A stretch of 64,000 nucleotides of DNA, taken from positions 806,001 through 870,000 of the forward strand of contig NZ_BJVC01000001.1 in the NCBI RefSeq assembly GCF_007988945.1, read 5' to 3'. This document shows, piece by piece, positions 1-64,000 of the stretch. The position numbers and the translations under genes were made by a program. Positions within the stretch are counted from its first letter, which is position 1; each line of letters opens with the position of its first letter. This DNA is from Swaminathania salitolerans. GTDB lineage: Bacteria; Pseudomonadota; Alphaproteobacteria; Acetobacterales; Acetobacteraceae. Below the pieces are notes generated by a model. The model made no database searches. It was not told the origin of the DNA and was given only the letters and a program-made list of their open reading frames with translations.

Positions 1-123
1 ATCGGGTGTGCCCGCCTCGTAAGCAGAGAAATGATGGGTGTCCGAAGCGGTCAGGGAAATCATGTGTCCCACGTAAAGGAACCTCCGTCCGATAGGGTCT
101 GTTCAGGGAGATCAACGGTCACG

Positions 124-339
124 ATGAGCGAGATCGTCAATCTGCGTCGCTTCAGGAAACGTCTGGAGCGGGTGAAGGATGCCCGCCGCGCCGATGAAAA
201 CCGGCGCAGATACGGGCAGAGGGCTTGCGAGCGGGAAAAGACGCGTTCGGAGCAGGAGCGGCAGATCAGGGTTGTGGACGGGGCGCGTCTGGACGACGAA
301 TCGCGCCCCGAAGATGAGGAAAGCCCGCCCGGGACATGA
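124..339 (+). CDS. DUF4169 family small basic protein
   Basis: A 71-residue protein beginning MSEIVNLRRFRKR and continuing as a charged Arg/Glu/Lys-rich stretch. The MxEIVNLR start followed by a basic, probably helical tail is the pattern of the DUF4169 family, small alphaproteobacterial proteins of unknown function. The reading frame is open upstream to base 31 and beyond, but the family start is the ATG at 124. The nearest purine-rich stretch (AGGGAG, 105-110) is rather far away. The tail contains runs such as DDESRPEDEESPPG that look disordered. No function can be assigned. It reads in the same direction as groES but is separated from it by its own promoter and CIRCE region. Confidence 0.72.
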   Translation: MSEIVNLRRFRKRLERVKDARRADENRRRYGQRACEREKTRSEQERQIRVVDGARLDDESRPEDEESPPGT

Positions 340-495
340 GCTCGAGCGCGGTCGCGGGCCCCGGCGACTCGTTGCGGAGCGCAGGCGGGCGCGGCGGGAT
401 AACGTAACGGGCCGCAAGGCCGGGCTGGACCCGCTGTCCGGAGCTCAGGAAATGTCCGGAGTGCAGGAAAAACGGGAGAGCGGTTCCGGGCGAGA
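340..495. repeat. Spacer with two-unit 18-bp tandem repeat (435-470)
   Basis: This spacer between the DUF4169 gene and the groES promoter shows no convincing gene. It holds two adjacent 18-bp copies, TGTCCGGAGCTCAGGAAA at 435-452 and TGTCCGGAGTGCAGGAAA at 453-470, differing at two positions. The ORFs crossing it have no recognisable family features. The repeat is one of a set of similar short tandem duplications at gene borders in this window. Confidence 0.6.
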
Positions 496-525
496 CTTGA
501 CGGAATGCCCGCGTCTTCCTACTTC
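496..525 (+). promoter_or_regulatory. Putative groESL promoter (heat-shock type)
   Basis: CTTGACGG at 496-503, followed about 17 bases later by CCTACTTC at 518-525, lies directly upstream of the CIRCE element. The CTTGAC half fits alphaproteobacterial sigma-32 and sigma-70 -35 boxes. The -10 half is a weak match to either. Position and orientation support a groESL promoter; the sigma factor is inference. Confidence 0.45.
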
Positions 526-526
526 T

Positions 527-553
527 TTGGCACTCTCCTTGTGGGAGTGCTAA
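527..553 (+). promoter_or_regulatory. CIRCE operator (HrcA binding site) of groESL
   Basis: TTGGCACTC at 527-535, a 9-base spacer, then GAGTGCTAA at 545-553. This matches the CIRCE consensus TTAGCACTC-N9-GAGTGCTAA except for one base in the left arm. CIRCE is the inverted repeat bound by the HrcA repressor in front of groE operons. It lies 85 bases upstream of groES, within or next to the expected transcription start. An hrcA gene is not in the window. Confidence 0.93.
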
Positions 554-638
554 CGCGCTGCGGCTTAGCGGGCGCGCAAACCGGCGGCGTCGCTTTCAGA
601 AGAGGGCGCAGCCTTAAAAGAATGTGGAGCGATCCATT

Positions 639-929
639 ATGACAAATTTTCGGCCTTTGCATGACCGTGTCGTCGTTCGTCGCCTGACGGGCGAAGAGAA
701 GACGGCCGGTGGAATCATCATTCCCGACACCGCCAAGGAAAAGCCCATGGAAGGCGAAATCGTCTCCGTCGGCCCGGGCGCGCGGAATGAGCAGGGTCAG
801 GTCGTGGCACTGGACGTCAAGGCTGGCGACCGCGTGCTTTTCGGAAAATGGTCCGGCACCGAGGTGAAGATCGACGGCGAAGAGCTGCTGATCATGAAGG
901 AAAGCGACATCATGGGTGTGATCGGCTGA
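639..929 (+). CDS. groES: Co-chaperonin GroES
   Basis: A 96-residue 10-kDa co-chaperonin, starting [16 protein letters not shown], with the mobile loop region [13 protein letters not shown] around residues 18-30 and the C-terminal ESDIMGVIG typical of GroES. It forms the heptameric lid of the GroEL folding chamber in the cytoplasm. The ATG at 639 was chosen over the in-frame ATG at 624 because it matches the family N-terminus and has GGAG at 625-628. groEL follows 50 bases downstream in the same operon, and CIRCE upstream indicates HrcA control. Confidence 0.97.
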
Positions 930-958
930 ATTCCAGCCTCCCCGTATTCGCACACTGA

Positions 959-2623
<1,665 letters not shown>

Positions 2624-2654
2624 TCCAGAGCCGTTCCTTCCGGTTACTGAAGAG

Positions 2655-2684
2655 CCGCCCGGTCATGCGACCGGGCGGTTTTTT
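2655..2684 (+). terminator. Rho-independent terminator of groESL
   Basis: A perfect 10-bp GC-rich stem, CCGCCCGGTC at 2655-2664 and GACCGGGCGG at 2669-2678, with a 4-base loop, followed by six T (2679-2684). It lies 32 bases after the groEL stop codon. Confidence 0.93.
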
Positions 2685-2792
2685 CATGCGCTGTCGCCGG
2701 AAGGGTTTTCCCCTCGGTGCCTCCGACGCCCTTGCACGGAGGAACGGAGATCGCGCCACTCCCTTTTCGTGACGGACTCTGTCCTCCGGGGT

Positions 2793-3707
2793 TTATCTGC
2801 CGGGGTCCGCTCGTCCTGCTTCGGTCAGGGGAGCGAAAATTTCGATGAGCCAGTCCATGAAGATCCGCACACGGGGCGCGAGCTGCCGGTTGCTCGGATA
2901 GAGCAGCGTCAGGGGCGTGGGAAGGGGCGGAAAATCCCTCAGGACTTCCACGAGCCTACCTGCGGCGATATCGTCCTCGAACCGGTAGCGCGGCGCCTGG
3001 GCCAGCCCGAAGCCGAGCCGCGCGGCGGCGGCGCAGGATTCCGCGCCCGATACGACGAGTCGGGCCGGGAGCGCATATTCCAGAACATCTCCGGCTCTCG
3101 TGAATTCGAGGGGGAGGATCTGTTTCGTCCGCGACGAGGCGAAACCGATCATGACATGTCCGTCCAGATCGTCCGGCGTCGCAGGGACGCCGTAGCGCGC
3201 CAGATAGTCCGGACTTGCGACCGTGATTTCCGGCAAGACCCCGAGGGGGCGGGCGATCATGTCGCTATCGGGCACAGGGCCGCCCCGTATCACGCAATCC
3301 ACGCCTTCGCGGAGCAGGTCGATCAGGCGTTCTCCCTCGCCGAGATGGACGACGAGGCCCGGATGACGCGCAAGAAATCCGGGCAGGGCAGGGAGGATGA
3401 CCGTGCGAGCCAGATGACCGATCGTATCGAGGCGTATCGTCCCGGTCAGCGCCTTGCCGATCGCGCGGTCGGCCTCCTCGAGCGCACCCAGAGCGGAGAG
3501 GCAGCGATCGTAATAGAGCTGCCCGTCCTGCGTGGGGCGGACATGACGCGTGGAACGCTGGAGAAGGCGCGTTCCGAGCCGTGTCTCCAGCGCCTGTATG
3601 GCGGCGGTCGCTGCAGGGCGCGAGACGCCGCATGACGCGGCGGCTGCGGTGAAGCTCCCGCGCTCGACGATCCGCAGGAAAAGCGCGATGCTCGCCAGTC
3701 TGTCCAT
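2793..3707 (-). CDS. LysR family transcriptional regulator
   Basis: A 304-residue LysR-type regulator. The N-terminal winged helix-turn-helix runs MDRLASIALFLRIVERGSFTAAAASCGVS with the second helix near residues 18-60. The effector domain (residues about 90-300) has the usual periplasmic-binding-protein-like pattern, including GHLARTVILPALPGFLARHPGL. It is transcribed divergently from an SDR oxidoreductase with 106 bases between the start codons, the classic arrangement in which a LysR protein controls its neighbour and itself. The ligand cannot be inferred. Confidence 0.93.
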   Translation of the reverse strand: MDRLASIALFLRIVERGSFTAAAASCGVSRPAATAAIQALETRLGTRLLQRSTRHVRPTQDGQLYYDRCLSALGALEEADRAIGKALTGTIRLDTIGHLARTVILPALPGFLARHPGLVVHLGEGERLIDLLREGVDCVIRGGPVPDSDMIARPLGVLPEITVASPDYLARYGVPATPDDLDGHVMIGFASSRTKQILPLEFTRAGDVLEYALPARLVVSGAESCAAAARLGFGLAQAPRYRFEDDIAAGRLVEVLRDFPPLPTPLTLLYPSNRQLAPRVRIFMDWLIEIFAPLTEAGRADPGR

Positions 3708-3813
3708 GTCATTGTTCCGTGGTGGAGAACAATGATGACAGGGTTTTGCGGCTTATCGCAAGCGCATCATCGTGGTCTCTTCCCTCTCGTCTCAATGAGT
3801 GGAGGAAACGGTC

Positions 3814-4575
3814 ATGACACAGACAAGCCCCGTCGCCCTGGTAACTGGTGGCAGTCGCGGTCTCGGACGCGCGACGGTCGAGGCGCTCGCCCGGAGAGGC
3901 GTGAGCGTCATCCTCACCTATCAGGGCAATCGGCGCGCCGCCGAGGCGGTCAGGGACGCAGCCGCACGCTCCGGAGTGAATGCGGCGGCCCTGCAGCTCG
4001 ATGTGGCGCAAGCCGGGAGTTTTCCCGAATTCGTCGGGCGCGTCCGGGAGGTTCTCGGATCCTGGGGGGATTCCCGGCTGGATTATCTCGTGAACAATGC
4101 GGGAAGCGCACATAATGGTAGCCTTGCGGATACGACCGAGGAGGCGTTCGACCGCATGTATCGTGAGCATCTCAAAGGGCCGTTCTTCCTGACCCAGTCC
4201 CTTCTGCCCCTGCTGCGCGACGGGGGACGCATCGTCAATGTCAGCAGCGGTCTCACGCGCTTCAGCTTTCCGGGGCGCATCGTCTATGCCTCGATGAAGG
4301 GCGCGGTCGAGACCATGACGCGCTATATGGCAAAGGAACTCGGATCGCGCGGAATCGCGGTCAATGTCGTGGCACCCGGTGCCATCCAGACCGATTTCTC
4401 CGGAGGGCTCGTGCGCGACGATCCCGGGATCAACCGCCAGATCGCACAGAATACGGCGCTCGGTCGCGTTGGCATTCCGGACGATATCGGTCCGATGATC
4501 GCCTCCCTGCTTTCGGAGGATAATCGCTGGATCAACGCGCAGCGTATCGAGGTCTCGGGCGGCCAGTCATTGTGA
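3814..4575 (+). CDS. SDR family oxidoreductase
   Basis: A 253-residue short-chain dehydrogenase/reductase. It has the N-terminal cofactor motif TGGSRGLG (about residues 11-18), the structural NNAG near residue 94, the catalytic Ser in NVSSG followed by YASMK (Tyr-x-x-x-Lys), and the C-terminal ISGGQ-like VSGGQSL. The ATG at 3814 has GGAGG at 3801-3805, so it is preferred over the in-frame GTG at 3799. The reaction is probably NAD(P)-dependent alcohol/ketone interconversion; the substrate is unknown. The divergent LysR regulator is its likely controller. Confidence 0.92.
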   Translation: MTQTSPVALVTGGSRGLGRATVEALARRGVSVILTYQGNRRAAEAVRDAAARSGVNAAALQLDVAQAGSFPEFVGRVREVLGSWGDSRLDYLVNNAGSAHNGSLADTTEEAFDRMYREHLKGPFFLTQSLLPLLRDGGRIVNVSSGLTRFSFPGRIVYASMKGAVETMTRYMAKELGSRGIAVNVVAPGAIQTDFSGGLVRDDPGINRQIAQNTALGRVGIPDDIGPMIASLLSEDNRWINAQRIEVSGGQSL

Positions 4576-4588
4576 CGTGTGTCGCAGC

Positions 4589-4636
4589 GGTCGCCGATCC
4601 GGTCGCTGCACTGGTCGCCGCACTGGTCGCTGCGCT
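4589..4636. repeat. Four-unit 12-bp tandem repeat
   Basis: Four adjacent 12-bp units: GGTCGCCGATCC (4589-4600), GGTCGCTGCACT (4601-4612), GGTCGCCGCACT (4613-4624), GGTCGCTGCGCT (4625-4636). They start 13 bases after the SDR stop codon, in the spacer before the convergent sugar transferase. No function is evident. Confidence 0.85.
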
Positions 4637-4650
4637 GAGCATTGCGCAGG

Positions 4651-4669
4651 TGGGGGCATATAGCCCCCA
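4651..4669. terminator. Possible bidirectional hairpin between convergent genes
   Basis: A perfect 7-bp stem, TGGGGGC at 4651-4657 and GCCCCCA at 4663-4669, with loop ATATA, between the convergent SDR and sugar-transferase genes. There is no T tract on either side, so intrinsic termination is uncertain. Confidence 0.4.
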
Positions 4670-4681
4670 TGGACGCGCTGC

Positions 4682-5779
4682 TCAGATCCGGTAGGACTCG
4701 TTTCCCGTGACCAGAGGCGTCGTCGCCTTGCGATAATCGCTCCCGCTCCGGGCACGGTGATTGTCCAGTACCGAATAGACGAGGCCATCGCTCTCGGAAT
4801 CGAATACTCTATGGGCGAAACGCTCCCGGACGGGATGGATCGCCTTGGTATAGGCATGAGGACCCGTGATGTTGAACGTCGTCACCGCTCCGGCACCATG
4901 GGCCTCGGGCCTGTAGGACAGGATCTTGGTCGTGACGAGCTGGATGACCCGTCGCAGATAGGGATGGCCCTTGCGCGCGATGAGGAACCATTGCTGATAT
5001 TCGCCGCCCGGAACATGGGCGATGGACGTGCCGAGTCCCCATCCGGCATGACGGCCCGAGCCCGACATGTTCCATTGCGAGAGCAGATAGGTATCATCGG
5101 GCCGGATGATCGTATCGAGTGGGCGATCGGTCCGCGATTTGAGGTCCAGATAGACCCCGCCCACGGCATAGATCAGGAGATAGCGGAAGAAATCGGCTTT
5201 CGCCGCGCCATATTCCGCGCCGATCATGAGATAGATCTTGAGCATCTCCCAGCCATAATGCTCCGAGATGAACTGGAACCGCGCGGCTTCGTCCCAGAGA
5301 TGGATCGTCCAGCCCGGGTTTAGCGCGGCGTTGGTCTCGATATTGGCCATGAGCGCCGGATCGAGCCGGGTGCGGTCGTTGCATATGAAATGCAGCGTTC
5401 TGGGGATGGGACCGTTATCCGGGCTGGCGGGGGCGATGATGGGGAAACGGGCCAGAGCGAGGCAGGTGAGCTCGCTCCAGCTCTGCCGTTCTCCTGCGCC
5501 GGACACAGTGCCGTCGGGCTGGAACACGCGGGGTGCCGCCGCGTCCTGCATATGCGCGTCCCGAATCTGCCCGTTCCGGATCTCGCCGCCCCAGAGCCCG
5601 TAGAGCCGGGGGTGCGACCGTCTTATCTCCACGCCGTGCGGCGCGTGAGCGCTGCCTTCCCGTATCCTGTCGCGCCCGAGCAGGGGATACGATGTCTCGC
5701 CGAGTATCTCCGTGGCGATCGCGCTGCCCGTATCGAACAGGACATCGCCGAAAAACGTGACGAAGGCCGTATCCGTCAT
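4682..5779 (-). CDS. DXD-motif sugar transferase (capsular polysaccharide synthesis type)
   Basis: A 365-residue protein. Its C-terminal two thirds resemble the DXD sugar-binding family: IPRTLHFI near residue 125, then NPGWTIHLWDE, and the signature KADFFRYLLIYAVGGVYLDLKS around residues 195-215, where D-L-D is the metal/nucleotide-sugar-binding DXD. Such enzymes add hexoses to capsule, exopolysaccharide or lipid acceptors. The N-terminal about 100 residues are not recognisable. The gene overlaps the helicase gene upstream by ATGA (5776-5779), so the two are likely translationally coupled, although no functional link is known. Donor and acceptor are unknown. Confidence 0.85.
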   Translation of the reverse strand: MTDTAFVTFFGDVLFDTGSAIATEILGETSYPLLGRDRIREGSAHAPHGVEIRRSHPRLYGLWGGEIRNGQIRDAHMQDAAAPRVFQPDGTVSGAGERQSWSELTCLALARFPIIAPASPDNGPIPRTLHFICNDRTRLDPALMANIETNAALNPGWTIHLWDEAARFQFISEHYGWEMLKIYLMIGAEYGAAKADFFRYLLIYAVGGVYLDLKSRTDRPLDTIIRPDDTYLLSQWNMSGSGRHAGWGLGTSIAHVPGGEYQQWFLIARKGHPYLRRVIQLVTTKILSYRPEAHGAGAVTTFNITGPHAYTKAIHPVRERFAHRVFDSESDGLVYSVLDNHRARSGSDYRKATTPLVTGNESYRI

Positions 5780-8757
5780 GCGCTTTCTCCCGTGGCAGGG
5801 TCGGAGGGGGGTGTTTCCAGAAACGACCCGATCCGGGTCACGGCTTCCGAGAGACTGACACGTTCGACCGCTACGCCATCGGGAAAGGCTGAGAGAAGGC
5901 GCGAGGGCATGCGCCGGTCGAGAATGACGAAGACGCCCCGGTCATCGGCCTTGCGCACGAGGCGGCCAAATGCCTGACGCAGCCTCATCCGGGTGAGACG
6001 GTCGTCATAATCGCGCGGATCGTCCGGCGAGAGGGAGCGGCGGCGTTCCCGGTGAAGAATATCCGGCCTCGGCCATGGTGTGCGTTCGAATACCACGAGA
6101 CGCAGGGCCTGACCCGGCACATCGACGCCATCGCGCATGGCGTCGGTTCCGAGCAGGCATGAGTGCAGCTCGGTCCGGAAAACATCCACGAGAGACGCGT
6201 TATCCATCATGTCCACATGCTGGGCATAAAGCGGAATACCGGCCTCTTCCAGAGGGGCGGCGATGCGTTCATGCACGGCGCGCAGGCGGGAGATCGCAGT
6301 GAACAGGCCGAGCGCACCGCCTTGCGCGGCCATGAACAGCAGACGATAGGCGGATGCGAGCGCATCCGGGTCGTTTTGCGGAACGTCCGTCACGATGAGG
6401 GCGCGCGTCTGTCGGGCATAGTCGAACGGGCTGAGCAACGAGGCGCGAAGAGGCGGCTTGATGAAATGCTGGGTGCCGAGGCGTGTCTCGGCCGCGATCC
6501 AGCTCGCTTCCGCGCCGCTTTCGCTCCCCGCTCCGGGTGTCGCTCCCAGTGTCGCTCCCGGTGCTGGTGCCGGGGTCTGGTCGCGCAGGGTGGCCGAGGT
6601 GATCAGCAGCCCATGGGCAGGGCCCTGCATGACGGATGCGAACGGGATCGTGGGATCGCGCCAGTGACGATGCAGTCCTACATCCGTCTCTCCCGCGCGT
6701 CCGGGAACGTATTCCGACCGCACGATATCGATGAACGCATCGCCCTGGCCGGATTCCGTGTCATCGAGAACCGTGTCGAGCATGGCGATCCAGCCCTGCA
6801 CGCGCACGATCGCGCGACGCCTGAGGGCCCGTATCATGGCCTCGATCCGGAGGCGTTGCGCCGCCTCCAGCGCATCGTCCGGATCGCTCAGCAGGGCTTT
6901 GAGACGTTCGACGAGGGTTTCGAGCGGTGTGAGAAGACGGCGCAGGGCCGTGTCGAAAGGCTGCGTGGCCGCGATCAGGGCGTCGCTTACGGGACGCAGA
7001 TCGCATTCGGACTGGTCGATCCGGGCCGTGCCCCGGTCATGGGTCGTCCGGCGCGCCTCGAGATGCGTTCGCAGCGCGAGAAAGAAGGATTCCGATGGAT
7101 TGACGATCAGGTCCGGCACGCTCGCCTGCGGCGCGTCGTCGCCTCCGTGAAGACGACCCAGCCAGCCGGGGGCGGGCAGAGCATGCGCCGCGTTCAGGAT
7201 CGCATCGAGCGGCGCCTCCAGTGTCGGCATGGTCGCCACGAGATCTTCCAGCCGTCGTCGCAATCCCCGCGCGCGCGAGCGGCTCCCCTCGGCGCCGAGA
7301 AGCCAGCGACGCAGCTCTGCCGCCTCGAGCCCGGAAAGCGAGAGGGAAAAGGCGCTATCCGCCGCTTCGGGCAGATGATGCCCCTCATCGAAGAAATACC
7401 GGGTGGGGAGCTGCTCCTCCTCGGGGATTTCGTCGCGACCGAGGCTGGTCCAGCTGGCTTGCGAGAGAACGAGCGCATGATTCGCGATGACGAGACGGGC
7501 CTGACGCGCCCGTCTGATCGAATGCTCGACATAACAGCTCTGATAATGGGGACAGGCGCCATGAATGCACTCGCCCCGTCTGTCGGCCATGCCATAGGCG
7601 ATGCTCGTCCCGAAGATATCGCCGAACCATCCCGGGAGGTCGCCCCCCATCAGATCGCCATCTTCCGTCTCTTCCGCCCAGCGCGCCAGCATGGACAGAC
7701 CGATCAGCGCCGAAGGCGAGGGGCTGGGGCGGGAGGCGAGCGTGTTGACCGCATCTTCCATGTTCAGAAGGCAGAGATAGTTTTCCCGTCCCTTTCTCAG
7801 CACTACGGTCTCGCGTCTTTCCCGGGCGTCGGGATAAAGCCGGTGAAGCTCCTGTTCGATCTGGCGTTGCAGATGGCGCGTATAGGTCGAGATCCAGACA
7901 GGACCGTCATTCTGCTCGGCCCAGAGGCTGGCCGGTGCGATATAGCCAAGGGTCTTGCCCGTGCCGGTCCCGGCCTCCGCAAGCACGATCTCGGGAATGC
8001 CGGCCCCCTCGCGCGGTGCCAGGGCGTGGGACACCGCAGAGGCGTAATCTGCCTGACCGGGGCGGATCTCCGCATCCTGGCCGAGAATGCCGGCAAGGCG
8101 TGTGCGTGCCTCGGCCGGGGAGACCGGGCGGGAACCCGGTGGCGGCCTCTGGGCGGTTTCTTCCCAGCGCGGCAGGCGGCGCCAGACCCGAAGCGCCTCA
8201 TATGGATGCCTGTTCCGGCTCGGAACGGCCTCGAGCACGGATTCGACGAAGGGTGCCCAGGCCCATCCCGCGCGCGAAAGCAGGGGCAGCAGACCGAGCA
8301 TGGCCCCCGTCCCGGCGCGGGCGGCCCGCTCCTGCAGCTGGCGATGAAGGGTTTCGAGAAGATGGACGAGATAATCCGCCTCGATGACGGCCGGTGGCGA
8401 GAGCCCGAGCGCAAGGGCCATGCCCCGCGGTGTGGGTACGACCGGCCTGGTCGGCATGACGAACAGGAAGAGCTCGAGAAGATCGAACCACGGAACGGGC
8501 TGGGCGTCCGGCGCGAGGCCGAGACGGCGCAGCGTCGCAGGGCCGTGCACGAGAAGGGGAGGAGGAAGGGTCGCAAGAAAGGCGCCCGCATCGCGCACGA
8601 CCACCGAAACGAGCTCGCCGTCAGGAGTCAGGATCGAGGCCGCGGCGCGTGTCGTGAGCAGAGCCGGGGCGTCCTGCGGCATCATGCGCCCCGGGCGGGA
8701 CGGCGGAGCCTCGGGACGCTGGTCTTCGGGGGGCAGGGCGCGGAAGGGAGGGGACAT
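5776..8757 (-). CDS. DinG/XPD-family ATP-dependent DNA helicase
   Basis: A 993-residue superfamily 2 helicase. Walker A AGTGTGKT lies near residue 260 and the DEAH-box equivalent DEGHH near residue 457. Between them are four spaced cysteines (YLC about 328, ECIHGAC about 395-400, SCYV about 407) that match the iron-sulfur cluster of XPD/DinG helicases. The C-terminal motifs include RDGVDVPGQALRLVVFER and QAFGRLVRK (motif VI). The role is probably unwinding DNA, including R-loops or damaged forks. The ATG at 8757 is used; an upstream in-frame GTG at 8805 is possible. It faces lysS across about 95 bases and is coupled to the downstream sugar transferase. A Gly-Ala-Thr-rich insertion near residue 735 comes from a 12-bp tandem repeat. 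Confidence 0.92.
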   Translation of the reverse strand: MSPPFRALPPEDQRPEAPPSRPGRMMPQDAPALLTTRAAASILTPDGELVSVVVRDAGAFLATLPPPLLVHGPATLRRLGLAPDAQPVPWFDLLELFLFVMPTRPVVPTPRGMALALGLSPPAVIEADYLVHLLETLHRQLQERAARAGTGAMLGLLPLLSRAGWAWAPFVESVLEAVPSRNRHPYEALRVWRRLPRWEETAQRPPPGSRPVSPAEARTRLAGILGQDAEIRPGQADYASAVSHALAPREGAGIPEIVLAEAGTGTGKTLGYIAPASLWAEQNDGPVWISTYTRHLQRQIEQELHRLYPDARERRETVVLRKGRENYLCLLNMEDAVNTLASRPSPSPSALIGLSMLARWAEETEDGDLMGGDLPGWFGDIFGTSIAYGMADRRGECIHGACPHYQSCYVEHSIRRARQARLVIANHALVLSQASWTSLGRDEIPEEEQLPTRYFFDEGHHLPEAADSAFSLSLSGLEAAELRRWLLGAEGSRSRARGLRRRLEDLVATMPTLEAPLDAILNAAHALPAPGWLGRLHGGDDAPQASVPDLIVNPSESFFLALRTHLEARRTTHDRGTARIDQSECDLRPVSDALIAATQPFDTALRRLLTPLETLVERLKALLSDPDDALEAAQRLRIEAMIRALRRRAIVRVQGWIAMLDTVLDDTESGQGDAFIDIVRSEYVPGRAGETDVGLHRHWRDPTIPFASVMQGPAHGLLITSATLRDQTPAPAPGATLGATPGAGSESGAEASWIAAETRLGTQHFIKPPLRASLLSPFDYARQTRALIVTDVPQNDPDALASAYRLLFMAAQGGALGLFTAISRLRAVHERIAAPLEEAGIPLYAQHVDMMDNASLVDVFRTELHSCLLGTDAMRDGVDVPGQALRLVVFERTPWPRPDILHRERRRSLSPDDPRDYDDRLTRMRLRQAFGRLVRKADDRGVFVILDRRMPSRLLSAFPDGVAVERVSLSEAVTRIGSFLETPPSDPATGESA
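6531..6572. repeat. 12-bp tandem repeat inside the helicase gene
   Basis: Units GTGTCGCTCCCA (6537-6548), GTGTCGCTCCCG (6549-6560) and a diverged GTGCTGGTGCCG (6561-6572), with flanking remnants. On the coding (minus) strand they give a four-residue periodic segment GATL-GATP-GAGS in the C-terminal helicase domain. The period is a multiple of three, so the frame is kept. Confidence 0.7.
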
Positions 8758-8852
8758 CGCGGCGAGGATAGCCGCGCCCGGGCCGCTCCGCCAGCGAGGA
8801 GACACCAGATTGCTTGACCCGGAAGGGAACTATTCCTAATTTTCGTGCAATC

Positions 8853-10478
8853 ATGTCCGATACCCTACCCAATACCGCCTCCCGTCCCTCCGACGCTTCC
8901 GATCTGCCGAAAGCCTGGCCTTTCGAGGAGGCGCGGAAAGTCGCATCCCATGTTGCAGAACGCGGAGGCGATGCTCCGGCCCTTCTCGAGACGGGATACG
9001 GTCCGTCCGGCCTGCCTCATATCGGGACCTTCGGCGAGGTCGCGCGCACGACCTGGGTACGTCTGGCCTATGAGAAGCTCACAGGGCGCAAGACCAGGCT
9101 TCTGGCGTTCTCGGACGACATGGATGCGCTGCGCAAGGTGCCCGGCAATGTGCCGAACCAGGAGATGCTCGCGCAACATCTTGGCCTGCCCCTGAGCCGG
9201 ATTCCGGATCCGTTCGGCCGTTTCGAGAGTTTCTCCGCGCATAACAACGCGATGCTGTGCGAATTTCTCGACCGGTTCGGCTTCGAGTACGAATTCGCTT
9301 CTGCGACCGATTACTATACCTCCGGCCGGTTCGACGACGCGCTGCGTCGCATGCTCGAGGTGCATGATGAGGTCGTCGCCACGATCGTGCCCACGCTCGG
9401 TGCCGAACGCCGTGCGACCTACTCGCCGGTGCTGCCGATCCACCCCCGCACCGGCCAGGTGATGCAGGTGCCCGTGCTCGGCGTGAACCCGGATGAGGCG
9501 ACGGTCCAGTGGAAAGACCCTGAAGACGGGACGCTGTACGAGACATCGGTTCTGGGCGGCCATGCCAAGATGCAGTGGAAGGCCGACTGGGCGATGCGCT
9601 GGTATGCGCTCGGGGTCGATTACGAGATGTCGGGCAAGGATCTGATCGACAGCGTCAAGCTCTCGAGCAAGATCTGCCGCATTCTGGGCAAGGCCCCGCC
9701 CGCAGGACTGACCTATGAGCTGTTCCTCGATCAGAACGCCCAGAAGATCAGCAAGTCGAAGGGAAACGGTCTCTCGATCGAGGAATGGCTGCATTATGCG
9801 CCGCCGGAGAGCCTTGCGCAGTATATGTTCAACCAGCCGACCCGTGCGAAGCGGCTGTTCTTCGATGTGATCCCCCGGGCGATGGACGAGTATCTCGCCA
9901 ATGTGGACAAGGCGGGCGCCACCCCGGACGAGACCGTCTTGCGGGCCAATCCCGCCTGGTTCATTCACGGGGGCGCGATCGATCCCGCACTGTCCAGTCC
10001 CGTTTCCTTCACAGCGCTGCTCAATCTGGCATCGGTGGCGAATGCGGAATCGAGCGAAACGCTCTGGAAGTTCCTGCGGCGCTACGATCCGACCCTCTCT
10101 CCCGAGACCCATCCCTACGTGGATCGGCTGGTCGGCCATGCGCTCGTCTATTTCAAGGAGTTCGTGCGCCCGGCGAAAACCTTCCGCGCGCCGAGCGATG
10201 CCGAGCGCGTGGCCCTTCAGGATCTCGCGGATGCGTTGAGGCAGGCCGATCCGTCCCTCTCGCCGGTGGAGGTTCAGGATATCGTGTTCGAGATCGGCAA
10301 GAAGCATCAGATCCAGCCGCTGCGTGCCTGGTTCGGCTGCCTCTATGAAGTGCTGCTCGGCCAGACCGAGGGGCCGCGTTTCGGTATATTCGCGTCGCTG
10401 TTCGGGCTGCCCGAGACGGTCGCCCTGATCGAAGGCGCGCTTGCGCGCGACGCCATCCCGGCCGACCGTCAGACATGA
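8853..10478 (+). CDS. lysS: Lysine--tRNA ligase, class I
   Basis: A 541-residue class I lysyl-tRNA synthetase, which charges tRNA-Lys with lysine using ATP. The HIGH-like motif is GLPHIGTFG near residue 53 and the KMSKS-like motif is KISKSKGN near residue 300. Class I enzymes of this type replace the class II LysRS in most alphaproteobacteria. The ATG at 8853 was chosen; an in-frame TTG at 8814 would add 13 residues without better support. It lies upstream of an MprF-like gene in the same orientation, suggestive because MprF synthases use Lys-tRNA as substrate. Confidence 0.95.
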   Translation: MSDTLPNTASRPSDASDLPKAWPFEEARKVASHVAERGGDAPALLETGYGPSGLPHIGTFGEVARTTWVRLAYEKLTGRKTRLLAFSDDMDALRKVPGNVPNQEMLAQHLGLPLSRIPDPFGRFESFSAHNNAMLCEFLDRFGFEYEFASATDYYTSGRFDDALRRMLEVHDEVVATIVPTLGAERRATYSPVLPIHPRTGQVMQVPVLGVNPDEATVQWKDPEDGTLYETSVLGGHAKMQWKADWAMRWYALGVDYEMSGKDLIDSVKLSSKICRILGKAPPAGLTYELFLDQNAQKISKSKGNGLSIEEWLHYAPPESLAQYMFNQPTRAKRLFFDVIPRAMDEYLANVDKAGATPDETVLRANPAWFIHGGAIDPALSSPVSFTALLNLASVANAESSETLWKFLRRYDPTLSPETHPYVDRLVGHALVYFKEFVRPAKTFRAPSDAERVALQDLADALRQADPSLSPVEVQDIVFEIGKKHQIQPLRAWFGCLYEVLLGQTEGPRFGIFASLFGLPETVALIEGALARDAIPADRQT

Positions 10479-10518
10479 CGGTGCGGTTGCAGACGTTCAG
10501 CACCTGGATCGAGGCGCC

Positions 10519-12612
10519 ATGACCGTTCTGGAACGACAGGAAAGCGGATGTGACGCAGGGGAGAAAGCCGCCCCCTGCCGCTGGAGGCGCCTTGCTTCGC
10601 GGGTTCCGGCCCTGATCGGGCTGGTTCTTCTGGTTGCGGCGGTCTTCGTGATCCAGAAGGAGCTCAAGACGCTCTCCCTGGCCGAGATCCGTCATGCACT
10701 CGGGGCGATCTCACCCGAGGCGCTGCTTGCCGGGGCCGGTTGCACCTTCCTGTCCTATTTCATCCTGTCGTTCTACGATCGGCTCGCCTGTCTGCATATC
10801 GGCGCGAAACAGTCCTTTCTGAGGACCGCGTTCGCTGCGTTCTGCTCCTATGTGCTCTCCCATAATCTGGGGTGTTCGGCGATATCGGGGGCGGCGGTAC
10901 GGTTCCGGCTCTATCGCAACTGGGGCGTTTCCGCCGGGGGAATCGCGCAGATCATCGCGTTCTGCTCGACCACCTATCTGCTCGGCGCGCTTGCTCTCAT
11001 AGGGGGCGTGCTTCTGCTCGAACCCGCGCATATCCCCCTGATCGATCACCTCCCGCATGTGCTTCTCAGGGTCGGGGGCGCTGCGGCCTGGCTCGCCGTG
11101 CTCGGCTATCTCGCCGTTTCGATCCGGTACCGCCAGTTGCGGATCTGGCGCTATACGCTCGAGGTACCCCGCTTCCCCGTGGCGATCGCCCAGGTTTTCG
11201 TCAGTGCGGCCGACATGGCCGCGACTGCGCTGATCGCCTATGTCCTCCTGCCTCCGACTGTCGCCATCGGATTCGACGCGTTTCTCGCGATCTATATCGC
11301 GGCCTATACGGCCGGGCTCGTGGCGAGCGTTCCGGGAGGGCTCGGGGTTTTCGACGGCGCGATGCTTCTCGCACTCGGCCCCTATATGCCGACGCCGCAG
11401 ATCCTCGGCGTCATTCTCACGTTCCGGCTCTTCTATTACATTATCCCGCTGGTTCTTGCCGGAACGATGTTCGCCGCACATGAATTGTTCCTGCGCGGCG
11501 ACGCGGCCTGGGCCAGACGGCGCGGCGCGGGCGTTGCGGGCGCGCTTCCCCGCAGGCCAAGCCAGGTGGTGCGCGAATCCGAGGCCGATTTCTCGGTGAC
11601 CGTGGCCACGGGGATCGTCGCGGGCACGGGCATTCTTCTGGTGTTCTATGCCGTGGCGGTTCCGGCCCCTCTGGTCGGTTCGTCCTTCATGCATCTTCTG
11701 CTGCAGATGGCCGAGTTTCTTCTGTGCCTGACAGGCGTCATGCTCGTCGGGGTGGCCGCCGGTCTGGCCCAGCGCGTGACCGCAGCATGGCGATCGGCCC
11801 TGCTGCTGCTCGGTCTTGCGATCCCGCTGATCCTCCTGCGTCAGGGAGCACTGGTCATTCCCCTCGGGCTCATGTTCGTGATGTTTCTCATCGCGCCGTT
11901 CCGGGCCTGCTATTACCGCAAGGCACGCCTCTTTTCGGAGCCGATGAGTCCGACGCTCGTCGCTCCTGTTTCTCTCTGGATCGTCAGTCTGGCCAGTGTC
12001 GGACTTTTCGCCCTTCGTCATCATCTCGGTCACGCATGGTGGCGGTCCCTGATATACGACGCCCATACTTCGGTCGTGCGCTGGGCGCTGGGCATATCGG
12101 CGCTTTTCGGTATCATAGCGATCGTCCAGATGCTCAGGCGCTCCCATATTCTGGTGCGTCCATGGAACGGCGAGAGCGAGACCCTCTACCGCAATCTGGC
12201 CCATGCGCTCGACGAGCTCGGGCCGCGGCGGCCGAGCGGCCTTCTGCTCAACGATAACGGTCGGGCAGGGATACCCTTCTTCAGAACGGGTCAGTTCATT
12301 ATCGGCGTTGGCGACCCGGCGGGCGCGGAGCTCGACTGCATCGCCGCGATCTGGCGCCTGCGCGATCTCGCCCTCGAGGAGGGACGTCATCCGGTTTTCA
12401 TCAGGGTCGGTCAGGCGCTTCTGGGCGTCTATCACGATATTGGCATGACGCTTTGTCCGAACGGTCCGGGCGAGACCGGCGCCGTCTGTTGTCTTGCCCA
12501 GGATCTTCAGGACGTCAGAGCCGTTCTGGGCAGTGAGCACAGGCGGTTGAAGCGTATGCTGAATTCGCAGAGCTTTCTGGCGGTCAAGGCGAGGAGCGGG
12601 CAGACGCACTGA
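10519..12612 (+). CDS. MprF-like lipid flippase with truncated synthase domain
   Basis: A 697-residue membrane protein. The first about 550 residues hold many hydrophobic segments and match the flippase part of MprF (lysyl-phosphatidylglycerol synthetase/flippase), e.g. ASVPGGLGVFDGAML. After the last membrane segment comes the first portion of the cytosolic synthase domain (FFRTGQFIIGVGDPAGA, IWRLRDLALEEGRHPVFIRVG). The protein then stops about 150-180 residues earlier than typical bifunctional MprF, so the second GNAT-like half is missing. The following bases encode marC in an overlapping frame, not a shifted remnant. The ATG at 10519 is the best start after lysS ends at 10478. It may flip lipids but probably cannot aminoacylate them. 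Confidence 0.85.
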   Translation: MTVLERQESGCDAGEKAAPCRWRRLASRVPALIGLVLLVAAVFVIQKELKTLSLAEIRHALGAISPEALLAGAGCTFLSYFILSFYDRLACLHIGAKQSFLRTAFAAFCSYVLSHNLGCSAISGAAVRFRLYRNWGVSAGGIAQIIAFCSTTYLLGALALIGGVLLLEPAHIPLIDHLPHVLLRVGGAAAWLAVLGYLAVSIRYRQLRIWRYTLEVPRFPVAIAQVFVSAADMAATALIAYVLLPPTVAIGFDAFLAIYIAAYTAGLVASVPGGLGVFDGAMLLALGPYMPTPQILGVILTFRLFYYIIPLVLAGTMFAAHELFLRGDAAWARRRGAGVAGALPRRPSQVVRESEADFSVTVATGIVAGTGILLVFYAVAVPAPLVGSSFMHLLLQMAEFLLCLTGVMLVGVAAGLAQRVTAAWRSALLLLGLAIPLILLRQGALVIPLGLMFVMFLIAPFRACYYRKARLFSEPMSPTLVAPVSLWIVSLASVGLFALRHHLGHAWWRSLIYDAHTSVVRWALGISALFGIIAIVQMLRRSHILVRPWNGESETLYRNLAHALDELGPRRPSGLLLNDNGRAGIPFFRTGQFIIGVGDPAGAELDCIAAIWRLRDLALEEGRHPVFIRVGQALLGVYHDIGMTLCPNGPGETGAVCCLAQDLQDVRAVLGSEHRRLKRMLNSQSFLAVKARSGQTH

Positions 12613-13334
12613 TGCAACTTCCGCAGGTTCTCGCTCATCCGGTCGTGTTCAGGGACGTGGTCGGCATCTGGCTGATGGCGTATTCGGCCCTGTTCTCGAT
12701 CCTGAATCCCATCGGTGCCTCGCTGATCTTCGCCCAGGCAACGATGGATGCGCCGAGACGGGATATTCTGGTGCTCGCTCGCAATGTCGGGCTTTACGGG
12801 TTCATGATCCTGATCGTCTCCATCTGGTTCGGGGGATGGATCCTGAGCTTCTTCGGGATTTCCATCGACGCTTTGCGCGTCTCGGGAGGGCTGGTCGTCG
12901 CTTCCTGGGCCTGGTCCCTCCTTCTGGCGCCTGAAGAAAGCGAAGCCAGAAAACAGCGTCAGGTGCTCGACCACAAGCGGGAATCGCCGCGTTCGGAGCT
13001 GGCGGATCGGGCCTTTTTCCCCCTTACCATGCCTTTCACGGTCGGCCCGGGCGGCATCGCTGTTGCGATCGCGCTCAGCTCCGGCGGAACGCTCGGGACA
13101 TCGCCGGGCAGTTTCGAGCTGGGATTGCTGCTTGCGGCACTGAGTATCGCGATGACGATCGTCATCGTTTACAGCTATGCGGACCGGATCGTGACCGCAT
13201 TGGGCAGAACCGGCGCGCGGATCGTGAGTCGGCTTGCGGCGCTCATTCTTCTGTGTATCGGTATCCAGATTCTCTTCGTCGGGCTGCAGGGCTTCGCCGT
13301 TTCCGTCATGCGCCATATCCACGAGATTTCCTGA
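12612..13334 (+). CDS. MarC family integral membrane protein
   Basis: A 240-residue inner-membrane protein with about six hydrophobic segments. It carries MarC (UPF0056) family hallmarks: LFSILNPIGA near residue 28 and FFPLTMPFTVGPGGI near residue 135. The family's transport role is unproven despite the historical multiple-antibiotic-resistance name. Its ATG overlaps the stop of the MprF-like gene as TGATG, so translation is probably coupled and the truncated upstream end is genuine. It is the last gene of the lysS run and converges on the UDG gene. Confidence 0.9.
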   Translation: MQLPQVLAHPVVFRDVVGIWLMAYSALFSILNPIGASLIFAQATMDAPRRDILVLARNVGLYGFMILIVSIWFGGWILSFFGISIDALRVSGGLVVASWAWSLLLAPEESEARKQRQVLDHKRESPRSELADRAFFPLTMPFTVGPGGIAVAIALSSGGTLGTSPGSFELGLLLAALSIAMTIVIVYSYADRIVTALGRTGARIVSRLAALILLCIGIQILFVGLQGFAVSVMRHIHEIS

Positions 13335-13389
13335 GGCGCATTCTGCCGAGGAGGCAGAGGGATACTTCCGGACCTGCCCGAAAAGGGGT

Positions 13390-13968
13390 TCAGGCGAGGG
13401 CTTTGCGGATTTCGTCCCTCAGGGCCGGGATGACATCCTCCTGGAACCAGGGCGATTTGCGCTCCCATACACCTGTGCGCCAGGAAGGATGGGGAAGCGG
13501 AAAATAGCGTGGCAGATAGTCCCGGAATGCCCGGACGCGGGCGGAGACGGACCCGCGTCCGAGCGTGTAATCCTGGCTGTAACTCCCGACCAGAAGAATC
13601 AGCCTCAGGTCCCGCAGATGCGCGAGGATCTCGTCACGCCAGGCCGGCGCACATTCGGGGCGGGGCGGCTTGTCTCCGCCATTGGGAAGACGACCCGGAT
13701 AGCACAGGCCCATCGGCAGGATGGCGACCTTGCCGGTGTCGTAGAACGTATCTTCCGACAATCCCATCCAGCCCCGCAGGCGACGCCCGGAGGGATCGTA
13801 GAAGGATTTGCCGCTCTCATGGGCGATCCGGCCGGGCGCCTGACTCGCGATCAGGATACGGGAACGGGGGGAGACGTGAATGAGCGGGCGCGGGCCGAGG
13901 GGCAGCTCGGACGCGCAGATCGTGCATTGTCTCACGCGCTGGACGAGGGCTTCGAGCGTCTCGTTCAA
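13390..13968 (-). CDS. Uracil-DNA glycosylase superfamily protein
   Basis: A 192-residue protein of the UDG-like fold. Visible are the N-terminal pair CTIC near residue 15, the catalytic-loop-like SQAPGRIAHESG near residues 43-54, GMCYPG-like MGLCYPGR, LLVGSYSQ, and the HPSWR motif near residue 157. Such proteins remove uracil from DNA or are non-catalytic relatives; which one applies cannot be decided here. Its ATG overlaps the stop of the upstream thpR gene (13965-13968), so the two form a coupled pair. Confidence 0.85.
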   Translation of the reverse strand: MNETLEALVQRVRQCTICASELPLGPRPLIHVSPRSRILIASQAPGRIAHESGKSFYDPSGRRLRGWMGLSEDTFYDTGKVAILPMGLCYPGRLPNGGDKPPRPECAPAWRDEILAHLRDLRLILLVGSYSQDYTLGRGSVSARVRAFRDYLPRYFPLPHPSWRTGVWERKSPWFQEDVIPALRDEIRKALA

Positions 13969-14561
13969 AAGGCAAATCCGCCGGGTTCTCCGGGCATGAC
14001 GGACATACCGGCTGGCGCAGATATCCCGCCGGAAAACGGATATTCGGCACAGCTTTCGTAAACGGGCGCGTCATGCGAGCGATGCGAGCGGAACAATGTG
14101 AAATGCCCGATCGTGGCGGGGGTGCCGCGCATGAGATTATGACCCTGCATCCACTGGATGGTTTCCGCGTCGGGCGCGCCCCCGAGGGCGGCAAGAGCGA
14201 TATGGGGCTGGAACCGTTTTTTCTCTGCCGGCAAACCGGCGCGTCGGAGGGCTGTCTCTATCCTCGACTGGAGACGCGCGAGCGCGTCGGACGGCCTGAC
14301 ACCCGCCCAGAGCCTCGCTCTTGCTGGGAGTGTCGATATCCCGACGCCGCTTGGTTCTATCGCGAACGCTGCGCCCTCCACAGAGGCGAGCGCATGATCG
14401 ATTTCCTCCAGCAGCGGTCTGCTGGTGATATCGCCGATGAATCTGAGGGTGAGATGATAGGTTTCCGGTGGATACCACGTCACGCCGGGGATGGGACGGC
14501 GGAGGGAAGAGAGAAGGCGCCTGTGTTCGCCGGAGAGATCGAGCGCGGCAAAAAGTCGCAT
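13965..14561 (-). CDS. thpR: RNA 2',3'-cyclic phosphodiesterase (LigT/ThpR family)
   Basis: A 198-residue member of the 2H phosphoesterase superfamily. The two catalytic H-x-T/A-L motifs are visible: YHLTLRF near residue 36 and PHIALA near residue 119. Family members hydrolyse 2',3'-cyclic phosphate RNA ends and can ligate tRNA halves in vitro. The start MRLFAALDLS at 14561 matches the family N-terminus and has an AGGA upstream. The longer in-frame start at 14630 adds an unrelated 23-residue leader. It is followed by an overlapping UDG-family gene. Confidence 0.92.
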   Translation of the reverse strand: MRLFAALDLSGEHRRLLSSLRRPIPGVTWYPPETYHLTLRFIGDITSRPLLEEIDHALASVEGAAFAIEPSGVGISTLPARARLWAGVRPSDALARLQSRIETALRRAGLPAEKKRFQPHIALAALGGAPDAETIQWMQGHNLMRGTPATIGHFTLFRSHRSHDAPVYESCAEYPFSGGISAPAGMSVMPGEPGGFAF

Positions 14562-14828
14562 CGGCAAGGATCCTGCGTCCTGTGGGGGCCCCGTGCCGGA
14601 GACGGGGCTCGGGGAGGATAGCCCGGTCATGTCTTATCAAAAAAGTGGAATGATCGGAGGTGTTGACGGTATAACGGGAAAAGTAACGCGTGAGAGCGCG
14701 CGGGTTTCGGCCCGTCGGCGTTCGTATCGTACAATGTCTGGCGCGCCGGTTCGACTTGACCCTCATTTCAAAAGCGCCACATTGAGAGAACAAAAGGCCA
14801 ATCGGGCCAGATTTCAGGAAAGGGTGTC

Positions 14829-15611
14829 ATGGCTTTCGCTCCAAAATTTCGGTCTAGCGATCCTTCTCGCAATGCAGGGACCGCCAGTTTCGAGACGGTC
14901 GATGCCGGGTTGCGCGCCTACATGCTTCGCGTGTTCAACTGGATGACGGTCGGGCTTCTCGTCACCGGCGGGGTCGCCTATGCGATCGCGGAAACACCGC
15001 TCGGCGAGGCATTCTACCATCAGGTCTATACGTCGAATGGCGTCATGGTCAGGCCGACAGGGCTCGGGATGCTGACGATCTTCGCGCCGCTCGTCTTCGT
15101 TATGGTCATGTCCTTCGGGGTCAATCGACTGTCCCGTCAGGCCGCACAGGCCCTGTTCTGGGGATTTTGTGCCGTCATGGGGGCAAGCCTGTCGAATATC
15201 CTGCTCGTCTATACGCATACATCGGTCGCGCGGGCCTTTTTCGTGACCGCGGCAACCTTCGGCGCGATGTCGCTCTGGGGATACACCACCAAGAAGGATC
15301 TGAGCTCGCTCGGTTCGTTCCTGTTCATGGGTCTGATCGGGCTCGTGATCGCGAGTGTCGTGAACATCTTCCTGCACAGCGCCGCGATGGGGTTCATCGT
15401 CAGCGTGATCGGCGTGGGTCTCTTCACGCTTCTGACCGCGTTCGATACGCAGCGTATCCGTTCGACTTACCAGTATTATCTGGCTTATGTCGGGCCAGAG
15501 GAAATGGCGAAACGCAGTGTTTACGATGCGCTTTCGCTCTATCTCAACTTCATCAATCTCTTTACTTTTCTTCTGCAGTTCATGGGTGTCCGGAATAACA
15601 ATAACGGATAA
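14829..15611 (+). CDS. Bax inhibitor-1/YccA family membrane protein
   Basis: A 260-residue inner-membrane protein with about seven hydrophobic segments from residue 32 onward (FNWMTVGLLVTGGVAYAI). It has the family C-terminal pattern LTAFDTQRIRSTYQYY followed by ALSLYLNFINLFTFLLQFMG. BI-1/YccA proteins include pH-dependent calcium leak channels and FtsH modulators; the exact bacterial role is unsettled. AGGAAAGG precedes the ATG. It is monocistronic, with its own terminator at 15642. Confidence 0.94.
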   Translation: MAFAPKFRSSDPSRNAGTASFETVDAGLRAYMLRVFNWMTVGLLVTGGVAYAIAETPLGEAFYHQVYTSNGVMVRPTGLGMLTIFAPLVFVMVMSFGVNRLSRQAAQALFWGFCAVMGASLSNILLVYTHTSVARAFFVTAATFGAMSLWGYTTKKDLSSLGSFLFMGLIGLVIASVVNIFLHSAAMGFIVSVIGVGLFTLLTAFDTQRIRSTYQYYLAYVGPEEMAKRSVYDALSLYLNFINLFTFLLQFMGVRNNNNG

Positions 15612-15641
15612 ACCAAGTACAGAATGCGGTTATTATTTCGA

Positions 15642-15669
15642 GGGGTGTGCGGACAGCACGCCCCTTTTT
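15642..15669 (+). terminator. Rho-independent terminator of the BI-1 gene
   Basis: GGGGTGTGC at 15642-15650 pairs with GCACGCCCC at 15656-15664 (9 bp with one G-T pair) over a 5-base loop, followed by five T (15665-15669). Confidence 0.88.
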
Positions 15670-16205
15670 ATGTTTATCAAGACTATTTCAGTCTGGTTAA
15701 CTTGCGATTTCTATCTGAACCGAATCTAAAAAATAGGCAATGAAACCGCGCAAAAAATGGTTTCCAGCCGCTAAGTCACTGAAACTGCGCGAGAAGACTT
15801 GTGGTGAAAATGTGAACATGGCTTGGAAAAGTCATGATGAACGCTTGCTTTGCGATCCGAACGGGCGGAAACAACAAGGCAGAGCCGGGTACCGATATCC
15901 GGCGTGCAGGCGGTCGGTCGGTCATGCGATCGATCCGGTCGCCGAAGCAAAGGCGAGGCAACGATGGCGCTGATCGCAGCCGGAGGCTCCGGGCTGACGG
16001 CAAACGTAACGTTACATCTTCGTGCGAGGTTTCTCGTGCGGAAATGTCATGGCGCGGAGCGGGCGGTTCCATCAACTGAGATAGGAGAGATGGATGACAT
16101 CCCCTGAAGGTGTTGTCGCCATGATCGACCAGACCGGGGTCGGAGTGTGCGGCCACATGGCGCAGCCACGAAGCCTGACGACCGGTTCAACGAGCGGGGC
16201 GAACA
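15670..16205. other. Long leader region upstream of cyoA
   Basis: About 540 bases without a convincing gene. The first 160 bases are AT-richer than the surroundings. A short ORF at 15740-15973 has no family features or ribosome binding site. A perfect 10-bp palindrome GTAACGTTAC sits at 16006-16015 about 190 bases upstream of cyoA. The size suggests a regulated promoter for the terminal oxidase operon, but no factor can be named. Confidence 0.5.
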
Positions 16206-17135
16206 ATGAAAAATAGACTCATGCCGAGATTGCGGCGGCTTCTGCCGCTCACGCCGGCACTTCTGCTGACAGGCTGTACTGTGGATCTGCTCGATCCGCG
16301 CGGCCCTGTCGGACTTGAAAACCGCAATGTCATCCTGATCGAACTGGGTGTGATGCTCTGCATCGTCATCCCGGTCATCATCATGACTCTGGTTTTCGCC
16401 TGGAAATATCGCGAATCCAACAGCTCGGCCGAATATCTGCCGAACTGGGATCACTCCACGAAGATCGAGTTCTTCGTCTGGGGCGTTCCGGCTGTCGTGA
16501 TCGTGATCCTCGGTGCGATCGCAATCTGGACGAGCTACACGCTCGACCCGTACCGCCCGCTGCACAGCGCAGAGGCCGCCGGTCGCAAGCCCCTGAACGT
16601 CGAAGTGGTCGCACTCGACTGGAAGTGGCTGTTCATCTATCCGGATCAGGGCATCGCCACCGTCAACCAGCTTGCCGTGCCGGTCGATACCCCCATCAAT
16701 TTCCGCATCACGTCCGACTCGGTGATGACGTCCTTCTTCATCCCGCGCCTCGGTTCGCAGATCTATGCGATGGCCGGAATGCAGACGCAGCTTCATCTGC
16801 TGGCCAGCGCGCCGGGCGATTATCGCGGTGAGGCCGCCCATTATTCGGGTCGCGGTTTCTCCGACATGAAGTTCCGCACGCTCGCGATGACGGATGACGA
16901 CTTCAATCAGTGGGTCGACAAGGTCAAGGCGTCGCCGGAAACGCTGGACGCAGCCGATTATCCCCAGGTGGCAGCACCGCAGGAAGCTGCACCCGTCAGA
17001 TATTTCGCGCATGTCGAGCCTAACCTCTTCGACGGTATCGTCGCCAAGTACAACAACGGCACGGTCATCGACAAATCGACGGGTCAGGTCCTGCACATGC
17101 AGTCCGCCATGTCCGACATGCAGATGAAGGAATAG
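16206..17135 (+). CDS. cyoA: Cytochrome bo3 ubiquinol oxidase subunit II
   Basis: A 309-residue lipoprotein subunit II. The N-terminal signal ends in the lipobox LLLTGC (Cys near residue 24). It is followed by two transmembrane segments (about residues 43-68 and 88-110) and a cupredoxin-like periplasmic domain containing ALDWKWLFIYPDQGIA and MQTQLHLLA. The Cu-A ligands of cytochrome c oxidases are absent, as expected for a quinol oxidase. It is part of the proton-pumping terminal oxidase that oxidises ubiquinol and reduces oxygen, the main respiratory oxidase of acetic acid bacteria. It is the first gene of cyoABCD. Confidence 0.97.
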   Translation: MKNRLMPRLRRLLPLTPALLLTGCTVDLLDPRGPVGLENRNVILIELGVMLCIVIPVIIMTLVFAWKYRESNSSAEYLPNWDHSTKIEFFVWGVPAVVIVILGAIAIWTSYTLDPYRPLHSAEAAGRKPLNVEVVALDWKWLFIYPDQGIATVNQLAVPVDTPINFRITSDSVMTSFFIPRLGSQIYAMAGMQTQLHLLASAPGDYRGEAAHYSGRGFSDMKFRTLAMTDDDFNQWVDKVKASPETLDAADYPQVAAPQEAAPVRYFAHVEPNLFDGIVAKYNNGTVIDKSTGQVLHMQSAMSDMQMKE

Positions 17136-17141
17136 GGACAC

Positions 17142-19130
17142 ATGCTAGGTAAGTTAACCCTTTCGGCGATCCCGCTGGATGTGCCCATTCTTGTCGGCAC
17201 GTTCACTGGCGTGGTCATCGTCGCACTCGCCGTGCTCGGCGCCATCACCTATTTCGGGAAATGGGGCTATCTCTGGCGCGAGTGGCTGACCTCGGTCGAT
17301 CACAAGCGTCTCGGTATCATGTATATCGTGCTCGCGCTCGTCATGCTCTTCCGCGGCTTTGCCGATGCGATCATGATGCGCAGTCAGCTCGCTCTGGCCT
17401 ATGCCGGCAACCCGGGCTATCTGCCCCCGCACCATTACGACCAGATCTTCTCCGCTCATGGCACCATCATGATCTTCTTCATGGCCATGGCGTTCATGAC
17501 GGGTCTGCTCAACGTCATCGTGCCGCTGCAGATCGGCGCACGCGACGTGGCGTTTCCGTTCCTGAACTCGCTGAGCTTCTGGATGACCACGATCAGTGCG
17601 GTTCTGATCAACGTCTCGCTCTTCATCGGTGAATTCGCCCAGTGCGGCTGGCTGGTCTATCCGCCTCTGTCCGAGCAGCAGTTCAGCCCTGGCGTCGGTG
17701 TGGATTACTACATCTGGGCCGTGCAGCTTGCCGGTGTCGGTACCTTGCTGACAGGCGTGAACTTCTTCGTCACCATCGTGAAGATGCGCGCTCCGGGCAT
17801 GGGCTGGATGCAGCTCCCCGTTTTCACCTGGACGGCTTTCGTCACGGTCGTTCTGATCATGGCGGTCTTCCCGGTCCTGACGGTCACCCTGGCCGAGCTC
17901 GCGCTCGACCGTTATCTGGGCATGCACTTCTTCACCAATTATGGCGGCGGCAGCGTTCAGCTGTATCTCTCGCTCATCTGGACGTGGGGTCACCCGGAAG
18001 TCTACATTCTGGTTCTGCCCGCATTCGGCGTGTTCTCGGAAATCACCCAGACATTCTCGCGCAAGCCGCTCTTCGGCTATCGCGTGATGGTCTACGCCAC
18101 GCTCGCGATCGGCGTTCTGTCCTTCATCGTCTGGGCTCACCATTTCTTCACCATGGGCGCAGGCCCGAACGTCAACGCCTTCTTCGGTGTTGCCACGATG
18201 ATCATCGCCGTCCCCACGGGCGTGAAGATCTTCAACTGGCTGTTCACCATGTACAAGGGCCGTATCCAGTTCAACGGCATCATGTACTGGGTCATCGGCT
18301 TCATGATCACCTTCTCCATCGGTGGCATGACCGGCGTCATGATGGCGATGCCTGCGGCCGACTTCGTGCTGCATAACTCGCTGTTCCTGATCGCCCACTT
18401 CCACAACGTCATCATCGGCGGTGTGTATTTCGGCTATGTCGCAGGGCTGAACTTCTGGTGGCCGAAGGTGCTCGGCTTCAAGATGAACGAATCCTGGGGC
18501 AAGCGCGCCTTCTGGTGCTGGTTCATCGGCTTCTATCTTGCATTCGTGCCGCTCTATATCGCCGGCTTCGAGGGCATGACCCGTCGTATGAACCATTACG
18601 ACAATGCCGACTGGCACGTTCAGATGCTGATCGCGAGCTTCGGCGCCGCTGTCATCGCTGTCGGTGTCGTCTGCCAGCTGATGCAGATCTACGTCTCGAT
18701 CCGCGATCGCAATCTCCCCGAGAGTCGCGATTTCACGGGCGATCCGTGGAATGCCCGTACGCTCGAATGGTCCATCTCCTCCCCGCCGCCTGCCTATAAC
18801 TTCGCAGTGGTGCCGGATGTTCACGGTCTGGACACGTTCCACACCGAGAAGCAGATCGGCCGTCGCAGCTATGAGGGCAAGACCCTGACCCCGATCCACA
18901 TGCCGAAGAACACGGCTGCCGGCTTCTTCGTCGGTGCCTTCAGCTTCGTCCTCGGGTTCTCGGCGATCTGGTACATCTGGTGGCTCGCCGCGCTGGCCCT
19001 GATCGGCATCTTCGCTACGGTCATCCTGCGCAGCTTCAACAATGATGTGGATTACTACGTCCCGGTCAGCGAAATCGAACGCGACCAGGCCAAGTATGTC
19101 CGCTCGCTGACAGCACAGGCGGCAGAATAA
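17142..19130 (+). CDS. cyoB: Cytochrome bo3 ubiquinol oxidase subunit I
   Basis: A 662-residue heme-copper oxidase catalytic subunit. Visible are the heme-binding [13 protein letters not shown] region near residue 105, [17 protein letters not shown] (Cu-B His and cross-linked Tyr) near residue 284, the HHFFTMG His pair near residue 333, and HFHNVIIGG near residue 420, whose two His coordinate the low- and high-spin hemes. It binds heme b, heme o3 and Cu-B and pumps protons. The start follows cyoA by 6 bases with AGGG upstream. Length is normal for CyoB. Confidence 0.98.
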
Positions 19131-19132
19131 AA

Positions 19133-19750
19133 ATGGCAAACATATCCGCAACGCCGCACGGTACGGCACATGGTATCGACGACCACGAACACCATCACAC
19201 GAATAATGTGTTCGGGTTCTGGGTCTATCTGATGACGGACTGCGTTCTTTTCGGAACGCTGTTCGCGACCTTCGCCGTTCTGCGTACGCAGTTCGCCGGA
19301 GGCCCGACGGGCAAGGAGCTGTTCGAACTGAACGGGGTAGGGCTGGAAACAGCCCTCCTCCTGCTCAGCTCGATCACATTCGGCTTCGGGATGCTCTCGG
19401 CCTATGCACGCAAGCAGGGGGCCATGCTCGCATGGCTCGCAGTCACCTTCCTGCTGGGGCTCGGGTTCCTCGTTCTCGAAGTGCGCGAATTCGCTCACCT
19501 CATCCATGAAGGGGCCGGTCCCGACCGCTCCGCGTTCCTCTCGGCGTTCTTCACGCTGGTTGCGACGCACGGGCTTCACGTGACCTGCGGTCTCATCTGG
19601 ATTGTCGTTCTGATGGTTCAGAGCTTCAGCTCGCAGGCCTTCAGCACACGCTATATGGACAAGCTCCAGTGCCTGAGCCTCTTCTGGCACTTCCTGGATA
19701 TCGTCTGGATCTGCGTGTTCACCTTCGTTTATCTGTTGAGTGTGATCTGA
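19133..19750 (+). CDS. cyoC: Cytochrome bo3 ubiquinol oxidase subunit III
   Basis: A 205-residue membrane subunit III with five hydrophobic segments. It has the family pattern FGFWVYLMTDCVLFGTLFATFAVL near the N-terminus and ATHGLHVTCGLIWI near residues 143-156. It stabilises the oxidase complex. It starts 2 bases after cyoB and overlaps cyoD by one base (TGATG). A His-rich N-terminal stretch (DDHEHHHTN) is present. Confidence 0.97.
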   Translation: MANISATPHGTAHGIDDHEHHHTNNVFGFWVYLMTDCVLFGTLFATFAVLRTQFAGGPTGKELFELNGVGLETALLLLSSITFGFGMLSAYARKQGAMLAWLAVTFLLGLGFLVLEVREFAHLIHEGAGPDRSAFLSAFFTLVATHGLHVTCGLIWIVVLMVQSFSSQAFSTRYMDKLQCLSLFWHFLDIVWICVFTFVYLLSVI

Positions 19751-20085
19751 TGAGCCAAGCATCGACCCATCAACACGAAGGCGAGTCTCACGGCAGCTTC
19801 GCCTCGTACATCATCGGCTTCGTGATTGCGGCCATCCTGACGGTTGCGGCTTTCGCAATCGTCGAGATGCACCTCATGAGCCCGGGCATGACCTTCGGTG
19901 TCATAACGGCCCTGGCTGTGGTCCAGATCTTCGTGCATCTGGTCTACTTCCTGCACATGAACAGCAGCTCGAGCCAGTCCTGGAACAACACGGCATTCGC
20001 CTTTGCCGTCATCTGCGTCCTGATCATCGTCGGTGGAACGGTCTTCATCATCCACGATGTCAGCATGAACATGATGTCGCGCTAG
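19750..20085 (+). CDS. cyoD: Cytochrome bo3 ubiquinol oxidase subunit IV
   Basis: A 111-residue small subunit with three predicted membrane helices. It shows the CyoD pattern SYIIGFVIAAILTVAAF and QIFVHLVYFLHM. It aids assembly of heme and Cu-B centres in subunit I. The ATG at 19750 overlaps the cyoC stop (TGATG); the longer upstream-extended frame runs into cyoC and is not used. It is the last gene of the operon, before a double hairpin and terminator. Confidence 0.96.
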   Translation: MSQASTHQHEGESHGSFASYIIGFVIAAILTVAAFAIVEMHLMSPGMTFGVITALAVVQIFVHLVYFLHMNSSSSQSWNNTAFAFAVICVLIIVGGTVFIIHDVSMNMMSR

Positions 20086-20098
20086 GCTCTGCCCAGCC

Positions 20099-20124
20099 GG
20101 TCCGATCCCCCCGGGGGTCGGACC
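20099..20124. terminator. Strong hairpin after cyoD
   Basis: GGTCCGATCCCC at 20099-20110 pairs with GGGGGTCGGACC at 20113-20124 with one G-T pair, in a nearly perfect stem. Only three T follow. It may act with the terminator at 20146 or stabilise the cyo mRNA 3' end. Confidence 0.55.
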
Positions 20125-20145
20125 TTTCCGGTTACAACCCCGGAC

Positions 20146-20181
20146 AAAAAAAGCCCGGAGGGATCATCCTCCGGGCTTTTT
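20146..20181. terminator. Bidirectional terminator between cyoD and fdxA
   Basis: A seven-A run (20146-20152), a perfect 9-bp stem GCCCGGAGG (20153-20161) and CCTCCGGGC (20168-20176) with a 6-base loop, then five T (20177-20181). A and T runs on both sides make it suitable for stopping cyoABCD from the left and fdxA from the right. Confidence 0.93.
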
Positions 20182-20207
20182 CGTGTTCTGCAGGAAGCTG
20201 AAGCGCA

Positions 20208-20540
20208 TCAGTCCTTGTGCGGCTCGGGAGAGAGCATCTCCTCCTTGCCCGGCTTGTCCTTCCATTCATCCGCATCGGGCATCGCATCGATCTTGCGGGT
20301 CAGGTTCGGCCAGAGTTCGGCGTATTTGCGATTGACTTCGAGCCAGGGGGTCGCGCGGTCGTCGCTGTCGGGCACGATGGCTTCGGCAGGGCATTCCGGT
20401 TCGCAGACGCCGCAATCGATGCATTCGTCGGGCTTGATCACCAGGAAGTTCTCGCCTGCATAGAAGCAATCGACCGGGCAGACCTCCACACAATCCGTAT
20501 ATTTGCAGCGGATGCAGTTTTCGGTGACCACATAGGCCAT
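20208..20540 (-). CDS. fdxA: Ferredoxin FdxA (7Fe type)
   Basis: A 110-residue seven-iron ferredoxin. The cysteine patterns [17 protein letters not shown] (residues about 9-25, 3Fe-4S site plus the shared Cys) and [12 protein letters not shown] (about 40-51, 4Fe-4S site) are complete. It is followed by the C-terminal extension typical of alphaproteobacterial FdxA. It is a cytoplasmic one-electron carrier. GGAG precedes the ATG at 20540. It is convergent with cyoABCD. Confidence 0.96.
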
Positions 20541-20700
20541 TGGTGTCTCCGATCGTAAGCTGGGGCCCGAAGGCCCGGACCGTCCCCCGCGGGGCTGAGA
20601 GAGACCCCGTGCGGGCGTATCCTAAAGAGGGATGCCGCAGATAGGCGGAACTTTCCTTGTCTGGCAAGCATATGTTTGCGTCAGACAGCGTTATCCCGGC

Positions 20701-20988
20701 CTAGTGTGCCCCATTTTCAAGCACAATTTCATAAAGCCGGGCGGCCTCTTGCGCATTTCCCCGACGCTCGGCGAGGGCGAGAACCCGCCATATCCGCACC
20801 TCGTGGCCCGGATGACCCGGCAGGCCCAGGACATCGCCGATCCGGACCCTGGCGTGCGGCTTGGTCGTGACCTGCCGGTTGAGGCGGACACGTCCTTTCT
20901 CGATCAGTCGCGCGCATTCCTGTCTCTGTCGGCACAGGCGGGCATGCCAGAGCCACAGATCCAGACGCTGGTAGTCCGGGACGCTCAT
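20701..20988 (-). CDS. S4-domain RNA-binding protein (Hsp15-like)
   Basis: A 95-residue protein made almost entirely of an S4 RNA-binding fold: RLDLWLWHARLCRQRQECARLIEKGRVRLN followed by a second strand region VRIGDVLGLPG. Hsp15 relatives bind stalled 50S subunits carrying nascent chains. Its ATG overlaps the stop of the SUV3-like helicase (20985-20988), so it is translated as the second gene of that unit. The pairing of an RNA helicase with an S4 protein suggests a shared RNA or ribosome role. Confidence 0.9.
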   Translation of the reverse strand: MSVPDYQRLDLWLWHARLCRQRQECARLIEKGRVRLNRQVTTKPHARVRIGDVLGLPGHPGHEVRIWRVLALAERRGNAQEAARLYEIVLENGAH

Positions 20989-23522
20989 CGGGTGGCACCC
21001 GATCTGCGCGTCAGTCCGGCGAGCACTGCAAAGGGGCTGTCCGGCTCGCGGGGGCGTGGCGGTCTCTTCCCCTTGTCGTGGCGGACGCGTCCATGGCGCA
21101 GCGATCCGAGAATCATGAAAGGGGCAGGGGGACCGTATTGCCCGGGTGCCGGTGTGGCGGCAGGTCTTGTCCTGACCGGCATGTCGCTTAGGATCTGCAG
21201 GAGCAAAGACGGCTTGATGCCGAACCGCGAAGCCAGATCCCGCGGCAGGGGGCTCGGTCCGCCACGCACCGTATGTCGCACCGTCTCGAGAAGACGTTCG
21301 TAACGGTCGAGGCGCATCCTGACTCCACCGACCGGCACCCAGCCCAGAGCCGACAGCATGGCGTCACCGAGGCCGGGCAGGGTGGTTCGCGTCGCATCAT
21401 ATGCGGGAACGGGTTTCTGGAGCCAGAGGGCGATCAGTCTGGCGCGCAGGGCCATGGGAGCCGGTTTGAGCAGCGCCGGCATGAAGACTGCCCGGCTGCC
21501 GACCAGAATTCCGAGTTTTTTCATGCGACTGCGATCCTGATGGGGATGAAGATCGGGCTCGCCGGGCAAAAGCGGAGCGACGCCTCCGTTCTCGATAAGG
21601 CGATGCGTCACCCCGCGCAGCGCGGCCGAAGGCCCTGCAACCGCATCGAGCGCAAAGAGCGGTGCGAGAATGCGTCTGATTTCGGCATGGCTGAACCGTA
21701 CGAGACGCTCCCTGACCTGATCGCGCTGTCTGGAATCCGAGAACTCGCCGCCGGGAATCGTTACCCCGGGAGCGAGCAGGCTGCTGCCACGCGCCAGACG
21801 GGCGATCTCGACATCGTTCCAGCTGAGCATACCGCTTTCGGGTGAAAGACCGAACGCCGTGTCCTCGGCGTCGACCAGGGCGCGCACCCTGCGCGGAATC
21901 TCGTGCAGCAAGGCCCGGCGCCCCGCCCGCAGCATCAGTTTGCGCTCGGGGAGATCCTCCTCGCGATCGGGGCGGAGCGTGAATCCCTCGATGGTGCCGA
22001 CTGCGTGTCCCTCGACGATGACCTGCCCGTTCTGCGTGACCGCCGAAAGGAGGTCTCCCGACCCCTCCTGGTCGAGACGACGCAGGAGCGATGTGGCACG
22101 TCGATCGACGAAGCGGGCGGTCAGGCGCTCATGCAGGACATCCGAGAGAAGATCCTCGATTTCCCGGGTGCGCTCCTGCCAGTGTCGGGCGCGTCGACTC
22201 CATTCGGAACGGGCCGCGACATAGGCGCAGACGCGTATCCCCGTCAGTCGGTGCATGAGTGTGTCGATATCGCCCTCGAGGCGGGAAAACCCGGCGATAT
22301 GGGAGTCGAACCAGTGGCCCGGTATTTCCCCGTCCTGCTGCAGATGGAGATAGAGCTTCTGGCAAAGCCGCGTGTGCGAATCGTCGCCGAGCTTGCGGAA
22401 ATCAGGGATCTGGCAGACGTCCCAGAGCAGGCTCGTCGCCTTCTCCCCGCGCGCGGTCTCGAGAATGTCGCGCTCGCCCGCAAGGCTTTCGAGCGTGAGG
22501 ATATCCGAAGCCGGTCGGCCCGCGACGAGGCCGCGTTGCGGAGGGGGCATGTTCAGACTGGCGAGAAGCGCGCCGGGTGTCGAGAAATCGAGTGCGGCGT
22601 TCCGCCAGCTGACCCGCTGCACCGGATCGAAGCGATGCCCCTCGATGGCTTCCACCAGGGTCTCTCCCATGGGGCGGGAGTCGCCAGTGGTGCCGAAGGA
22701 GCCATCCTTCATGCCGCGACCGGCGCGGCCTGCGATCTGTGCGCATTCCTGGGCGGTGAGGGGACGAAGCGTCGCGCCGTCGAATTTGGTCAGAGAGGCC
22801 AAAGCGACGTGATTGACGTCCATGTTGAGGCCCATGCCGATGGCATCGGTCGCGACAAGATAATCGACATCCTTGTTCTGGTAGAGCTCGACCTGGGCAT
22901 TGCGCGTGCGTGGCGAGAGCTGCCCCATGATCAGGGCGCAGCCGCCCCGCCTCCTGCGGATGACTTCGGCGATGGCATAGACCTCCGCAGCCGAGAAGGC
23001 GACGATGGCCGAGCGGGGCGGAAGTCGCGAGAGCTTGATATGGCCGTCATGGACCAGATGCGAGAGACGGGGGCGGATGTCGATCTCGATCCCCGGAACC
23101 AGACGCTGGAGCAGGGGGCGGATCGTCTCGGCCCCGAGAAACAGCGTCTCGACCGCGCCGCGTGCATTCAGCAGGCGATCGGTGAAGACATGGCCGCGAT
23201 CCGGATCGCTGCTGAGCTGGATCTCGTCGACCGCCAGAAACTCGACCGGCCGCGCCAGAGGCATGGCCTCGGTGGTGCAGGAGAACCATTTCGCCTCGGG
23301 TGGGACGATCTTTTCCTCCCCCGTGATCAGGGCGACATGTCTCGCCCCCTTGAGCCGCACCATACGTTCGTAATTTTCCCGGGCGAGAAGCCTGAGGGGA
23401 AAACCTATGATTCCGGAGGCATGGGCCAGCATGCGTTCCAGGGCGTAATGCGTCTTGCCGGTATTGGTCGGTCCGAGCACGGCGCGAACGCGGCGGGGCA
23501 TTGAGTGATGCGGGCGCTTCAT
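20985..23522 (-). CDS. SUV3-like superfamily 2 RNA helicase
   Basis: An 845-residue helicase. Walker A GPTNTGKTHYA lies near residue 18, the DEIQ box (AVDEIQLSS) near residue 98, then GQLSPRTRNAQVELYQ and the motif VI QIAGRAGRG near residue 270. This arrangement is that of the mitochondrial SUV3 and alphaproteobacterial relatives, which act on RNA together with degradative enzymes. The C-terminal half is Arg-rich and unassigned. The ATG at 23522 is used; an in-frame TTG at 23540 and an ATG at 23501 are alternatives. It diverges from the M17 peptidase gene and is coupled to the S4 gene. Confidence 0.9.
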   Translation of the reverse strand: MKRPHHSMPRRVRAVLGPTNTGKTHYALERMLAHASGIIGFPLRLLARENYERMVRLKGARHVALITGEEKIVPPEAKWFSCTTEAMPLARPVEFLAVDEIQLSSDPDRGHVFTDRLLNARGAVETLFLGAETIRPLLQRLVPGIEIDIRPRLSHLVHDGHIKLSRLPPRSAIVAFSAAEVYAIAEVIRRRRGGCALIMGQLSPRTRNAQVELYQNKDVDYLVATDAIGMGLNMDVNHVALASLTKFDGATLRPLTAQECAQIAGRAGRGMKDGSFGTTGDSRPMGETLVEAIEGHRFDPVQRVSWRNAALDFSTPGALLASLNMPPPQRGLVAGRPASDILTLESLAGERDILETARGEKATSLLWDVCQIPDFRKLGDDSHTRLCQKLYLHLQQDGEIPGHWFDSHIAGFSRLEGDIDTLMHRLTGIRVCAYVAARSEWSRRARHWQERTREIEDLLSDVLHERLTARFVDRRATSLLRRLDQEGSGDLLSAVTQNGQVIVEGHAVGTIEGFTLRPDREEDLPERKLMLRAGRRALLHEIPRRVRALVDAEDTAFGLSPESGMLSWNDVEIARLARGSSLLAPGVTIPGGEFSDSRQRDQVRERLVRFSHAEIRRILAPLFALDAVAGPSAALRGVTHRLIENGGVAPLLPGEPDLHPHQDRSRMKKLGILVGSRAVFMPALLKPAPMALRARLIALWLQKPVPAYDATRTTLPGLGDAMLSALGWVPVGGVRMRLDRYERLLETVRHTVRGGPSPLPRDLASRFGIKPSLLLQILSDMPVRTRPAATPAPGQYGPPAPFMILGSLRHGRVRHDKGKRPPRPREPDSPFAVLAGLTRRSGATR

Positions 23523-23590
23523 GGCCTGATGCTTTCGCAAGGGGACGGGAATTGCAAGACGCGGCCCGGACTGGCACAGCTCGGGGTCTC

Positions 23591-25042
23591 ATGAATCCAG
23601 GTGTGAAAGTGGCCGAAATGCGTGATCCGGAACAACTCTGTCTCGTCAGCGAGGGAACGTCCGAAGCGGATACGGCGCGGACCGTACATATCGTGGACGA
23701 GGCGACGAACATCAATGATCTGCTCGGGGCCTGTCCGGAGGCGCTGCGGGAAATTCACGGCAGGGAGCAGCCGGGTCGCCTCTATCTCGTGCCGGGAGAG
23801 GCGGGAAGTGCGCGCGGGGTGGCCCATGCGGTGTTCGTCTGTGCGACCGACCTACGCGATGCCGCACAGTTCGGCGCGCTCGCAACCGGGCTGCCCGCCG
23901 GGCTCTGGCGTCCGTCGATCGGGGCCGAACTCGAAACGCGATGCGGTTTCCTGCAAGAGGATCTCATCCTCGGCTTCTGTATGGGGGCCTATGACTTCGC
24001 GATCGGGAGGGATTGCAGCTTCGAGACGAAACTGGTCTGCCCTCCCGGGCCTGTTCCGGCGCCGGCTCTGGCTCTCGCCCGGGCGACATGGCTCGGTCGG
24101 GATCTCGTGAACATGCCCGCCAATCTCCTGGGTCCTTCGGAGCTCGCGGCTTCGGCCCGGGACGCTCTCGCAGGGAGAGGGGCCACCTGCACCGTCATCG
24201 AGGGAGAGGCGCTGACACGCGCCTATCCCTGCCTTGCCGCTGTCGGGGCAGGAAGCGACCGCCCACCCGTGGTCTTCCATGCGTGCTGGAAGGGAAGTAC
24301 CGCCGGTGCGGATGCGCCGCTTCTGTCGCTGGTGGGCAAGGGCGTGTGCTTCGATACCGGCGGCTACGATATCAAACCGGCTTCCGGCATGTTGCGCATG
24401 AAGAAGGATATGGGTGGCGCAGCCCTGATGCTGGCGCTTGCCTGCGTGATCGTCGAACAGGATCTCCCCATCCGTCTCGAGCTGCGGCTCGGCTGCGTCG
24501 AAAACAGCATCTCGGGCCATGCGATGCGTCCGGGCGATATTCTCACCACCCGTGCGGGGCTTACCGTCGAGGTCGGTAATACCGATGCGGAAGGGCGTCT
24601 CGTCCTGTGCGATCTGCTCAGCGAGGCCTGCGAGAGCAAGCCGTCCTGGCTTCTGGACGCAGCGACTCTGACCGGCGCGGCGCGTGTCGCCCTCGGTCCG
24701 GATCTTCCGGCCCTGTTCACGAATGACGAGAATTTCGGCCGGACCCTGCTCGAGGCAGGGCAATCGGTGGGAGATGCCATGTGGCAATTGCCACTCTGGC
24801 ATGGTTACGACGCATGGCTCCGCCGAAAAACCGCCAGTCTGGGCAATGTCACCGACAAGCCGATGGCCGGGGCCATTACTGCTGCTTTATTTCTGCAGCA
24901 CTTCGTATCGGCTGGAACCCGCTGGGTACATATCGACACCTATGCCTGGAACGACTCTGCGAGAACTGGAAAACCCGAGGGAGGAGAGACGCTCGGTCTC
25001 AGGGCGCTTCATGCCTCAACATTACGTATGATTAATGAATGA
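23591..25042 (+). CDS. Leucyl aminopeptidase family protein (M17)
   Basis: A 483-residue M17 metallopeptidase. The two-metal catalytic domain has VGKGVCFDTGGYDIKP (Lys and Asp ligands) near residue 245, MKKDMGGAA near 267, and the family signature NTDAEGRL near residue 330. The N-terminal about 150 residues form the usual variable domain. It releases N-terminal residues from peptides in the cytoplasm. The ATG at 23591 has GGGG upstream; the frame is open further up to 23501, which would run into the divergent helicase start. Confidence 0.9.
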   Translation: MNPGVKVAEMRDPEQLCLVSEGTSEADTARTVHIVDEATNINDLLGACPEALREIHGREQPGRLYLVPGEAGSARGVAHAVFVCATDLRDAAQFGALATGLPAGLWRPSIGAELETRCGFLQEDLILGFCMGAYDFAIGRDCSFETKLVCPPGPVPAPALALARATWLGRDLVNMPANLLGPSELAASARDALAGRGATCTVIEGEALTRAYPCLAAVGAGSDRPPVVFHACWKGSTAGADAPLLSLVGKGVCFDTGGYDIKPASGMLRMKKDMGGAALMLALACVIVEQDLPIRLELRLGCVENSISGHAMRPGDILTTRAGLTVEVGNTDAEGRLVLCDLLSEACESKPSWLLDAATLTGAARVALGPDLPALFTNDENFGRTLLEAGQSVGDAMWQLPLWHGYDAWLRRKTASLGNVTDKPMAGAITAALFLQHFVSAGTRWVHIDTYAWNDSARTGKPEGGETLGLRALHASTLRMINE

Positions 25043-25351
25043 GCAGGGCGCGCGCCATCTACCAGGCTGAGCTTCAACAAAAAGATACTAAACCGATTGC
25101 CGAAACGAACCTATATGACCTCGTATCGTTTTACGGTTGCTCGAAGGCTCAGCAACGATAACCGGGAAGTAAACCGGGCCCTTCCTGAGAGCATGCGTAG
25201 ACAGGACACGCACCCAAGGCGTGGCATCCCCCGAACAACCGCTGGCCGGTCGAGAGCGATCCGGTTTTCCGGTCGGTGAGGGGGTGGCTTACTTGGGCGA
25301 CGGGTGAGACCACAAGCCGCCGCCTAGTGCGACGCATTTAGGAGTATTTTC
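25043..25351. other. Intergenic region before the MarR gene
   Basis: About 310 bases without a supported gene. It ends in the TAGGAG ribosome binding site of the MarR-family gene. AACCGGG occurs twice close together and CCGGTTTTCCGG once near 25260. No promoter pair could be chosen with confidence and no terminator follows the M17 gene. Confidence 0.4.
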
Positions 25352-25756
25352 ATGGCCCAGGCTCAGAACGACCAGATGCTCAACCTTCTGCGTGACACGA
25401 TCGTCTCCCTCGTGCGCAAGGACGGGCCCGACCTCTCGGCGCGTCAGCTCGGCGTTTTCCTGACCTGTTATCTTCAGGATGGCGCCCATACGGTGCGCGG
25501 CCTCGCCCAGGAGCTGAATGTCTCCAAGCCCGCCATCACCCGCGCGCTCGACCGTCTCGGCGAACTCGATCTGGCCCGCCGCAAGGTCGATCCCCTGGAT
25601 CGCCGTTCGGTCCTCGTGCAGCGCACGCTCAAGGGCTCCGCGTTCCTGCGCGAGATGCGCTCGCTCATGAGCGAGGCCTCAGGCCCGGTGAAGGCGACGA
25701 CGAAGACGAGCCGCGGCTCCGTCGAGCGCATGAACGTCCGCCGTGTCGCTGGCTGA
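25352..25756 (+). CDS. MarR family winged-helix transcriptional regulator
   Basis: A 134-residue protein with a MarR-type winged helix: DLSARQLGVFLTCYLQ, VRGLAQELNVSKPAITRALDRLGELDLARRKVDPLDRRSVLVQRT, where the SKPAITRALDRL helix is the likely DNA-reading helix and DPLDRRSV the wing. TAGGAG is well placed before the ATG. The C-terminal tail (KATTKTSRGSVERMNVRR) is basic and unlike the usual dimer helix. It stands alone with its own terminator at 25865. Ligand and targets are unknown. Confidence 0.9.
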   Translation: MAQAQNDQMLNLLRDTIVSLVRKDGPDLSARQLGVFLTCYLQDGAHTVRGLAQELNVSKPAITRALDRLGELDLARRKVDPLDRRSVLVQRTLKGSAFLREMRSLMSEASGPVKATTKTSRGSVERMNVRRVAG

Positions 25757-25864
25757 GTATACATCCCGGTGAAGGCGGGGCGAGGCGCAGGCGTCTCCGC
25801 TCCCTCGTTCCCTGATTTCCGGATCCGGTAATCCCGGCCTCGGAAATGCAGAATCGGCAATTGG

Positions 25865-25902
25865 AAAACCGCCCCGATCGTATATCGGAGGCGGTTTTTT
25901 TT
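25865..25902 (+). terminator. Rho-independent terminator of the MarR gene
   Basis: AAACCGCC-CCGAT (from 25866) pairs with ATCGG-A-GGCGGTTT around 25884-25897 with one bulge, followed by an eight-T run (25895-25902). The A run on the left side may let it also serve the convergent WbpL-like gene. Confidence 0.9.
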
Positions 25903-25921
25903 GTTCGGGAGATCCGGGCTT

Positions 25922-26926
25922 CTACCATGCCCCCGATATGTGGCGGCGTGCCCGGGCGAGGACATAGAGACCCCAGCCGAGTTGGGGCGCCAGAAGCAGC
26001 GCGAGCCGCGCGGGCATGTCCAGAGGCGCGAGACCGATGGCTCCGCCCCAAAGAACGAATCCCCAGTGCAGCAGGGTGACGGCGGGAGCGGGAATGCCGC
26101 TGCGCACGGCCAGCTGGTAGAGATGGCCGCGATGCGCCTCGGTGAGCCTGTTCCCCGCAAAGCCGCGGCGAACCAGCGTGAAGGCCACATCGCCCAGAAT
26201 CCCGGCGAGGAGGAAGAGCGGCATCCATGGAGCGGTGCTGCGAAGCATGGCTTCGAGACCGAGCCATGAAAGGGCAAGACCCGCGCCCTGACTGCCCACA
26301 TCGCCCATGAATATGCGGGCGCGGGGGAAATTGAAGGGCAGGAAGGCGAGAAGCGCGCAGCCGAGCAGAAGAGCCGCATTCCGCAAGAGGGTTTCCCCAT
26401 CGAGGTGGAACAGCAGCGCCAGACCGAGCGAGGAGAGCGCCATCGATCCCGACGCCAGACCGTTGAGCCCGTCGATGAAATTCAGCGCGTTGGTCACGTA
26501 AACGAGCCAGAGAAATCCGGGGAGAGCGCAGGCGAGATAGAGGGGCAGCGCAGCTGGACCCTCCGGGAAAGCGAGGGTGACGATCACCACGAGCGCTGCG
26601 GCTCCCCCCTGGACTGCGAGTTTCGCCATTGCAGGGTAGGAGTGGATGTCGTCGCGCCAGGAGAAGAAGGCCAGTCCGGCGATGGCGATTTCGGGCAGCA
26701 GCAGGGACCATCCGGGCAGATGTCCCGTGAGCCCGATATGATCGAGGGGGAGGGCGATCAGAAAGGCGGTGACGATCCCGACTCCACCGCCTTTCGGAGT
26801 CGGTCTCTCATGCGAGCTCCTGTGCCCCGGAACGTCCATTACCCCGACCGAAACCATGCGGCGCACGAGCCCCGCACTGAGAATACAGGCGACAAGGCAG
26901 GACAGGATCAGGGGTATCATCGACAT
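25922..26926 (-). CDS. WbpL/WecA-type polyprenyl-phosphate sugar-1-phosphate transferase
   Basis: A 334-residue membrane enzyme of the MraY/WecA (glycosyltransferase 4) family with about ten hydrophobic segments. Visible motifs are HRSSHERPTPKGGGVGI near residue 36, the catalytic WRDDIHS near residue 90, NALNFIDGLNGLA near residue 146, and ARIFMGDVGSQGAG near residue 203. It starts lipid-linked glycan assembly by moving a sugar-phosphate to undecaprenyl phosphate. It diverges from a WbpM-like dehydratase by 83 bases, the usual partnership in O-antigen loci. Confidence 0.92.
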   Translation of the reverse strand: MSMIPLILSCLVACILSAGLVRRMVSVGVMDVPGHRSSHERPTPKGGGVGIVTAFLIALPLDHIGLTGHLPGWSLLLPEIAIAGLAFFSWRDDIHSYPAMAKLAVQGGAAALVVIVTLAFPEGPAALPLYLACALPGFLWLVYVTNALNFIDGLNGLASGSMALSSLGLALLFHLDGETLLRNAALLLGCALLAFLPFNFPRARIFMGDVGSQGAGLALSWLGLEAMLRSTAPWMPLFLLAGILGDVAFTLVRRGFAGNRLTEAHRGHLYQLAVRSGIPAPAVTLLHWGFVLWGGAIGLAPLDMPARLALLLAPQLGWGLYVLARARRHISGAW

Positions 26927-27009
26927 ATCCGCATTTTTTTGGCGTTCCTGATCCTGCGTGCGGCTTCAGGCCATCGCGAAAACAGGGCTTTGGGGGCTAT
27001 AAGTGTCCG

Positions 27010-29007
27010 GTGAACGCGAAGCAACATCCCCAGTCCTCCCGGCGTCCCTCCTCGAGTGTCGCAACACGTCATCGCTCGACAGGGCGTATCGCCGTCAATG
27101 TCCTTGCCGACGGGCTGATCTCGGCGCTCGCAGCGCCTCTGGCCCGCTTTCTCGCAGCCCCTCATGACGGGTTGCTCCATCCGCTCTGGTTCGTCCTGGG
27201 CGGCGCGATCACCCTTCTGGTGAGCGGGCTTCCTTTTCGTATCCCCCAGCAATACTGGCGTTTCTCAGGTGTGGCCGATCTGAGGGGAATCGCAGCGGCC
27301 TCGGTCGGGGGTGCTGCCCTGTTCTCGGGGCTGCTGATCCTTACCGGTTTTCCGCTGCCTTCCCCGACTTTCCCGCTCATCCACGCTCTGGTCCTGCTGG
27401 TCGGCCTCGGCGGGGGGCGGGTGCTCACGCGTCTTCTGGCAGGGGTGCGCCAACAGGTGCAGGGCCAGAAAAGTCGCGTGCTTCTCGTCGGCTCCGATCT
27501 CAGCGCGGATCTGTTCCTGCGCGGGCTCGAACGCGCCTCCGATCGGCAGTATCTCGTTCAGGGGCTGGTCACGCGCTCTCCCGGCCAGCAGGGGCGGCGC
27601 CTGCACGGCGTGCCGATTCTGGGTATCGCCGGGGATATAACGGACGTTCTGGCCAGAATGGCGCAGGCGCGCACATTGCCCGACCAGATCATCATCACGG
27701 AACCCGAGTGGCGCGGATCCCAGATATCGACCGTGCTCGATGCCGGTCAGCGTCATGGCATAGCGGTCCAGCGTGCGCCCTCTCTGACGAATCTCACCCC
27801 GGCCGAGCAGATCCAGATGCGCCCCATCGCTCTGGAGGATCTGCTCAACCGACCTGAAGTGCCGCTCGACCGGGAAGGAATGGCACGGCTGATCCAGGGG
27901 CAGGTCGTTCTCGTCACCGGCGCGGGCGGGACGATCGGCTCGGAGCTTGCGCGTCAGGTCGCGCAATTCGGTCCGGAGCGGTTGTTGCTTCTCGATCATG
28001 GCGAGTTTGCGCTCTGGCAGATCGATCTCGAGCTTTCGGAGCTGTATCCGGGCGTTCCGCGCGAGGTGATCGTCGCGAGCATTCGCGATGCCGGGCGCGT
28101 GGAGGAGATCTTCTCACGCTACAAGCCTGCGCTCGTGTTTCATGCAGCGGCGCTCAAACACGTGCCGATCGTCGAGGCCAATGCATGTGAGGGCGTGTTG
28201 ACGAATGTCATCGGCACCCGCCTCGTCGCCGATGCGGCGATCCGGCATTCGGCGTCGGCCATGGTCCTCATCTCGAGCGACAAGGCGGTCAATCCGTCCT
28301 CGATCATGGGTGCCACGAAGCGCTGCGCCGAAATCTACTGTCAGGCGCTGGCCGTTGCGGCCGAAGCGCGCGGATCCCGCTTCCGCTGCGTGACCGTGCG
28401 TTTCGGAAACGTTCTCGGCTCGACGGGTTCGGTCGTACCGCTCTTCCGCCGTCAGCTCGAGCAGGGCGGACCTCTGACCGTGACCCATCCCGACATGACC
28501 CGCTATTTCATGACCGTCCCGGAAGCCGTGGGTCTTGTCCTGCAGGCGAGCGTCCGCGGCACGGCCTCGCGCAAGCTGCGGGACGAGACCGATATCCGGC
28601 TTCAGCAAGGCGGCATTTTCGTGCTCGATATGGGTGAGCCCGTTCGTATCCTGGATCTCGCACGACAGATGATCCGGCTTGCGGGCCTCAAGCCGGACGA
28701 GGATGTCGCGATACGGTTTACGGGGTTGCGTCCGGGCGAGAAGCTTTACGAAGAGCTTTTTCACGGTCGCGAAGCCCCCGTGCCGACCGACGCGCCCGGG
28801 CTCAAGATGGCAACGCCGCGCGCGATCGATCTCTCCGCGGCGGCGGTTCTTCTCCAGCAGATCGAACTGGCGAGCCGGGAAGACGACGAGGGGCGGGCGC
28901 TGGCCCTGATACGCAGCCTCGTCCCCGAATTTGCGCACAACCCTTCCGGCGAGGTACGCCGACCCGGGCAGGCGGTGTCCATGCCCGGTCAGGACCCTGT
29001 GCCATGA
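27010..29007 (+). CDS. WbpM/CapD-type UDP-sugar 4,6-dehydratase, membrane-anchored
   Basis: A 665-residue protein with N-terminal membrane segments (about residues 25-150), a CoA-binding-like Rossmann domain, and a C-terminal extended SDR domain with VTGAGGTIGSELARQ near residue 302. The active-site region SSDKAVNPSSIMGATKR near residue 423 has Met where classical SDRs have Tyr, as in WbpM/PglF/CapD. The enzyme makes a 4-keto-6-deoxy UDP-sugar, probably from UDP-GlcNAc, feeding the DegT transaminase downstream. The GTG start at 27010 follows CCGG with a weak ribosome binding site. A tandem repeat separates it from degT. Confidence 0.93.
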   Translation: MNAKQHPQSSRRPSSSVATRHRSTGRIAVNVLADGLISALAAPLARFLAAPHDGLLHPLWFVLGGAITLLVSGLPFRIPQQYWRFSGVADLRGIAAASVGGAALFSGLLILTGFPLPSPTFPLIHALVLLVGLGGGRVLTRLLAGVRQQVQGQKSRVLLVGSDLSADLFLRGLERASDRQYLVQGLVTRSPGQQGRRLHGVPILGIAGDITDVLARMAQARTLPDQIIITEPEWRGSQISTVLDAGQRHGIAVQRAPSLTNLTPAEQIQMRPIALEDLLNRPEVPLDREGMARLIQGQVVLVTGAGGTIGSELARQVAQFGPERLLLLDHGEFALWQIDLELSELYPGVPREVIVASIRDAGRVEEIFSRYKPALVFHAAALKHVPIVEANACEGVLTNVIGTRLVADAAIRHSASAMVLISSDKAVNPSSIMGATKRCAEIYCQALAVAAEARGSRFRCVTVRFGNVLGSTGSVVPLFRRQLEQGGPLTVTHPDMTRYFMTVPEAVGLVLQASVRGTASRKLRDETDIRLQQGGIFVLDMGEPVRILDLARQMIRLAGLKPDEDVAIRFTGLRPGEKLYEELFHGREAPVPTDAPGLKMATPRAIDLSAAAVLLQQIELASREDDEGRALALIRSLVPEFAHNPSGEVRRPGQAVSMPGQDPVP

Positions 29008-29050
29008 GACCGAACGGGCGGGATTGTCGCGAAAGAGCGATCCCCGGGAT

Positions 29051-29110
29051 CGTCATTGCCAGAACCGTCATTATCGCAACCGTCACTACCGAGATCATCA
29101 TCACCGAGGT
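29051..29110. repeat. Four-unit 15-bp tandem repeat
   Basis: CGTCATTGCCAGAAC (29051-29065), CGTCATTATCGCAAC (29066-29080), CGTCACTACCGAGAT (29081-29095), CATCATCACCGAGGT (29096-29110). It fills most of the spacer between the dehydratase stop and the degT start and reaches into the degT ribosome binding region (GAGG at 29106-29109). Confidence 0.85.
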
Positions 29111-29122
29111 GCAAGAGATATC

Positions 29123-30280
29123 ATGAGCGATCAGCCCCCCATCTCCTTTCTGGACCTCCCAAGGCAGCAGGCCCGTCTCGGCGACGCCTTGCGCCGGCGG
29201 ATCGATACCGTTCTCTCGCATTGTCGTTTCGTCATGGGGCCGGAAATCGAGGAACTCGAGACGAGGCTCTGCGCCTATAGCGGCGCGAAGCACGCCGTAA
29301 GCGTCTCTTCCGGAACCGACGCGCTCCTGATCGTTCTCATGGCCGAGGAGATCGGACCGGGGGATGCGGTGTTCCTTCCGGCGTTCACCTACACAGCCAC
29401 GGCAGAAGTCGTCCTTCTGCTCGGGGCTACGCCTGTGTTCGTCGATGTCGATCCGCGCAGTTTCCAGATCGATCCCGGAAGTCTGAAGGCGCGTATCGCC
29501 TCCATCCGGGCACAGGGGGAGCTCGAGCCCAGACTGGTTATCGGGGTGGATCTTTTCGGGCAGCCTGCTCCCTGGGCGCAGCTGCGCGAGATCGCGCAGG
29601 AAGAGGCGCTGTTGCTGGTTGCCGATTGCGCCCAGGCTTTCGGGGCGGCGCTCGAAGGGCGCAAGCTCGGGAGGGAAGCGGTTGCCACGACATTGTCCTT
29701 CTTTCCTTCCAAGCCCCTCGGCGCCTATGGCGATGGCGGCGCCATCCTGACCGACGATGAGGAAAGAGCCGCTCTCTATCGCTCCTTGCGTACGCATGGC
29801 GAGGGCCGCTCCCGCTATGAGGTGCTTCGTATCGGTCTCAACGGTCGTCTCGATACGCTTCAGGCTGCCATCCTTCTTGCGAAGCTCGACGTCTTCGACG
29901 AGGAGCTCGAGCGAAGAAACGACGTGGCCGAGCGCTACGATACCGGGCTTGCCGGTCTGGTGGAGACGCCTCTGCGGGTGCCGGAGTCTGAGAGCGCCTG
30001 GGCGATCTACTCGATTCTTCTTCCGGATCGGGCGCAGCGCGATTCCCTTCAGCGATTCCTGTCCGGATGCGGCGTCCCGAGCGTCGTCTATTACCCGAAA
30101 CCGCTTCATGCCCAGCCCGCCTATCGGGAACATCATGACGAAACCGTCTCCCTGCCCGTCTCGGAAGGGCTTGGCGCACGGATCCTCGCGCTTCCGCTTC
30201 ATCCCGAGCTCCGCGACGATGAGGTCGCACGCGTGATCGACGCCGTCCGGCGCTGGCACGAGCAGGAGATGGGCAAATGA
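29123..30280 (+). CDS. DegT/DnrJ/EryC1/StrS family aminotransferase
   Basis: A 385-residue PLP enzyme. It starts ISFLDLPRQQARLGD, has GTDALLIVL near residue 70, and carries the PLP lysine in LSFFPSKPLGAYGDGGA (Lys about 196). It transaminates keto sugar nucleotides, most likely the 4-keto product of the upstream dehydratase, to an amino sugar. The ATG at 29123 gives the family N-terminus. The frame continues upstream through the 15-bp repeat but that part is not conserved-looking. The stop overlaps the next ORF (ATGA, 30277-30280). Confidence 0.93.
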   Translation: MSDQPPISFLDLPRQQARLGDALRRRIDTVLSHCRFVMGPEIEELETRLCAYSGAKHAVSVSSGTDALLIVLMAEEIGPGDAVFLPAFTYTATAEVVLLLGATPVFVDVDPRSFQIDPGSLKARIASIRAQGELEPRLVIGVDLFGQPAPWAQLREIAQEEALLLVADCAQAFGAALEGRKLGREAVATTLSFFPSKPLGAYGDGGAILTDDEERAALYRSLRTHGEGRSRYEVLRIGLNGRLDTLQAAILLAKLDVFDEELERRNDVAERYDTGLAGLVETPLRVPESESAWAIYSILLPDRAQRDSLQRFLSGCGVPSVVYYPKPLHAQPAYREHHDETVSLPVSEGLGARILALPLHPELRDDEVARVIDAVRRWHEQEMGK

Positions 30281-30738
30281 GGCGCGAGACGCTTCTCGTC
30301 ATAGGCTTCGTCAGCATCGTTCTCGCGACGGTTGCCGTCATCTGGTATTTCGCCCTTCCGGCGCTTCGGCCCGTTCCCTTCCGTACGGTTTCGGACGTGA
30401 CGCTGACGATTGCGCAGACCGGCAAAACCCGGGTGCTGGATGCGGAGCAGACGCGAGACCTCAATCGCTGGCTTCAGGACCACAGACATGGCTGGGCGCC
30501 GCTCACCTCACCGGCACCCTCTACCGGCGATGTGCTGATCAAGGGGCGGGACGATCATGGCAAGGCCTTCGCCCTGACCCTTTGGACCGGTGTCAGCGGA
30601 GCGGACTGGAACAACACGGCGATTGCGAGGGTCACCCCGGATGCGCGTTTCAGGGTTCAGACCTTCAGCAACGACGCGTGGAAGACACTCGGTTATCTGA
30701 TCGACGGAAGGGGATATGCCAGAACCGATGTGCCGTGA
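30277..30738 (+). CDS. Small membrane-anchored protein of unknown function
   Basis: A 153-residue protein with one N-terminal hydrophobic helix (LVIGFVSIVLATVAVIWYFAL, about residues 7-27), probably an anchor, and a roughly 125-residue extracytoplasmic domain without cysteines. I do not recognise a family. Its ATG overlaps the stop of the DegT aminotransferase, so it belongs to the glycan operon. Codon use resembles the neighbours. The soluble domain contains LTLWTGVSGADWNN and ends YARTDVP. Confidence 0.7.
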   Translation: MRRETLLVIGFVSIVLATVAVIWYFALPALRPVPFRTVSDVTLTIAQTGKTRVLDAEQTRDLNRWLQDHRHGWAPLTSPAPSTGDVLIKGRDDHGKAFALTLWTGVSGADWNNTAIARVTPDARFRVQTFSNDAWKTLGYLIDGRGYARTDVP

Positions 30739-31061
30739 GTCCTGCTGACTGCGGCTGAGGTCTGGCGACAGGCGCTGCCGGGGGTGCCGCGATGCCCGGT
30801 TCCGGACGGCTCCGGTCACCCCGGACGGTCCCGATAAGGGGGGGGGGCGCATGAGCGTGCTGCGCCCGGCCTCCGGTATCCTGCTTCCGGCGGCACGCCG
30901 TCGAGCGAATGGTCGTCACGGTGACATCTCCAGGACGTGAAGGCCGGATCGCACGAATCAAGTTGCGACGTGCAACAAACTCTCCAGACTAAGGCCACGA
31001 GTCACAAGGCCCGGCCTGATGCCGGTTCCTGCGCCTCTTTCACGAGTTGGAGATTTCACCG
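30739..31061. other. Intergenic region with G10 tract, upstream of the epimerase
   Basis: About 320 bases without a supported gene. It contains partly repeated CCGGACGG blocks (30801-30832), an unbroken run of ten G (30838-30847), and the dyad GTTGC-GACGT-GCAAC at 30962-30976 that matches two sites near the ROK regulator. GGAG at about 31047-31050 is the ribosome binding site of the epimerase. Confidence 0.6.
30962..30976. promoter_or_regulatory. Candidate ROK operator, site 1 (epimerase promoter)
   Basis: The perfect dyad GTTGC-GACGT-GCAAC (5-5-5) lies 86 bases upstream of the epimerase ATG. Sites with the same architecture occur at 33489 and 33650 in the divergent promoter region of the polyol permease and the ROK regulator. 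Shared use suggests one repressor; binding by the ROK protein is inference. Confidence 0.55.
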
Positions 31062-31940
31062 ATGAAATTCGGGACCCTGTATTCCTACTGGAGCACGTCC
31101 TGGGCGTGTTCGCCGGATCACTATCTGGCTCTTGCCGAAAAGGTCGCTTCTATCGGTTTCGATGTGCTGGAGATCAGCGCAGATCATCTGTACCGCATGA
31201 GCCAGGCCGATATCGTGCGTTTGCGCCGGGCGGGAGAGTCCCTCGGGATCGGCTTTTCGGTCAATAGCGGGCCTTCGCGGGAGCACGATCTGGCTTCGCC
31301 GGACCCGGCGGTCCGGGAGAGCGGTATCCGGTATTTCGGAACGATCTTCGAAAAAATGGTGTCTCTGGGGACGGATACGATCGCCGGAGCCATTTACTCC
31401 TTCTGGCCGGACGATTTTGTCCGGACGGATCGCGAGGAGAGCTGGGCGTTGAGCATCGACTCGCTCAAGTCTGTCGCCGGGCGGGCCGAATATCACGGGA
31501 TACGCGTTGCCCTCGAAGTGCTGAACCGGTTCGAGAGCCATATCCTGAACACGAGCGACGAGGCGGTTCGCTATTGCGAGCGTATCGGAAGCCCGAATAT
31601 GGGAATCCTGCTCGACACTTTTCACATGAATATCGAGGAGGACGATATGAGCGCGGCCATCCGGCATGCGAACGCGCGTCTCTTCCATTTTCATGTCGGC
31701 GAAAACAACCGGAAACTGCCCGGTATGAACGGGACGATTGCATGGGAGCAGGTCGGCAAGGCCCTGAATGCCATCGGCTACGATCGGGCGGTCGTGATGG
31801 AGCCGTTCATGATCTGTGGAGGCGAGATCGGGCAGTCCATCCGGGTCTGGCGAGATCTGACCTCAGGAGCCGATCAGGTCGGGATGGACGATCATATCCG
31901 TCGTTCCCTTTCTTTCCTCCGTGAGGTGTTCTCCGCCTGA
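31062..31940 (+). CDS. Ketose 3-epimerase (D-tagatose/D-psicose 3-epimerase family)
   Basis: A 292-residue TIM-barrel sugar isomerase/epimerase. It aligns by eye with D-tagatose 3-epimerase: GTLYSYWSTSW at the start, ALEVLNRFE (catalytic Glu about 152), LLDTFHMNIEE (metal Asp about 185), FHVGENNR, and VMEPFM (Glu about 246). These enzymes epimerise C3 of free ketoses, including ketopentoses in characterised members. The ATG at 31062 has GGAG upstream; the in-frame 31047 start is less likely. It lies in the ribitol locus, so conversion between D-ribulose and D-xylulose is a plausible role (inference). Confidence 0.9.
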   Translation: MKFGTLYSYWSTSWACSPDHYLALAEKVASIGFDVLEISADHLYRMSQADIVRLRRAGESLGIGFSVNSGPSREHDLASPDPAVRESGIRYFGTIFEKMVSLGTDTIAGAIYSFWPDDFVRTDREESWALSIDSLKSVAGRAEYHGIRVALEVLNRFESHILNTSDEAVRYCERIGSPNMGILLDTFHMNIEEDDMSAAIRHANARLFHFHVGENNRKLPGMNGTIAWEQVGKALNAIGYDRAVVMEPFMICGGEIGQSIRVWRDLTSGADQVGMDDHIRRSLSFLREVFSA

Positions 31941-31967
31941 AACAGGGGGAAGCGAAGCCTGCAGATA

Positions 31968-31994
31968 AGGGAGAGGCTCTGCCTCTCCCTTTTT
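31968..31994 (+). terminator. Rho-independent terminator of the epimerase gene
   Basis: A perfect 9-bp stem, AGGGAGAGG (31968-31976) and CCTCTCCCT (31982-31990), with a 5-base loop, running into TTTTT (31990-31994), 27 bases after the stop codon. Confidence 0.93.
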
Positions 31995-32099
31995 CATGGC
32001 CGGTCTGTGCGTTGCTGGCGGAGATGTTCCCCGCGTAACCGGCGACGCGCCTGCACCGCCGCGGCCTCGGCCGGGCGGCGTGGCACGCATTCCGGGCGT

Positions 32100-33389
32100 T
32101 CAGGCCGCGATTTTCTGTTCGACGACAGTTGCCCTGCTCTGACGCGTATGTCCAGGCTGATCCAGCTTGATGAAAACCGTCAGGATTGCGGAGGCGAAAT
32201 AAAGGACGCTATAGCAAATCACGACCCCTTCGATTCCCCAGACCCCGATCAGTGCGGTGGCGATGGCGGGCGGGGTGAAGTTACCCAGTCCCCCGCCGAG
32301 GTTCTGTACCGAAACTGCAGCGCCCTTGTGTTCTGGCGCCAGCGTCGGAAAGATCGCTCCCATCGGTACGAAGGCGGTAATGGTAATGGCGAACAATACG
32401 GCGGCAAGGATGCCGATCGCCATGTTGCCCGGCATCCAGAGCGGGAGGTAGTAGAAAGTCAGCGTCGTCACGCCGCATCCTACGAAGCCCGCCCATCGGA
32501 TCTGCCTCATCCACCCGATGCGATCGCCGATGATGCCCCATGCAATATTGGTGAACAGCTGGACGGCGAAGAGAAGGCTATAGATATGCAGCCATTGCTG
32601 CATGGTGAAGCCGCCCTCTTTCGATGTGTAGAAGAGAGGCATGATCACAGGAAAGCCGAACAGGGAAAGATTGCAGGTAACCCTGATCACGAGGGCGAAG
32701 AACATGTTCCGATCGGTCGTGATCAGGGTAATGCTCTTCGCGATTTCGCGCAGATGTGTCCTCGGCCCGTGTCCCCCATATGGAGCAGTATTGCGGGTAT
32801 CCTTCATCGTGAGGACAGCGAGGATTCCCCCTGCGGCGACCCAGAGAATGGACGTCCAGAGAGTCGGCAGAAAGCCGATGGCAGGTATGGTCAGGCTCGG
32901 GATGAAGGATGAGAGCGTGCCGTATCCGAGGACGAACATGGACCACACCCAGCCGAGCGCCGAAGCCAGCCGCGCTGGCGGCGTGCGTTGGACGATCCAG
33001 TAATAGAAGCCGTAATAGAAAAGAGGATAGGCGATGCCCCTGATCCCGTAAAACACGTTCATCAGAAGAGAATCGCGATGGGCGAGGCCGAAGGTGAGGA
33101 AGAGGGCATGGAAGGCGATCCACCAGACCGTACCGAATGCCATGAGTTTCCTGGGATGGAACGTTTCCGCCAGAGCACCCGAGAGCCAGCTCGATACGGC
33201 AGCAGTCAGGCCGTAGACCGTAAACAGCTCCGCAGCCTGACCGGGCGAAAATCCGATGCCGGTCAGGTATTTGGACAGGAAGGCGATCTCGATTCCGTCC
33301 CCGGTCATGAAGATGGCAACGGCGATGTAGCCCCAGAACAGTTCGACCGGCATACCGGCCACGACTTTGGATTTATCTCGCTCGGACAT
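32100..33389 (-). CDS. Polyol permease of the MFS, ribitol transporter RbtT-like
   Basis: A 429-residue major facilitator protein with twelve hydrophobic segments. Its sequence follows RbtT/AlsT polyol permeases closely by eye: WGYIAVAIFMTGDGIEIAFLS near residue 18, YGIRGIAYPLFYYGFYY near residue 115, and TLAPEHKGAAVSVQNL near residue 352. It imports a pentitol, probably ribitol, by proton symport. The start MSERDKSK at 33389 is preferred to the 33452 extension, which adds a charged unrelated leader. It is divergent from the ROK regulator and convergent with the epimerase. Confidence 0.9.
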   Translation of the reverse strand: MSERDKSKVVAGMPVELFWGYIAVAIFMTGDGIEIAFLSKYLTGIGFSPGQAAELFTVYGLTAAVSSWLSGALAETFHPRKLMAFGTVWWIAFHALFLTFGLAHRDSLLMNVFYGIRGIAYPLFYYGFYYWIVQRTPPARLASALGWVWSMFVLGYGTLSSFIPSLTIPAIGFLPTLWTSILWVAAGGILAVLTMKDTRNTAPYGGHGPRTHLREIAKSITLITTDRNMFFALVIRVTCNLSLFGFPVIMPLFYTSKEGGFTMQQWLHIYSLLFAVQLFTNIAWGIIGDRIGWMRQIRWAGFVGCGVTTLTFYYLPLWMPGNMAIGILAAVLFAITITAFVPMGAIFPTLAPEHKGAAVSVQNLGGGLGNFTPPAIATALIGVWGIEGVVICYSVLYFASAILTVFIKLDQPGHTRQSRATVVEQKIAA

Positions 33390-33488
33390 TGATTGCTTCT
33401 TTATGCTCGGGCCCCGCGCGTCTCCATTCCCGGTCTGGCGGTGTCGCCGCACGGTATTTCGCGATCGTTCGAGGGGCCATGCTTGTTT

Positions 33489-33503
33489 GGTGCATAACGC
33501 AAC
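33489..33503. promoter_or_regulatory. Candidate ROK operator, site 2 (permease promoter)
   Basis: GGTGC-ATAAC-GCAAC has the 5-5-5 form with one mismatch from a perfect dyad. It lies 100 bases upstream of the permease start. The right arm and flank GCAACAAA are identical to site 1 at 30972-30979. Confidence 0.5.
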
Positions 33504-33649
33504 AAAACATTAGGAGCCATGAATGTGACCTTCAACAGATTCCTAACGCCACTCTCACATTCAAATCACACAATAACGTTATTTAAGGGCGGAATTTTTT
33601 CGTAGTAAGCATCTGGCCGAGGTGGAACGATCGGAAAGAGATGTATTAT

Positions 33650-33664
33650 GTTGCTCATCGTAAC
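33650..33664. promoter_or_regulatory. Candidate ROK operator, site 3 (regulator promoter)
   Basis: GTTGC-TCATC-GTAAC has the same 5-5-5 form with one mismatch, and an outer extension gives TATGTT...AACATA (33647-33667). It lies 117 bases upstream of the ROK start codon, suggesting autoregulation. Confidence 0.5.
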
Positions 33665-33780
33665 ATAGTGGGGTAGCGCCGTTCCGGCTTCCGGCGCAGA
33701 GACGCACGCGATATCCGGGCTCAGGAGGTTTCCCCAGCTCGGGGATATCCCAGCACAGGGGCACAGAAGAAGGGGGCACC

Positions 33781-34962
33781 TTGAAAGCCGCAACGAAACT
33801 CGGAGCCAGCGGGAGCGCCGTCCGGCAGCACAACATACAGGTCGCCTTGCGCGCGCTGCATCGGATGGGCCCCATGTCCCGTGCCGATCTTGCGCGCGAC
33901 ATGGGGCTGAACCGGTCGTCATCGGGGCATATCATCGGTCATCTCCTGCAGGAGGGATATGTCAGGGAGACGAACTGTCTCCCTTCATCGGGCAGGCAGA
34001 TGGGACGCCCGGGAATCATGCTGGAGCTCGTGCCCGAGGCGCTTTACTTCCTGGGTGTCGAGATCGGTGTCGCTCATGTCAGTACCGTCGTTCTGGACTT
34101 CACCGGTGCAGTCGTGCAGTCGGAGCGTCGTCTGTACGATACCCGCGGGGAGCCTCCGGCAGCGGCGGTGGAGGACATACTTCGCGATGCGTTCGCGTCT
34201 CTCGGGGCTGACATGCTGGCGCGGCTGCGGGGTATTGCGCTGGCCATTCCTGCTCATATTGACCCGGGCGGCCATCTCAGGCTCGCACCGCAGATCGGCT
34301 GGCAGGATTTTGCCATCCAGACCCTCGTACGCAAGCTGATACCCTCCGATGTCGCGATCCGCATCGAGAACGACGCGAATGCGCTCGCGATCGGGCATGA
34401 TTATCGCGAGTTCCATCCGGGTGTGACGCTGTTCCTGTTGATGGAAACGGGAATAGGTGGCGGGATCGTCGTCAACGGAGAGCTCTTTCGCGGAGGACGC
34501 GGCCTCGCCGGGGAGATCGGACATCTGCGTTTCCCGCGTTCCGTACCCGGGCAGGAGCAAGGCGAACGTTATGTGAGCCTCGAGGACCTTATCGGGAAGG
34601 ATGCGCTGGTTTGCGCCTATCGTGGCGCATCGGGCGAGCCTCTCGCGTCGTTCGATGATTTTCTCGCCGCCGTGAGCGACCGCGTTCCCGAGGCCGTCAT
34701 CATCGCCGAGGAATGGGCGAAGACCCTGGCACAGGCACTCTGTCAGACCATACGGACCATCGATCCCAACCGGATCGTTCTGGGTGGTTGTGTCTCTGCC
34801 CTTTATCGGTTCGTGGGCAATCGCGTTCAGCATCACCTGATGCGGGTCGATCCCGAGATGACCGAGCCGCCGCGCATTCTCGTCGAAGGACGGGAACAGT
34901 TCGGTGCCGCTTTCGGCGCTGCCTGCATCATGCACAAGGAATTCCTCAGTCGCGAAAGCTGA
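33781..34962 (+). CDS. ROK family transcriptional regulator
   Basis: A 393-residue ROK (NagC/XylR-type) regulator. The N-terminal helix-turn-helix is RHNIQ-like VRQHNIQVALRALHRMGPMSRADLARDMGLNRSSSGHIIGHLLQEGYV (residues about 13-60). The sugar-kinase-like domain follows with IENDANALA near residue 198, METGIGGGIVVNGELFRGGRGLAGEIGHL, and VLGGCVS. The usual CxCGxxGC zinc motif after the GHL segment is missing, replaced by a Cys-free segment. The start is a TTG with a strong upstream AAGGGGG. It probably senses a pentitol or pentulose and controls the permease, epimerase and downstream rbtD. Confidence 0.9.
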   Translation: MKAATKLGASGSAVRQHNIQVALRALHRMGPMSRADLARDMGLNRSSSGHIIGHLLQEGYVRETNCLPSSGRQMGRPGIMLELVPEALYFLGVEIGVAHVSTVVLDFTGAVVQSERRLYDTRGEPPAAAVEDILRDAFASLGADMLARLRGIALAIPAHIDPGGHLRLAPQIGWQDFAIQTLVRKLIPSDVAIRIENDANALAIGHDYREFHPGVTLFLLMETGIGGGIVVNGELFRGGRGLAGEIGHLRFPRSVPGQEQGERYVSLEDLIGKDALVCAYRGASGEPLASFDDFLAAVSDRVPEAVIIAEEWAKTLAQALCQTIRTIDPNRIVLGGCVSALYRFVGNRVQHHLMRVDPEMTEPPRILVEGREQFGAAFGAACIMHKEFLSRES

Positions 34963-35027
34963 CCGGAGGTGTGTCGCAGGGTCGCCGGGCCTCCCGGGAA
35001 CCCCGCATTTCAGAAGAGGTGTCCGTC

Positions 35028-35750
35028 ATGGAACTCAAAGGCAAGGTCGCTGTCGTCACCGGAGGGGCCTCCGGGATAGGGCTCGCATCGGCTAGGGCGA
35101 TGATCGCCGCCGGTGCGGAGGTCATTCTCGCAGACCGGAGTCGCGCTTCGCTCGAGTCCGCCGTAACGCAACTCGGCCCGGCGGCGATCCCGCTCGAAAT
35201 CGATCTGCTCGATGCGGCGCAATGTGCGGGGTTTCTGGATCGTCTCCTCGCCCTGCGCGGGAAGATCGACATCCTCCACGCGAATGCCGGGACCTATATC
35301 GGGGGCGATCTGGCGGAGGCGGATCTCGATCAGATCGATCGTATGCTCACGCTCAACGTGAATGTCGTCTTCAAGAATATCCGCAGCCTGGTGCCGCATA
35401 TGCGCGAGAATGGCGGCGGGGATATCGTCGTCACCAGTTCGGTGGCAGGACATACCGCCGTTCCGTGGGAGCCTGTCTATTCCGCCTCGAAATGGGCCGT
35501 ACACAGCTTCGTCCAGACCATGCGGCGTCAGCTGATCAAGGACGACATCCGTGTCGGATCCGTATCGCCCGGCCCGGTCATCAGCGCGCTCCTTGCCGAC
35601 TGGCCTGAGGAAAATCTCCGCAAGGCAAAGGAAAACGGCGCGCTCATCGAGCCGGAAGAAATCGCCGAGGCGGTTCTGTTCATGCTCACGCGCCGACGTA
35701 ACGTGAATGTCCGCGATATCGTGATTCTGCCGCGCTGCTTCGATATCTGA
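35028..35750 (+). CDS. rbtD: Ribitol 2-dehydrogenase (SDR)
   Basis: A 240-residue SDR that matches Klebsiella-type ribitol 2-dehydrogenase closely by eye. TGGASGIG is near residue 11, HANAGTYIGGDLAE near residue 84, then WEPVYSASKWAVHSFVQTMRRQ (Tyr-x-x-x-Lys), SPGPVISALLADWP, and the ending NVNVRDIVILPR. It oxidises ribitol to D-ribulose with NAD. AGAGG at 35015-35019 supports the ATG at 35028. It follows the ROK gene by 65 bases in the same direction and is probably cotranscribed. No D-ribulokinase gene accompanies it in the window. Confidence 0.9.
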   Translation: MELKGKVAVVTGGASGIGLASARAMIAAGAEVILADRSRASLESAVTQLGPAAIPLEIDLLDAAQCAGFLDRLLALRGKIDILHANAGTYIGGDLAEADLDQIDRMLTLNVNVVFKNIRSLVPHMRENGGGDIVVTSSVAGHTAVPWEPVYSASKWAVHSFVQTMRRQLIKDDIRVGSVSPGPVISALLADWPEENLRKAKENGALIEPEEIAEAVLFMLTRRRNVNVRDIVILPRCFDI

Positions 35751-35831
35751 GCAACCCCTCCCGGACCGCCGGTTCGGTACGCTTCCTGCATCCGGTCGGG
35801 CGCAGGGGCTTGGGGGCGTAGCGGACGAACG

Positions 35832-35859
35832 GGGCGGAGGATGGAAGGCTCCTCCGCCC
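35832..35859. terminator. Hairpin between rbtD and the convergent permease
   Basis: A perfect 10-bp stem, GGGCGGAGGA (35832-35841) and TCCTCCGCCC (35850-35859), with an 8-base loop, in the convergent spacer. There is no T tract, so it may be a structural or weak terminator. Confidence 0.45.
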
Positions 35860-35891
35860 TGTCACCTGCGGCATCCGGTTATCGCCACCGA

Positions 35892-37004
35892 TCAGCCATC
35901 CTGCGAAACCGGCGTTTCTCCCATGGTCGAGGCCGTACGCATGTCTTCCGCGAGTGGGGCCGTTGCCTTGTCCCCGATTGCGAGAAGTGCCGCGGTCAGT
36001 GGCGAGGCGAGGATCAGGCCCGGAACGCCGAGAATGGACCCGAATACCGTCTGCGAGAGGATCGCCAGGGCGGGCGGCATGTGCACGGCATGACGCTGGA
36101 TGAAGGGGGCCAGGACGTTCCCTTCCAGAAACTGGATGACGCAATAGAGACCCGCGACCATCAGGCCGGTGCGCGTCCCTTGCGACAGGGCGATCAGCAC
36201 GGCAGGGATCGCCCCCATGATCGCGCCGATATAGGGAATGAAGTTGCACAACCCCGCCACGACCCCCAGAGCCATGGCGAGAGGAACGCCCAGGATCGCA
36301 AGACCGATTCCCGAGGCGAGACCGACGGCGAGCATGTCGAAGGCCTGGCCGATGGTCCATGACCAGAGCGTGTTGCCTGCCGAGAGAATCAGCTTGCGGG
36401 CGAGCGGTCGGTGACCTTCGGGCACGAGCCGCAGCATGCCGTCGACATAGATGGCGGGCGACATCGCGAAATAGAGCCCCGCGATAAGGATGACGGCGAC
36501 GGTGCCCAGCAATCCGAAGGCGCTGCTCAGGATTCCCGTCACGGAATTCGCGAGACCGGCGCCGAAGGACGGACCGCCTCCCTGCTCGTTGCCGCCCAGG
36601 GATTTCGGCAGATGATCGAGGGCGAACTGGCCCCAGCTCGTCGTGCCCATCCGGGAGCGCAGCTGCCCGTATTGCGTGATCAGGGCCTGTTTGAGCTTGA
36701 CGAACTGGTCGCTGATCTGCGGACCGCTGAAATAGATCAGGGTGACGATGGCGGCAAGAATAACGAGAGCGACCAGACCGACGGCCAGCTGATAGGGGAT
36801 GCGTGCCTTGTCGCGCAGAATGCGGGCGAGTCCATGCAGAACCACGGCGAACAGCGTGGCTGCGAAAACCACCATCATCACATCGCCGAGCAGCCAGACG
36901 GCCAGAACGACGATCGTGACGATCAGGGTAAAGCGCAGGATGCGAAAGATGGGTGAGAGTTCGTGGTGCGGGGCGTCCGTCTTGGCGGGCTGGGAGTCTG
37001 GCAT
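35892..37004 (-). CDS. AI-2E family transporter (PerM/YdiK type)
   Basis: A 370-residue membrane protein with about seven to eight hydrophobic segments and the AI-2E/PerM family C-terminal pattern: NFIPYIGAIMGAIPAVLIAL near residue 265, QFLEGNVLAPFIQRHAVHMPP near residue 298, then FGSILGVPGLILASPLTA. Family members export small molecules or ions; the substrate here is unknown. The ATG at 37004 was chosen over a TTG at 37040. It lies downstream of the ABC-F gene on the same strand, 45 bases away. Confidence 0.9.
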   Translation of the reverse strand: MPDSQPAKTDAPHHELSPIFRILRFTLIVTIVVLAVWLLGDVMMVVFAATLFAVVLHGLARILRDKARIPYQLAVGLVALVILAAIVTLIYFSGPQISDQFVKLKQALITQYGQLRSRMGTTSWGQFALDHLPKSLGGNEQGGGPSFGAGLANSVTGILSSAFGLLGTVAVILIAGLYFAMSPAIYVDGMLRLVPEGHRPLARKLILSAGNTLWSWTIGQAFDMLAVGLASGIGLAILGVPLAMALGVVAGLCNFIPYIGAIMGAIPAVLIALSQGTRTGLMVAGLYCVIQFLEGNVLAPFIQRHAVHMPPALAILSQTVFGSILGVPGLILASPLTAALLAIGDKATAPLAEDMRTASTMGETPVSQDG

Positions 37005-37049
37005 GGGGTCCGGTTCTCGTTGATCGGTTTTGGGGGTCAACGGCCAGGG

Positions 37050-38942
<1,893 letters not shown>

Positions 38943-39058
38943 AGAGATTTCCCCGGCAGTAAGGACGCGTTTTGATGCCAAGCGGACTATCAGGAAGTCC
39001 GGTTTTGCTCTAGGGGAGGGGCGTTCATAGCACTTCTTTTTTGAGCAGGAGGTCTCTC

Positions 39059-39481
39059 ATGGCCGTGGAACGCACCCTTTCGATCATCAAGCCCGACGCC
39101 ACCCGCCGCAACCTGACCGGCAAGATCAACGCCGTGTTCGAGGATGCCGGTCTGCGCATCGTCGCGCAGAAGCGCATCAAGCTCACCGAGGACCAGGCCA
39201 AGGCGTTCTACGCCGTTCATGCCGAGCGTCCCTTCTATGGCAGCCTGGTGTCGTCGATGCTGGCCGAGCCGGTGGTCGTGCAGGTGCTTCAGGGTGAGAA
39301 CGCCGTTGCGCATCACCGCGAGGTGATGGGTGCCACCAATCCGGCTCAGGCAGCCGAAGGTACCGTTCGCAAGCTCTATGCCGAGAGCATCGAGGCCAAT
39401 TCCGTGCACGGTTCGGACAGCCTCGAAAATGCCCGCAACGAGATCGCGTTCTTCTTCGCCGAGACCGAAATCCTGCCCTGA
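39059..39481 (+). CDS. ndk: Nucleoside diphosphate kinase
   Basis: A 140-residue NDK of normal length. It has [11 protein letters not shown] at the start, the active-site His in [12 protein letters not shown] (His 117), and [19 protein letters not shown]. It moves the gamma phosphate between nucleoside tri- and diphosphates through a phosphohistidine. AGGAGG at 39047-39052 is ideally placed, so ATG 39059 is chosen over the 39041 extension. It is monocistronic with a terminator at 39537. Confidence 0.97.
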
Positions 39482-39536
39482 TCCAGCCGGATCCCGCCCG
39501 GTGGCCCGGACTGGCGCCATACGAGCGACGGAAAGA

Positions 39537-39566
39537 GGGGCGGTCCTGGCGACCGTCCCTTTTTTT
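39537..39566 (+). terminator. Rho-independent terminator of ndk
   Basis: GGGGCGGTC (39537-39545) pairs with GACCGTCCC (39551-39559) with one G-T pair, followed by seven T (39560-39566). Confidence 0.93.
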
Positions 39567-39669
39567 GTCCTGAGTGGGCCGGGTATGCGGTCTTCTTAAC
39601 GAAGAAATAAGCCGGGTCGGGTAATCTTCAGAACGGTCGGCGTCACCCCTTTCCCGTTTTCCGGTGTCG

Positions 39670-39701
39670 TATCCCGCTGCTATCCCGCTACCATCCCGGG
39701 G
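39670..39701. repeat. Three-unit 11-bp tandem repeat
   Basis: TATCCCGCTGC (39670-39680), TATCCCGCTAC (39681-39691) and a shortened CATCCCGGGG (39692-39701), in the spacer between ndk and the next ORF. Confidence 0.7.
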
Positions 39702-39800
39702 CCGTCATGGTGGGCCCGCGGGAGAAGGGGAGCGTCTTCCGCTGCCGGATCGCCGGGGGGCGGTGAAGAACGTCATTTCCAGGGAGAATAGTGTCGCGAT

Positions 39801-40322
39801 ATGGGGGCAGACGGAAAATCCGGGGCGCATAGCGCCCGTATCATCCCTTTTCCCGGCCATCGGACCGGTCGTGCGCGCGACGTTTCAGCGCATTCCTGCG
39901 ACAGGGACCGCGTTTCGGGTCATACCGGATCCGACGAGCATGAGATGGAGGACCCGGGCCTGATCGTCCGGAGCGAGGATGGAACGCCACTCAGCAAGAT
40001 CGGTATGGCGGGGCGGGAATGCTGTTTCGTTCTGCGTCCGCACACCGACAGGGTGCGTATCGTCGTGCCGGAGACCGGAGACGCGCTCATCCTGTCGAGG
40101 ATCGAGAAGATCGTCATCTCCGAAACCGATGGCGTCTCGGAACTCAATGGCGGGCCGGACGCCCCGGGGCCGTCTCCTTTCGCGGATGGAATGCACTGGC
40201 AGGACGGAAGCGGCACGCTCGTTCTCGTGCGCAAATCGCCCCATCAGGTCGGTCTTCTCTCGATATGCTTCAGGGAGGATGTCATCGACCTGCCGGAGAA
40301 AACCCGGAACGATCCCGGGTGA
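39801..40322 (+). CDS. Hypothetical protein resembling the C-terminal tail of the neighbouring Hint protein
   Basis: A 173-residue ORF with GC-rich third positions like its neighbours. From about residue 49 it can be laid against the C-terminal part of the Hint protein encoded at 40452-42572. EDPGLIVRSEDGTPL matches EPRLQLLLADGTLL, FVLRPHTDRVRIVVPET matches FALPSGVTSATLISRS, and MHWQDGSGTLVLV matches MRWTSGAAKIELA. This is an alignment by eye, not a search. The start could be the ATG at 39801 (AGGGAG about 14 bases upstream) or one near residue 49. It has no signal peptide and no cysteine pattern. It may be a stand-alone paralogue of the tail domain. Confidence 0.55.
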   Translation: MGADGKSGAHSARIIPFPGHRTGRARDVSAHSCDRDRVSGHTGSDEHEMEDPGLIVRSEDGTPLSKIGMAGRECCFVLRPHTDRVRIVVPETGDALILSRIEKIVISETDGVSELNGGPDAPGPSPFADGMHWQDGSGTLVLVRKSPHQVGLLSICFREDVIDLPEKTRNDPG

Positions 40323-40415
40323 TCTCCCGGGGATAGCACTCCTCCATCCGGATTCCCCCGATCGGAGGCGCCGGAAGAGACGACCCGCCCCGATGAGGGA
40401 AACAGGCCGATAGAG

Positions 40416-40446
40416 AAAACGGGACGCCCGGCGCCAAACGGGCGTC
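40416..40446 (-). terminator. Terminator of the Hint gene (minus strand)
   Basis: Read on the minus strand, a perfect 8-bp stem GACGCCCG/CGGGCGTC (40439-40446 with 40423-40430) and an 8-base loop are followed by CCGTTTTC. It lies 6 bases past the Hint stop codon. The T tract is short and set off by two C. Confidence 0.5.
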
Positions 40447-40451
40447 GGAGG

Positions 40452-42572
40452 TCAGGCAGCCAGAGCGCCGGTCGGAAGTGCGCTATAGGGGCCGCATGCC
40501 TTGATCGCCACCGCCATCATCGTTCCGTCCAGCTCGGTTTCCCGGGCGAGCTCTATCTTCGCAGCGCCTGAGGTCCAGCGCATCTGCGCCGTTTCGACCG
40601 AGTTCCAGCCCGGTAGCGTGGCGTCAACCAGATGAGAGGTGAGGGTCTGCGTCTCATGGGCGTCGAAGAGCGTGATATCGCCGACCAGAACCCCGAGCAG
40701 GCGTCTGTCGTCGACAAATCGTCCCATCGTGTCGCAGGGTCGGGCGGAGCGCGAAATCAGGGTCGCGCTCGTGACACCGGAGGGGAGGGCGAAGAGCACG
40801 TGGCTCCCTGTACGGCGATGCGGGAAAAGGAGCGTTCCATCGGCAAGGAGGAGCTGAAGCCGCGGTTCGTCGCATAGTGCGAGCCTCCCGGAGTCCGGCG
40901 CGCCGTAAAGCATGGACGCACGATCCGCGAGTGCACGATGGATCGGCTCCACGAAGTCGCGCCCGGTCGCCAGTGGCAGCCTGTCGGAACCGGCGCTTGC
41001 GCGGCTCGCCGGGAGATGGAGAGCAGCGATGTCGGCATTGGCAAATTGCGAACGGTTGCCGCTGTCGAGATAGCTCTCGGTCAGGGCGTCCTCCGCCCAG
41101 ATCGCCTCATGCTCGGCGAACTCGACGTGATAATAGGTATAGTCGCCGATCGAGCGGTCGATGACGATCGAGCGGTCATTGACCAGCATACGGGCCGGGA
41201 CGAGCTTGCCTTCGAAGACCATGCAATGCTCCTGCGTGACCAGAAGATCCCGTGACGGGATGCCCTCGGCCAGTGCGCCGGCACGGAACCGGACGAGCCA
41301 GTTCTCTTCGGGGACCGGCTGGGTCTCAACCGTGATATGACGATGCCCCACCCACAGCACCGGCCTCGGACCCGACAGGGTTTCCACCAGATCTCCCCGG
41401 GTCAGATCCTCGACGGCCACGTCGCCGGTCGTTCCGCGGATCATGGTTCCGGCGGCGAAGCACGTCGTATAGAGCGTGCGACCGGTTCCGTCATCCTGCA
41501 GGGCGTAGCCGAGGGTCGAGGCATTCCTGACGGCCAGAGTATAGCTGTTTCCGTCGACCGTCTGGAAGGTGATGCCGGACGTCGTGCGGATTACGTTCCT
41601 GATCGACGATTTCGGGATGGCTGTCAGATCGATGGTATCGCCCGCGGAGAAACCCGAGATGACATTGGTCGGCATCGTCGTGCCGTTGACCACGAGATGG
41701 GCGCCGTCTCCATCGAGACCGATCGTGCCCGAACCGGCCGCGCCGTTGAGCACAAGGGTGCCGCCCGCCGAAACGGCGACCTGGCCGTCGATGCGTGCAC
41801 CTGAGGTGACGGTGATACGAGCGCCCGAAAGTGCCTGAACGTTCGAGAGGGCCGCACCGCTGTCATAGATCAGGCTGACATTGCTCGATGCGACATACAG
41901 ACGCGGGTCGGCATAGGCGCTACCGAATTCGACGGTGCCCCCGCGGGAGGTGAAGGTCGTGTTGTTGCTTGCCCCGGTTGCCGCGAGATAGACCTTGCCG
42001 CCGTCGACGGTGGTGTAGTTCGTCACGCTCCCGGAGCTGACGAGCAGCGTTGCGCCTGTGCCCACTGTGACCGAGGATGCGACGGCCCCGCCGGCAAGAC
42101 GAACCGTCGCGCCGCTTCCCGAGAGGCTGCCGCTCGTGAAGCTGGCACTGGTCCCGAAGGCGTTCACCCAACCGTCCGCTGCAACGGTGACCTGTGTCAG
42201 TGCGCCGCCATCGAACCAGCCGTCATAACCGGCATCGATCTCGCCGCCGCTGGAAACCGTCGTTCCGCTCAGGTTTCCGCCCTGGCTGACATAACCGTAA
42301 TTACCATCGGTAATACGGCCACCGCTGAACGTTGCACCGGAAATCACGTTAAAAAAACCGTCGATCCCGACGCTCGCGGCGGCGCGTAGAATGCCGCCGG
42401 CGCTGATCGTGGTCGATCCCTCCACACGGGCACCGTCCAGCGCAGACAGCACGCCGCCGGAGAGGATGACGGTATCGTCCGTAACGCCGCCGGAGGATAC
42501 GACCAGGGTGTCTCCCGACACGACACGCGGATTCGAGGTGGTTTGACCGGAATTAACGGTTTTTATTGTCAT
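40452..42572 (-). CDS. Hint-domain protein with beta-helix-like repeats
   Basis: A 706-residue protein. Residues about 1-300 are Ser/Thr/Gly/Val-rich repeats of about 20 residues with V-SGG/AGG turns (VVSSGGVTDDTVILSGGVLSA), like AIDA-type passenger repeats. A short link LYTTC leads to a Hint (hedgehog/intein) domain: CFAAGTMIRG with the potential nucleophile Cys near residue 369, VEDLTRGDLVET, and TQEHCMVF (His block) near residue 448. The C-terminal about 120 residues contain SRSARPCDTMGRFVDDRRLLGVLVG. No signal peptide is seen. Such proteins are common in acetic acid bacteria and may be surface-located and self-cleaving. It diverges from a glycosyltransferase operon. Confidence 0.85.
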   Translation of the reverse strand: MTIKTVNSGQTTSNPRVVSGDTLVVSSGGVTDDTVILSGGVLSALDGARVEGSTTISAGGILRAAASVGIDGFFNVISGATFSGGRITDGNYGYVSQGGNLSGTTVSSGGEIDAGYDGWFDGGALTQVTVAADGWVNAFGTSASFTSGSLSGSGATVRLAGGAVASSVTVGTGATLLVSSGSVTNYTTVDGGKVYLAATGASNNTTFTSRGGTVEFGSAYADPRLYVASSNVSLIYDSGAALSNVQALSGARITVTSGARIDGQVAVSAGGTLVLNGAAGSGTIGLDGDGAHLVVNGTTMPTNVISGFSAGDTIDLTAIPKSSIRNVIRTTSGITFQTVDGNSYTLAVRNASTLGYALQDDGTGRTLYTTCFAAGTMIRGTTGDVAVEDLTRGDLVETLSGPRPVLWVGHRHITVETQPVPEENWLVRFRAGALAEGIPSRDLLVTQEHCMVFEGKLVPARMLVNDRSIVIDRSIGDYTYYHVEFAEHEAIWAEDALTESYLDSGNRSQFANADIAALHLPASRASAGSDRLPLATGRDFVEPIHRALADRASMLYGAPDSGRLALCDEPRLQLLLADGTLLFPHRRTGSHVLFALPSGVTSATLISRSARPCDTMGRFVDDRRLLGVLVGDITLFDAHETQTLTSHLVDATLPGWNSVETAQMRWTSGAAKIELARETELDGTMMAVAIKACGPYSALPTGALAA

Positions 42573-43009
42573 TTCTGGCTCATTCAGGGATAGTCGTCAC
42601 TATATGGAGCATAGTCGTTAATGATCTGTCATCATAAATTACATAAGGTCGCATTCGGATTCGAGTTTTAACGATAATATAATGATTACTTCTGCGAAAG
42701 CGCCTGCGAATCGTGCTTCGCAATTCCCGTTGTTTCGCCGATCTGTGTTCGCTTTTGTCTTCAACCCGGAATTGGACCGCGGTGCGAGAGGTCAGGACAG
42801 TATCCCGGGGCCAGTATCCCTGGATTAGTATCAGACGGCGCAAGCGATCTCTCCACGACATCTCGCGCGCGACGCGACGACCCTTCCGCGCATCGTGAAG
42901 CGCGCCGCGATGCCGTATCGTCCTCCCATGGTGTCCCTGCGGGTCCACTGGCTGGCACAACAGGAAAATGCTACCAAGGCGGGAGTGAAACGTTCCGACA
43001 GGGAGAGAA
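42573..43009. other. Divergent promoter region between Hint gene and GT2 gene
   Basis: About 437 bases without a supported gene. The side next to the Hint gene (42573-42700) is markedly AT-rich, containing ATAATATAATGATTA near 42672, a likely place for the minus-strand promoter. The middle holds a 14-bp tandem repeat. A GGGAGAG ribosome binding site precedes the GT2 ATG at 43010. Confidence 0.5.
42797..42838. repeat. Three-unit 14-bp tandem repeat
   Basis: ACAGTATCCCGGGG (42797-42810), CCAGTATCCCTGGA (42811-42824), TTAGTATCAGACGG (42825-42838), with the AGTATC core kept in all three. Confidence 0.65.
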
Positions 43010-44023
43010 ATGAACGCTGGCGAGATTCATCGATCCGGCTCCGCCGAGGCCCCCGCGCGTCAGTCGCCGGATCGCCCGCCGCGCGTTGCGGTCCTCGTGC
43101 CCTGTTACAACGAGGAGATCACGATCGGTGCCGTGGTGCGCGACTTGCGGGCAGCGCTCTCCGATGGCGATATCCATGTCGAAATCCACGTCTATGACAA
43201 TAATTCGACCGATGGCACGACGGAGGCGGCGCGCGCCGCCGGAGCGCTGACCCGCAGAGAGCGGCTTCAGGGCAAGGGACATGTGATCAGGCGGATGTTC
43301 GCTGATATCGAGGCCGATTTCTATCTCCTGATCGACGGGGACGGAACCTATGAGGCCGCGGCCGCACCCCGGATGCTGGACCTCGCGCGCACGGATGGGC
43401 TCGATATGGTGACCGGGACCCGTCGTCACGAGGCGCGCGCGGCCTATCGTGCCGGTCACGTGCTGGGCAACAGGGTTCTTACAGGTCTTGTCGTCGCTCT
43501 TTTCGGGCGCGGCCAGTCGGACATGCTCTCGGGCTATCGCGTTTTCAGCCGTCGCTTCGTCAAATCCTTCCCGGCCCTCTCCTCGGGTTTCGAGACCGAG
43601 ACGGAGCTGACCGTTCACGCCCTTCAGCTCAATATGGCGGTAGGCGAGGTGGAAACGCGCTATGTCGAGCGCCCCGAAGGATCGTTCTCCAAGCTCAGCA
43701 CCTATCGTGACGGGTTCCGCATTCTCGGCACGATCGTCAATCTCCTCAAGCAGGAGCGACCGTTCCTGTTCTTTTCGGCGATCGGCACGATCTGCGGCAT
43801 TCTGGGTCTGCTCGTCGGGTCCAGGGCCATCCTCGATTTCATGGAATTCCATCGGGTGCCGCATCTGCCGTCCGCCGTGCTCGCGATGGGGTTCGAGCTT
43901 CTCGCTGCCCTGTCCTTTGTGTGCGGTCTGATCCTGAACAGCGTTGCGCTCGCCCGGCAGGAGGTCAAGCGCCTGAGCTACCTCTCCTACAGGGCGCCCT
44001 TGCGGGAGTGGTCCGGATCTTGA
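43010..44023 (+). CDS. Family 2 glycosyltransferase (dolichol-phosphate-mannose-synthase-like)
   Basis: A 337-residue membrane-bound GT2. The N-terminal catalytic domain has VAVLVPCYNEEITIG near residue 26, VYDNNSTDGT near residue 63 and the metal-binding DGDGTYE near residue 109. Two C-terminal transmembrane helices occupy about residues 250-275 and 285-315. Such enzymes transfer a sugar from a nucleotide donor to polyprenyl phosphate, producing a donor for periplasmic transferases. GGGAGAG precedes the ATG. Its stop overlaps the TTG start of the DUF2142 gene, whose product is the likely periplasm-facing partner. Confidence 0.92.
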   Translation: MNAGEIHRSGSAEAPARQSPDRPPRVAVLVPCYNEEITIGAVVRDLRAALSDGDIHVEIHVYDNNSTDGTTEAARAAGALTRRERLQGKGHVIRRMFADIEADFYLLIDGDGTYEAAAAPRMLDLARTDGLDMVTGTRRHEARAAYRAGHVLGNRVLTGLVVALFGRGQSDMLSGYRVFSRRFVKSFPALSSGFETETELTVHALQLNMAVGEVETRYVERPEGSFSKLSTYRDGFRILGTIVNLLKQERPFLFFSAIGTICGILGLLVGSRAILDFMEFHRVPHLPSAVLAMGFELLAALSFVCGLILNSVALARQEVKRLSYLSYRAPLREWSGS

Positions 44024-45435
44024 GCCTTGCCCGTCGCGTTGCGCGGCTCTGGACCGCAGCCCTTCTGCGCCCGGTCCTAGTCTATGTGCTCTTTGCCGCC
44101 CTCATGAGCCTGTCCTGTGTCGTCCTGACACCGCCCGGCCAGACACCGGACGAGCGCAATCACCTCGCACGCATCACCCAGATATCGAGGGGGCATATCG
44201 TCGGCACGAAGCTCGGCTCCATCGATGCGGGCGGAGAGATCTCGCAGAGCTTTCCGCTCGAGTTCGAGATGCTCGACGATCTCAGGGGGCATGCCGAGCG
44301 GCAGACGGACCTGCAGGCGCTGCACCGTCTGGCGTCCCGCCCCTGGGTCTTCGAGCAGAGCTGGGTCTCCTTTCCGAATACGGTGATCTACGCGCCCTTC
44401 ACCTACATACCTGCAGCCATCGTCACCTTCATCGCGCGTCACGCCGAGCTGAGCATCGTCGTGACGGATTATGCGATCCGTGCGGTCAACGCGATCGCGA
44501 GTGTTACCCTGACCGCCTGCGGTCTTGCCCTGGCGCGCAGGGGTACGCTCTTGCTGCTCCTTCTCGCATGTCTTCCGATGACGATCGCTCTGGGGGCATC
44601 GTGCTCGCAAGACGGTATCCTGTTCGGAGTTGCGACCCTTGCGACCGGATTGATGACCCGCCTCGACCCGCGGGACCGGGATTGCACCGGCAATGCCATG
44701 CTGTGGGGAGGGCTTGCGCTGTGTTTCGCCCTTCTGGCCGTCAGCAAGCCTACGCTGCTTCCATGTGCCCTGATCGCGTCTGCTCTTTCTGTTCGCGGTC
44801 GCAGGGTGAGGGGCTGGATGCCTCTCGCGGCGGGTGTCGCTGCGCTGTCCCTGTGGACGATCGTCGGCGTACGACCGGCCAAGATGCAGTTCCATGCCGG
44901 TCTCGGCGTCTCGGATGGCGGTCAGATCGCCTATCTTCTGGCTCATCCCTTGCGTATTCCGGCTCTCGCCTGGGACACGCTTGCCTTTTCCGGCCACGAT
45001 CTCGTCAGGCAGTTCGTGGGCGTGCTCGGTTGGCTCGATACCAGTTTTCCCGATCCCTTTTATACGGGCGTGTACGTCGTGGGGGCGGCGGTGCTTTCGA
45101 TTCCGCTATGGGCCTGGTTTTTCGCACCCGGAGAGCGGCAGGATCCGCGTGTGTCCGCTGCGGTTCTCTCCTGTGTGATGCTCGCCGCCGGATCGGTGTT
45201 CTTTCTGCTCTACCTCGTCTGGACACCGGTCGGGTCACCGCGGGTGGAGGGCGTTCAGGGGCGCTATTTTCTCCTGATCGCTCCTTTTCTCGCGCTGCTC
45301 TTTCCGGCCCAGCCCGGAGCGGGGCGTCTCCTGCGCAGCGCAGCGCTCCATCAATGCGTCATGGTGTTCGCCTGTGCGCTTCTCGCACTCGATACGGCAA
45401 CGCTCACGGCCGTTCTCATGACACGCTACTGGTAG
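44020..45435 (+). CDS. DUF2142 membrane protein (GT-C-like)
   Basis: A 471-residue polytopic membrane protein. The N-terminus has one membrane helix followed by TPPGQTPDERNHLARI, where the PDE-xx-H motif fits DUF2142 and the metal-binding first loop of GT-C glycosyltransferases. About ten further hydrophobic segments follow, with GVQGRYFLLIAPFLALL near residue 410. It probably adds a sugar from a polyprenyl-linked donor on the outer face of the membrane, using the product of the preceding GT2. The TTG at 44020 overlaps the GT2 stop (TTGA); a GTG at 44008 is the alternative start. Confidence 0.85.
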   Translation: MSLARRVARLWTAALLRPVLVYVLFAALMSLSCVVLTPPGQTPDERNHLARITQISRGHIVGTKLGSIDAGGEISQSFPLEFEMLDDLRGHAERQTDLQALHRLASRPWVFEQSWVSFPNTVIYAPFTYIPAAIVTFIARHAELSIVVTDYAIRAVNAIASVTLTACGLALARRGTLLLLLLACLPMTIALGASCSQDGILFGVATLATGLMTRLDPRDRDCTGNAMLWGGLALCFALLAVSKPTLLPCALIASALSVRGRRVRGWMPLAAGVAALSLWTIVGVRPAKMQFHAGLGVSDGGQIAYLLAHPLRIPALAWDTLAFSGHDLVRQFVGVLGWLDTSFPDPFYTGVYVVGAAVLSIPLWAWFFAPGERQDPRVSAAVLSCVMLAAGSVFFLLYLVWTPVGSPRVEGVQGRYFLLIAPFLALLFPAQPGAGRLLRSAALHQCVMVFACALLALDTATLTAVLMTRYW

Positions 45436-45630
45436 GTCTCTCCCGAAGGACGGGACCGGACTGCGCGAGAGGGAGAGATCCCGGCGGGATGCGCCGGAGG
45501 CGGGAAGGGGGAAGGCGCCTTGCGGATTCCCCCCCCAGGTGTTTCTTCCTTAGCCTTTCGCCTGCGCTCCGGGCTGGCCGTGGGTGCCAGGGCGCCGGGT
45601 TCGAGGGGCGGATCAGGATGCCCGGTCGGG

Positions 45631-45656
45631 GCGTTCGATCAGGGCGTCCGATCAGG
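45631..45656. repeat. Two-unit 13-bp tandem repeat at the purN stop
   Basis: GCGTTCGATCAGG (45631-45643) and GCGTCCGATCAGG (45644-45656), differing at one base. The second unit includes the purN stop codon (TGA on the minus strand, 45652-45654). The preceding spacer (45436-45630) shows no gene. Confidence 0.7.
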
Positions 45657-46251
45657 GCGCGACGTCGTGCGGGTTCCGGTCGCGCAGGAAGGTCGCGAGA
45701 GCCTCCGGATAGAGACGGTGTTCCTCGGCGAGAACCCGCCCGGCAAGCGTTTCAGCTGTGTCGTCAGGGAGGATGTCCACCCTCGCCTGAGCGAGGACGG
45801 GGCCTTCATCGACACCGTCGGTGACGAGATGCACCGTGCATCCGTGATGGCTGTCGCCCGAAGCGAGGGCACGCGCATGCGTATCGAGGCCCGGATAGGC
45901 CGGAAGAAGGCTCGGATGGATATTGAGCATCCGCCCCGCCCAGCGCGACACCAGAAAAGGGGTGAGAACGCGCATGTAGCCCGCAAGACAGACGATCTCT
46001 GCGCCGGCCTGCTGCAGCGCGGCATCGACCGCCGCCTCATGTGCGGCACGGTCGCGCGCAAAGGGGCGATGATCGATTGCATGAACGGCCAGACCGGCAC
46101 GCCTTGCGGTTTCGAGGCCGGGCGCCTCGGGGTTGTTGCTCAGCACCAGGGCGATGCGCGCCGGATATCCGGGGTCGGCACAGGCCTCGATCAGCGCCTC
46201 CATGTTCGAGCCGCGCCCGCTGATGAGCACGGCAATCGGGGTCTTGCTCAT
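45652..46251 (-). CDS. purN: Phosphoribosylglycinamide formyltransferase
   Basis: A 199-residue GAR transformylase. It has [14 protein letters not shown] near residue 8, the active-site [18 protein letters not shown] (Asn and His) near residue 107, and [11 protein letters not shown] (Asp) near residue 139. It transfers formyl from 10-formyltetrahydrofolate to GAR in purine synthesis. Its ATG overlaps the purM stop (46248-46251), so the pair is coupled. The frame is open upstream in a shadow of purM; the ATG at 46251 gives the family start. Confidence 0.96.
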
Positions 46252-47306
46252 GCGCTGAAGTCGACCTCGCCCTTCATGCGATAGGCCGGCCCTCCGGAGG
46301 TCACCGTGCCGATGACATGGCCGGTTTCGCCACGCCCGGCGAGAAGCGACAGGACGCGCTCGGGTTCCGAAGTGACGAGTACCATGCCCACACCGCAATT
46401 GAAGACGCGCAGCATCTCGTCCTGCGAGACGTTGCCGGTGCGGGCCAGCCAGCCGAATACGGGCGGGACCGGCCAGCTGCCTGCCGCGATCTCGACGCCG
46501 AGTCCCTCCGGCAGAACCCGGGGGAGGTTTCCGGGCAGACCACCGCCGGTGATATGGGCGCAGCCATGAAGAAGACCGGCCTCGTGCAGCGCCATCACGG
46601 TGCGGACATAGAGCGTCGTCGGTCGCAGAAGGGCCTCGCCCAGGGTTTCGCCCGGGGCAAACGGTGCCGCATCCGACCAGCCGAGGCCGCTGCGCTGGAC
46701 GATGCTGCGAACGAGGGAGAAGCCGTTCGAATGCACGCCGCTCGAAGGCAGCGCGATCAGTGTATCCCCCGCGCGGATGCCCGATGGCAGAAGGGCCGAG
46801 CGCTCCGCCGCGCCCACGCTGAAACCTGCGAGATCGTAGTGGCCCTGCGCATACATGCCCGGCATCTCGGCGGTTTCGCCTCCGACGAGGGCGCATTCGG
46901 AGTCCTGGCACGCCTTGGCGATGCCTTCGATGACCCGTGCGGCGTCCTTCACCGCAAGGCGCCCCGTGGCGAGATAATCGAGAAAGAAGAGCGGCCTTGC
47001 GCCCTGTACCACCAGATCGTTGACGCACATGGCGACGAGATCGATCCCGACCGTGTCATGATGGCCGCTCTCGATTGCAACCATCAGCTTGGTACCGACA
47101 CCGTCGGTACAGCTGACGAGCACGGGATCGACGAATCCGGCGGCCTTGAGATCGAAAAGGGCGCCGAAGCCGCCGAGCCCGCCCATCGTGCCGGGACGGT
47201 TCGTTGCCTTTGCTGCGGGCTTGATGGCCTCGACGAGGGCATCTCCGGCTTCGATATCGACGCCCGAGTCCCGGTAGCTGGCAGATGGGGGGGTGGGATC
47301 GGTCAT
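46248..47306 (-). CDS. purM: Phosphoribosylformylglycinamidine cyclo-ligase (AIR synthetase)
   Basis: A 352-residue AIR synthetase of normal length. It has [13 protein letters not shown] at the start, [14 protein letters not shown] near residue 65, [14 protein letters not shown] near residue 140 and [16 protein letters not shown] near residue 248. It closes the imidazole ring in purine synthesis using ATP. GCGAGG precedes the ATG at 47306. It is divergent from hda by 140 bases and forms an operon with purN. Confidence 0.97.
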
Positions 47307-47446
47307 GCAGTCGCCTCGCTCGAAAAACCTGGCCGGTTGATGTATCATCGCTCCTTCTAGAGGAGCCGCACCGGCTCGGAAAGGACCGGAACAGCTAATC
47401 GATGGACAAAGCAACGGGAAATCGCGGATCCTCCGAGGCCCGGTGC

Positions 47447-48136
47447 ATGGCAGAGCAGCTCGCCTTTTCTCTCGCCCCGCCGAGAAGCGTCTCGGAGCGC
47501 CATTTCGTGGCAGCGCCTTCGAACGCGACGGCACGGCACTGGCTCAATCAGACCGGCTGGCCCGACAGGCGGCTGCTACTGGCAGGAGAGGACCGGTGCG
47601 GGAAGAGCCATCTGCTGCATATCTGGGCACAGAAGCGCAGGACCGAACTGCTTGACGCCGCGACACTCGAGATGGACCTCATCGATCGTTTCGGACATGC
47701 GATGCCGCCCTCTCTTGCGATCGACAATATCGAGCGCATCACCTCCGAGCGCAGCCTGCTTCATCTGCTCAATCGCGCGCGTGAGAGCCGGACGACCCTT
47801 CTTCTGGCCTCACGGATCTCGCCGATGCGTCAGACCTTCGTCCTGCCGGATCTCGCAAGCCGGCTGAGAGCCGTGACCGTCGTGACGATCGCAGCGCCCG
47901 AGGATTCCCTGCGGTTCACCCTGCTGCTGCGACTGATCGCCGAGCGCCAGATCGTCGTTGCCAAACCGATGATCGACTGGCTCCTGCGTCATCTCCCGCG
48001 TACCGGAGCGGCCATCGTCGAGGCCGTGGACCGGCTCGACGAGGCGGGGCTCGCTTCCGGTCGTCCTCTGACGCCCGCCATGGCGCGCAACGCCCTGAAG
48101 GGGCTTCTCGAGGAGGACGATTCCGTCGCGTTCTGA
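47447..48136 (+). CDS. hda: DnaA-related regulatory protein (Hda/HdaA-like)
   Basis: A 229-residue AAA+ protein related to DnaA domain III. The N-terminal QLAFSL (residues 4-9) fits the sliding-clamp-binding motif of Hda. Walker A-like [12 protein letters not shown] is near residue 47. The Walker B-like segment is LAIDNIERI, with Asn where Asp is common. There is no DnaA DNA-binding domain. Hda with the clamp stimulates DnaA-ATP hydrolysis after initiation. The ATG at 47447 has GAGG upstream; the 47402 start adds 15 unrelated residues. It is divergent from purM and followed by ppk. Confidence 0.88.
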
Positions 48137-48221
48137 GGTCGCCGCGACTCCGGGACAGAAAATCGCCCGATGCATGCATCTTCGTGGCGTCAGCAACTTC
48201 ATGATGTTTGGGTTAAGGGGT

Positions 48222-48249
48222 TTGACGTATCGGTCGCGCCTGCGATGAT
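48222..48249 (+). promoter_or_regulatory. Possible ppk promoter
   Basis: TTGACG at 48222-48227 and GATGAT at 48244-48249 are spaced by 16 bases, 38 bases upstream of the ppk start. The -10 box matches TATAAT at four of six positions. Weak support from sequence only. Confidence 0.35.
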
Positions 48250-48287
48250 GCCTGTCAGGTCGTGAAACAGGACAGGGAACAGAGCGC

Positions 48288-50585
48288 GTGGCGTCGTCTT
48301 CGAAACAGGATTCGGAAACAGGGGCGGTAAGCGCCACGAAGCCCACCCGTGCGCGGCGGCCCCGGTCGCCCCGCACGGCCAGAGCCATGACCCGGATCCC
48401 CGATCCCGGGATCGTGACCTCTCCGGCGCGCTTCATCAATCGTGAGCTGTCCTGGCTCGATTTCAACCAGCGTGTGATCGAAGAGGCCGAAAACCGCCGT
48501 CATCCCCTGCTCGAGCGCCTGCGTTTCCTGTCGATCAGCGCGAGCAATCTCGATGAATTCTATTCGGTGCGCGTTGCAGGTCTGGTCGGTCAGGTGCGCG
48601 AAGGGCTGGTGGCCCCTTCGGCCGACGGGCTGACGCCGGCCCAGCAGCTCGCCCGGGTCAGACGCAGCGCAGCGCGTCTTTTCGCTGCTCAGCAACGGAT
48701 ATGGCGCCTGTTGCGGGGCGAACTCTCCGAGGCGGGCATCCGCCTCTGCGCGACGGGCGATCTCGATGAAGCCGAACTGGCGCTCATGGCCCGCAAGTTC
48801 GAGGAAGAGATCTATCCGGTTCTGACACCGCTTGCGATCGACCCGTCCCATCCGATGCCCTTCATTCCCAATCTGGGTATGGCGCTCGCACTCAGGCTGC
48901 ACGATCCCGCCGTGCCGGGGTTTTCGATGGATGCGCTCATCCTGCTGCCGCAGCAGATCGATCGCTTCATCCGTCTGCCACAGCGTCAGAAGGACGAGTC
49001 CGATTCCCGCGGGCCCGTTCCTGCCCCCGAGGTCCGCTTCGTTCTTCTCGAGGATGTCATCCGGCAGAATATCGGCCGTCTGTTTCCCGGCATGGAAATC
49101 GCCGAAGGCGGGGTATTGCGCATCATCCGCGATTCGGATGTGGAGTTCGAGGATGAGGCGGAGGATCTCGTCCTCTCCTACGAGACCGCGCTCAAGCAGC
49201 GTCGGCGCGGGGTGGGGATCCATCTCGCACTCGACGCGACGATTCCCGAAAGCATGGGGCGCGAATTCGCCGCCGAACTCGATGTCGCACGGGACGACAT
49301 GGTGGTTCAGCCGGATATGATCGGCGTGGTCGATCTCAAGCAGATGATCGTGCCCGACAGGCCGGATCTGCTTTTCAAGCCCTACAAGCCGCGCTTTCCC
49401 GAACGGATCCGCGATTATGACGGCGATTGTTTTGCTGCGATCCGTGCCAAGGATATCGTGGTGCATCACCCGTTCGAGAGCTTCGACGTGGTGGTCCAGT
49501 TCCTCAAGCAGGCCGCGCTCGACCCGCAGGTCGTTGCCATCAAGCAGACGCTCTATCGCACCTCGCGCGACAGCCCGATCGTCCGGGCTCTGATCGAGGC
49601 CGCGGAACTCGGCAAGTCCGTGACCGCCATGGTCGAGCTGCGGGCCCGGTTCGACGAGGAGGCCAATATCCGCCTCGCCCGTACGCTCGAATCCGCCGGG
49701 GTACAGGTCGTGTTCGGGTTCACCCATCTCAAGACCCACGCCAAGCTGAGCCTGGTCGTGCGCAGGGAGGCGGGCGGATTGCGGTCCTATGCCCATTTCG
49801 GGACAGGAAATTACCATCCGATCACCGCGCGGATCTATACCGATCTCTCCTTCTTTACATGCGATCCCGGTCTTGCCGGAGATTCCGCAAAACTCTTCAA
49901 CTACATGACCGGCTATGCGACGCCCGTCGATATGGAGGCGCTGGCCTTCGCGCCCATCACCCTGCGCGAGACGCTCATGGAGCTGATCGAGCGCGAGATC
50001 GCTCACGCCACGGCCGGACGGCCTGCGCGGATCTGGCTCAAGATGAACAGCCTCGTGGATTCGTCGCTGATCGATGCGCTCTACCGGGCCTCACGCGCCG
50101 GGGTGAAGATCGTGGGAATCGTGCGCGGGATATGCTGCCTCAGACCGGGCGTGCCGGGTCTGTCCGACCATATCGAGATCCGCTCGATCGTCGGGCGTTT
50201 TCTCGAACATGCGCGGATTTTCGTGTTCGGAGACGGGCATCGCATGCCCTCGCACAAGGCAAAGGTCTTCATCTCTTCCGCCGACTGGATGGGGCGGAAC
50301 ATGGATCGGCGTGTCGAGGCCATGGTCCCGATCACCAATCCGACCGTCCATGCCCAGATACTGGGGCAGATCATGACCATGGATCTGCGCGACACGTTGC
50401 AGAGCTGGACTCTTTCTTCGCGCGGGGACTGGCACCGCGTTTCACCGGGCGCTAATCCTTTCTCCGCGCATGACTATTTCATGCATAACCCGTCGCTTTC
50501 CGGGCGCGGCTCGGCCGCGCGCGAGAAGCCGCAGGACAAGGATGCGGGGCGGCGTGAACGGCCGGACCGTCTCCGGGAAGAGTAG
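48288..50585 (+). CDS. ppk: Polyphosphate kinase 1
   Basis: A 765-residue PPK1. The N-terminal domain is [20 protein letters not shown] near residue 48, the central [14 protein letters not shown] and [11 protein letters not shown] near residues 415-455. The catalytic His region is [10 protein letters not shown] near residue 505 and the second phospholipase-D-like motif is [22 protein letters not shown] near residue 660. It makes polyphosphate reversibly from ATP. The start is a GTG with AGGGAA upstream; the first about 40 residues are Arg/Ser-rich and variable. It is followed by ppx 13 bases later. Confidence 0.97.
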
Positions 50586-50598
50586 GAAAGAGAGTGAA

Positions 50599-52089
50599 GT
50601 GACGCGGTCTGACGCTCCACAAGGCCATCATCGGGCCGCTATTGTCGATCTGGGCTCGAATTCTGTCCGGCTGGTCGTTTTCGAAGGGGTGACACGCAAT
50701 CCCATCCCCATCTTCAACGAGAAGGCGACGCTGCGCCTCGGCAGGGGGCTCGAACAGACGGGACGGCTGAACGAGGAGGGATTGCTTCTTGCTCAGGATG
50801 TCATGAGCCGGTTCAACACGATCGCCCGCGCCATGGACGCCCATCCTTTCGAGGTTCTCGCCACCGCCGCCGTGAGAGATGCGTCCAATGGCAGGGAGTT
50901 CGTCGAGACGCTCAATGCCTGCATGCCCGATGTGCCGATCCGTATCCTCTCTGGCGAGGAGGAGGCGGATTACGCTGCGACCGGCGTCCTGTGCGGACTT
51001 CCCGATGCCGATGGCGTCGTGGCTGATATCGGCGGCGGCTCTCTGGAACTGATCCGCGTTGCCGACGGGCGCCATCATGCCGCCTGCACGAGGCCGCTCG
51101 GGGTCATTCGCCTGTCCGACAGGGCCGGGGGCGATCTCAAGCGGGCACGGGAACTCGTCGAGGGAGATCTCGACGATGTCGCATGGCTTCCGGCATTGAA
51201 GGGAAAGCCCCTCTATCTCGTCGGCGGCGCCTTTCGGGCGCTCGCCCGGTTGCAGATCGCGCGCACGCATTATCCGCTCAATATCGTTCATCTCTATACG
51301 CTCGGCGCCGACGAGGCGCGCGAGATGGTCACGTGGCTCATCGATACGCCGCGCAAGACTCTCGAGAAAATTCCCGGCTTCCCGCGCAAGCGCCTCGATG
51401 ACGTGCCTTATGCCGCGACCGTTCTGCGTCGCCTCATGCGGATCGTTCAGCCTTCCCAGATCGTCTTCAGCGTGGATGGCGTGCGCGAAGGCTGGTACAT
51501 GCGCAAGGTCGGTCTCGATGTCGCATCCCAGGATCCATGCCGGGCGCTCGCGGATGAAGCCGCGGCGCGGCTCGGGCGCAGCCTGGACCTGCCGGAGGAT
51601 CTGATCCGCTGGACGGCCCCGCTTTTTCCTCATGAGACCCCTTCGGAGACGGATCTGCGGGACATGACCTGTCGCATGTCCGATATCGGTTCCTTCGATC
51701 ATCCGGAATATCGCGCGGCGCAGACCTATCTGCGCGTGATGAGGATGCACGGGGTCGGCTTCACCCATCGTGCCCGTGCCTTCGTGGCGCTCGCCCTTGC
51801 CGTGCGTTATGAGGCCGATCCGGCCGATGCGCTGATGGAAACGTCCCGCCGCCTGCTCCTGCCCGATGAATGCGAGCGGGCCGTGCAGCTCGGTTTTGCC
51901 CTGAGGCTCGCCTATACGATCTGCGGGGGCACATCGGCGCTTCTCAAGGATACCACGCTCTCGATAGAGGATGGAATCCTCGGTCTGTCCCAGGAAGGTC
52001 CCGGCACCTTCACGACGACGGGCAGTGTCAGGCGTCGTCTCGAAAGACTGGCCCAGAGCCTCTCTCTTGCTGCCGAACCCGCATCATGA
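50599..52089 (+). CDS. ppx: Exopolyphosphatase (Ppx/GppA family)
   Basis: A 496-residue Ppx/GppA phosphatase. The actin-like ATPase-fold motifs are AIVDLGSNSVRLVVFEG near residue 15, LSGEEEADYAATG (catalytic Glu region) near residue 117 and VADIGGGSLEL near residue 141. A helical HD-like C-terminal domain fills residues about 310-496. It releases phosphate from polyphosphate or pppGpp. The GTG at 50599, with AGGAAAGAGAG upstream, is preferred because the longer frame overlaps the ppk end. It pairs with ppk, and its stop overlaps the start of the cdh gene. Confidence 0.95.
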   Translation: MTRSDAPQGHHRAAIVDLGSNSVRLVVFEGVTRNPIPIFNEKATLRLGRGLEQTGRLNEEGLLLAQDVMSRFNTIARAMDAHPFEVLATAAVRDASNGREFVETLNACMPDVPIRILSGEEEADYAATGVLCGLPDADGVVADIGGGSLELIRVADGRHHAACTRPLGVIRLSDRAGGDLKRARELVEGDLDDVAWLPALKGKPLYLVGGAFRALARLQIARTHYPLNIVHLYTLGADEAREMVTWLIDTPRKTLEKIPGFPRKRLDDVPYAATVLRRLMRIVQPSQIVFSVDGVREGWYMRKVGLDVASQDPCRALADEAAARLGRSLDLPEDLIRWTAPLFPHETPSETDLRDMTCRMSDIGSFDHPEYRAAQTYLRVMRMHGVGFTHRARAFVALALAVRYEADPADALMETSRRLLLPDECERAVQLGFALRLAYTICGGTSALLKDTTLSIEDGILGLSQEGPGTFTTTGSVRRRLERLAQSLSLAAEPAS

Positions 52090-52899
52090 GAGCGATCCGG
52101 CCCTCGGGGTCGGGTGCGATATCGCGGGTCGGCGCGGGCGTCCGTCCGGGCGTCCGTCTGGGCATCTATCTGGGTGTCGGTCTGGGCTTTCTGTGCCCGG
52201 CCGTGTCGTCCTTGGCAGGTGCTGCGGTCACGCCACCGGGGAAGGTGCACAGGCACGATCCCGATGCCCTGTGGCACATTGTCGGCGAGGGCTGCGCAAA
52301 ATCCGGCAGTCCCTGTGCGGTCTACGATCCGGCACGGGGGTTTCGCCCTTCTGCACAGCGTGGAAGGGCGCGGCCAGTATCTTCTGATCCCGACGGTCCG
52401 GCGTGCCGGAATGGAGAGTGCCGCGCTTCTCCTGCCGGAAACGCCGAATTATTTCGCTCTGGCCTGGGCCTATCGCGCGCGTGTCGGCCACGATTACGGT
52501 CGTTTCATCGATCCGCGCATGCTCTCGCTCGCCATCAATTCGGTCGGCGGGCGCTCGCAGAACCAGCTTCATATCCATCTCGATTGTCTCGATCCGGCGA
52601 TTCGCGACGCGCTCGATCGCGCCGCGGACCGGATCGGACCGCGCTGGCGCGTTCTGACAGAGACATTGCACGGGCATCGTTACCGCGCCATGTATCTCGC
52701 CACGCTGAACGGATCGCCCTTCCGGATCCTTGCCGCCGATATGGCACATCCAGAGAGCGAGATGGGCGCACACACGCTGGTTCTCGCGCCGCTCGGCGCG
52801 GGATACGTGCTTCTGGACGATGTCGCGAAAGACGGAGACCGTGCGTCGGGAGAAGAGTTGCAGGATCACACCTGCCGCGTTCTGACCGACGCGCCCTGA
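52086..52899 (+). pseudogene. cdh: CDP-diacylglycerol pyrophosphatase, frameshifted
   Basis: Two frames together make one Cdh protein. Frame one starts at ATG 52086 (overlapping the ppx stop), with a signal-peptide-like hydrophobic leader and then DALWHIVGEGCAKSGSPCAVYDPARGF. After the G5 run at 52336-52340 the homology moves to the other frame: ALLHSVEGRGQYLLIPT, SLAINSVGGRSQNQLHIHLDCL (HIT-like His-x-His) and SEMGAHTLVLAPL, ending at 52899. One G fewer in the run would join them. Cdh cleaves CDP-diacylglycerol to phosphatidate and CMP in the envelope. It is either a true inactivated gene, a slippage-prone allele, or a sequencing error. The leader is built from a 12-bp tandem repeat. Confidence 0.82.
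52136..52183. repeat. Four-unit 12-bp tandem repeat in the cdh leader
   Basis: GGGCGTCCGTCC (52136-52147), GGGCGTCCGTCT (52148-52159), GGGCATCTATCT (52160-52171), GGGTGTCGGTCT (52172-52183). In the cdh frame it encodes the four-residue periods GVRP-GVRL-GIYL-GVGL, which form part of the signal peptide. Confidence 0.85.
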
Positions 52900-52978
52900 T
52901 CAGCGCGCCCTGACCGATCTGTCCTGACCGATCTGCCCCGGCCGATCTGCCCCGGCCGATCCGCCCTGACCGGCATGT
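52881..52978. repeat. Seven-unit 14-bp tandem array over the cdh stop codon
   Basis: Seven consecutive 14-bp units: TCTGACCGACGCGC (52881), CCTGATCAGCGCGC (52895), CCTGACCGATCTGT (52909), CCTGACCGATCTGC (52923), CCCGGCCGATCTGC (52937), CCCGGCCGATCCGC (52951), CCTGACCGGCATGT (52965-52978). The first unit is in the last codons of cdh and the second contains part of the stop. The period is not a multiple of three. The array fills most of the spacer to the convergent NCS1 gene. Confidence 0.9.
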
Positions 52979-53024
52979 CTGTCGCTCATCCCGCTCCGGA
53001 CCGACGACCGCCGCGGGTTGCCCG

Positions 53025-54428
53025 TCAGCGCGTGCGTTGCGGCCAGGCCAGAGCGAGATAGAGAACGCCGCTGACTCCGAGACCGACGAACCATGAGATC
53101 TGGTTCAGCGCAGACAGGGCAGGGAACACGCTGCCGCTGATCGCGCAGAGTCCGCCCAGGACGAAGCTGATCAGGGCAGGAACGCCCCAGCCCCGTTTTC
53201 CCTCGTAGCGTCCGTCATGACGATAGAGCTCGGAAACGGCGAGTTTCTCCCGGCGGAGCACGAAGTAATCGGCAAGCATGATGCCCGTCACCGGTCCGAG
53301 CAATCCGCTGACGATATCCAGTATGTGGAAGATGCTCCCGGCTTCGCTGAACCAGAGCCAGGGCATGAAGGCGACGCCGAGAATGAGCACCAGATAGCTC
53401 GATCTGTGAAAATTCAGCGTGCGCGGCAGCACGTTGATGAGATCGTAGCAGGCGGGCATGATATTCGCCACGACATTGACCGAGAGCGTGGCGAGCACGA
53501 TGACCGCGCCGCCCGCAACGGTCACGACCGGATGACCCAGAGCCAGAAGCAGATCGACCGGGTTCCAGATGGGATGGCCGAAGAGGAGCACGGTCGCTGA
53601 AGTCGTGATGATGGCCATGGGCGTGAAGATGAGGGCCGTAAGGGGAAGGCCGATGGCCTGGCCGATGGCCTGATCGCGCTGCGAGCGGACGAATCGCGAA
53701 AGATCCGGAATATTGACGGCGAAGGTTGCCCACATGCCGATCATGCCGGTCACCCCGCCGGCGAAGGCCGTGACGAAGGCCCAGCCATGGAGGGTGGAAG
53801 GTGTGGAAAAGAGCGGGCCCAGCCCGTGTCCGACCTTGAGCGCCCATCCCGTTGCGCAGGCGCCGACGATTATGACAAGAGGACCCGCCACGAGCTCGAA
53901 ATTGCCGATACGCTCGATACCGTGATTCATCACCCAGCCATGAAGAAGCCAGACGAGCGCGAGCGCTCCCCAGCGATGGAGGCTCATGCCCAGAACCGGC
54001 GTGGAGAAGGCGTTCCATCCGGGCCATACCGTACCGAGAATGGCGTCGATGGCCTGGGTCGCGGCATAGGCCTGCACCGAAAACCAGAAAATCGCGCAGA
54101 ATCCGCGCAGGAGCACGGGCACCTGGGCGCCGCGCGTCCCGAACGAGGCGCGGATGAGAACGCAGAACGGAATGCCGTAGCGCGTTCCGGCCCGGGCGTT
54201 GAACCACATCGTCACGAACAGGATGGCATAGGCCACGGCGACGATCTCGAGACATTCCATGGCCGAGAAGCCGAGGGCCATGAGACCGGCGGCGGCTTCG
54301 TAGACGACGATGTTATGAACCATCCCCATCCAGATCGTCGCCATGTTGATCCAGCCCCATTGGCGCTGGTCCGGGGGAATGGGGGCGAGATCCTCGTTAT
54401 AGAGGCTGGGATCGAAAGTCTCGTTCAT
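53025..54428 (-). CDS. NCS1 family nucleobase/allantoin permease
   Basis: A 467-residue NCS1 transporter with about twelve membrane segments. It follows the PucI allantoin permease pattern by eye: YNEDLAPIPPDQRQWGW at the start, NMATIWMGMVHNI, GTRYGIPFCVLIRASFG near residue 98, GMWATFAVNIPDLSRFVRSQ near residue 230 and LSVNVVANIMPACYDLIN near residue 318. Substrates of close families are allantoin, uracil or hydantoins. The ATG at 54428 gives the family start; the 54473 extension does not. Its location near a RutR-like regulator and ureide genes supports import of an N-rich base or ureide. Confidence 0.9.
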   Translation of the reverse strand: MNETFDPSLYNEDLAPIPPDQRQWGWINMATIWMGMVHNIVVYEAAAGLMALGFSAMECLEIVAVAYAILFVTMWFNARAGTRYGIPFCVLIRASFGTRGAQVPVLLRGFCAIFWFSVQAYAATQAIDAILGTVWPGWNAFSTPVLGMSLHRWGALALVWLLHGWVMNHGIERIGNFELVAGPLVIIVGACATGWALKVGHGLGPLFSTPSTLHGWAFVTAFAGGVTGMIGMWATFAVNIPDLSRFVRSQRDQAIGQAIGLPLTALIFTPMAIITTSATVLLFGHPIWNPVDLLLALGHPVVTVAGGAVIVLATLSVNVVANIMPACYDLINVLPRTLNFHRSSYLVLILGVAFMPWLWFSEAGSIFHILDIVSGLLGPVTGIMLADYFVLRREKLAVSELYRHDGRYEGKRGWGVPALISFVLGGLCAISGSVFPALSALNQISWFVGLGVSGVLYLALAWPQRTR

Positions 54429-54735
54429 GGCGATCGGCAGCCTGACACGGGACGAAGGCGAGGGGAACCCCACACATTTCCGATACGGAACAATCCGGTC
54501 CTGTCACGCCGGAAGGTCGTTCCGGCGTCGCGATCAGGCTGCGTTGCCGGAATCCGCCGGCAGGGCTGCGGATGAGGCCGCCGCTTTCATTGCCGTCTCC
54601 GCCGCCGTCTCTGCGCCGACCCGGCCGCCGCCTTCGCCAACGTCGATCCTGTCGGCCGGCCCCGAGCGGGCGACTCCGGTTCGCACGGTCTCGCCGGGCG
54701 CCCGTCGGCAGGTGGCAGGTGCCCGTCGGCAGATC
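54429..54735. other. Intergenic region with repeats between NCS1 and transaminase
   Basis: About 307 bases without a supported gene. It is rich in CCGCCG/CCGTCTC clusters (54595-54640) and carries GCCCGTCGGCAG twice with a 21-base period (54700-54711 and 54721-54732). The second copy abuts the transaminase stop codon. No terminator was found. Confidence 0.5.
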
Positions 54736-56055
54736 TCAGTCCAGGCTGCGCAGGATCGTCCCGATGGTTTCGAAAATCCTGTCGATCTCGGCTTTCTCGA
54801 TGATCAGGGGAGGAGAAACCGCGATGATGTCGCCGGTGTAGCGCAGAAGCACACCTGCGTGGAACGCGCGCTCGAACACCTCATAGGCCCGGGTGGTGCT
54901 GGCCGCGCGCGGCGCCAGCTCGATCCCTGCCACGAGTCCCTCATTGCGTATGTCGATCACATGGGGCGCATCCCGGAGGGAATGGGCGGCCTCTTCGAAA
55001 TAGGGAGAGAGTGCAGCCGCCCGTTCGAACAGATGCTCCTCGGCATAGGTGTCGAGCGTTGCGATGGCGGCGGCGCAGGCAACGGGATGGGCGGTGTAGG
55101 TGTAGCCATGAGGCAGATCGATCGCCTCGCGCGGCCCCTGCATGAACGCGTCGAAGACCTCATCCGACACGATATTGGCGCCCATGGGAATCGTGCCGTT
55201 GGTTACTCCCTTCGCGATTGTCATGATGTCGGGCACGACGCCGTATTTCTCCGAGGCGAACGAGGCACCGAGACGGCCGAACCCGGTAATGACCTCATCG
55301 AAGATAAGGAGAATGCCGTGGCGGGTGCAGATCTCGCGCAGACGCTTGAGATAGCCTTTCGGCGCGGGGAGAACGCCGGTCGAACCGGCCATGGGCTCGA
55401 CGATGACGGCGGCAATCGTCGAGGCGTCATGCAGCGCGACGATACGCTCCAGCGCATCCGCCAGTTCGGCGCCGTGTTCGGGGAGCCCGCGCGAGAAGGC
55501 GTTGCGTCGGAGATCGAGGGTATGCGGCAGGTGATCGACGCCATTGAGCATCGATCCGTACAATTTGCGATTGCCGGAAATCCCGCCGACCGAGATCCCG
55601 CCGAAGCCCACGCCGTGATAACCGCGTTCACGTCCGATCAGGCGGGTACGTGCCCCCTCGCCACGGAGCCGATGATAGGCGAGCGCGATCTTGAGTGCCG
55701 TATCGCCCGCCTCGGAGCCGGAATTGCAGAAGAAGACGTGATTGAGTGGGTTCGGGGCGAGACGTGCGATCCGGTCGGCGGCTTCGAAGGCGAGGGGGTG
55801 ACCCATCTGGAAGGCCGGGGCGAAATCCAGGGTCGCAACCGTCTTCTGAACTGCCTCGACGATTCTGGGGCGCGCATGACCCGCATTGACGCACCAGAGC
55901 CCGGCGCAGCCATCGAGAACCTCATTTCCCTTGTCGTCCCGGTAATACATGCCCTTGGCGGAGACGAGCATGCGCGGCGCATCGCGAAACTGGCGATTGG
56001 CCGTGAAGGGGAGCCAGAGCGCGTCGTGATTGCTGTCGGGGGTCGGATGGCTCAT
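54736..56055 (-). CDS. Class III omega-amino acid--pyruvate aminotransferase
   Basis: A 439-residue fold-type I PLP enzyme. It has LWLPFTANRQFRDAPRML near the start, CNSGSEAGDTALKIA near residue 110, the GYHG motif, LIFDEVITGFGRLG (PLP Asp) near residue 250, and the PLP lysine in IMTIAKGVTNG near residue 282. The sequence style fits beta-alanine/omega-amino acid:pyruvate transaminase, though GABA or other amines are possible. Beta-alanine is a product of pyrimidine breakdown, consistent with the neighbouring NCS1 permease and RutR-like regulator. It is divergent from the MFS gene. Confidence 0.92.
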   Translation of the reverse strand: MSHPTPDSNHDALWLPFTANRQFRDAPRMLVSAKGMYYRDDKGNEVLDGCAGLWCVNAGHARPRIVEAVQKTVATLDFAPAFQMGHPLAFEAADRIARLAPNPLNHVFFCNSGSEAGDTALKIALAYHRLRGEGARTRLIGRERGYHGVGFGGISVGGISGNRKLYGSMLNGVDHLPHTLDLRRNAFSRGLPEHGAELADALERIVALHDASTIAAVIVEPMAGSTGVLPAPKGYLKRLREICTRHGILLIFDEVITGFGRLGASFASEKYGVVPDIMTIAKGVTNGTIPMGANIVSDEVFDAFMQGPREAIDLPHGYTYTAHPVACAAAIATLDTYAEEHLFERAAALSPYFEEAAHSLRDAPHVIDIRNEGLVAGIELAPRAASTTRAYEVFERAFHAGVLLRYTGDIIAVSPPLIIEKAEIDRIFETIGTILRSLD

Positions 56056-56089
56056 TTTCGGTCTCGCACTCCGGTTGAGGATTGAAGCG

Positions 56090-56106
56090 GGACCGTGGCA
56101 TGGTCC
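56090..56106. promoter_or_regulatory. Dyad in the divergent transaminase/MFS promoter
   Basis: GGACC-GTGGCAT-GGTCC, a perfect 5-bp dyad with a 7-base centre, sits between the divergent transaminase and MFS starts. It has the ACC/GGT arms seen in E. coli RutR sites but a different spacing, so it is only a candidate operator. Confidence 0.3.
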
Positions 56107-56159
56107 AGCGTCCCTGAAAAGTCAGAAGACCTTGTGCAAGCTTTACCCGGAGCGAAGAT

Positions 56160-57320
56160 ATGATGGCGAATCCCAGGCTCGCGATACTGGCCCTCGCCGC
56201 AGGGGCTTTCGCCATAGGCACGACCGAATTCGCACCGATGGGGCTTCTGCCCGTCATCGCCAGAGACCTGCACGTCTCCGTCCCCCGGGCCGGAGGGCTC
56301 GTCAGCGCCTATGCGTTCGGCGTGATGCTCGGCGCTCCGTTCATGACATTGCTGCTCGGCGCCGTATCCCGCAAGCGCGCGCTCGTCTTTCTGATGTGTC
56401 TCTATGTCGTGGGAAATCTGGGGGCGGGATTCAGCGGGACCTATGTCTGGCTGATGGTCTGGCGCGTCGTGACCAGTCTTTCGCATGGGGCATTCTTCGG
56501 TCTCGGTGCCGTCGAGGCCTCCAGCCTCGTTCCTGCGGAACGCCGTGCTTCGGCGGTTGCCTCGATGTTCATGGGGCTGACTATTGCCAATATCTTCGGC
56601 GTTCCTGCGGCGACATGGCTCGGCACCGCTTCGGGGTGGCGGGTCGCCTTTCTGGTAACGGCCTCTCTGGGCGTTGTTGCGGCACTCGCGCTTTCCCTTG
56701 CCCTGCCTGCCAGGGGGCGCGGGGCGCGACCCGATATCCTCGGTGAGTTGCGCGTCCTGATCGGTGCCGACGTGCTGCTCGCCCTTGCCGTGACGACGCT
56801 TGGGGCCGGGATCATGTTCGTGCTCTACACCTATATAGCCCCGTTTCTTCACAGCATCACGGGCGCGAGTAACGCCCTTGTGACCGTTGTGCTGATGACG
56901 ATCGGCGTCGGCTTCAGTCTCGGCGCGGCTCTGGGGGGCAGACTGGCCGATCGGTCCACACGTTTTGCGCTCCTTTGCGTCTTTCCCGTGCTCGGGGCGA
57001 TCATGCTGATCTATCCCGCTCTCGCCACGACGTCCTTCGGAGCGGTTGGCGGCATCCTGCTCTGGAGCACGGCGTCGTTCGCTCTCATGCCAGCGCTTCA
57101 GATGCGCACCATGCAGGCAGCGTCCCGCGCACCCGCTCTCGCGTCTTCCGTCAATATCGGCGCGTTCAATCTCGGAAACGCGCTCGGGGCGTGGATCGGC
57201 GGTCTCGTCCTTGCCGGAGGTCTGGGCTACGGCGCTGTCTCGATGAGCGGGACAGTCCTCGCGCTCATCGGTTTCCTCATCGTGCTGTTCACCCGTTCTC
57301 CTGTCGCGTCAGCCGATTAG
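56160..57320 (+). CDS. MFS transporter, DHA1 (AraJ/YdhP-like) family
   Basis: A 386-residue major facilitator with twelve hydrophobic segments. It has AGAFAIGTTEFAPMGLLPVIARDL near residue 14, the DHA1 motif regions, and GFSLGAALGGRLADRSTRF near residue 246, a pattern of the AraJ/YdhP sugar- or drug-efflux group. It likely exports a small molecule by proton antiport; the substrate is unknown. GGAG is 8 bases before the first of two adjacent ATG codons. Its last 32 bases overlap the 3' end of the convergent RutR-like gene. Confidence 0.9.
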   Translation: MMANPRLAILALAAGAFAIGTTEFAPMGLLPVIARDLHVSVPRAGGLVSAYAFGVMLGAPFMTLLLGAVSRKRALVFLMCLYVVGNLGAGFSGTYVWLMVWRVVTSLSHGAFFGLGAVEASSLVPAERRASAVASMFMGLTIANIFGVPAATWLGTASGWRVAFLVTASLGVVAALALSLALPARGRGARPDILGELRVLIGADVLLALAVTTLGAGIMFVLYTYIAPFLHSITGASNALVTVVLMTIGVGFSLGAALGGRLADRSTRFALLCVFPVLGAIMLIYPALATTSFGAVGGILLWSTASFALMPALQMRTMQAASRAPALASSVNIGAFNLGNALGAWIGGLVLAGGLGYGAVSMSGTVLALIGFLIVLFTRSPVASAD

Positions 57321-57999
57321 CGTCACCGACCGGAGAGACGGCTTTCTTCCTGTACTGGATGTCATGGAGAAAGCGGGGTTCCTGTTCCAACCGGGCGAGG
57401 CCGGGCTGCTTCAGAACGAGAGCCAGGATCGTCTCGGCCGCATCGTCGAAATCCTGCTGATCCAGCTCCGTCTTGTCGAGCAGGGCGACCACCTGGACGC
57501 GCATGTCCGCATACCACTGGGTCATCGCCCAGAGGCAGAACAGGAAATGAACCGGATCGGTCCGGGGCAGTTCGTCGCGCGCCATCCAGTAACGCAGCGC
57601 GGTGACGATCGGACGGATTTCTTCCCTGAGCACGCTGGTGAGATACTGGGAGATGTATTTGCCCCCGCTGATGATCTCATGCGCGACGAGCCGCGACGCC
57701 TCGGCATTGTTGCGGGAAAAATCGAGCTTGGCGCGGATATAGCCCCGCAGCGCGTCGGGAGCGCTTGCGGTCATGGTCAGCCATGTTTCGGCCTCCCCGA
57801 GCCATGCATGCATCGTCCGGCGCAGAACCTCCTGGTACAGGATTTCCTTTGTGGAAAAATAATAATGCACATTCGCTTTGGGTATGCCTGCGCAGCGCGC
57901 AATCCCGGCGATACTCGCACCGGAAAATCCGTGCGCCGAAAATATTTTCTGCGCCGCTTCGATAATCGACACGACGGCTATTTCGCGAGGCACACCCAA
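57289..57999 (-). CDS. TetR family regulator, RutR-like
   Basis: A 236-residue TetR protein. The helix-turn-helix is IIEAAQKIFSAHGFSGASIAGIARCAGIPKANVHYYFSTKEILYQEVL. The ligand domain follows RutR by eye: GYIRAKLDFSRNNAEASRLVAHEIISGG, and TDPVHFLFCLWAMTQWYADMRVQV. RutR of E. coli senses uracil/thymine and controls pyrimidine and purine catabolism. The start is uncertain: a TTG at 57999 with GGGAG upstream is chosen, a TTG at 58071 would add 24 residues. A TTAAT/ATTAA dyad lies at 58075. It probably controls the surrounding permease and catabolic genes. Confidence 0.88.
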   Translation of the reverse strand: MGVPREIAVVSIIEAAQKIFSAHGFSGASIAGIARCAGIPKANVHYYFSTKEILYQEVLRRTMHAWLGEAETWLTMTASAPDALRGYIRAKLDFSRNNAEASRLVAHEIISGGKYISQYLTSVLREEIRPIVTALRYWMARDELPRTDPVHFLFCLWAMTQWYADMRVQVVALLDKTELDQQDFDDAAETILALVLKQPGLARLEQEPRFLHDIQYRKKAVSPVGDANRLTRQENG

Positions 58000-58353
58000 A
58001 TCGGTCTCCCGGGTCTGTTGTTCTTGCCAAATACGCCCTAATCCACCCCGCTTTATCAGGCAAGAGCGCAAAAATTAATAGGGAATTAACAGAAGGGGCA
58101 AGAAATCGTCTCCTGACTGCGTTATCCTGCCGGAGCGGAGGCCATGTTGCGCACTGGACGTTCCCCGCGCCATCTGTTTCATTTCACCATCATGACGATG
58201 GCGCCGGAACGAGGCGGTCGAGATCAGGGAGTACGAATCAGGGTGAGTTCGATCGGTCCTTCACATTGCTGCGAGGGGAAAATATTCCGGATACGGTCGC
58301 TTCCGTCAGGCCGGGTACGCCCGGACCGCACGAACAAATGGCGCCTGACGCCG
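58000..58353. other. Divergent region between RutR-like and phosphatase genes
   Basis: About 350 bases. It contains CTTGCC (58024-58029) and GGCAAG as a wide inverted repeat, a TTAAT-AGGGA-ATTAA dyad, and an AT-rich patch near 58070-58090. The right part may encode an N-terminal extension of the phosphatase, whose frame is open from 58144. Confidence 0.45.
58075..58089. promoter_or_regulatory. Candidate TetR-type operator
   Basis: TTAAT-AGGGA-ATTAA is a perfect 5-bp dyad in an AT-rich patch immediately upstream of the RutR-like gene and facing the phosphatase-ureide operon. Position fits autoregulation; it does not resemble the E. coli RutR box. Confidence 0.35.
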
Positions 58354-59052
58354 ATGCTGGTGCCGACGCTTCTGGCGCTTCTGGCGCTGCTGGGCGGAAG
58401 CGGATCGGCTCCCGGCTTTTCCGGCACGGCGATGGCCCAGCCGGTCAATGTCGGCGATGCCGTGACGGCGGCCTATGCCTATCACGATAGCGGTCTCTAT
58501 GAGCGGGACATGCGCGCGGTCATGGCCCGGGCATCCGGCTGGGTAAGGGCACAGGCTGGGAAATACCCGAACCCTGCCGTCATTCTCGATATCGACGAGA
58601 CCGCTTTGAGCAACTGGCCCGAGCTCAAGGCCAATCGCTTCGCCTATTTCCGCTCGGGGCGCTGCGACGGGCTTCCGGAAGGCCCCTGCGGTGCAGAGGC
58701 CTGGGAGCGGGCCGCCAAAGCGGAAGCCATCGCACCGACGCTCGATTTCTACAGAATGGCCCGTCGTCTCGGCGTCGCGGTGTTTTTCATCACGGGGCGA
58801 TATGAGAACGAGCGCGCCGATACGATCCGCAATCTCGCCAGAGCGGGTTATGCCGGATGGTCCGGCCTCGTTCTGCGTCCGGACGGCAGCCGCACGGCCT
58901 CCGCGGCCGATTACAAGGCGGCGGCACGTGCGCGGATCGAGGCGAGAGGTTTCCACATTCTGGCCACGATCGGCGATCAGCCCTCCGACCTCGCCGGGGG
59001 ACACGCCGAGCGGGGCTTTCTTCTTCCCAATCCATTCTATCGGGTACCGTGA
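58354..59052 (+). CDS. HAD family acid phosphatase (subfamily IIIB), exported
   Basis: A 232-residue phosphatase with an N-terminal signal (PTLLALLALLGGSGSAPG...GTAMA-QPVN). HAD motifs are all present: DIDETALSN (nucleophile and acid Asp) near residue 81, FITGRYENE (Thr) near residue 145, the Lys in ADYKAAARARIE, and IGDQPSDLAGG near residue 207. Such enzymes dephosphorylate organic phosphates in the periplasm. The start is unsure: the ATG at 58354 gives a clean signal peptide; longer frames begin at GTG 58241 or ATG 58144. It ends 2 bases before the flavoprotein gene and so heads the ureide operon. Confidence 0.85.
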   Translation: MLVPTLLALLALLGGSGSAPGFSGTAMAQPVNVGDAVTAAYAYHDSGLYERDMRAVMARASGWVRAQAGKYPNPAVILDIDETALSNWPELKANRFAYFRSGRCDGLPEGPCGAEAWERAAKAEAIAPTLDFYRMARRLGVAVFFITGRYENERADTIRNLARAGYAGWSGLVLRPDGSRTASAADYKAAARARIEARGFHILATIGDQPSDLAGGHAERGFLLPNPFYRVP

Positions 59053-59054
59053 TC

Positions 59055-60497
59055 ATGAAGACTGAAGCTCTGGAAGCGCTCGCATGTCGGGTGCGCGACG
59101 ATCTGGACCATATCGCCTATGCATCGGGGGAATGGGTCGTTCCGCCCCGGCAGGAAGAGGGGAAAACGGTTCTGGACGTCGCCGTGATCGGTGGCGGCCA
59201 GGGAGGACTTGCGACCTGCTTCGCCCTGCAAAGGATCGGCGTGCATAATGTCGCCGTGTTCGAACGCGCGGAAAAAGGCAAGGCAGGGCCCTGGACCACC
59301 TTCGCGCGCATGATCACCCTGCGTACGCCCAAACACGTCACGGGACCGGATCTCGGTATTCCCTCCCTCACGCCGCGCGCATGGTACGAGGCGCGATACG
59401 GCTCCGCGGCGTGGGAGGCGCTCGACAAGATCGACCGCCACGACTGGCAGGCCTATCTCGACTGGTATTCCGAAACCCTCGCCCTGCCCGTGATCCATGA
59501 CAGGACGCTCGAGGGAATCGAATGGAGGGACAATCTCCTCCATCTCACCTTCCGCGATGCCGCAGGCGCCGTCCATGAGGCGATCGCCCGACGGCTCGTG
59601 CTTGCCACCGGAATCGAAGGCAGCGGAGCGTGGCACGTCCCTGCGTTCATACACGAGCGGATTCTCGCCCATCTCTACGCTCACACCCATCAGCCGATCG
59701 ATTTCGAGGCGCTCAGGGGCAAGCGGGTCGGTGTTCTGGGCGGGGGCGCATCGGCTTTCGACAATGCAGCGACGGCGCTCGAAGCAGGGGCGGCTTCGGT
59801 CAGTGTCTGCATCCGGCGCAAGACCCTGCCGCGCATCAACCCCTATCGCTGGATGGAAAATGCCGGGTTTCTGGGGCATTTCCCCGAGCTTCCGGATCTG
59901 ACGCGCTGGCGGTTCATGCGTCGTATCTTCGATCTCAACCAGCCGCCGCCGCAGGATACATTCTGGCGGTGCAGCCGTCATGATGGGTTCAGTTTCCACG
60001 GGGATACGCCCTGGAACGATGCACGATGCGAGGATGACACCGTCATTGTCGAGACACCTCATGGCCCCATGACGTTCGACTACGTCATTCTCGGTACGGG
60101 TTTCGTCGTCGATTTCACCCAACGTCCGGAAACAGCGCCATTTGCGGATAATATTGCCCTGTGGGGCGACAGGTTCCAGGCACCCGCAGGGGAAGAAAGC
60201 GTCGTGCTCGACTCCTATCCCTATCTCGGGAAGCGTAGCGAGTTCCTGCCTCGCGATCCGTCGCGTTCCGATGCGCCGATGCTGGCCGCGATCCACAATT
60301 TCACCTTCGCGGCCACGCCGAGCATGGGTCTTTCGGGCGCATCGATCAGCGGTATGCGCTTCGGCGTCGATCGGCTTGCCCGTTCGATCGCCTGCGCCCT
60401 GTTCGTCGAGGATGGCGAGGCGCATCTCGAAAGCCTGTTGTCCTACGACACGGAGGAGCTGACGAGCCTCGGGCGCGAGCGGGATATCCTGCGATGA
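59055..60497 (+). CDS. FAD/NAD(P)-binding monooxygenase-like protein
   Basis: A 480-residue flavoprotein with two dinucleotide-binding motifs: VIGGGQGGLATC near residue 41 for FAD and VGVLGGGASAFDNA near residue 227 for NAD(P). An ATG-like segment (LVLATGIEGSG) lies near residue 196. The layout is that of FMO/N-hydroxylase-type enzymes. It is not the PHBH-type urate hydroxylase HpxO. The ATG at 59055 follows the phosphatase stop by 2 bases and its stop overlaps the AtzG-like gene (60494-60497), which makes it part of the ureide operon. The substrate is unknown; oxidation of a purine or pyrimidine intermediate is an attractive guess. Confidence 0.88.
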   Translation: MKTEALEALACRVRDDLDHIAYASGEWVVPPRQEEGKTVLDVAVIGGGQGGLATCFALQRIGVHNVAVFERAEKGKAGPWTTFARMITLRTPKHVTGPDLGIPSLTPRAWYEARYGSAAWEALDKIDRHDWQAYLDWYSETLALPVIHDRTLEGIEWRDNLLHLTFRDAAGAVHEAIARRLVLATGIEGSGAWHVPAFIHERILAHLYAHTHQPIDFEALRGKRVGVLGGGASAFDNAATALEAGAASVSVCIRRKTLPRINPYRWMENAGFLGHFPELPDLTRWRFMRRIFDLNQPPPQDTFWRCSRHDGFSFHGDTPWNDARCEDDTVIVETPHGPMTFDYVILGTGFVVDFTQRPETAPFADNIALWGDRFQAPAGEESVVLDSYPYLGKRSEFLPRDPSRSDAPMLAAIHNFTFAATPSMGLSGASISGMRFGVDRLARSIACALFVEDGEAHLESLLSYDTEELTSLGRERDILR

Positions 60498-60667
60498 ATG
60501 ACGAAACCGCTCTGATCATCCGCGCATCGGCGCTCGATCTGACCGTACCGGAGGCCTATCGCGACCCCGTTCTGAGGAATCTCGCCTTGCTCGAGCATTA
60601 CGCGGCCATTCTCGAGGCGGTGGATCTGCCCGAGCGGCTCGAGCCAGCCTTCGAGTATCGGCCATGA
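60494..60667 (+). CDS. AtzG-like protein (DUF4089), amidase partner
   Basis: A 57-residue protein, MNDETALIIRASALDLTVPE at the start and then LRNLALLEHYAAILEAVDLPE. This is the DUF4089/AtzG (HpxX) pattern: a small helical protein that binds an AtzE-type amidohydrolase and is needed for its activity in cyanuric-acid degraders. It overlaps the flavoprotein stop by ATGA (60494-60497) and the amidase start by ATGA (60664-60667), fully consistent with obligate co-translation. Confidence 0.88.
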   Translation: MNDETALIIRASALDLTVPEAYRDPVLRNLALLEHYAAILEAVDLPERLEPAFEYRP

Positions 60668-62001
60668 CCCTGTCCCATCCGGGAGATCCGGTCAGAAACG
60701 GCATGCGATCGGCTGTCTCGATCGTGGAATCCTCCCTCGCACGTATCGGGAGAGAGGATGGCGCGCTCTGCGCCGTCACGCGTCTGCTGTCCGAGCGGGC
60801 ATTGCGTCAGGCGCGCGAGATCGATCGCGCCGTCCTGCAAGGGGGCGATCCGGGCCCTCTGGCCGGAATGCCGTTCGGGGTCAAGGATCTCTTCGATCTC
60901 GAGGGGATGGTCACCACGGCCGGTTCGCGGATCCTCGCAAATGCGAGTCCTGCCCGCAGGGATGCCGTCCTCGTCTCCCGGCTCGTTTCTGCCGGAGCCA
61001 TTCCGGTCGCGACGACCAACATGGACGAGTTCGCTTACGGATTTGCGACGGACAACGCGCATTTCGGCCTGACGCGAAACCCGCATGACCACGATCATCT
61101 CGCAGGAGGCTCTTCCGGCGGGTCGGCAGCAGGTGTGGCCGCGGGATATTTTCCCTTCGCGCTGGGGTCCGACACCAATGGCTCGATACGGGTCCCTGCG
61201 TCGCTCTGCGGGGTATGGGGTCTGAGGGCGACACAGAACCGGCTTCCTCTCGATGGGGCCTATCCCTTCGTGGCCAGTCTGGACACGGTCGGCCCGTTCT
61301 GTGCCCGTGCCTCCGATCTGCGGACGCTTTTCGAGGTTCTCTCCGCAGAGAGCCTCGCCCGGGTCGATCCCGCCACGCTGAGGCTTGCCCGCCTCGGAGG
61401 GTGGTTCGCAGAGAACATGACCGGAGAGATGGAGAGGGCACTCGGCCATTTCTGCGAGGTTCTGGGCATTGGGCAGACGATCACGGTGGCCGATGTGGCC
61501 GCGGCGCGGGCCGCTGCCTTCCTGATCAGCGCCTCTGAGGGAGGTGCCCTGCATCTGGATCGTCTGAGGCATGACGCAAGTCAGTACGATCCCGCGGTAC
61601 GCGACCGTCTTCTGGCCGGGGCACTCGTGCCGGCTCCGACCGTGTTTCGCGCCCACAAGATGCGTCGTGCTTTCCGCACGGCCATGCATGCGGCTTTCGA
61701 GAATGCGGATATCCTGGTCGCTCCGGCGGTCATGGGGCCGGCACCGCGCTACGATACGCCAACGGTGACGATCGGCGGCGAGACGGTCTCGGCCCGTGCC
61801 AATCTCGGCCATTACACGCAGCCGCTGACCCTGGCCGGTTTCCCGGTTCTTGCCCTTCCTCTGGCGGAGAGCCTGGCCGGAGAGGGACTTCCCCTCGGTC
61901 TTCAGCTCGTGGCGCGACCCGGTCGGGAGGATCAGCTCATCGCTCTCGCCGAAAGACTCGAGGCCGACGGACTGGCGCGCGCGCGCCTGAGGGAGGATTG
62001 A
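60664..62001 (+). CDS. AtzE family amidohydrolase (HpxY-like)
   Basis: A 445-residue amidase-signature enzyme. The catalytic triad is visible: Lys in PFGVKDLFDLEG near residue 73, the cis-Ser in AGGSSGGSAAG near residue 148, and the nucleophile Ser in GSDTNGSIRVPASLCG near residue 172. AtzE removes an amine from 1-carboxybiuret in the cyanuric acid pathway; the HpxY relatives act in purine/allantoin nitrogen breakdown. It follows its AtzG-like partner with overlap and overlaps the HpxW-like gene (TGATG at 61999-62003). Confidence 0.92.
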   Translation: MTLSHPGDPVRNGMRSAVSIVESSLARIGREDGALCAVTRLLSERALRQAREIDRAVLQGGDPGPLAGMPFGVKDLFDLEGMVTTAGSRILANASPARRDAVLVSRLVSAGAIPVATTNMDEFAYGFATDNAHFGLTRNPHDHDHLAGGSSGGSAAGVAAGYFPFALGSDTNGSIRVPASLCGVWGLRATQNRLPLDGAYPFVASLDTVGPFCARASDLRTLFEVLSAESLARVDPATLRLARLGGWFAENMTGEMERALGHFCEVLGIGQTITVADVAAARAAAFLISASEGGALHLDRLRHDASQYDPAVRDRLLAGALVPAPTVFRAHKMRRAFRTAMHAAFENADILVAPAVMGPAPRYDTPTVTIGGETVSARANLGHYTQPLTLAGFPVLALPLAESLAGEGLPLGLQLVARPGREDQLIALAERLEADGLARARLRED

Positions 62002-63578
62002 TGCTCTTCAGTGCCCGTTCCTGCCGTGGCATGGTTACCGCACCGCATCATCTGGCGGCTCAGGCGGGTCGCGACATTCTCAGGGCCGGTGGCAATGCGG
62101 TCGAGGCGGCGGTTGCCACGGCGGCGACGCTTTCGGTGGTATATCCCCATATGACCGGGCTGGGAGGAGACGGTTTCTGGCTCATACGCCGTCCTGACGG
62201 CGCGGTCTGCGCGATCGACGCATGCGGACGGCTTGCCCGATCCGCGACCCCTGCCTTGTATGCCGGTCTCGACGCAGTGCCATGGCGCGGCGGTCTCGCT
62301 GCCAATACGGTCGCCGGAACCGTTGCGGGATGGAATCGCGCGCTCGCCTATGCGGGCGGCCAGATGTCTCTTGCGACCCTGCTCCAGGATGCGATCGGTC
62401 ACGCCGAGCAGGGGATGGTCGTGACCGAAAGCATGGCGGGCCTCATGGCCGCGCATCTCGACACGCTCAGCCATATGCCGAATTTTCCCGCACTTTTCCT
62501 GCCGGACGGGGAGATGAAGATCGCCGGAGCGGTTCATCGCAATCCGGCTCTCGCCCGTACCCTGCGGCGTCTGGCCGATGCCGGGCTGGGCGATTTCTAT
62601 CATGGCAAGCTCGCCGATACGATCGCCGCGGAACTCGAATCATGCGGCTCTCCCGTCCGGCTGGACGACCTCAATCATCATGAGGCCATTCTCTCCGAGC
62701 CTCTCGCAGCATCTCTGCATCACGGCCGTTTCTTCAACGTCCATCCGCCGACCCAGGGCGCCGCATCGCTCCTTATTCTCGCGCTGGCCGAGCGGCTCGG
62801 CGTGCAGGGTGCCGATACGGTCGAGGACATTCATCGCTGGGTCGAGGCGACCAAGGCAGCCTTTCTGTGGCGCGATCGCACGATTGCCGATCCGGCGATC
62901 ATGACGGCATCGCCTCAGGGGCTCCTGAGCGATCCGGCAGCCCTCGACGAGCTCGCGGGCGGCATTGCGCTCGATCGTGCCATGACCTGGCCGCATCCGG
63001 TCCAGCATGGCGATACGACCTGGTTCGGGGTCATGGATTCCGAAGGCTGGGCGGTGAGCATGATCCAGAGCCTCTATTTCGAGTTCGGCTCCGGTGTCGT
63101 CCTCCCCGAAACGGGCATCGTCTGGCAGAATCGCGGAGCGAGTTTCGACCTCAGGCAGGGAATGCTGCGCAGCCTCGTCCCGGGCAGAAAGCCGTTTCAC
63201 ACCCTCAATCCGGCCATGGCGGCTCTGAATGACGAGTCGCTTCTGGTCTACGGGACCATGGGAGGAGAGGGGCAGCCCCAGACCCAGGCGGCGATCGTCG
63301 CCCGCAACGTGATCGCGGGGCTGAGCCTTCAGGAGACGATCACGGCGCCGCGCTGGCTGCTGGGGCGAACCTGGGGCGAGACCTCGACCACGCTCAAGCT
63401 CGAAACGCGTTTCGATCCGTCGATCGTGGACGGATTGCGGGCTTTGGGTCATGAGGTCGAGACACTGACGCCGTTTGCAACGGCCATGGGTCATGCCGGT
63501 GCGATACGCCGCTACCGGGACGGAACGATGGAAGGCGCGACCGATCCGCGCAGTGATGGCGGTGTGGCGGCATTATGA
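62001..63578 (+). CDS. Gamma-glutamyltransferase family, oxamate amidohydrolase HpxW-like
   Basis: A 525-residue Ntn-hydrolase of the gamma-glutamyltranspeptidase fold. It has MVTAPHHLAAQAGRDILRAGGNAVEAAVA near the start, YPHMTGLGGDGFWL, the self-cleavage/nucleophile Thr in HGDTTWFGVMDS near residue 338, and GTMGGEGQPQTQ near residue 418. The genomic partners (AtzG-AtzE before, PuuE after) fit HpxW, which hydrolyses oxamate to oxalate and ammonia in Klebsiella. The ATG at 62001 overlaps the amidase stop and has GGGAGG upstream; the TTG at 61998 is less likely. Confidence 0.9.
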   Translation: MLFSARSCRGMVTAPHHLAAQAGRDILRAGGNAVEAAVATAATLSVVYPHMTGLGGDGFWLIRRPDGAVCAIDACGRLARSATPALYAGLDAVPWRGGLAANTVAGTVAGWNRALAYAGGQMSLATLLQDAIGHAEQGMVVTESMAGLMAAHLDTLSHMPNFPALFLPDGEMKIAGAVHRNPALARTLRRLADAGLGDFYHGKLADTIAAELESCGSPVRLDDLNHHEAILSEPLAASLHHGRFFNVHPPTQGAASLLILALAERLGVQGADTVEDIHRWVEATKAAFLWRDRTIADPAIMTASPQGLLSDPAALDELAGGIALDRAMTWPHPVQHGDTTWFGVMDSEGWAVSMIQSLYFEFGSGVVLPETGIVWQNRGASFDLRQGMLRSLVPGRKPFHTLNPAMAALNDESLLVYGTMGGEGQPQTQAAIVARNVIAGLSLQETITAPRWLLGRTWGETSTTLKLETRFDPSIVDGLRALGHEVETLTPFATAMGHAGAIRRYRDGTMEGATDPRSDGGVAAL

Positions 63579-63603
63579 GGGCAGCGTTACAGGAATGAGC
63601 GTG

Positions 63604-64000
63604 ATGACACAGGATTACCCCCGCGATCTCCACGGTTACGGCGCGACACCGCCGGAAGCGGCCTGGCCGGGTTCGGCCCGGATCGCGGTGCAGTTCGTGA
63701 TCAACTACGAGGAGGGTGCCGAGAATTCCATTCTGCATGGCGATGCGGGGTCGGAGGCGTTTCTCTCGGAAATGGTCGGAACGCGTCCCGTCATCGGCGC
63801 ACGATGCATGCAGATGGAGAGCCTGTACGAATACGGGGCGCGGGCCGGTTTCTGGCGGCTGCACCGGCTCTTTACGGAGCGCGGCCTGCCGCTCACGGTA
63901 TTCGGTGTCGCAACCGCGCTGGCGCGTCATCCGGAGGTCGTTGCGGCCATGAAGGCAGCCGGCTGGGAGATCGCATCGCATGGTCTGCGGTGGATCGATT
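63604..64000 (+). CDS. puuE: Allantoinase PuuE (N-terminal part; runs off the window)
   Basis: The first 132 residues of a polysaccharide-deacetylase-fold allantoinase. It matches PuuE by eye: YPRDLHGYGATPPEAAWPG, VQFVINYEEGAENSILHGD, ESLYEYGARAGFWRLHRLF, then VFGVATALARHPEVV and WEIASHGLRWID, including the His of the SHG metal motif. It opens the allantoin ring to allantoate without a classical metal-amidohydrolase. AGGA at 63591-63594 favours the ATG at 63604; an in-frame ATG at 63595 is the alternative. It follows hpxW by 25 bases. The C-terminus lies outside the window. Confidence 0.92.
   Translation, partial: MTQDYPRDLHGYGATPPEAAWPGSARIAVQFVINYEEGAENSILHGDAGSEAFLSEMVGTRPVIGARCMQMESLYEYGARAGFWRLHRLFTERGLPLTVFGVATALARHPEVVAAMKAAGWEIASHGLRWID

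Follow-up and report, generated by a model that had tools for sequence, protein, structure and literature searches.

Three conserved palindromes as candidate operators of a ROK-family regulator in a polyol gene cluster of Swaminathania salitolerans

Through sequence analysis of a 64-kb stretch of the Swaminathania salitolerans genome (64,000 nucleotides, hereafter the window) and of related loci, three palindromic dyads have been recognised that very probably serve as operators of the ROK-family protein encoded beside them. This protein would repress three transcription units and would be induced by a sugar of the pathway. The predicted local regulon is strongly supported and comprises: (i) a 3-epimerase gene; (ii) a permease gene; and (iii) the ROK gene together with a polyol dehydrogenase gene (Table 1). 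The preliminary description of this DNA had tied the dyads to the adjoining ROK gene, and their conservation before ROK orthologues and their confinement to the locus in their own genome speak for that assignment.

The three dyads of the form GTTGC-N5-GCAAC that had been reported are present in the window, with correct letters and coordinates. The first core, GTTGCgacgtGCAAC (30962-30976), matches without mismatches, while the second, GGTGCataacGCAAC (33489-33503), and the third, GTTGCtcatcGTAAC (33650-33664), carry one mismatch each. The reported distances of 86, 100 and 117 bp to the genes are correct when these are taken to begin with ATG at 31062, with ATG at 33389 on the minus strand and with TTG at 33781, and the core is found nowhere else in the window at up to one mismatch. 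The orthologous locus of another Acetobacteraceae genus, with TTTGTTGCctttgGCAACAAA upstream of the ROK gene, indicates that the 10-bp core is the inside of a longer site, the 21-bp palindrome TTTGTTGC-N5-GCAACAAA. Sites 2 and 3 lie 161 bp apart, and the half-site TATGTTGC of site 3 is a common variant among the relatives. Between sites 2 and 3, at 33572-33583, a perfect 12-bp palindrome, AATAACGTTATT, occurs as a single copy in the window and could be the site of another regulator.

Table 1. Genes and candidate operator sites of the cluster (window positions)
Feature	Coordinates	Strand	Evidence and remarks
Operator site 1	30959..30979	.	CAAGTTGCgacgtGCAACAAA; agrees with the consensus at 13/16 letters; precedes the 3-epimerase gene; ranked third in the window by the relatives-only matrix
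Predicted ketose 3-epimerase, D-psicose/D-allulose 3-epimerase type	31062..31940	+	NF051856, 341.9 bits (cutoff 300)
Predicted MFS polyol permease, RbtT/DalT/CsbX subfamily	32100..33389	-	TIGR00897, 493 bits (cutoff 375), scored on the longer frame 32100-33452
Operator site 2	33486..33506	.	TTTGGTGCataacGCAACAAA; 15/16; upstream of the permease gene, in the divergent permease/ROK intergenic region
Operator site 3	33647..33667	.	TATGTTGCtcatcGTAACATA; 13/16; upstream of the ROK gene
ROK-family transcriptional regulator	33781..34962	+	TTG start; PF00480, 127.1 bits (cutoff 22.9); presumed repressor of the three sites
SDR polyol 2-dehydrogenase (ribitol/sorbitol 2-dehydrogenase type)	35028..35750	+	PDB 5jo9, E 5.7e-93

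The short core alone is weak evidence, since at up to two mismatches it gives 26 matches in the window against 26.4 expected, the same as in shuffled sequence, and at up to one mismatch it recurs at 105 places of the 2.92-Mb genome, where the reversed control gives 57. The remaining core matches, among those examined, fall mostly inside long reading frames. Pattern searches with the 21-bp site at up to 3/16 mismatches return exactly three places in the whole genome, namely sites 1-3, and one for the reversed control. Chance frequency, which the preliminary description had proposed to look for genome-wide, is thus not what the longer form displays, this uniqueness being a property established for the S. 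salitolerans genome alone. The AT-rich genomes of Commensalibacter carry the dyad genome-wide at near-chance numbers, with many near-matches. In one further Acetobacteraceae genome the operator pattern is nearly matched at 85 places and the control at 4. A dispersed palindromic repeat of the TTTGCTGCCGCCGGCAGCAAA type, seen three times at one locus of that genome (L032, positions 2507, 9783 and 9914), mimics the ROK operator and probably accounts for most of these matches; its copies at this locus were rejected as operators.

The comparison with relatives was based on ROK orthologues of 37-50% identity from Acetobacteraceae genomes, from Rhizobiales and Rhodobacterales plasmids, and from 80 genome contigs, the latter gathered by an alignment-based contig scan; a search across 385 genomes of the class returned no orthologues beyond the known ones. 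These 80 loci are mostly of Rhizobiales, so that counts are not independent; they hold 72 sites at 13/16 or better, distributed over 48 loci, whereas 12 permuted half-sites give 0-3 sites each. Blind motif discovery in 29 orthologous epimerase promoters, thinned by hand and not fully independent, had TTTGTT-N9-AACAAA as its best palindrome, present in 28 of them, against at most 5-7 in Markov shuffles. A scoring matrix built from relatives only, its sites being chosen by consensus, ranks sites 2, 3 and 1 first to third in the window (28.7, 17.5 and 13.3), the next score being 6.9. Simulated sequence of 3 Mb contains nothing that reaches the scores of sites 2 and 3, and four positions that reach the score of site 1. 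By the matrix, site 1 is weak, about four equally good sites being expected per 3 Mb. The possibility that orthologous promoters of relatives lack the dyad, also raised at the outset, is answered by the conservation of the motif in the promoters of ROK orthologues.

The motif accompanies this ROK subfamily in Acetobacteraceae, Rhizobiales, Rhodobacterales and one Enterobacterales genome, with Commensalibacter, Thioclava and other Acetobacteraceae among the carriers. In one genus (g58, loci L031 and L032) sites are located upstream of the ROK gene and of an ABC transporter gene, and neither an epimerase nor a permease gene was found near the ROK gene. In another genome (G055) a site precedes an epimerase gene whose product shares 62% identity with the epimerase of the window. 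The permease loci without a ROK gene (L066-L080) contain no site at 14/16 or better. The Enterobacterales case is Izhakiella australiensis, where a cluster of ROK, kinase, GatZ and dehydrogenase genes has two operator-like sites 161 bp apart; its presence there suggests horizontal transfer.

ROK regulators usually respond to sugars, and the protein of the window possesses the features of a pure regulator of this family. It contains the ROK signature (PROSITE PS01125) as METGIGGGIVVNGELFRGGRGLAGEIGH at residue 221. Among PDB structures, it aligns from residues 8-18 onward, helix-turn-helix (HTH) included, with ROK regulators such as Mlc and XylR. A winged HTH, by which regulators differ from kinases, is thus present at its N terminus, the MarR-type HTH match remaining below the cutoff (21.4 against 24.6 bits). 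The recognition helix NRSSSGxII is invariant or nearly so in the close ROK group, distant members having NRSTTG. The kinase ATP-site motif DxGxT is absent, as expected of a pure regulator, and the sugar-site motifs ENDAN (196) and GEIGH (244) are retained. The zinc motif CxCGxxGC, common among ROK proteins and not used here as a defining feature, is missing from the protein and from all seven aligned relatives tested. Near the gene there are conserved inverted repeats whose arms are T-rich and A-rich. An orthologue of NagC or Mlc was rejected on the NCBIfam equivalog scores (72 bits against a cutoff of 650, and 63 against 530). Elsewhere in the genome (contig C1, 438768-439667), a reading frame for a ROK domain, interrupted by a TAA stop, adjoins an intact ROK gene.

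The preliminary description called the regulon one for ribitol. The local regulon tied to the ROK gene stands, and the choice of ribitol is not settled, a hexitol such as allitol fitting the predicted gene families at least as well. This fit follows from an epimerase above the D-psicose cutoff (E about 1e-75 with D-psicose 3-epimerases of the PDB), from a permease subfamily that covers several polyols, and from a dehydrogenase of the ribitol/sorbitol group. The dehydrogenase gene begins 65 bp after the ROK gene and is probably co-transcribed with it; its product shares 73% identity with the dehydrogenase found in the rhizobial ROK clusters, which also hold a sugar kinase and a GatZ-type protein (GatZ-type tagatose-bisphosphate aldolase subunit). 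A second pair of this kind, 51% identical to the rhizobial ones, occurs elsewhere in the S. salitolerans genome (contig C8, L182, 6685-9798), after a DeoR-like regulator gene; no dyad lies nearby and the pair was rejected as a regulon member.

A real regulon that serves ribitol (via D-ribulose to D-xylulose), and not a hexitol such as allitol, altritol or sorbitol, is nevertheless a serious if somewhat improbable reading. The permease and dehydrogenase families both carry the ribitol name, five FGGY-type kinases of the genome could accept the pentulose, and ketose 3-epimerases act on ribulose too. Against it stand the epimerase score above the D-psicose 3-epimerase cutoff, the association of the same ROK in relatives with the sugar kinase and GatZ-type subunit, which are hexose-type genes, and the closest solved dehydrogenase, 5jo9, which we take to be the sorbitol dehydrogenase of Bradyrhizobium japonicum. 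The Bradyrhizobium japonicum enzyme is a D-sorbitol 2-dehydrogenase (PMC12193009).

That the dyads belong to another regulator, the ROK gene merely adjoining them, is very improbable. LacI-family proteins do bind palindromes of similar size, and one of them, PsiR, is known as the repressor that responds to psicose in Rhizobiales (PMC7445875). However, genus g58 has the motif in front of ROK and transporter genes with no epimerase or permease gene found nearby, the permease loci that lack ROK contain no site at 14/16 or better, the TTTGTT...AACAAA arms resemble the experimentally mapped RokB site (PMC4856308), and no further regulator gene was seen in the cluster. A chance origin, the 5-bp inverted repeats having been picked by eye from GC-rich sequence, is refuted to near certainty in spite of the common 10-bp core (the 105 genomic and 26 window matches given above), since the 21-bp form is unique to the three sites and was found blindly in orthologous promoters, and the half-site permutations over 80 loci and the relatives-only ranking agree.

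With the ROK protein as the preferred regulator, the proposed circuit would act as follows. In the absence of substrate, a ROK dimer would occupy the operators and hold down the epimerase gene, the permease gene and its own gene with the dehydrogenase gene. An intracellular sugar of the pathway, probably a ketose (e.g. D-allulose or D-ribulose), would enter the sugar pocket and release the protein from the DNA. The polyol would be imported by the RbtT-like permease, oxidised by the dehydrogenase to a 2-ketose, and C3-epimerisation of the latter would give a sugar of central metabolism. Two candidate routes, allitol to D-allulose to D-fructose and ribitol to D-ribulose to D-xylulose, would each need just these enzymes, the polyol route being suggested by family membership. 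The protein most likely acts as a repressor that also controls its own gene; we infer DNA binding by the ROK protein, repression rather than activation, the inducer and the substrate from the features described above. The start codons are about 100-117 bp away from sites 2 and 3, a greater distance than the usual 40-70 bp in relatives, and the promoter scan detected no consensus sigma-70 promoter near the sites, which leaves steric repression tentative. A terminator or attenuator reading of the sites is unsupported, the terminator scan being empty at these positions.

The arrangement of the sites in relatives is regular. Two strong sites occupy the divergent promoter in 71 of 77 relatives and a third is present in 6, while 76 of the 77 loci have one site 30-95 bp upstream of the epimerase gene. 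Operator spacings, after thinning of the relatives, fall preferentially near multiples of a period of about 10.8 bp; P is 0.026 when 21 clusters are used and 0.0002 when 30 are used, in a test that used jitter with a period scan as the null, included the spacing of the window itself and depends in its outcome on the thinning. The 161 bp of the window pair correspond to about 14.9 turns of 10.8 bp. This periodicity hints at helical phasing and a loop of the kind reported for NagC (PMC5401889). We tentatively suggest, while considering it rather doubtful, that this ROK subfamily (helix NRSSSG, zinc motif lost) has operators in pairs that span divergent promoters at a spacing of whole helical turns (about 10.8 bp each), and represses through a loop whose phase is preserved as its length drifts from about 113 to 261 bp; here the 161-bp pair would be joined by a third operator 2.5 kb away, drawing in the epimerase gene.

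The proposed circuit would be an ordinary kind of local sugar regulon. In the literature searched, with RegPrecise outside that search, no description of the operator motif was found, and the ROK subfamily associated with polyol and rare-sugar (allulose/tagatose-type) genes is apparently uncharacterised. A specific, conserved candidate operator can now be assigned to it in Acetobacteraceae, Rhizobiales, Rhodobacterales and at least one Enterobacterales genome. The substrate, the inducer and looping thereby become directly testable, and the protein may lend itself to the sensing of rare sugars or polyols, as a ROK-based complement to the LacI-type PsiR.

Compared to NagC and Mlc of E. coli, the system shares a ROK fold that includes an HTH at the N terminus, palindromic sites whose arms are T-rich and A-rich, and presumably autoregulation (PMC2580772); for NagC, two operators and DNA looping are also reported (PMC5401889). 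The motif had been described as unlike the AT-rich NagC/Mlc sites. This is right for its letters and for its GC inner core, and incomplete for the full site, since only the inner core had been noticed: the outer arms are T-rich and A-rich, as in ROK operators generally (PMC2580772, PMC4856308). The differences, as judged from general arm composition and gene content, relate to the TTTGTT/AACAAA arms with a conserved GC inner core, in contrast to AT-rich arms, and to the polyol genes in place of amino sugar or PTS genes. XylR, the xylose ROK repressor of Firmicutes, similarly represses sugar genes and has GTTT...AAAC arms (GTTT-N7-AAAC, PMC9104551), but differs in half-sites, spacing and pathway. 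The novH site of RokB from Streptomyces coelicolor, TTTGTTC-N11-GAACAAA (PMC4856308), has the same TTTGTT/AACAAA arms; these are separated there by 13 bp instead of the 9 bp of the window motif, and the targets are different. PsiR of Rhizobiales is likewise a regulator of psicose-related genes, and the divergent promoter at which it acts has two conserved sites of 20 bp (PMC7445875), but in contrast to the regulator described here it belongs to the LacI family, not to ROK, and represents an independent system.

What the first reader, a model, noticed from the sequence alone, without database searches (positions are those of the whole stretch)
52881..52978. Seven-unit 14-bp array crossing the cdh stop codon
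The longest array in the window starts in the last codons of cdh and fills the spacer to the convergent NCS1 gene. Adjacent units are the most alike (units 3/4, 4/5, 5/6 differ by one to three bases), as expected for stepwise duplication. Copy number change would alter the cdh C-terminus or the 3' ends of both transcripts.
Basis: seen in the sequence. Interest (0 to 1): 0.5.

Follow-up and report, generated by a model that had tools for sequence, protein, structure and literature searches.

The report
Slippage-grown 14-base repeat between two genes
A real run of seven imperfect 14-base copies sits between two facing genes of an acetic acid bacterium; by itself it looks like ordinary DNA stutter, but the sampled parts of this genome hold several times more such short arrays than those of its sister genus.

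Summary
The array is real: seven 14-bp units at 52882-52979, 63 of 84 lag-14 matches against at most 42 in 20 simulations. Stepwise duplication is supported: units 3-6 are the most alike, and 15 of 15 related cdh ends lack the array. The array does not fill the spacer; 45 bp remain before the NCS1 stop. And 13 of 14 single-unit deletions or duplications leave the Cdh tail unchanged, because units starting CTGA re-supply the stop. cdh, single copy here, is itself split by a frameshift upstream, unlike in 9 of 9 relatives searched. In three relatives the two genes overlap at their 3' ends; here they are 125 bp apart. The array is one of many: 85 in 520 kb sampled from this genome (very probably Swaminathania salitolerans), 27 of them with three or more copies, against 14 and 0 in 440 kb of the Asaia genus and 13 and 1 in 640 kb of other near relatives. 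Against uniqueness, wider-family stretches are at least as dense (63 in 303 kb). Best reading: a neutral slippage minisatellite in a repeat-rich lineage. Cause unknown; copy-number variability untested.

The parts
52882..52979 (.). Seven imperfect tandem units of 14 bp; 5 of 7 start CTGA, units 5 and 6 start CCGG
52980..53024 (.). 45-bp non-repeated remainder of the spacer up to the NCS1 stop
   Evidence: best unit-like site at chance level
52086..52340 (+). Amino-terminal part of cdh in its own frame (ATG overlaps the end of ppx); it carries the HDPDALW..CAVYD part seen in relatives; end of the frame part approximate
52339..52899 (+). Carboxy-terminal part of cdh (PF02611) in a different frame; ends inside the array (stop at 52897-52899)
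53025..54473 (-). Convergent NCS1-type permease gene (PF02133)

Best explanation
A minisatellite-like array that grew by repeated replication slippage in the 3' spacer of two convergent genes, in a lineage whose genome is rich in such short arrays. Shown: the array is real, units 3-6 are most alike to their neighbours, it is absent behind cdh in the relatives examined, and the sampled genome holds several times more short arrays than its sister genus. Inferred: growth by slippage of a 14-bp unit, perhaps helped by a hairpin-prone core on the minus strand. Inferred: it was tolerated because it is almost wholly untranslated, leaves the NCS1 stop alone, and ends cdh translation again at units starting CTGA. 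No regulatory role is needed.
For: Unit identities and simulations. No array behind cdh in 15 of 15 related loci. 13 of 14 single-unit changes leave Cdh unchanged. TRF arrays: own 85 in 520 kb (27 with three or more copies and a unit of at least 7 bp), Asaia genus 14 in 440 kb (0), 14 other near genomes 13 in 640 kb (1). Own 58 in 400 kb against means of 5.0 and 2.6 in order-3 and order-5 Markov simulations, while G021 and G024 are at expectation. By a rough gene caller, 30 of 36 coding arrays have a period divisible by three, as expected of random duplications filtered by selection; 26 of 66 arrays are intergenic against 7.2 expected. Unit sequences differ between arrays, and the locus has one match in the genome, so it is not a dispersed element.
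Against: No second strain was available, so present instability is not shown. Units 2/3 and 6/7 share only 7 of 14 bases, so the ends of the array are old or arose otherwise. The minus strand folds better than 199 of 200 shuffles, which leaves a structural role open. Conserved genes show no insertion excess (23 own insertions, 20 own deletions in 78 alignments) and only 2 of 7 arrays inside aligned orthologues are insertions relative to the reference. Stretches of the wider family are at least as dense (63 in 303 kb).
Confidence: 0.82

Rival explanations
1. The array is a 3'-end element of the NCS1 transcript: neighbouring units pair on the minus strand into a row of hairpins that stop or stabilise the mRNA end and insulate it from cdh.
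For: Minus strand of 52870-53030: z = -2.9, 1 of 200 shuffles folds as well; array alone z = -4.4 (60 shuffles), second lowest of 66 arrays.
Against: No terminator-like site on either strand and no Rfam family at gathering score; plus strand z = -0.45; relatives have NCS1 without any array; 19 of 66 arrays of this genome have z below -2 on one strand, so folding is not special to this one.
Confidence: 0.1
2. The array is debris of a decaying locus: cdh has lost its frame, so its end is free to collect repeats.
For: cdh is single copy and its in-frame match covers profile positions 17-223 only, against a start at position 1 in 9 of 9 relatives; a second array (52136-52187) lies in its amino-terminal part.
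Against: Arrays are common elsewhere in this genome, also inside long open frames; the frameshift may be a sequencing error; the array is mostly behind the stop and would be tolerated with an intact cdh too.
Confidence: 0.06
3. Phase variation: unit gain or loss switches the Cdh C-terminus.
For: The unit length, 14, is not a multiple of three, and the array starts before the stop codon.
Against: 13 of 14 single-unit changes give the same tail and the 14th two substitutions; cdh is frameshifted upstream in this assembly.
Confidence: 0.02

Closest known systems
Bacterial minisatellites / VNTR loci as used in strain typing (MLVA; papers seen as search listings only)
   Same: Tandem imperfect units of 10-60 bp, neighbours alike, here mostly between genes
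   Different: Variation between strains, which makes a locus a VNTR, is not tested here
Hyper-mutable tandem repeats of Acetobacter pasteurianus (Azuma et al. 2009, not held; known from passages of PMC4686929)
   Same: Tandem repeats in a genome of the same family, linked there to instability
Intrinsic terminators between convergent genes
   Same: Place between two 3' ends; hairpins predicted on one strand
   Different: No terminator-like site with a T tract on either strand

Membership tests
Minisatellite (tandem array, unit about 10-60 bp) | Several head-to-tail copies of a unit of that size, beyond chance | tested here: met
   Seven 14-bp units; 63 of 84 against at most 42 simulated
VNTR locus | Copy number differs between strains | not testable with these tools
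   One genome of the genus held
Phase-variable coding repeat | Unit gain or loss changes the protein | tested here: not met
   13 of 14 single-unit changes leave the Cdh tail identical, one changes two residues
Intrinsic terminator | G+C-rich stem followed by a run of T | tested here: not met
   0 sites in 52700-53200, both strands
Dispersed repeat element (REP/BIME type) | Many copies in the genome | tested here: not met
   One match of 52820-53040 in the own genome at E <= 0.001
Known structured RNA | Match to an Rfam family | tested here: not met
   0 matches at gathering score in 52000-54800

The most novel reading that the evidence does not exclude
After the split from Asaia, the Swaminathania lineage acquired a raised rate (or tolerance) of short tandem duplication, units of about 7-40 bp, kept in frame inside genes and of any length between genes. 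It is not explained by loss of MutS, MutL, RecJ, ExoVII large subunit or the PolA 5' nuclease domain. Arrays like this one are its traces, and can hold apart gene ends that overlap in other genera.
Probability: 0.4. Interest if true: 0.55.

Novelty: new member of a known kind. Interest (0 to 1): 0.3.

Why it matters
Taken alone the array is ordinary. Its setting is more useful: two sister genera that differ about fivefold in short tandem arrays (27 against 0 in the samples for arrays of three or more copies) would let one ask directly, by mutation accumulation and gene comparison, what sets the short tandem-duplication rate of a bacterium.

Tried and rejected
Terminator or known RNA: no site, no Rfam match at gathering score. 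Dispersed element: one match. Shared motif among arrays: CGGTCA is in 4 of 66 arrays against 2.6 expected; CCCGG-type words are modestly enriched, without correction for multiple testing. Degenerate units in the 45-bp remainder: chance level. Loss of a repair gene: the PolA 5' nuclease domain, MutS, MutL, RecJ and XseA are present with open frames in the own genome; catalytic residues were not checked. The SbcD model is under its cut-off in 8 of 8 genomes, so this test shows nothing specific to this lineage. RecG, RadA, DnaQ, SSB, RNase H and others were not tested.

Corrections on the way. After the genome looked unique; one search showed wider-family stretches at least as dense, so the claim was narrowed to near relatives. 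One search used a wrong frame for the amino-terminal part of cdh; one search corrected it. In one search the five minus-strand cdh loci (L109, L110, L112, L113, L114) were read in the wrong orientation; one search read all nine properly. The gene caller was home-made and missed ppx (50470-52089), so its intergenic count is approximate. The one-frame check ignored matches under 55% identity and therefore did not flag cdh itself; it is a weak check of assembly quality. Stretches were not all random: those were placed round known genes or at contig starts, and those at contig starts; two of the latter (L071, L072) read wholly N and were left in the 303-kb total.

Literature: searches were read as listings; passages were read of PMC4686929 and PMC11493185. 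No listing showed an account of tandem-array density in Swaminathania, in this library only.

Full report
Observation. Seven 14-bp units lie at 52882-52979. Lag-14 identity is 63 of 84, against at most 42 in 20 Markov simulations at that lag and 45 at any lag of 5-60. Units 3/4, 4/5 and 5/6 differ by 1, 2 and 1 bases; units 2/3 and 6/7 share only 7 of 14. TRF gives it the highest score of the window's 17 rows. 45 bp remain before the NCS1 stop at 53025.

Genes. The upstream gene is cdh (PF02611, over the cut-off; NCBIfam CDP-diacylglycerol diphosphatase models match under their cut-offs) and the convergent one an NCS1-type permease (PF02133 over the cut-off; NCBIfam models under theirs). ppx (PF02541) lies upstream. 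In this assembly cdh runs in two frames that meet near 52340, at a tract of five G and three T. One cdh is found in the genome; its match covers profile positions 17-223, while in 9 of 9 relatives searched the match starts at position 1. Whether the shift is a mutation or a sequencing error is open. Of 78 Asaia-protein hits to own stretches 77 lay in one frame, but that check did not flag cdh, so it is weak.

Effect of copy number. Five of seven units start CTGA, and a unit read in the cdh frame ends at the TGA of a following CTGA unit. In 13 of 14 single-unit deletions or duplications the Cdh tail is identical; deletion of unit 1 changes two residues; deletion of the whole array would extend the tail. 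The claim that copy-number change would alter the C-terminus is therefore wrong for nearly all single-unit changes, and NCS1 is not touched.

Relatives. In 6 relatives with cdh and NCS1 facing each other, the distance between the stops is -19 bp (G021), -40 (G024), -55 (Acidomonas), 25 (Gluconacetobacter diazotrophicus), 42 (G. sacchari) and 776 (Ameyamaea); here it is 125. Behind cdh no array like this one is found in these 6 or in 9 loci of the Asaia genus: best lag matches 20-25 of 42 against 38 here. TRF at score 40 or more lists only three two-copy repeats and one of 2.8 copies within 800 bp, one of them a 15-bp, score-46 repeat at the cdh stop of G. diazotrophicus. In three stretches of the Asaia genus NCS1 has no match between cdh and the aminotransferase gene. 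Which spacing is ancestral is not settled.

Identity. The genome has 2,924,745 bases in 9 contigs and 63.1% G+C in the window. Nearest by polyphosphate kinase among 249 family genomes are four of genus g109, at 89% identity. Passages of PMC11493185 give Swaminathania salitolerans 2,927,457 bp, 9 contigs, 62.85% G+C; Asaia bogorensis 3,198,265 bp, exactly the contig of G172; Kozakia baliensis 3,505,604 bp in 7 contigs, like G021. The names are inferred from these figures; the own size differs by 2.7 kb.

Genome-wide setting. With the same TRF settings (score 50 or more): own genome outside the window, 26 stretches, 85 arrays in 520 kb; Asaia genus, 22 stretches of 5 genomes, 14 in 440 kb; 14 other near genomes, 32 stretches, 13 in 640 kb. 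Arrays with three or more copies and a unit of at least 7 bp: 27, 0 and 1. The own excess holds at scores 40, 60 and 80. A further 13 named loci gave 7 in 156 kb, none with three or more copies. Composition does not explain the own excess: 58 in 400 kb against simulated means of 5.0 and 2.6. Against uniqueness: 20 stretches of other family members gave 63 in 303 kb, 9 with three or more copies; most of these are G+C-rich, but G029 (58% G+C, 3 in 20 kb) and G012 (47%, 4 in 20 kb) are not. So the genome stands out among near relatives, not in the whole family. The binomial figures (4e-11, 9e-8) treat arrays as independent.

Nature of the arrays. Unit sequences differ. Of 66 arrays (58 sampled plus 8 of the window), a rough gene caller puts 36 in genes (30 with a period divisible by three), 26 between genes (12 divisible, 14 not) and 4 on edges; random placing gives 55.3, 7.2 and 3.5. 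Of 93 arrays, 7 lie inside an aligned orthologue and 2 of these, the two highest-scoring, are insertions relative to the single reference used; gap counts in 78 alignments are 23 to 20. Five repair functions searched are present with open frames; SbcD is inconclusive. The cause is open.

Structure. The minus strand folds into hairpins between neighbouring units (z = -2.9, 1 of 200 shuffles as good); the plus strand does not (z = -0.45). No terminator-like site and no Rfam family. 19 of 66 arrays have z below -2 on one strand. Hairpins may favour slippage; a role at the NCS1 3' end is possible but has no support from relatives.

Verdict. An ordinary slippage-type minisatellite, correctly spotted, with a partly wrong consequence drawn from it; its worth is as a pointer to a lineage rich in short tandem arrays.

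Noticed in passing
window 52330-52345: cdh is split over two frames at a G5T3 tract; relatives have it in one frame. Mutation or sequencing error is undecided.
   Followed up: partly
window 52136-52187: A second array in the same gene, 12 bp x 4.3, in the hydrophobic amino-terminal part of cdh; the own amino-terminus is longer than those of the Asaia-genus proteins printed.
   Followed up: partly
window 45611-45659 and 54592-54638: Further short arrays of 13 bp x 3.8 and 12 bp x 4.0 near gene edges or in spacers.
   Followed up: no
L031:8207-8263: A perfect 9-bp unit repeated 6.3 times that inserts a Gly-Asp-Arg run into a protein conserved in the Kozakia-like genome.
   Followed up: partly
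L126, L137, L139: In three stretches of the Asaia genus the NCS1 gene is missing between cdh and the aminotransferase gene, though it lies there in G021 and G024.
   Followed up: partly
L124:7168-7219: A perfect 6-bp repeat, CGGTCA x 8.7, in the genome inferred to be Asaia bogorensis.
   Followed up: no
G021:C2:42618-44990: A second mutS-like match with one internal stop on another contig of the Kozakia-like genome.
   Followed up: no
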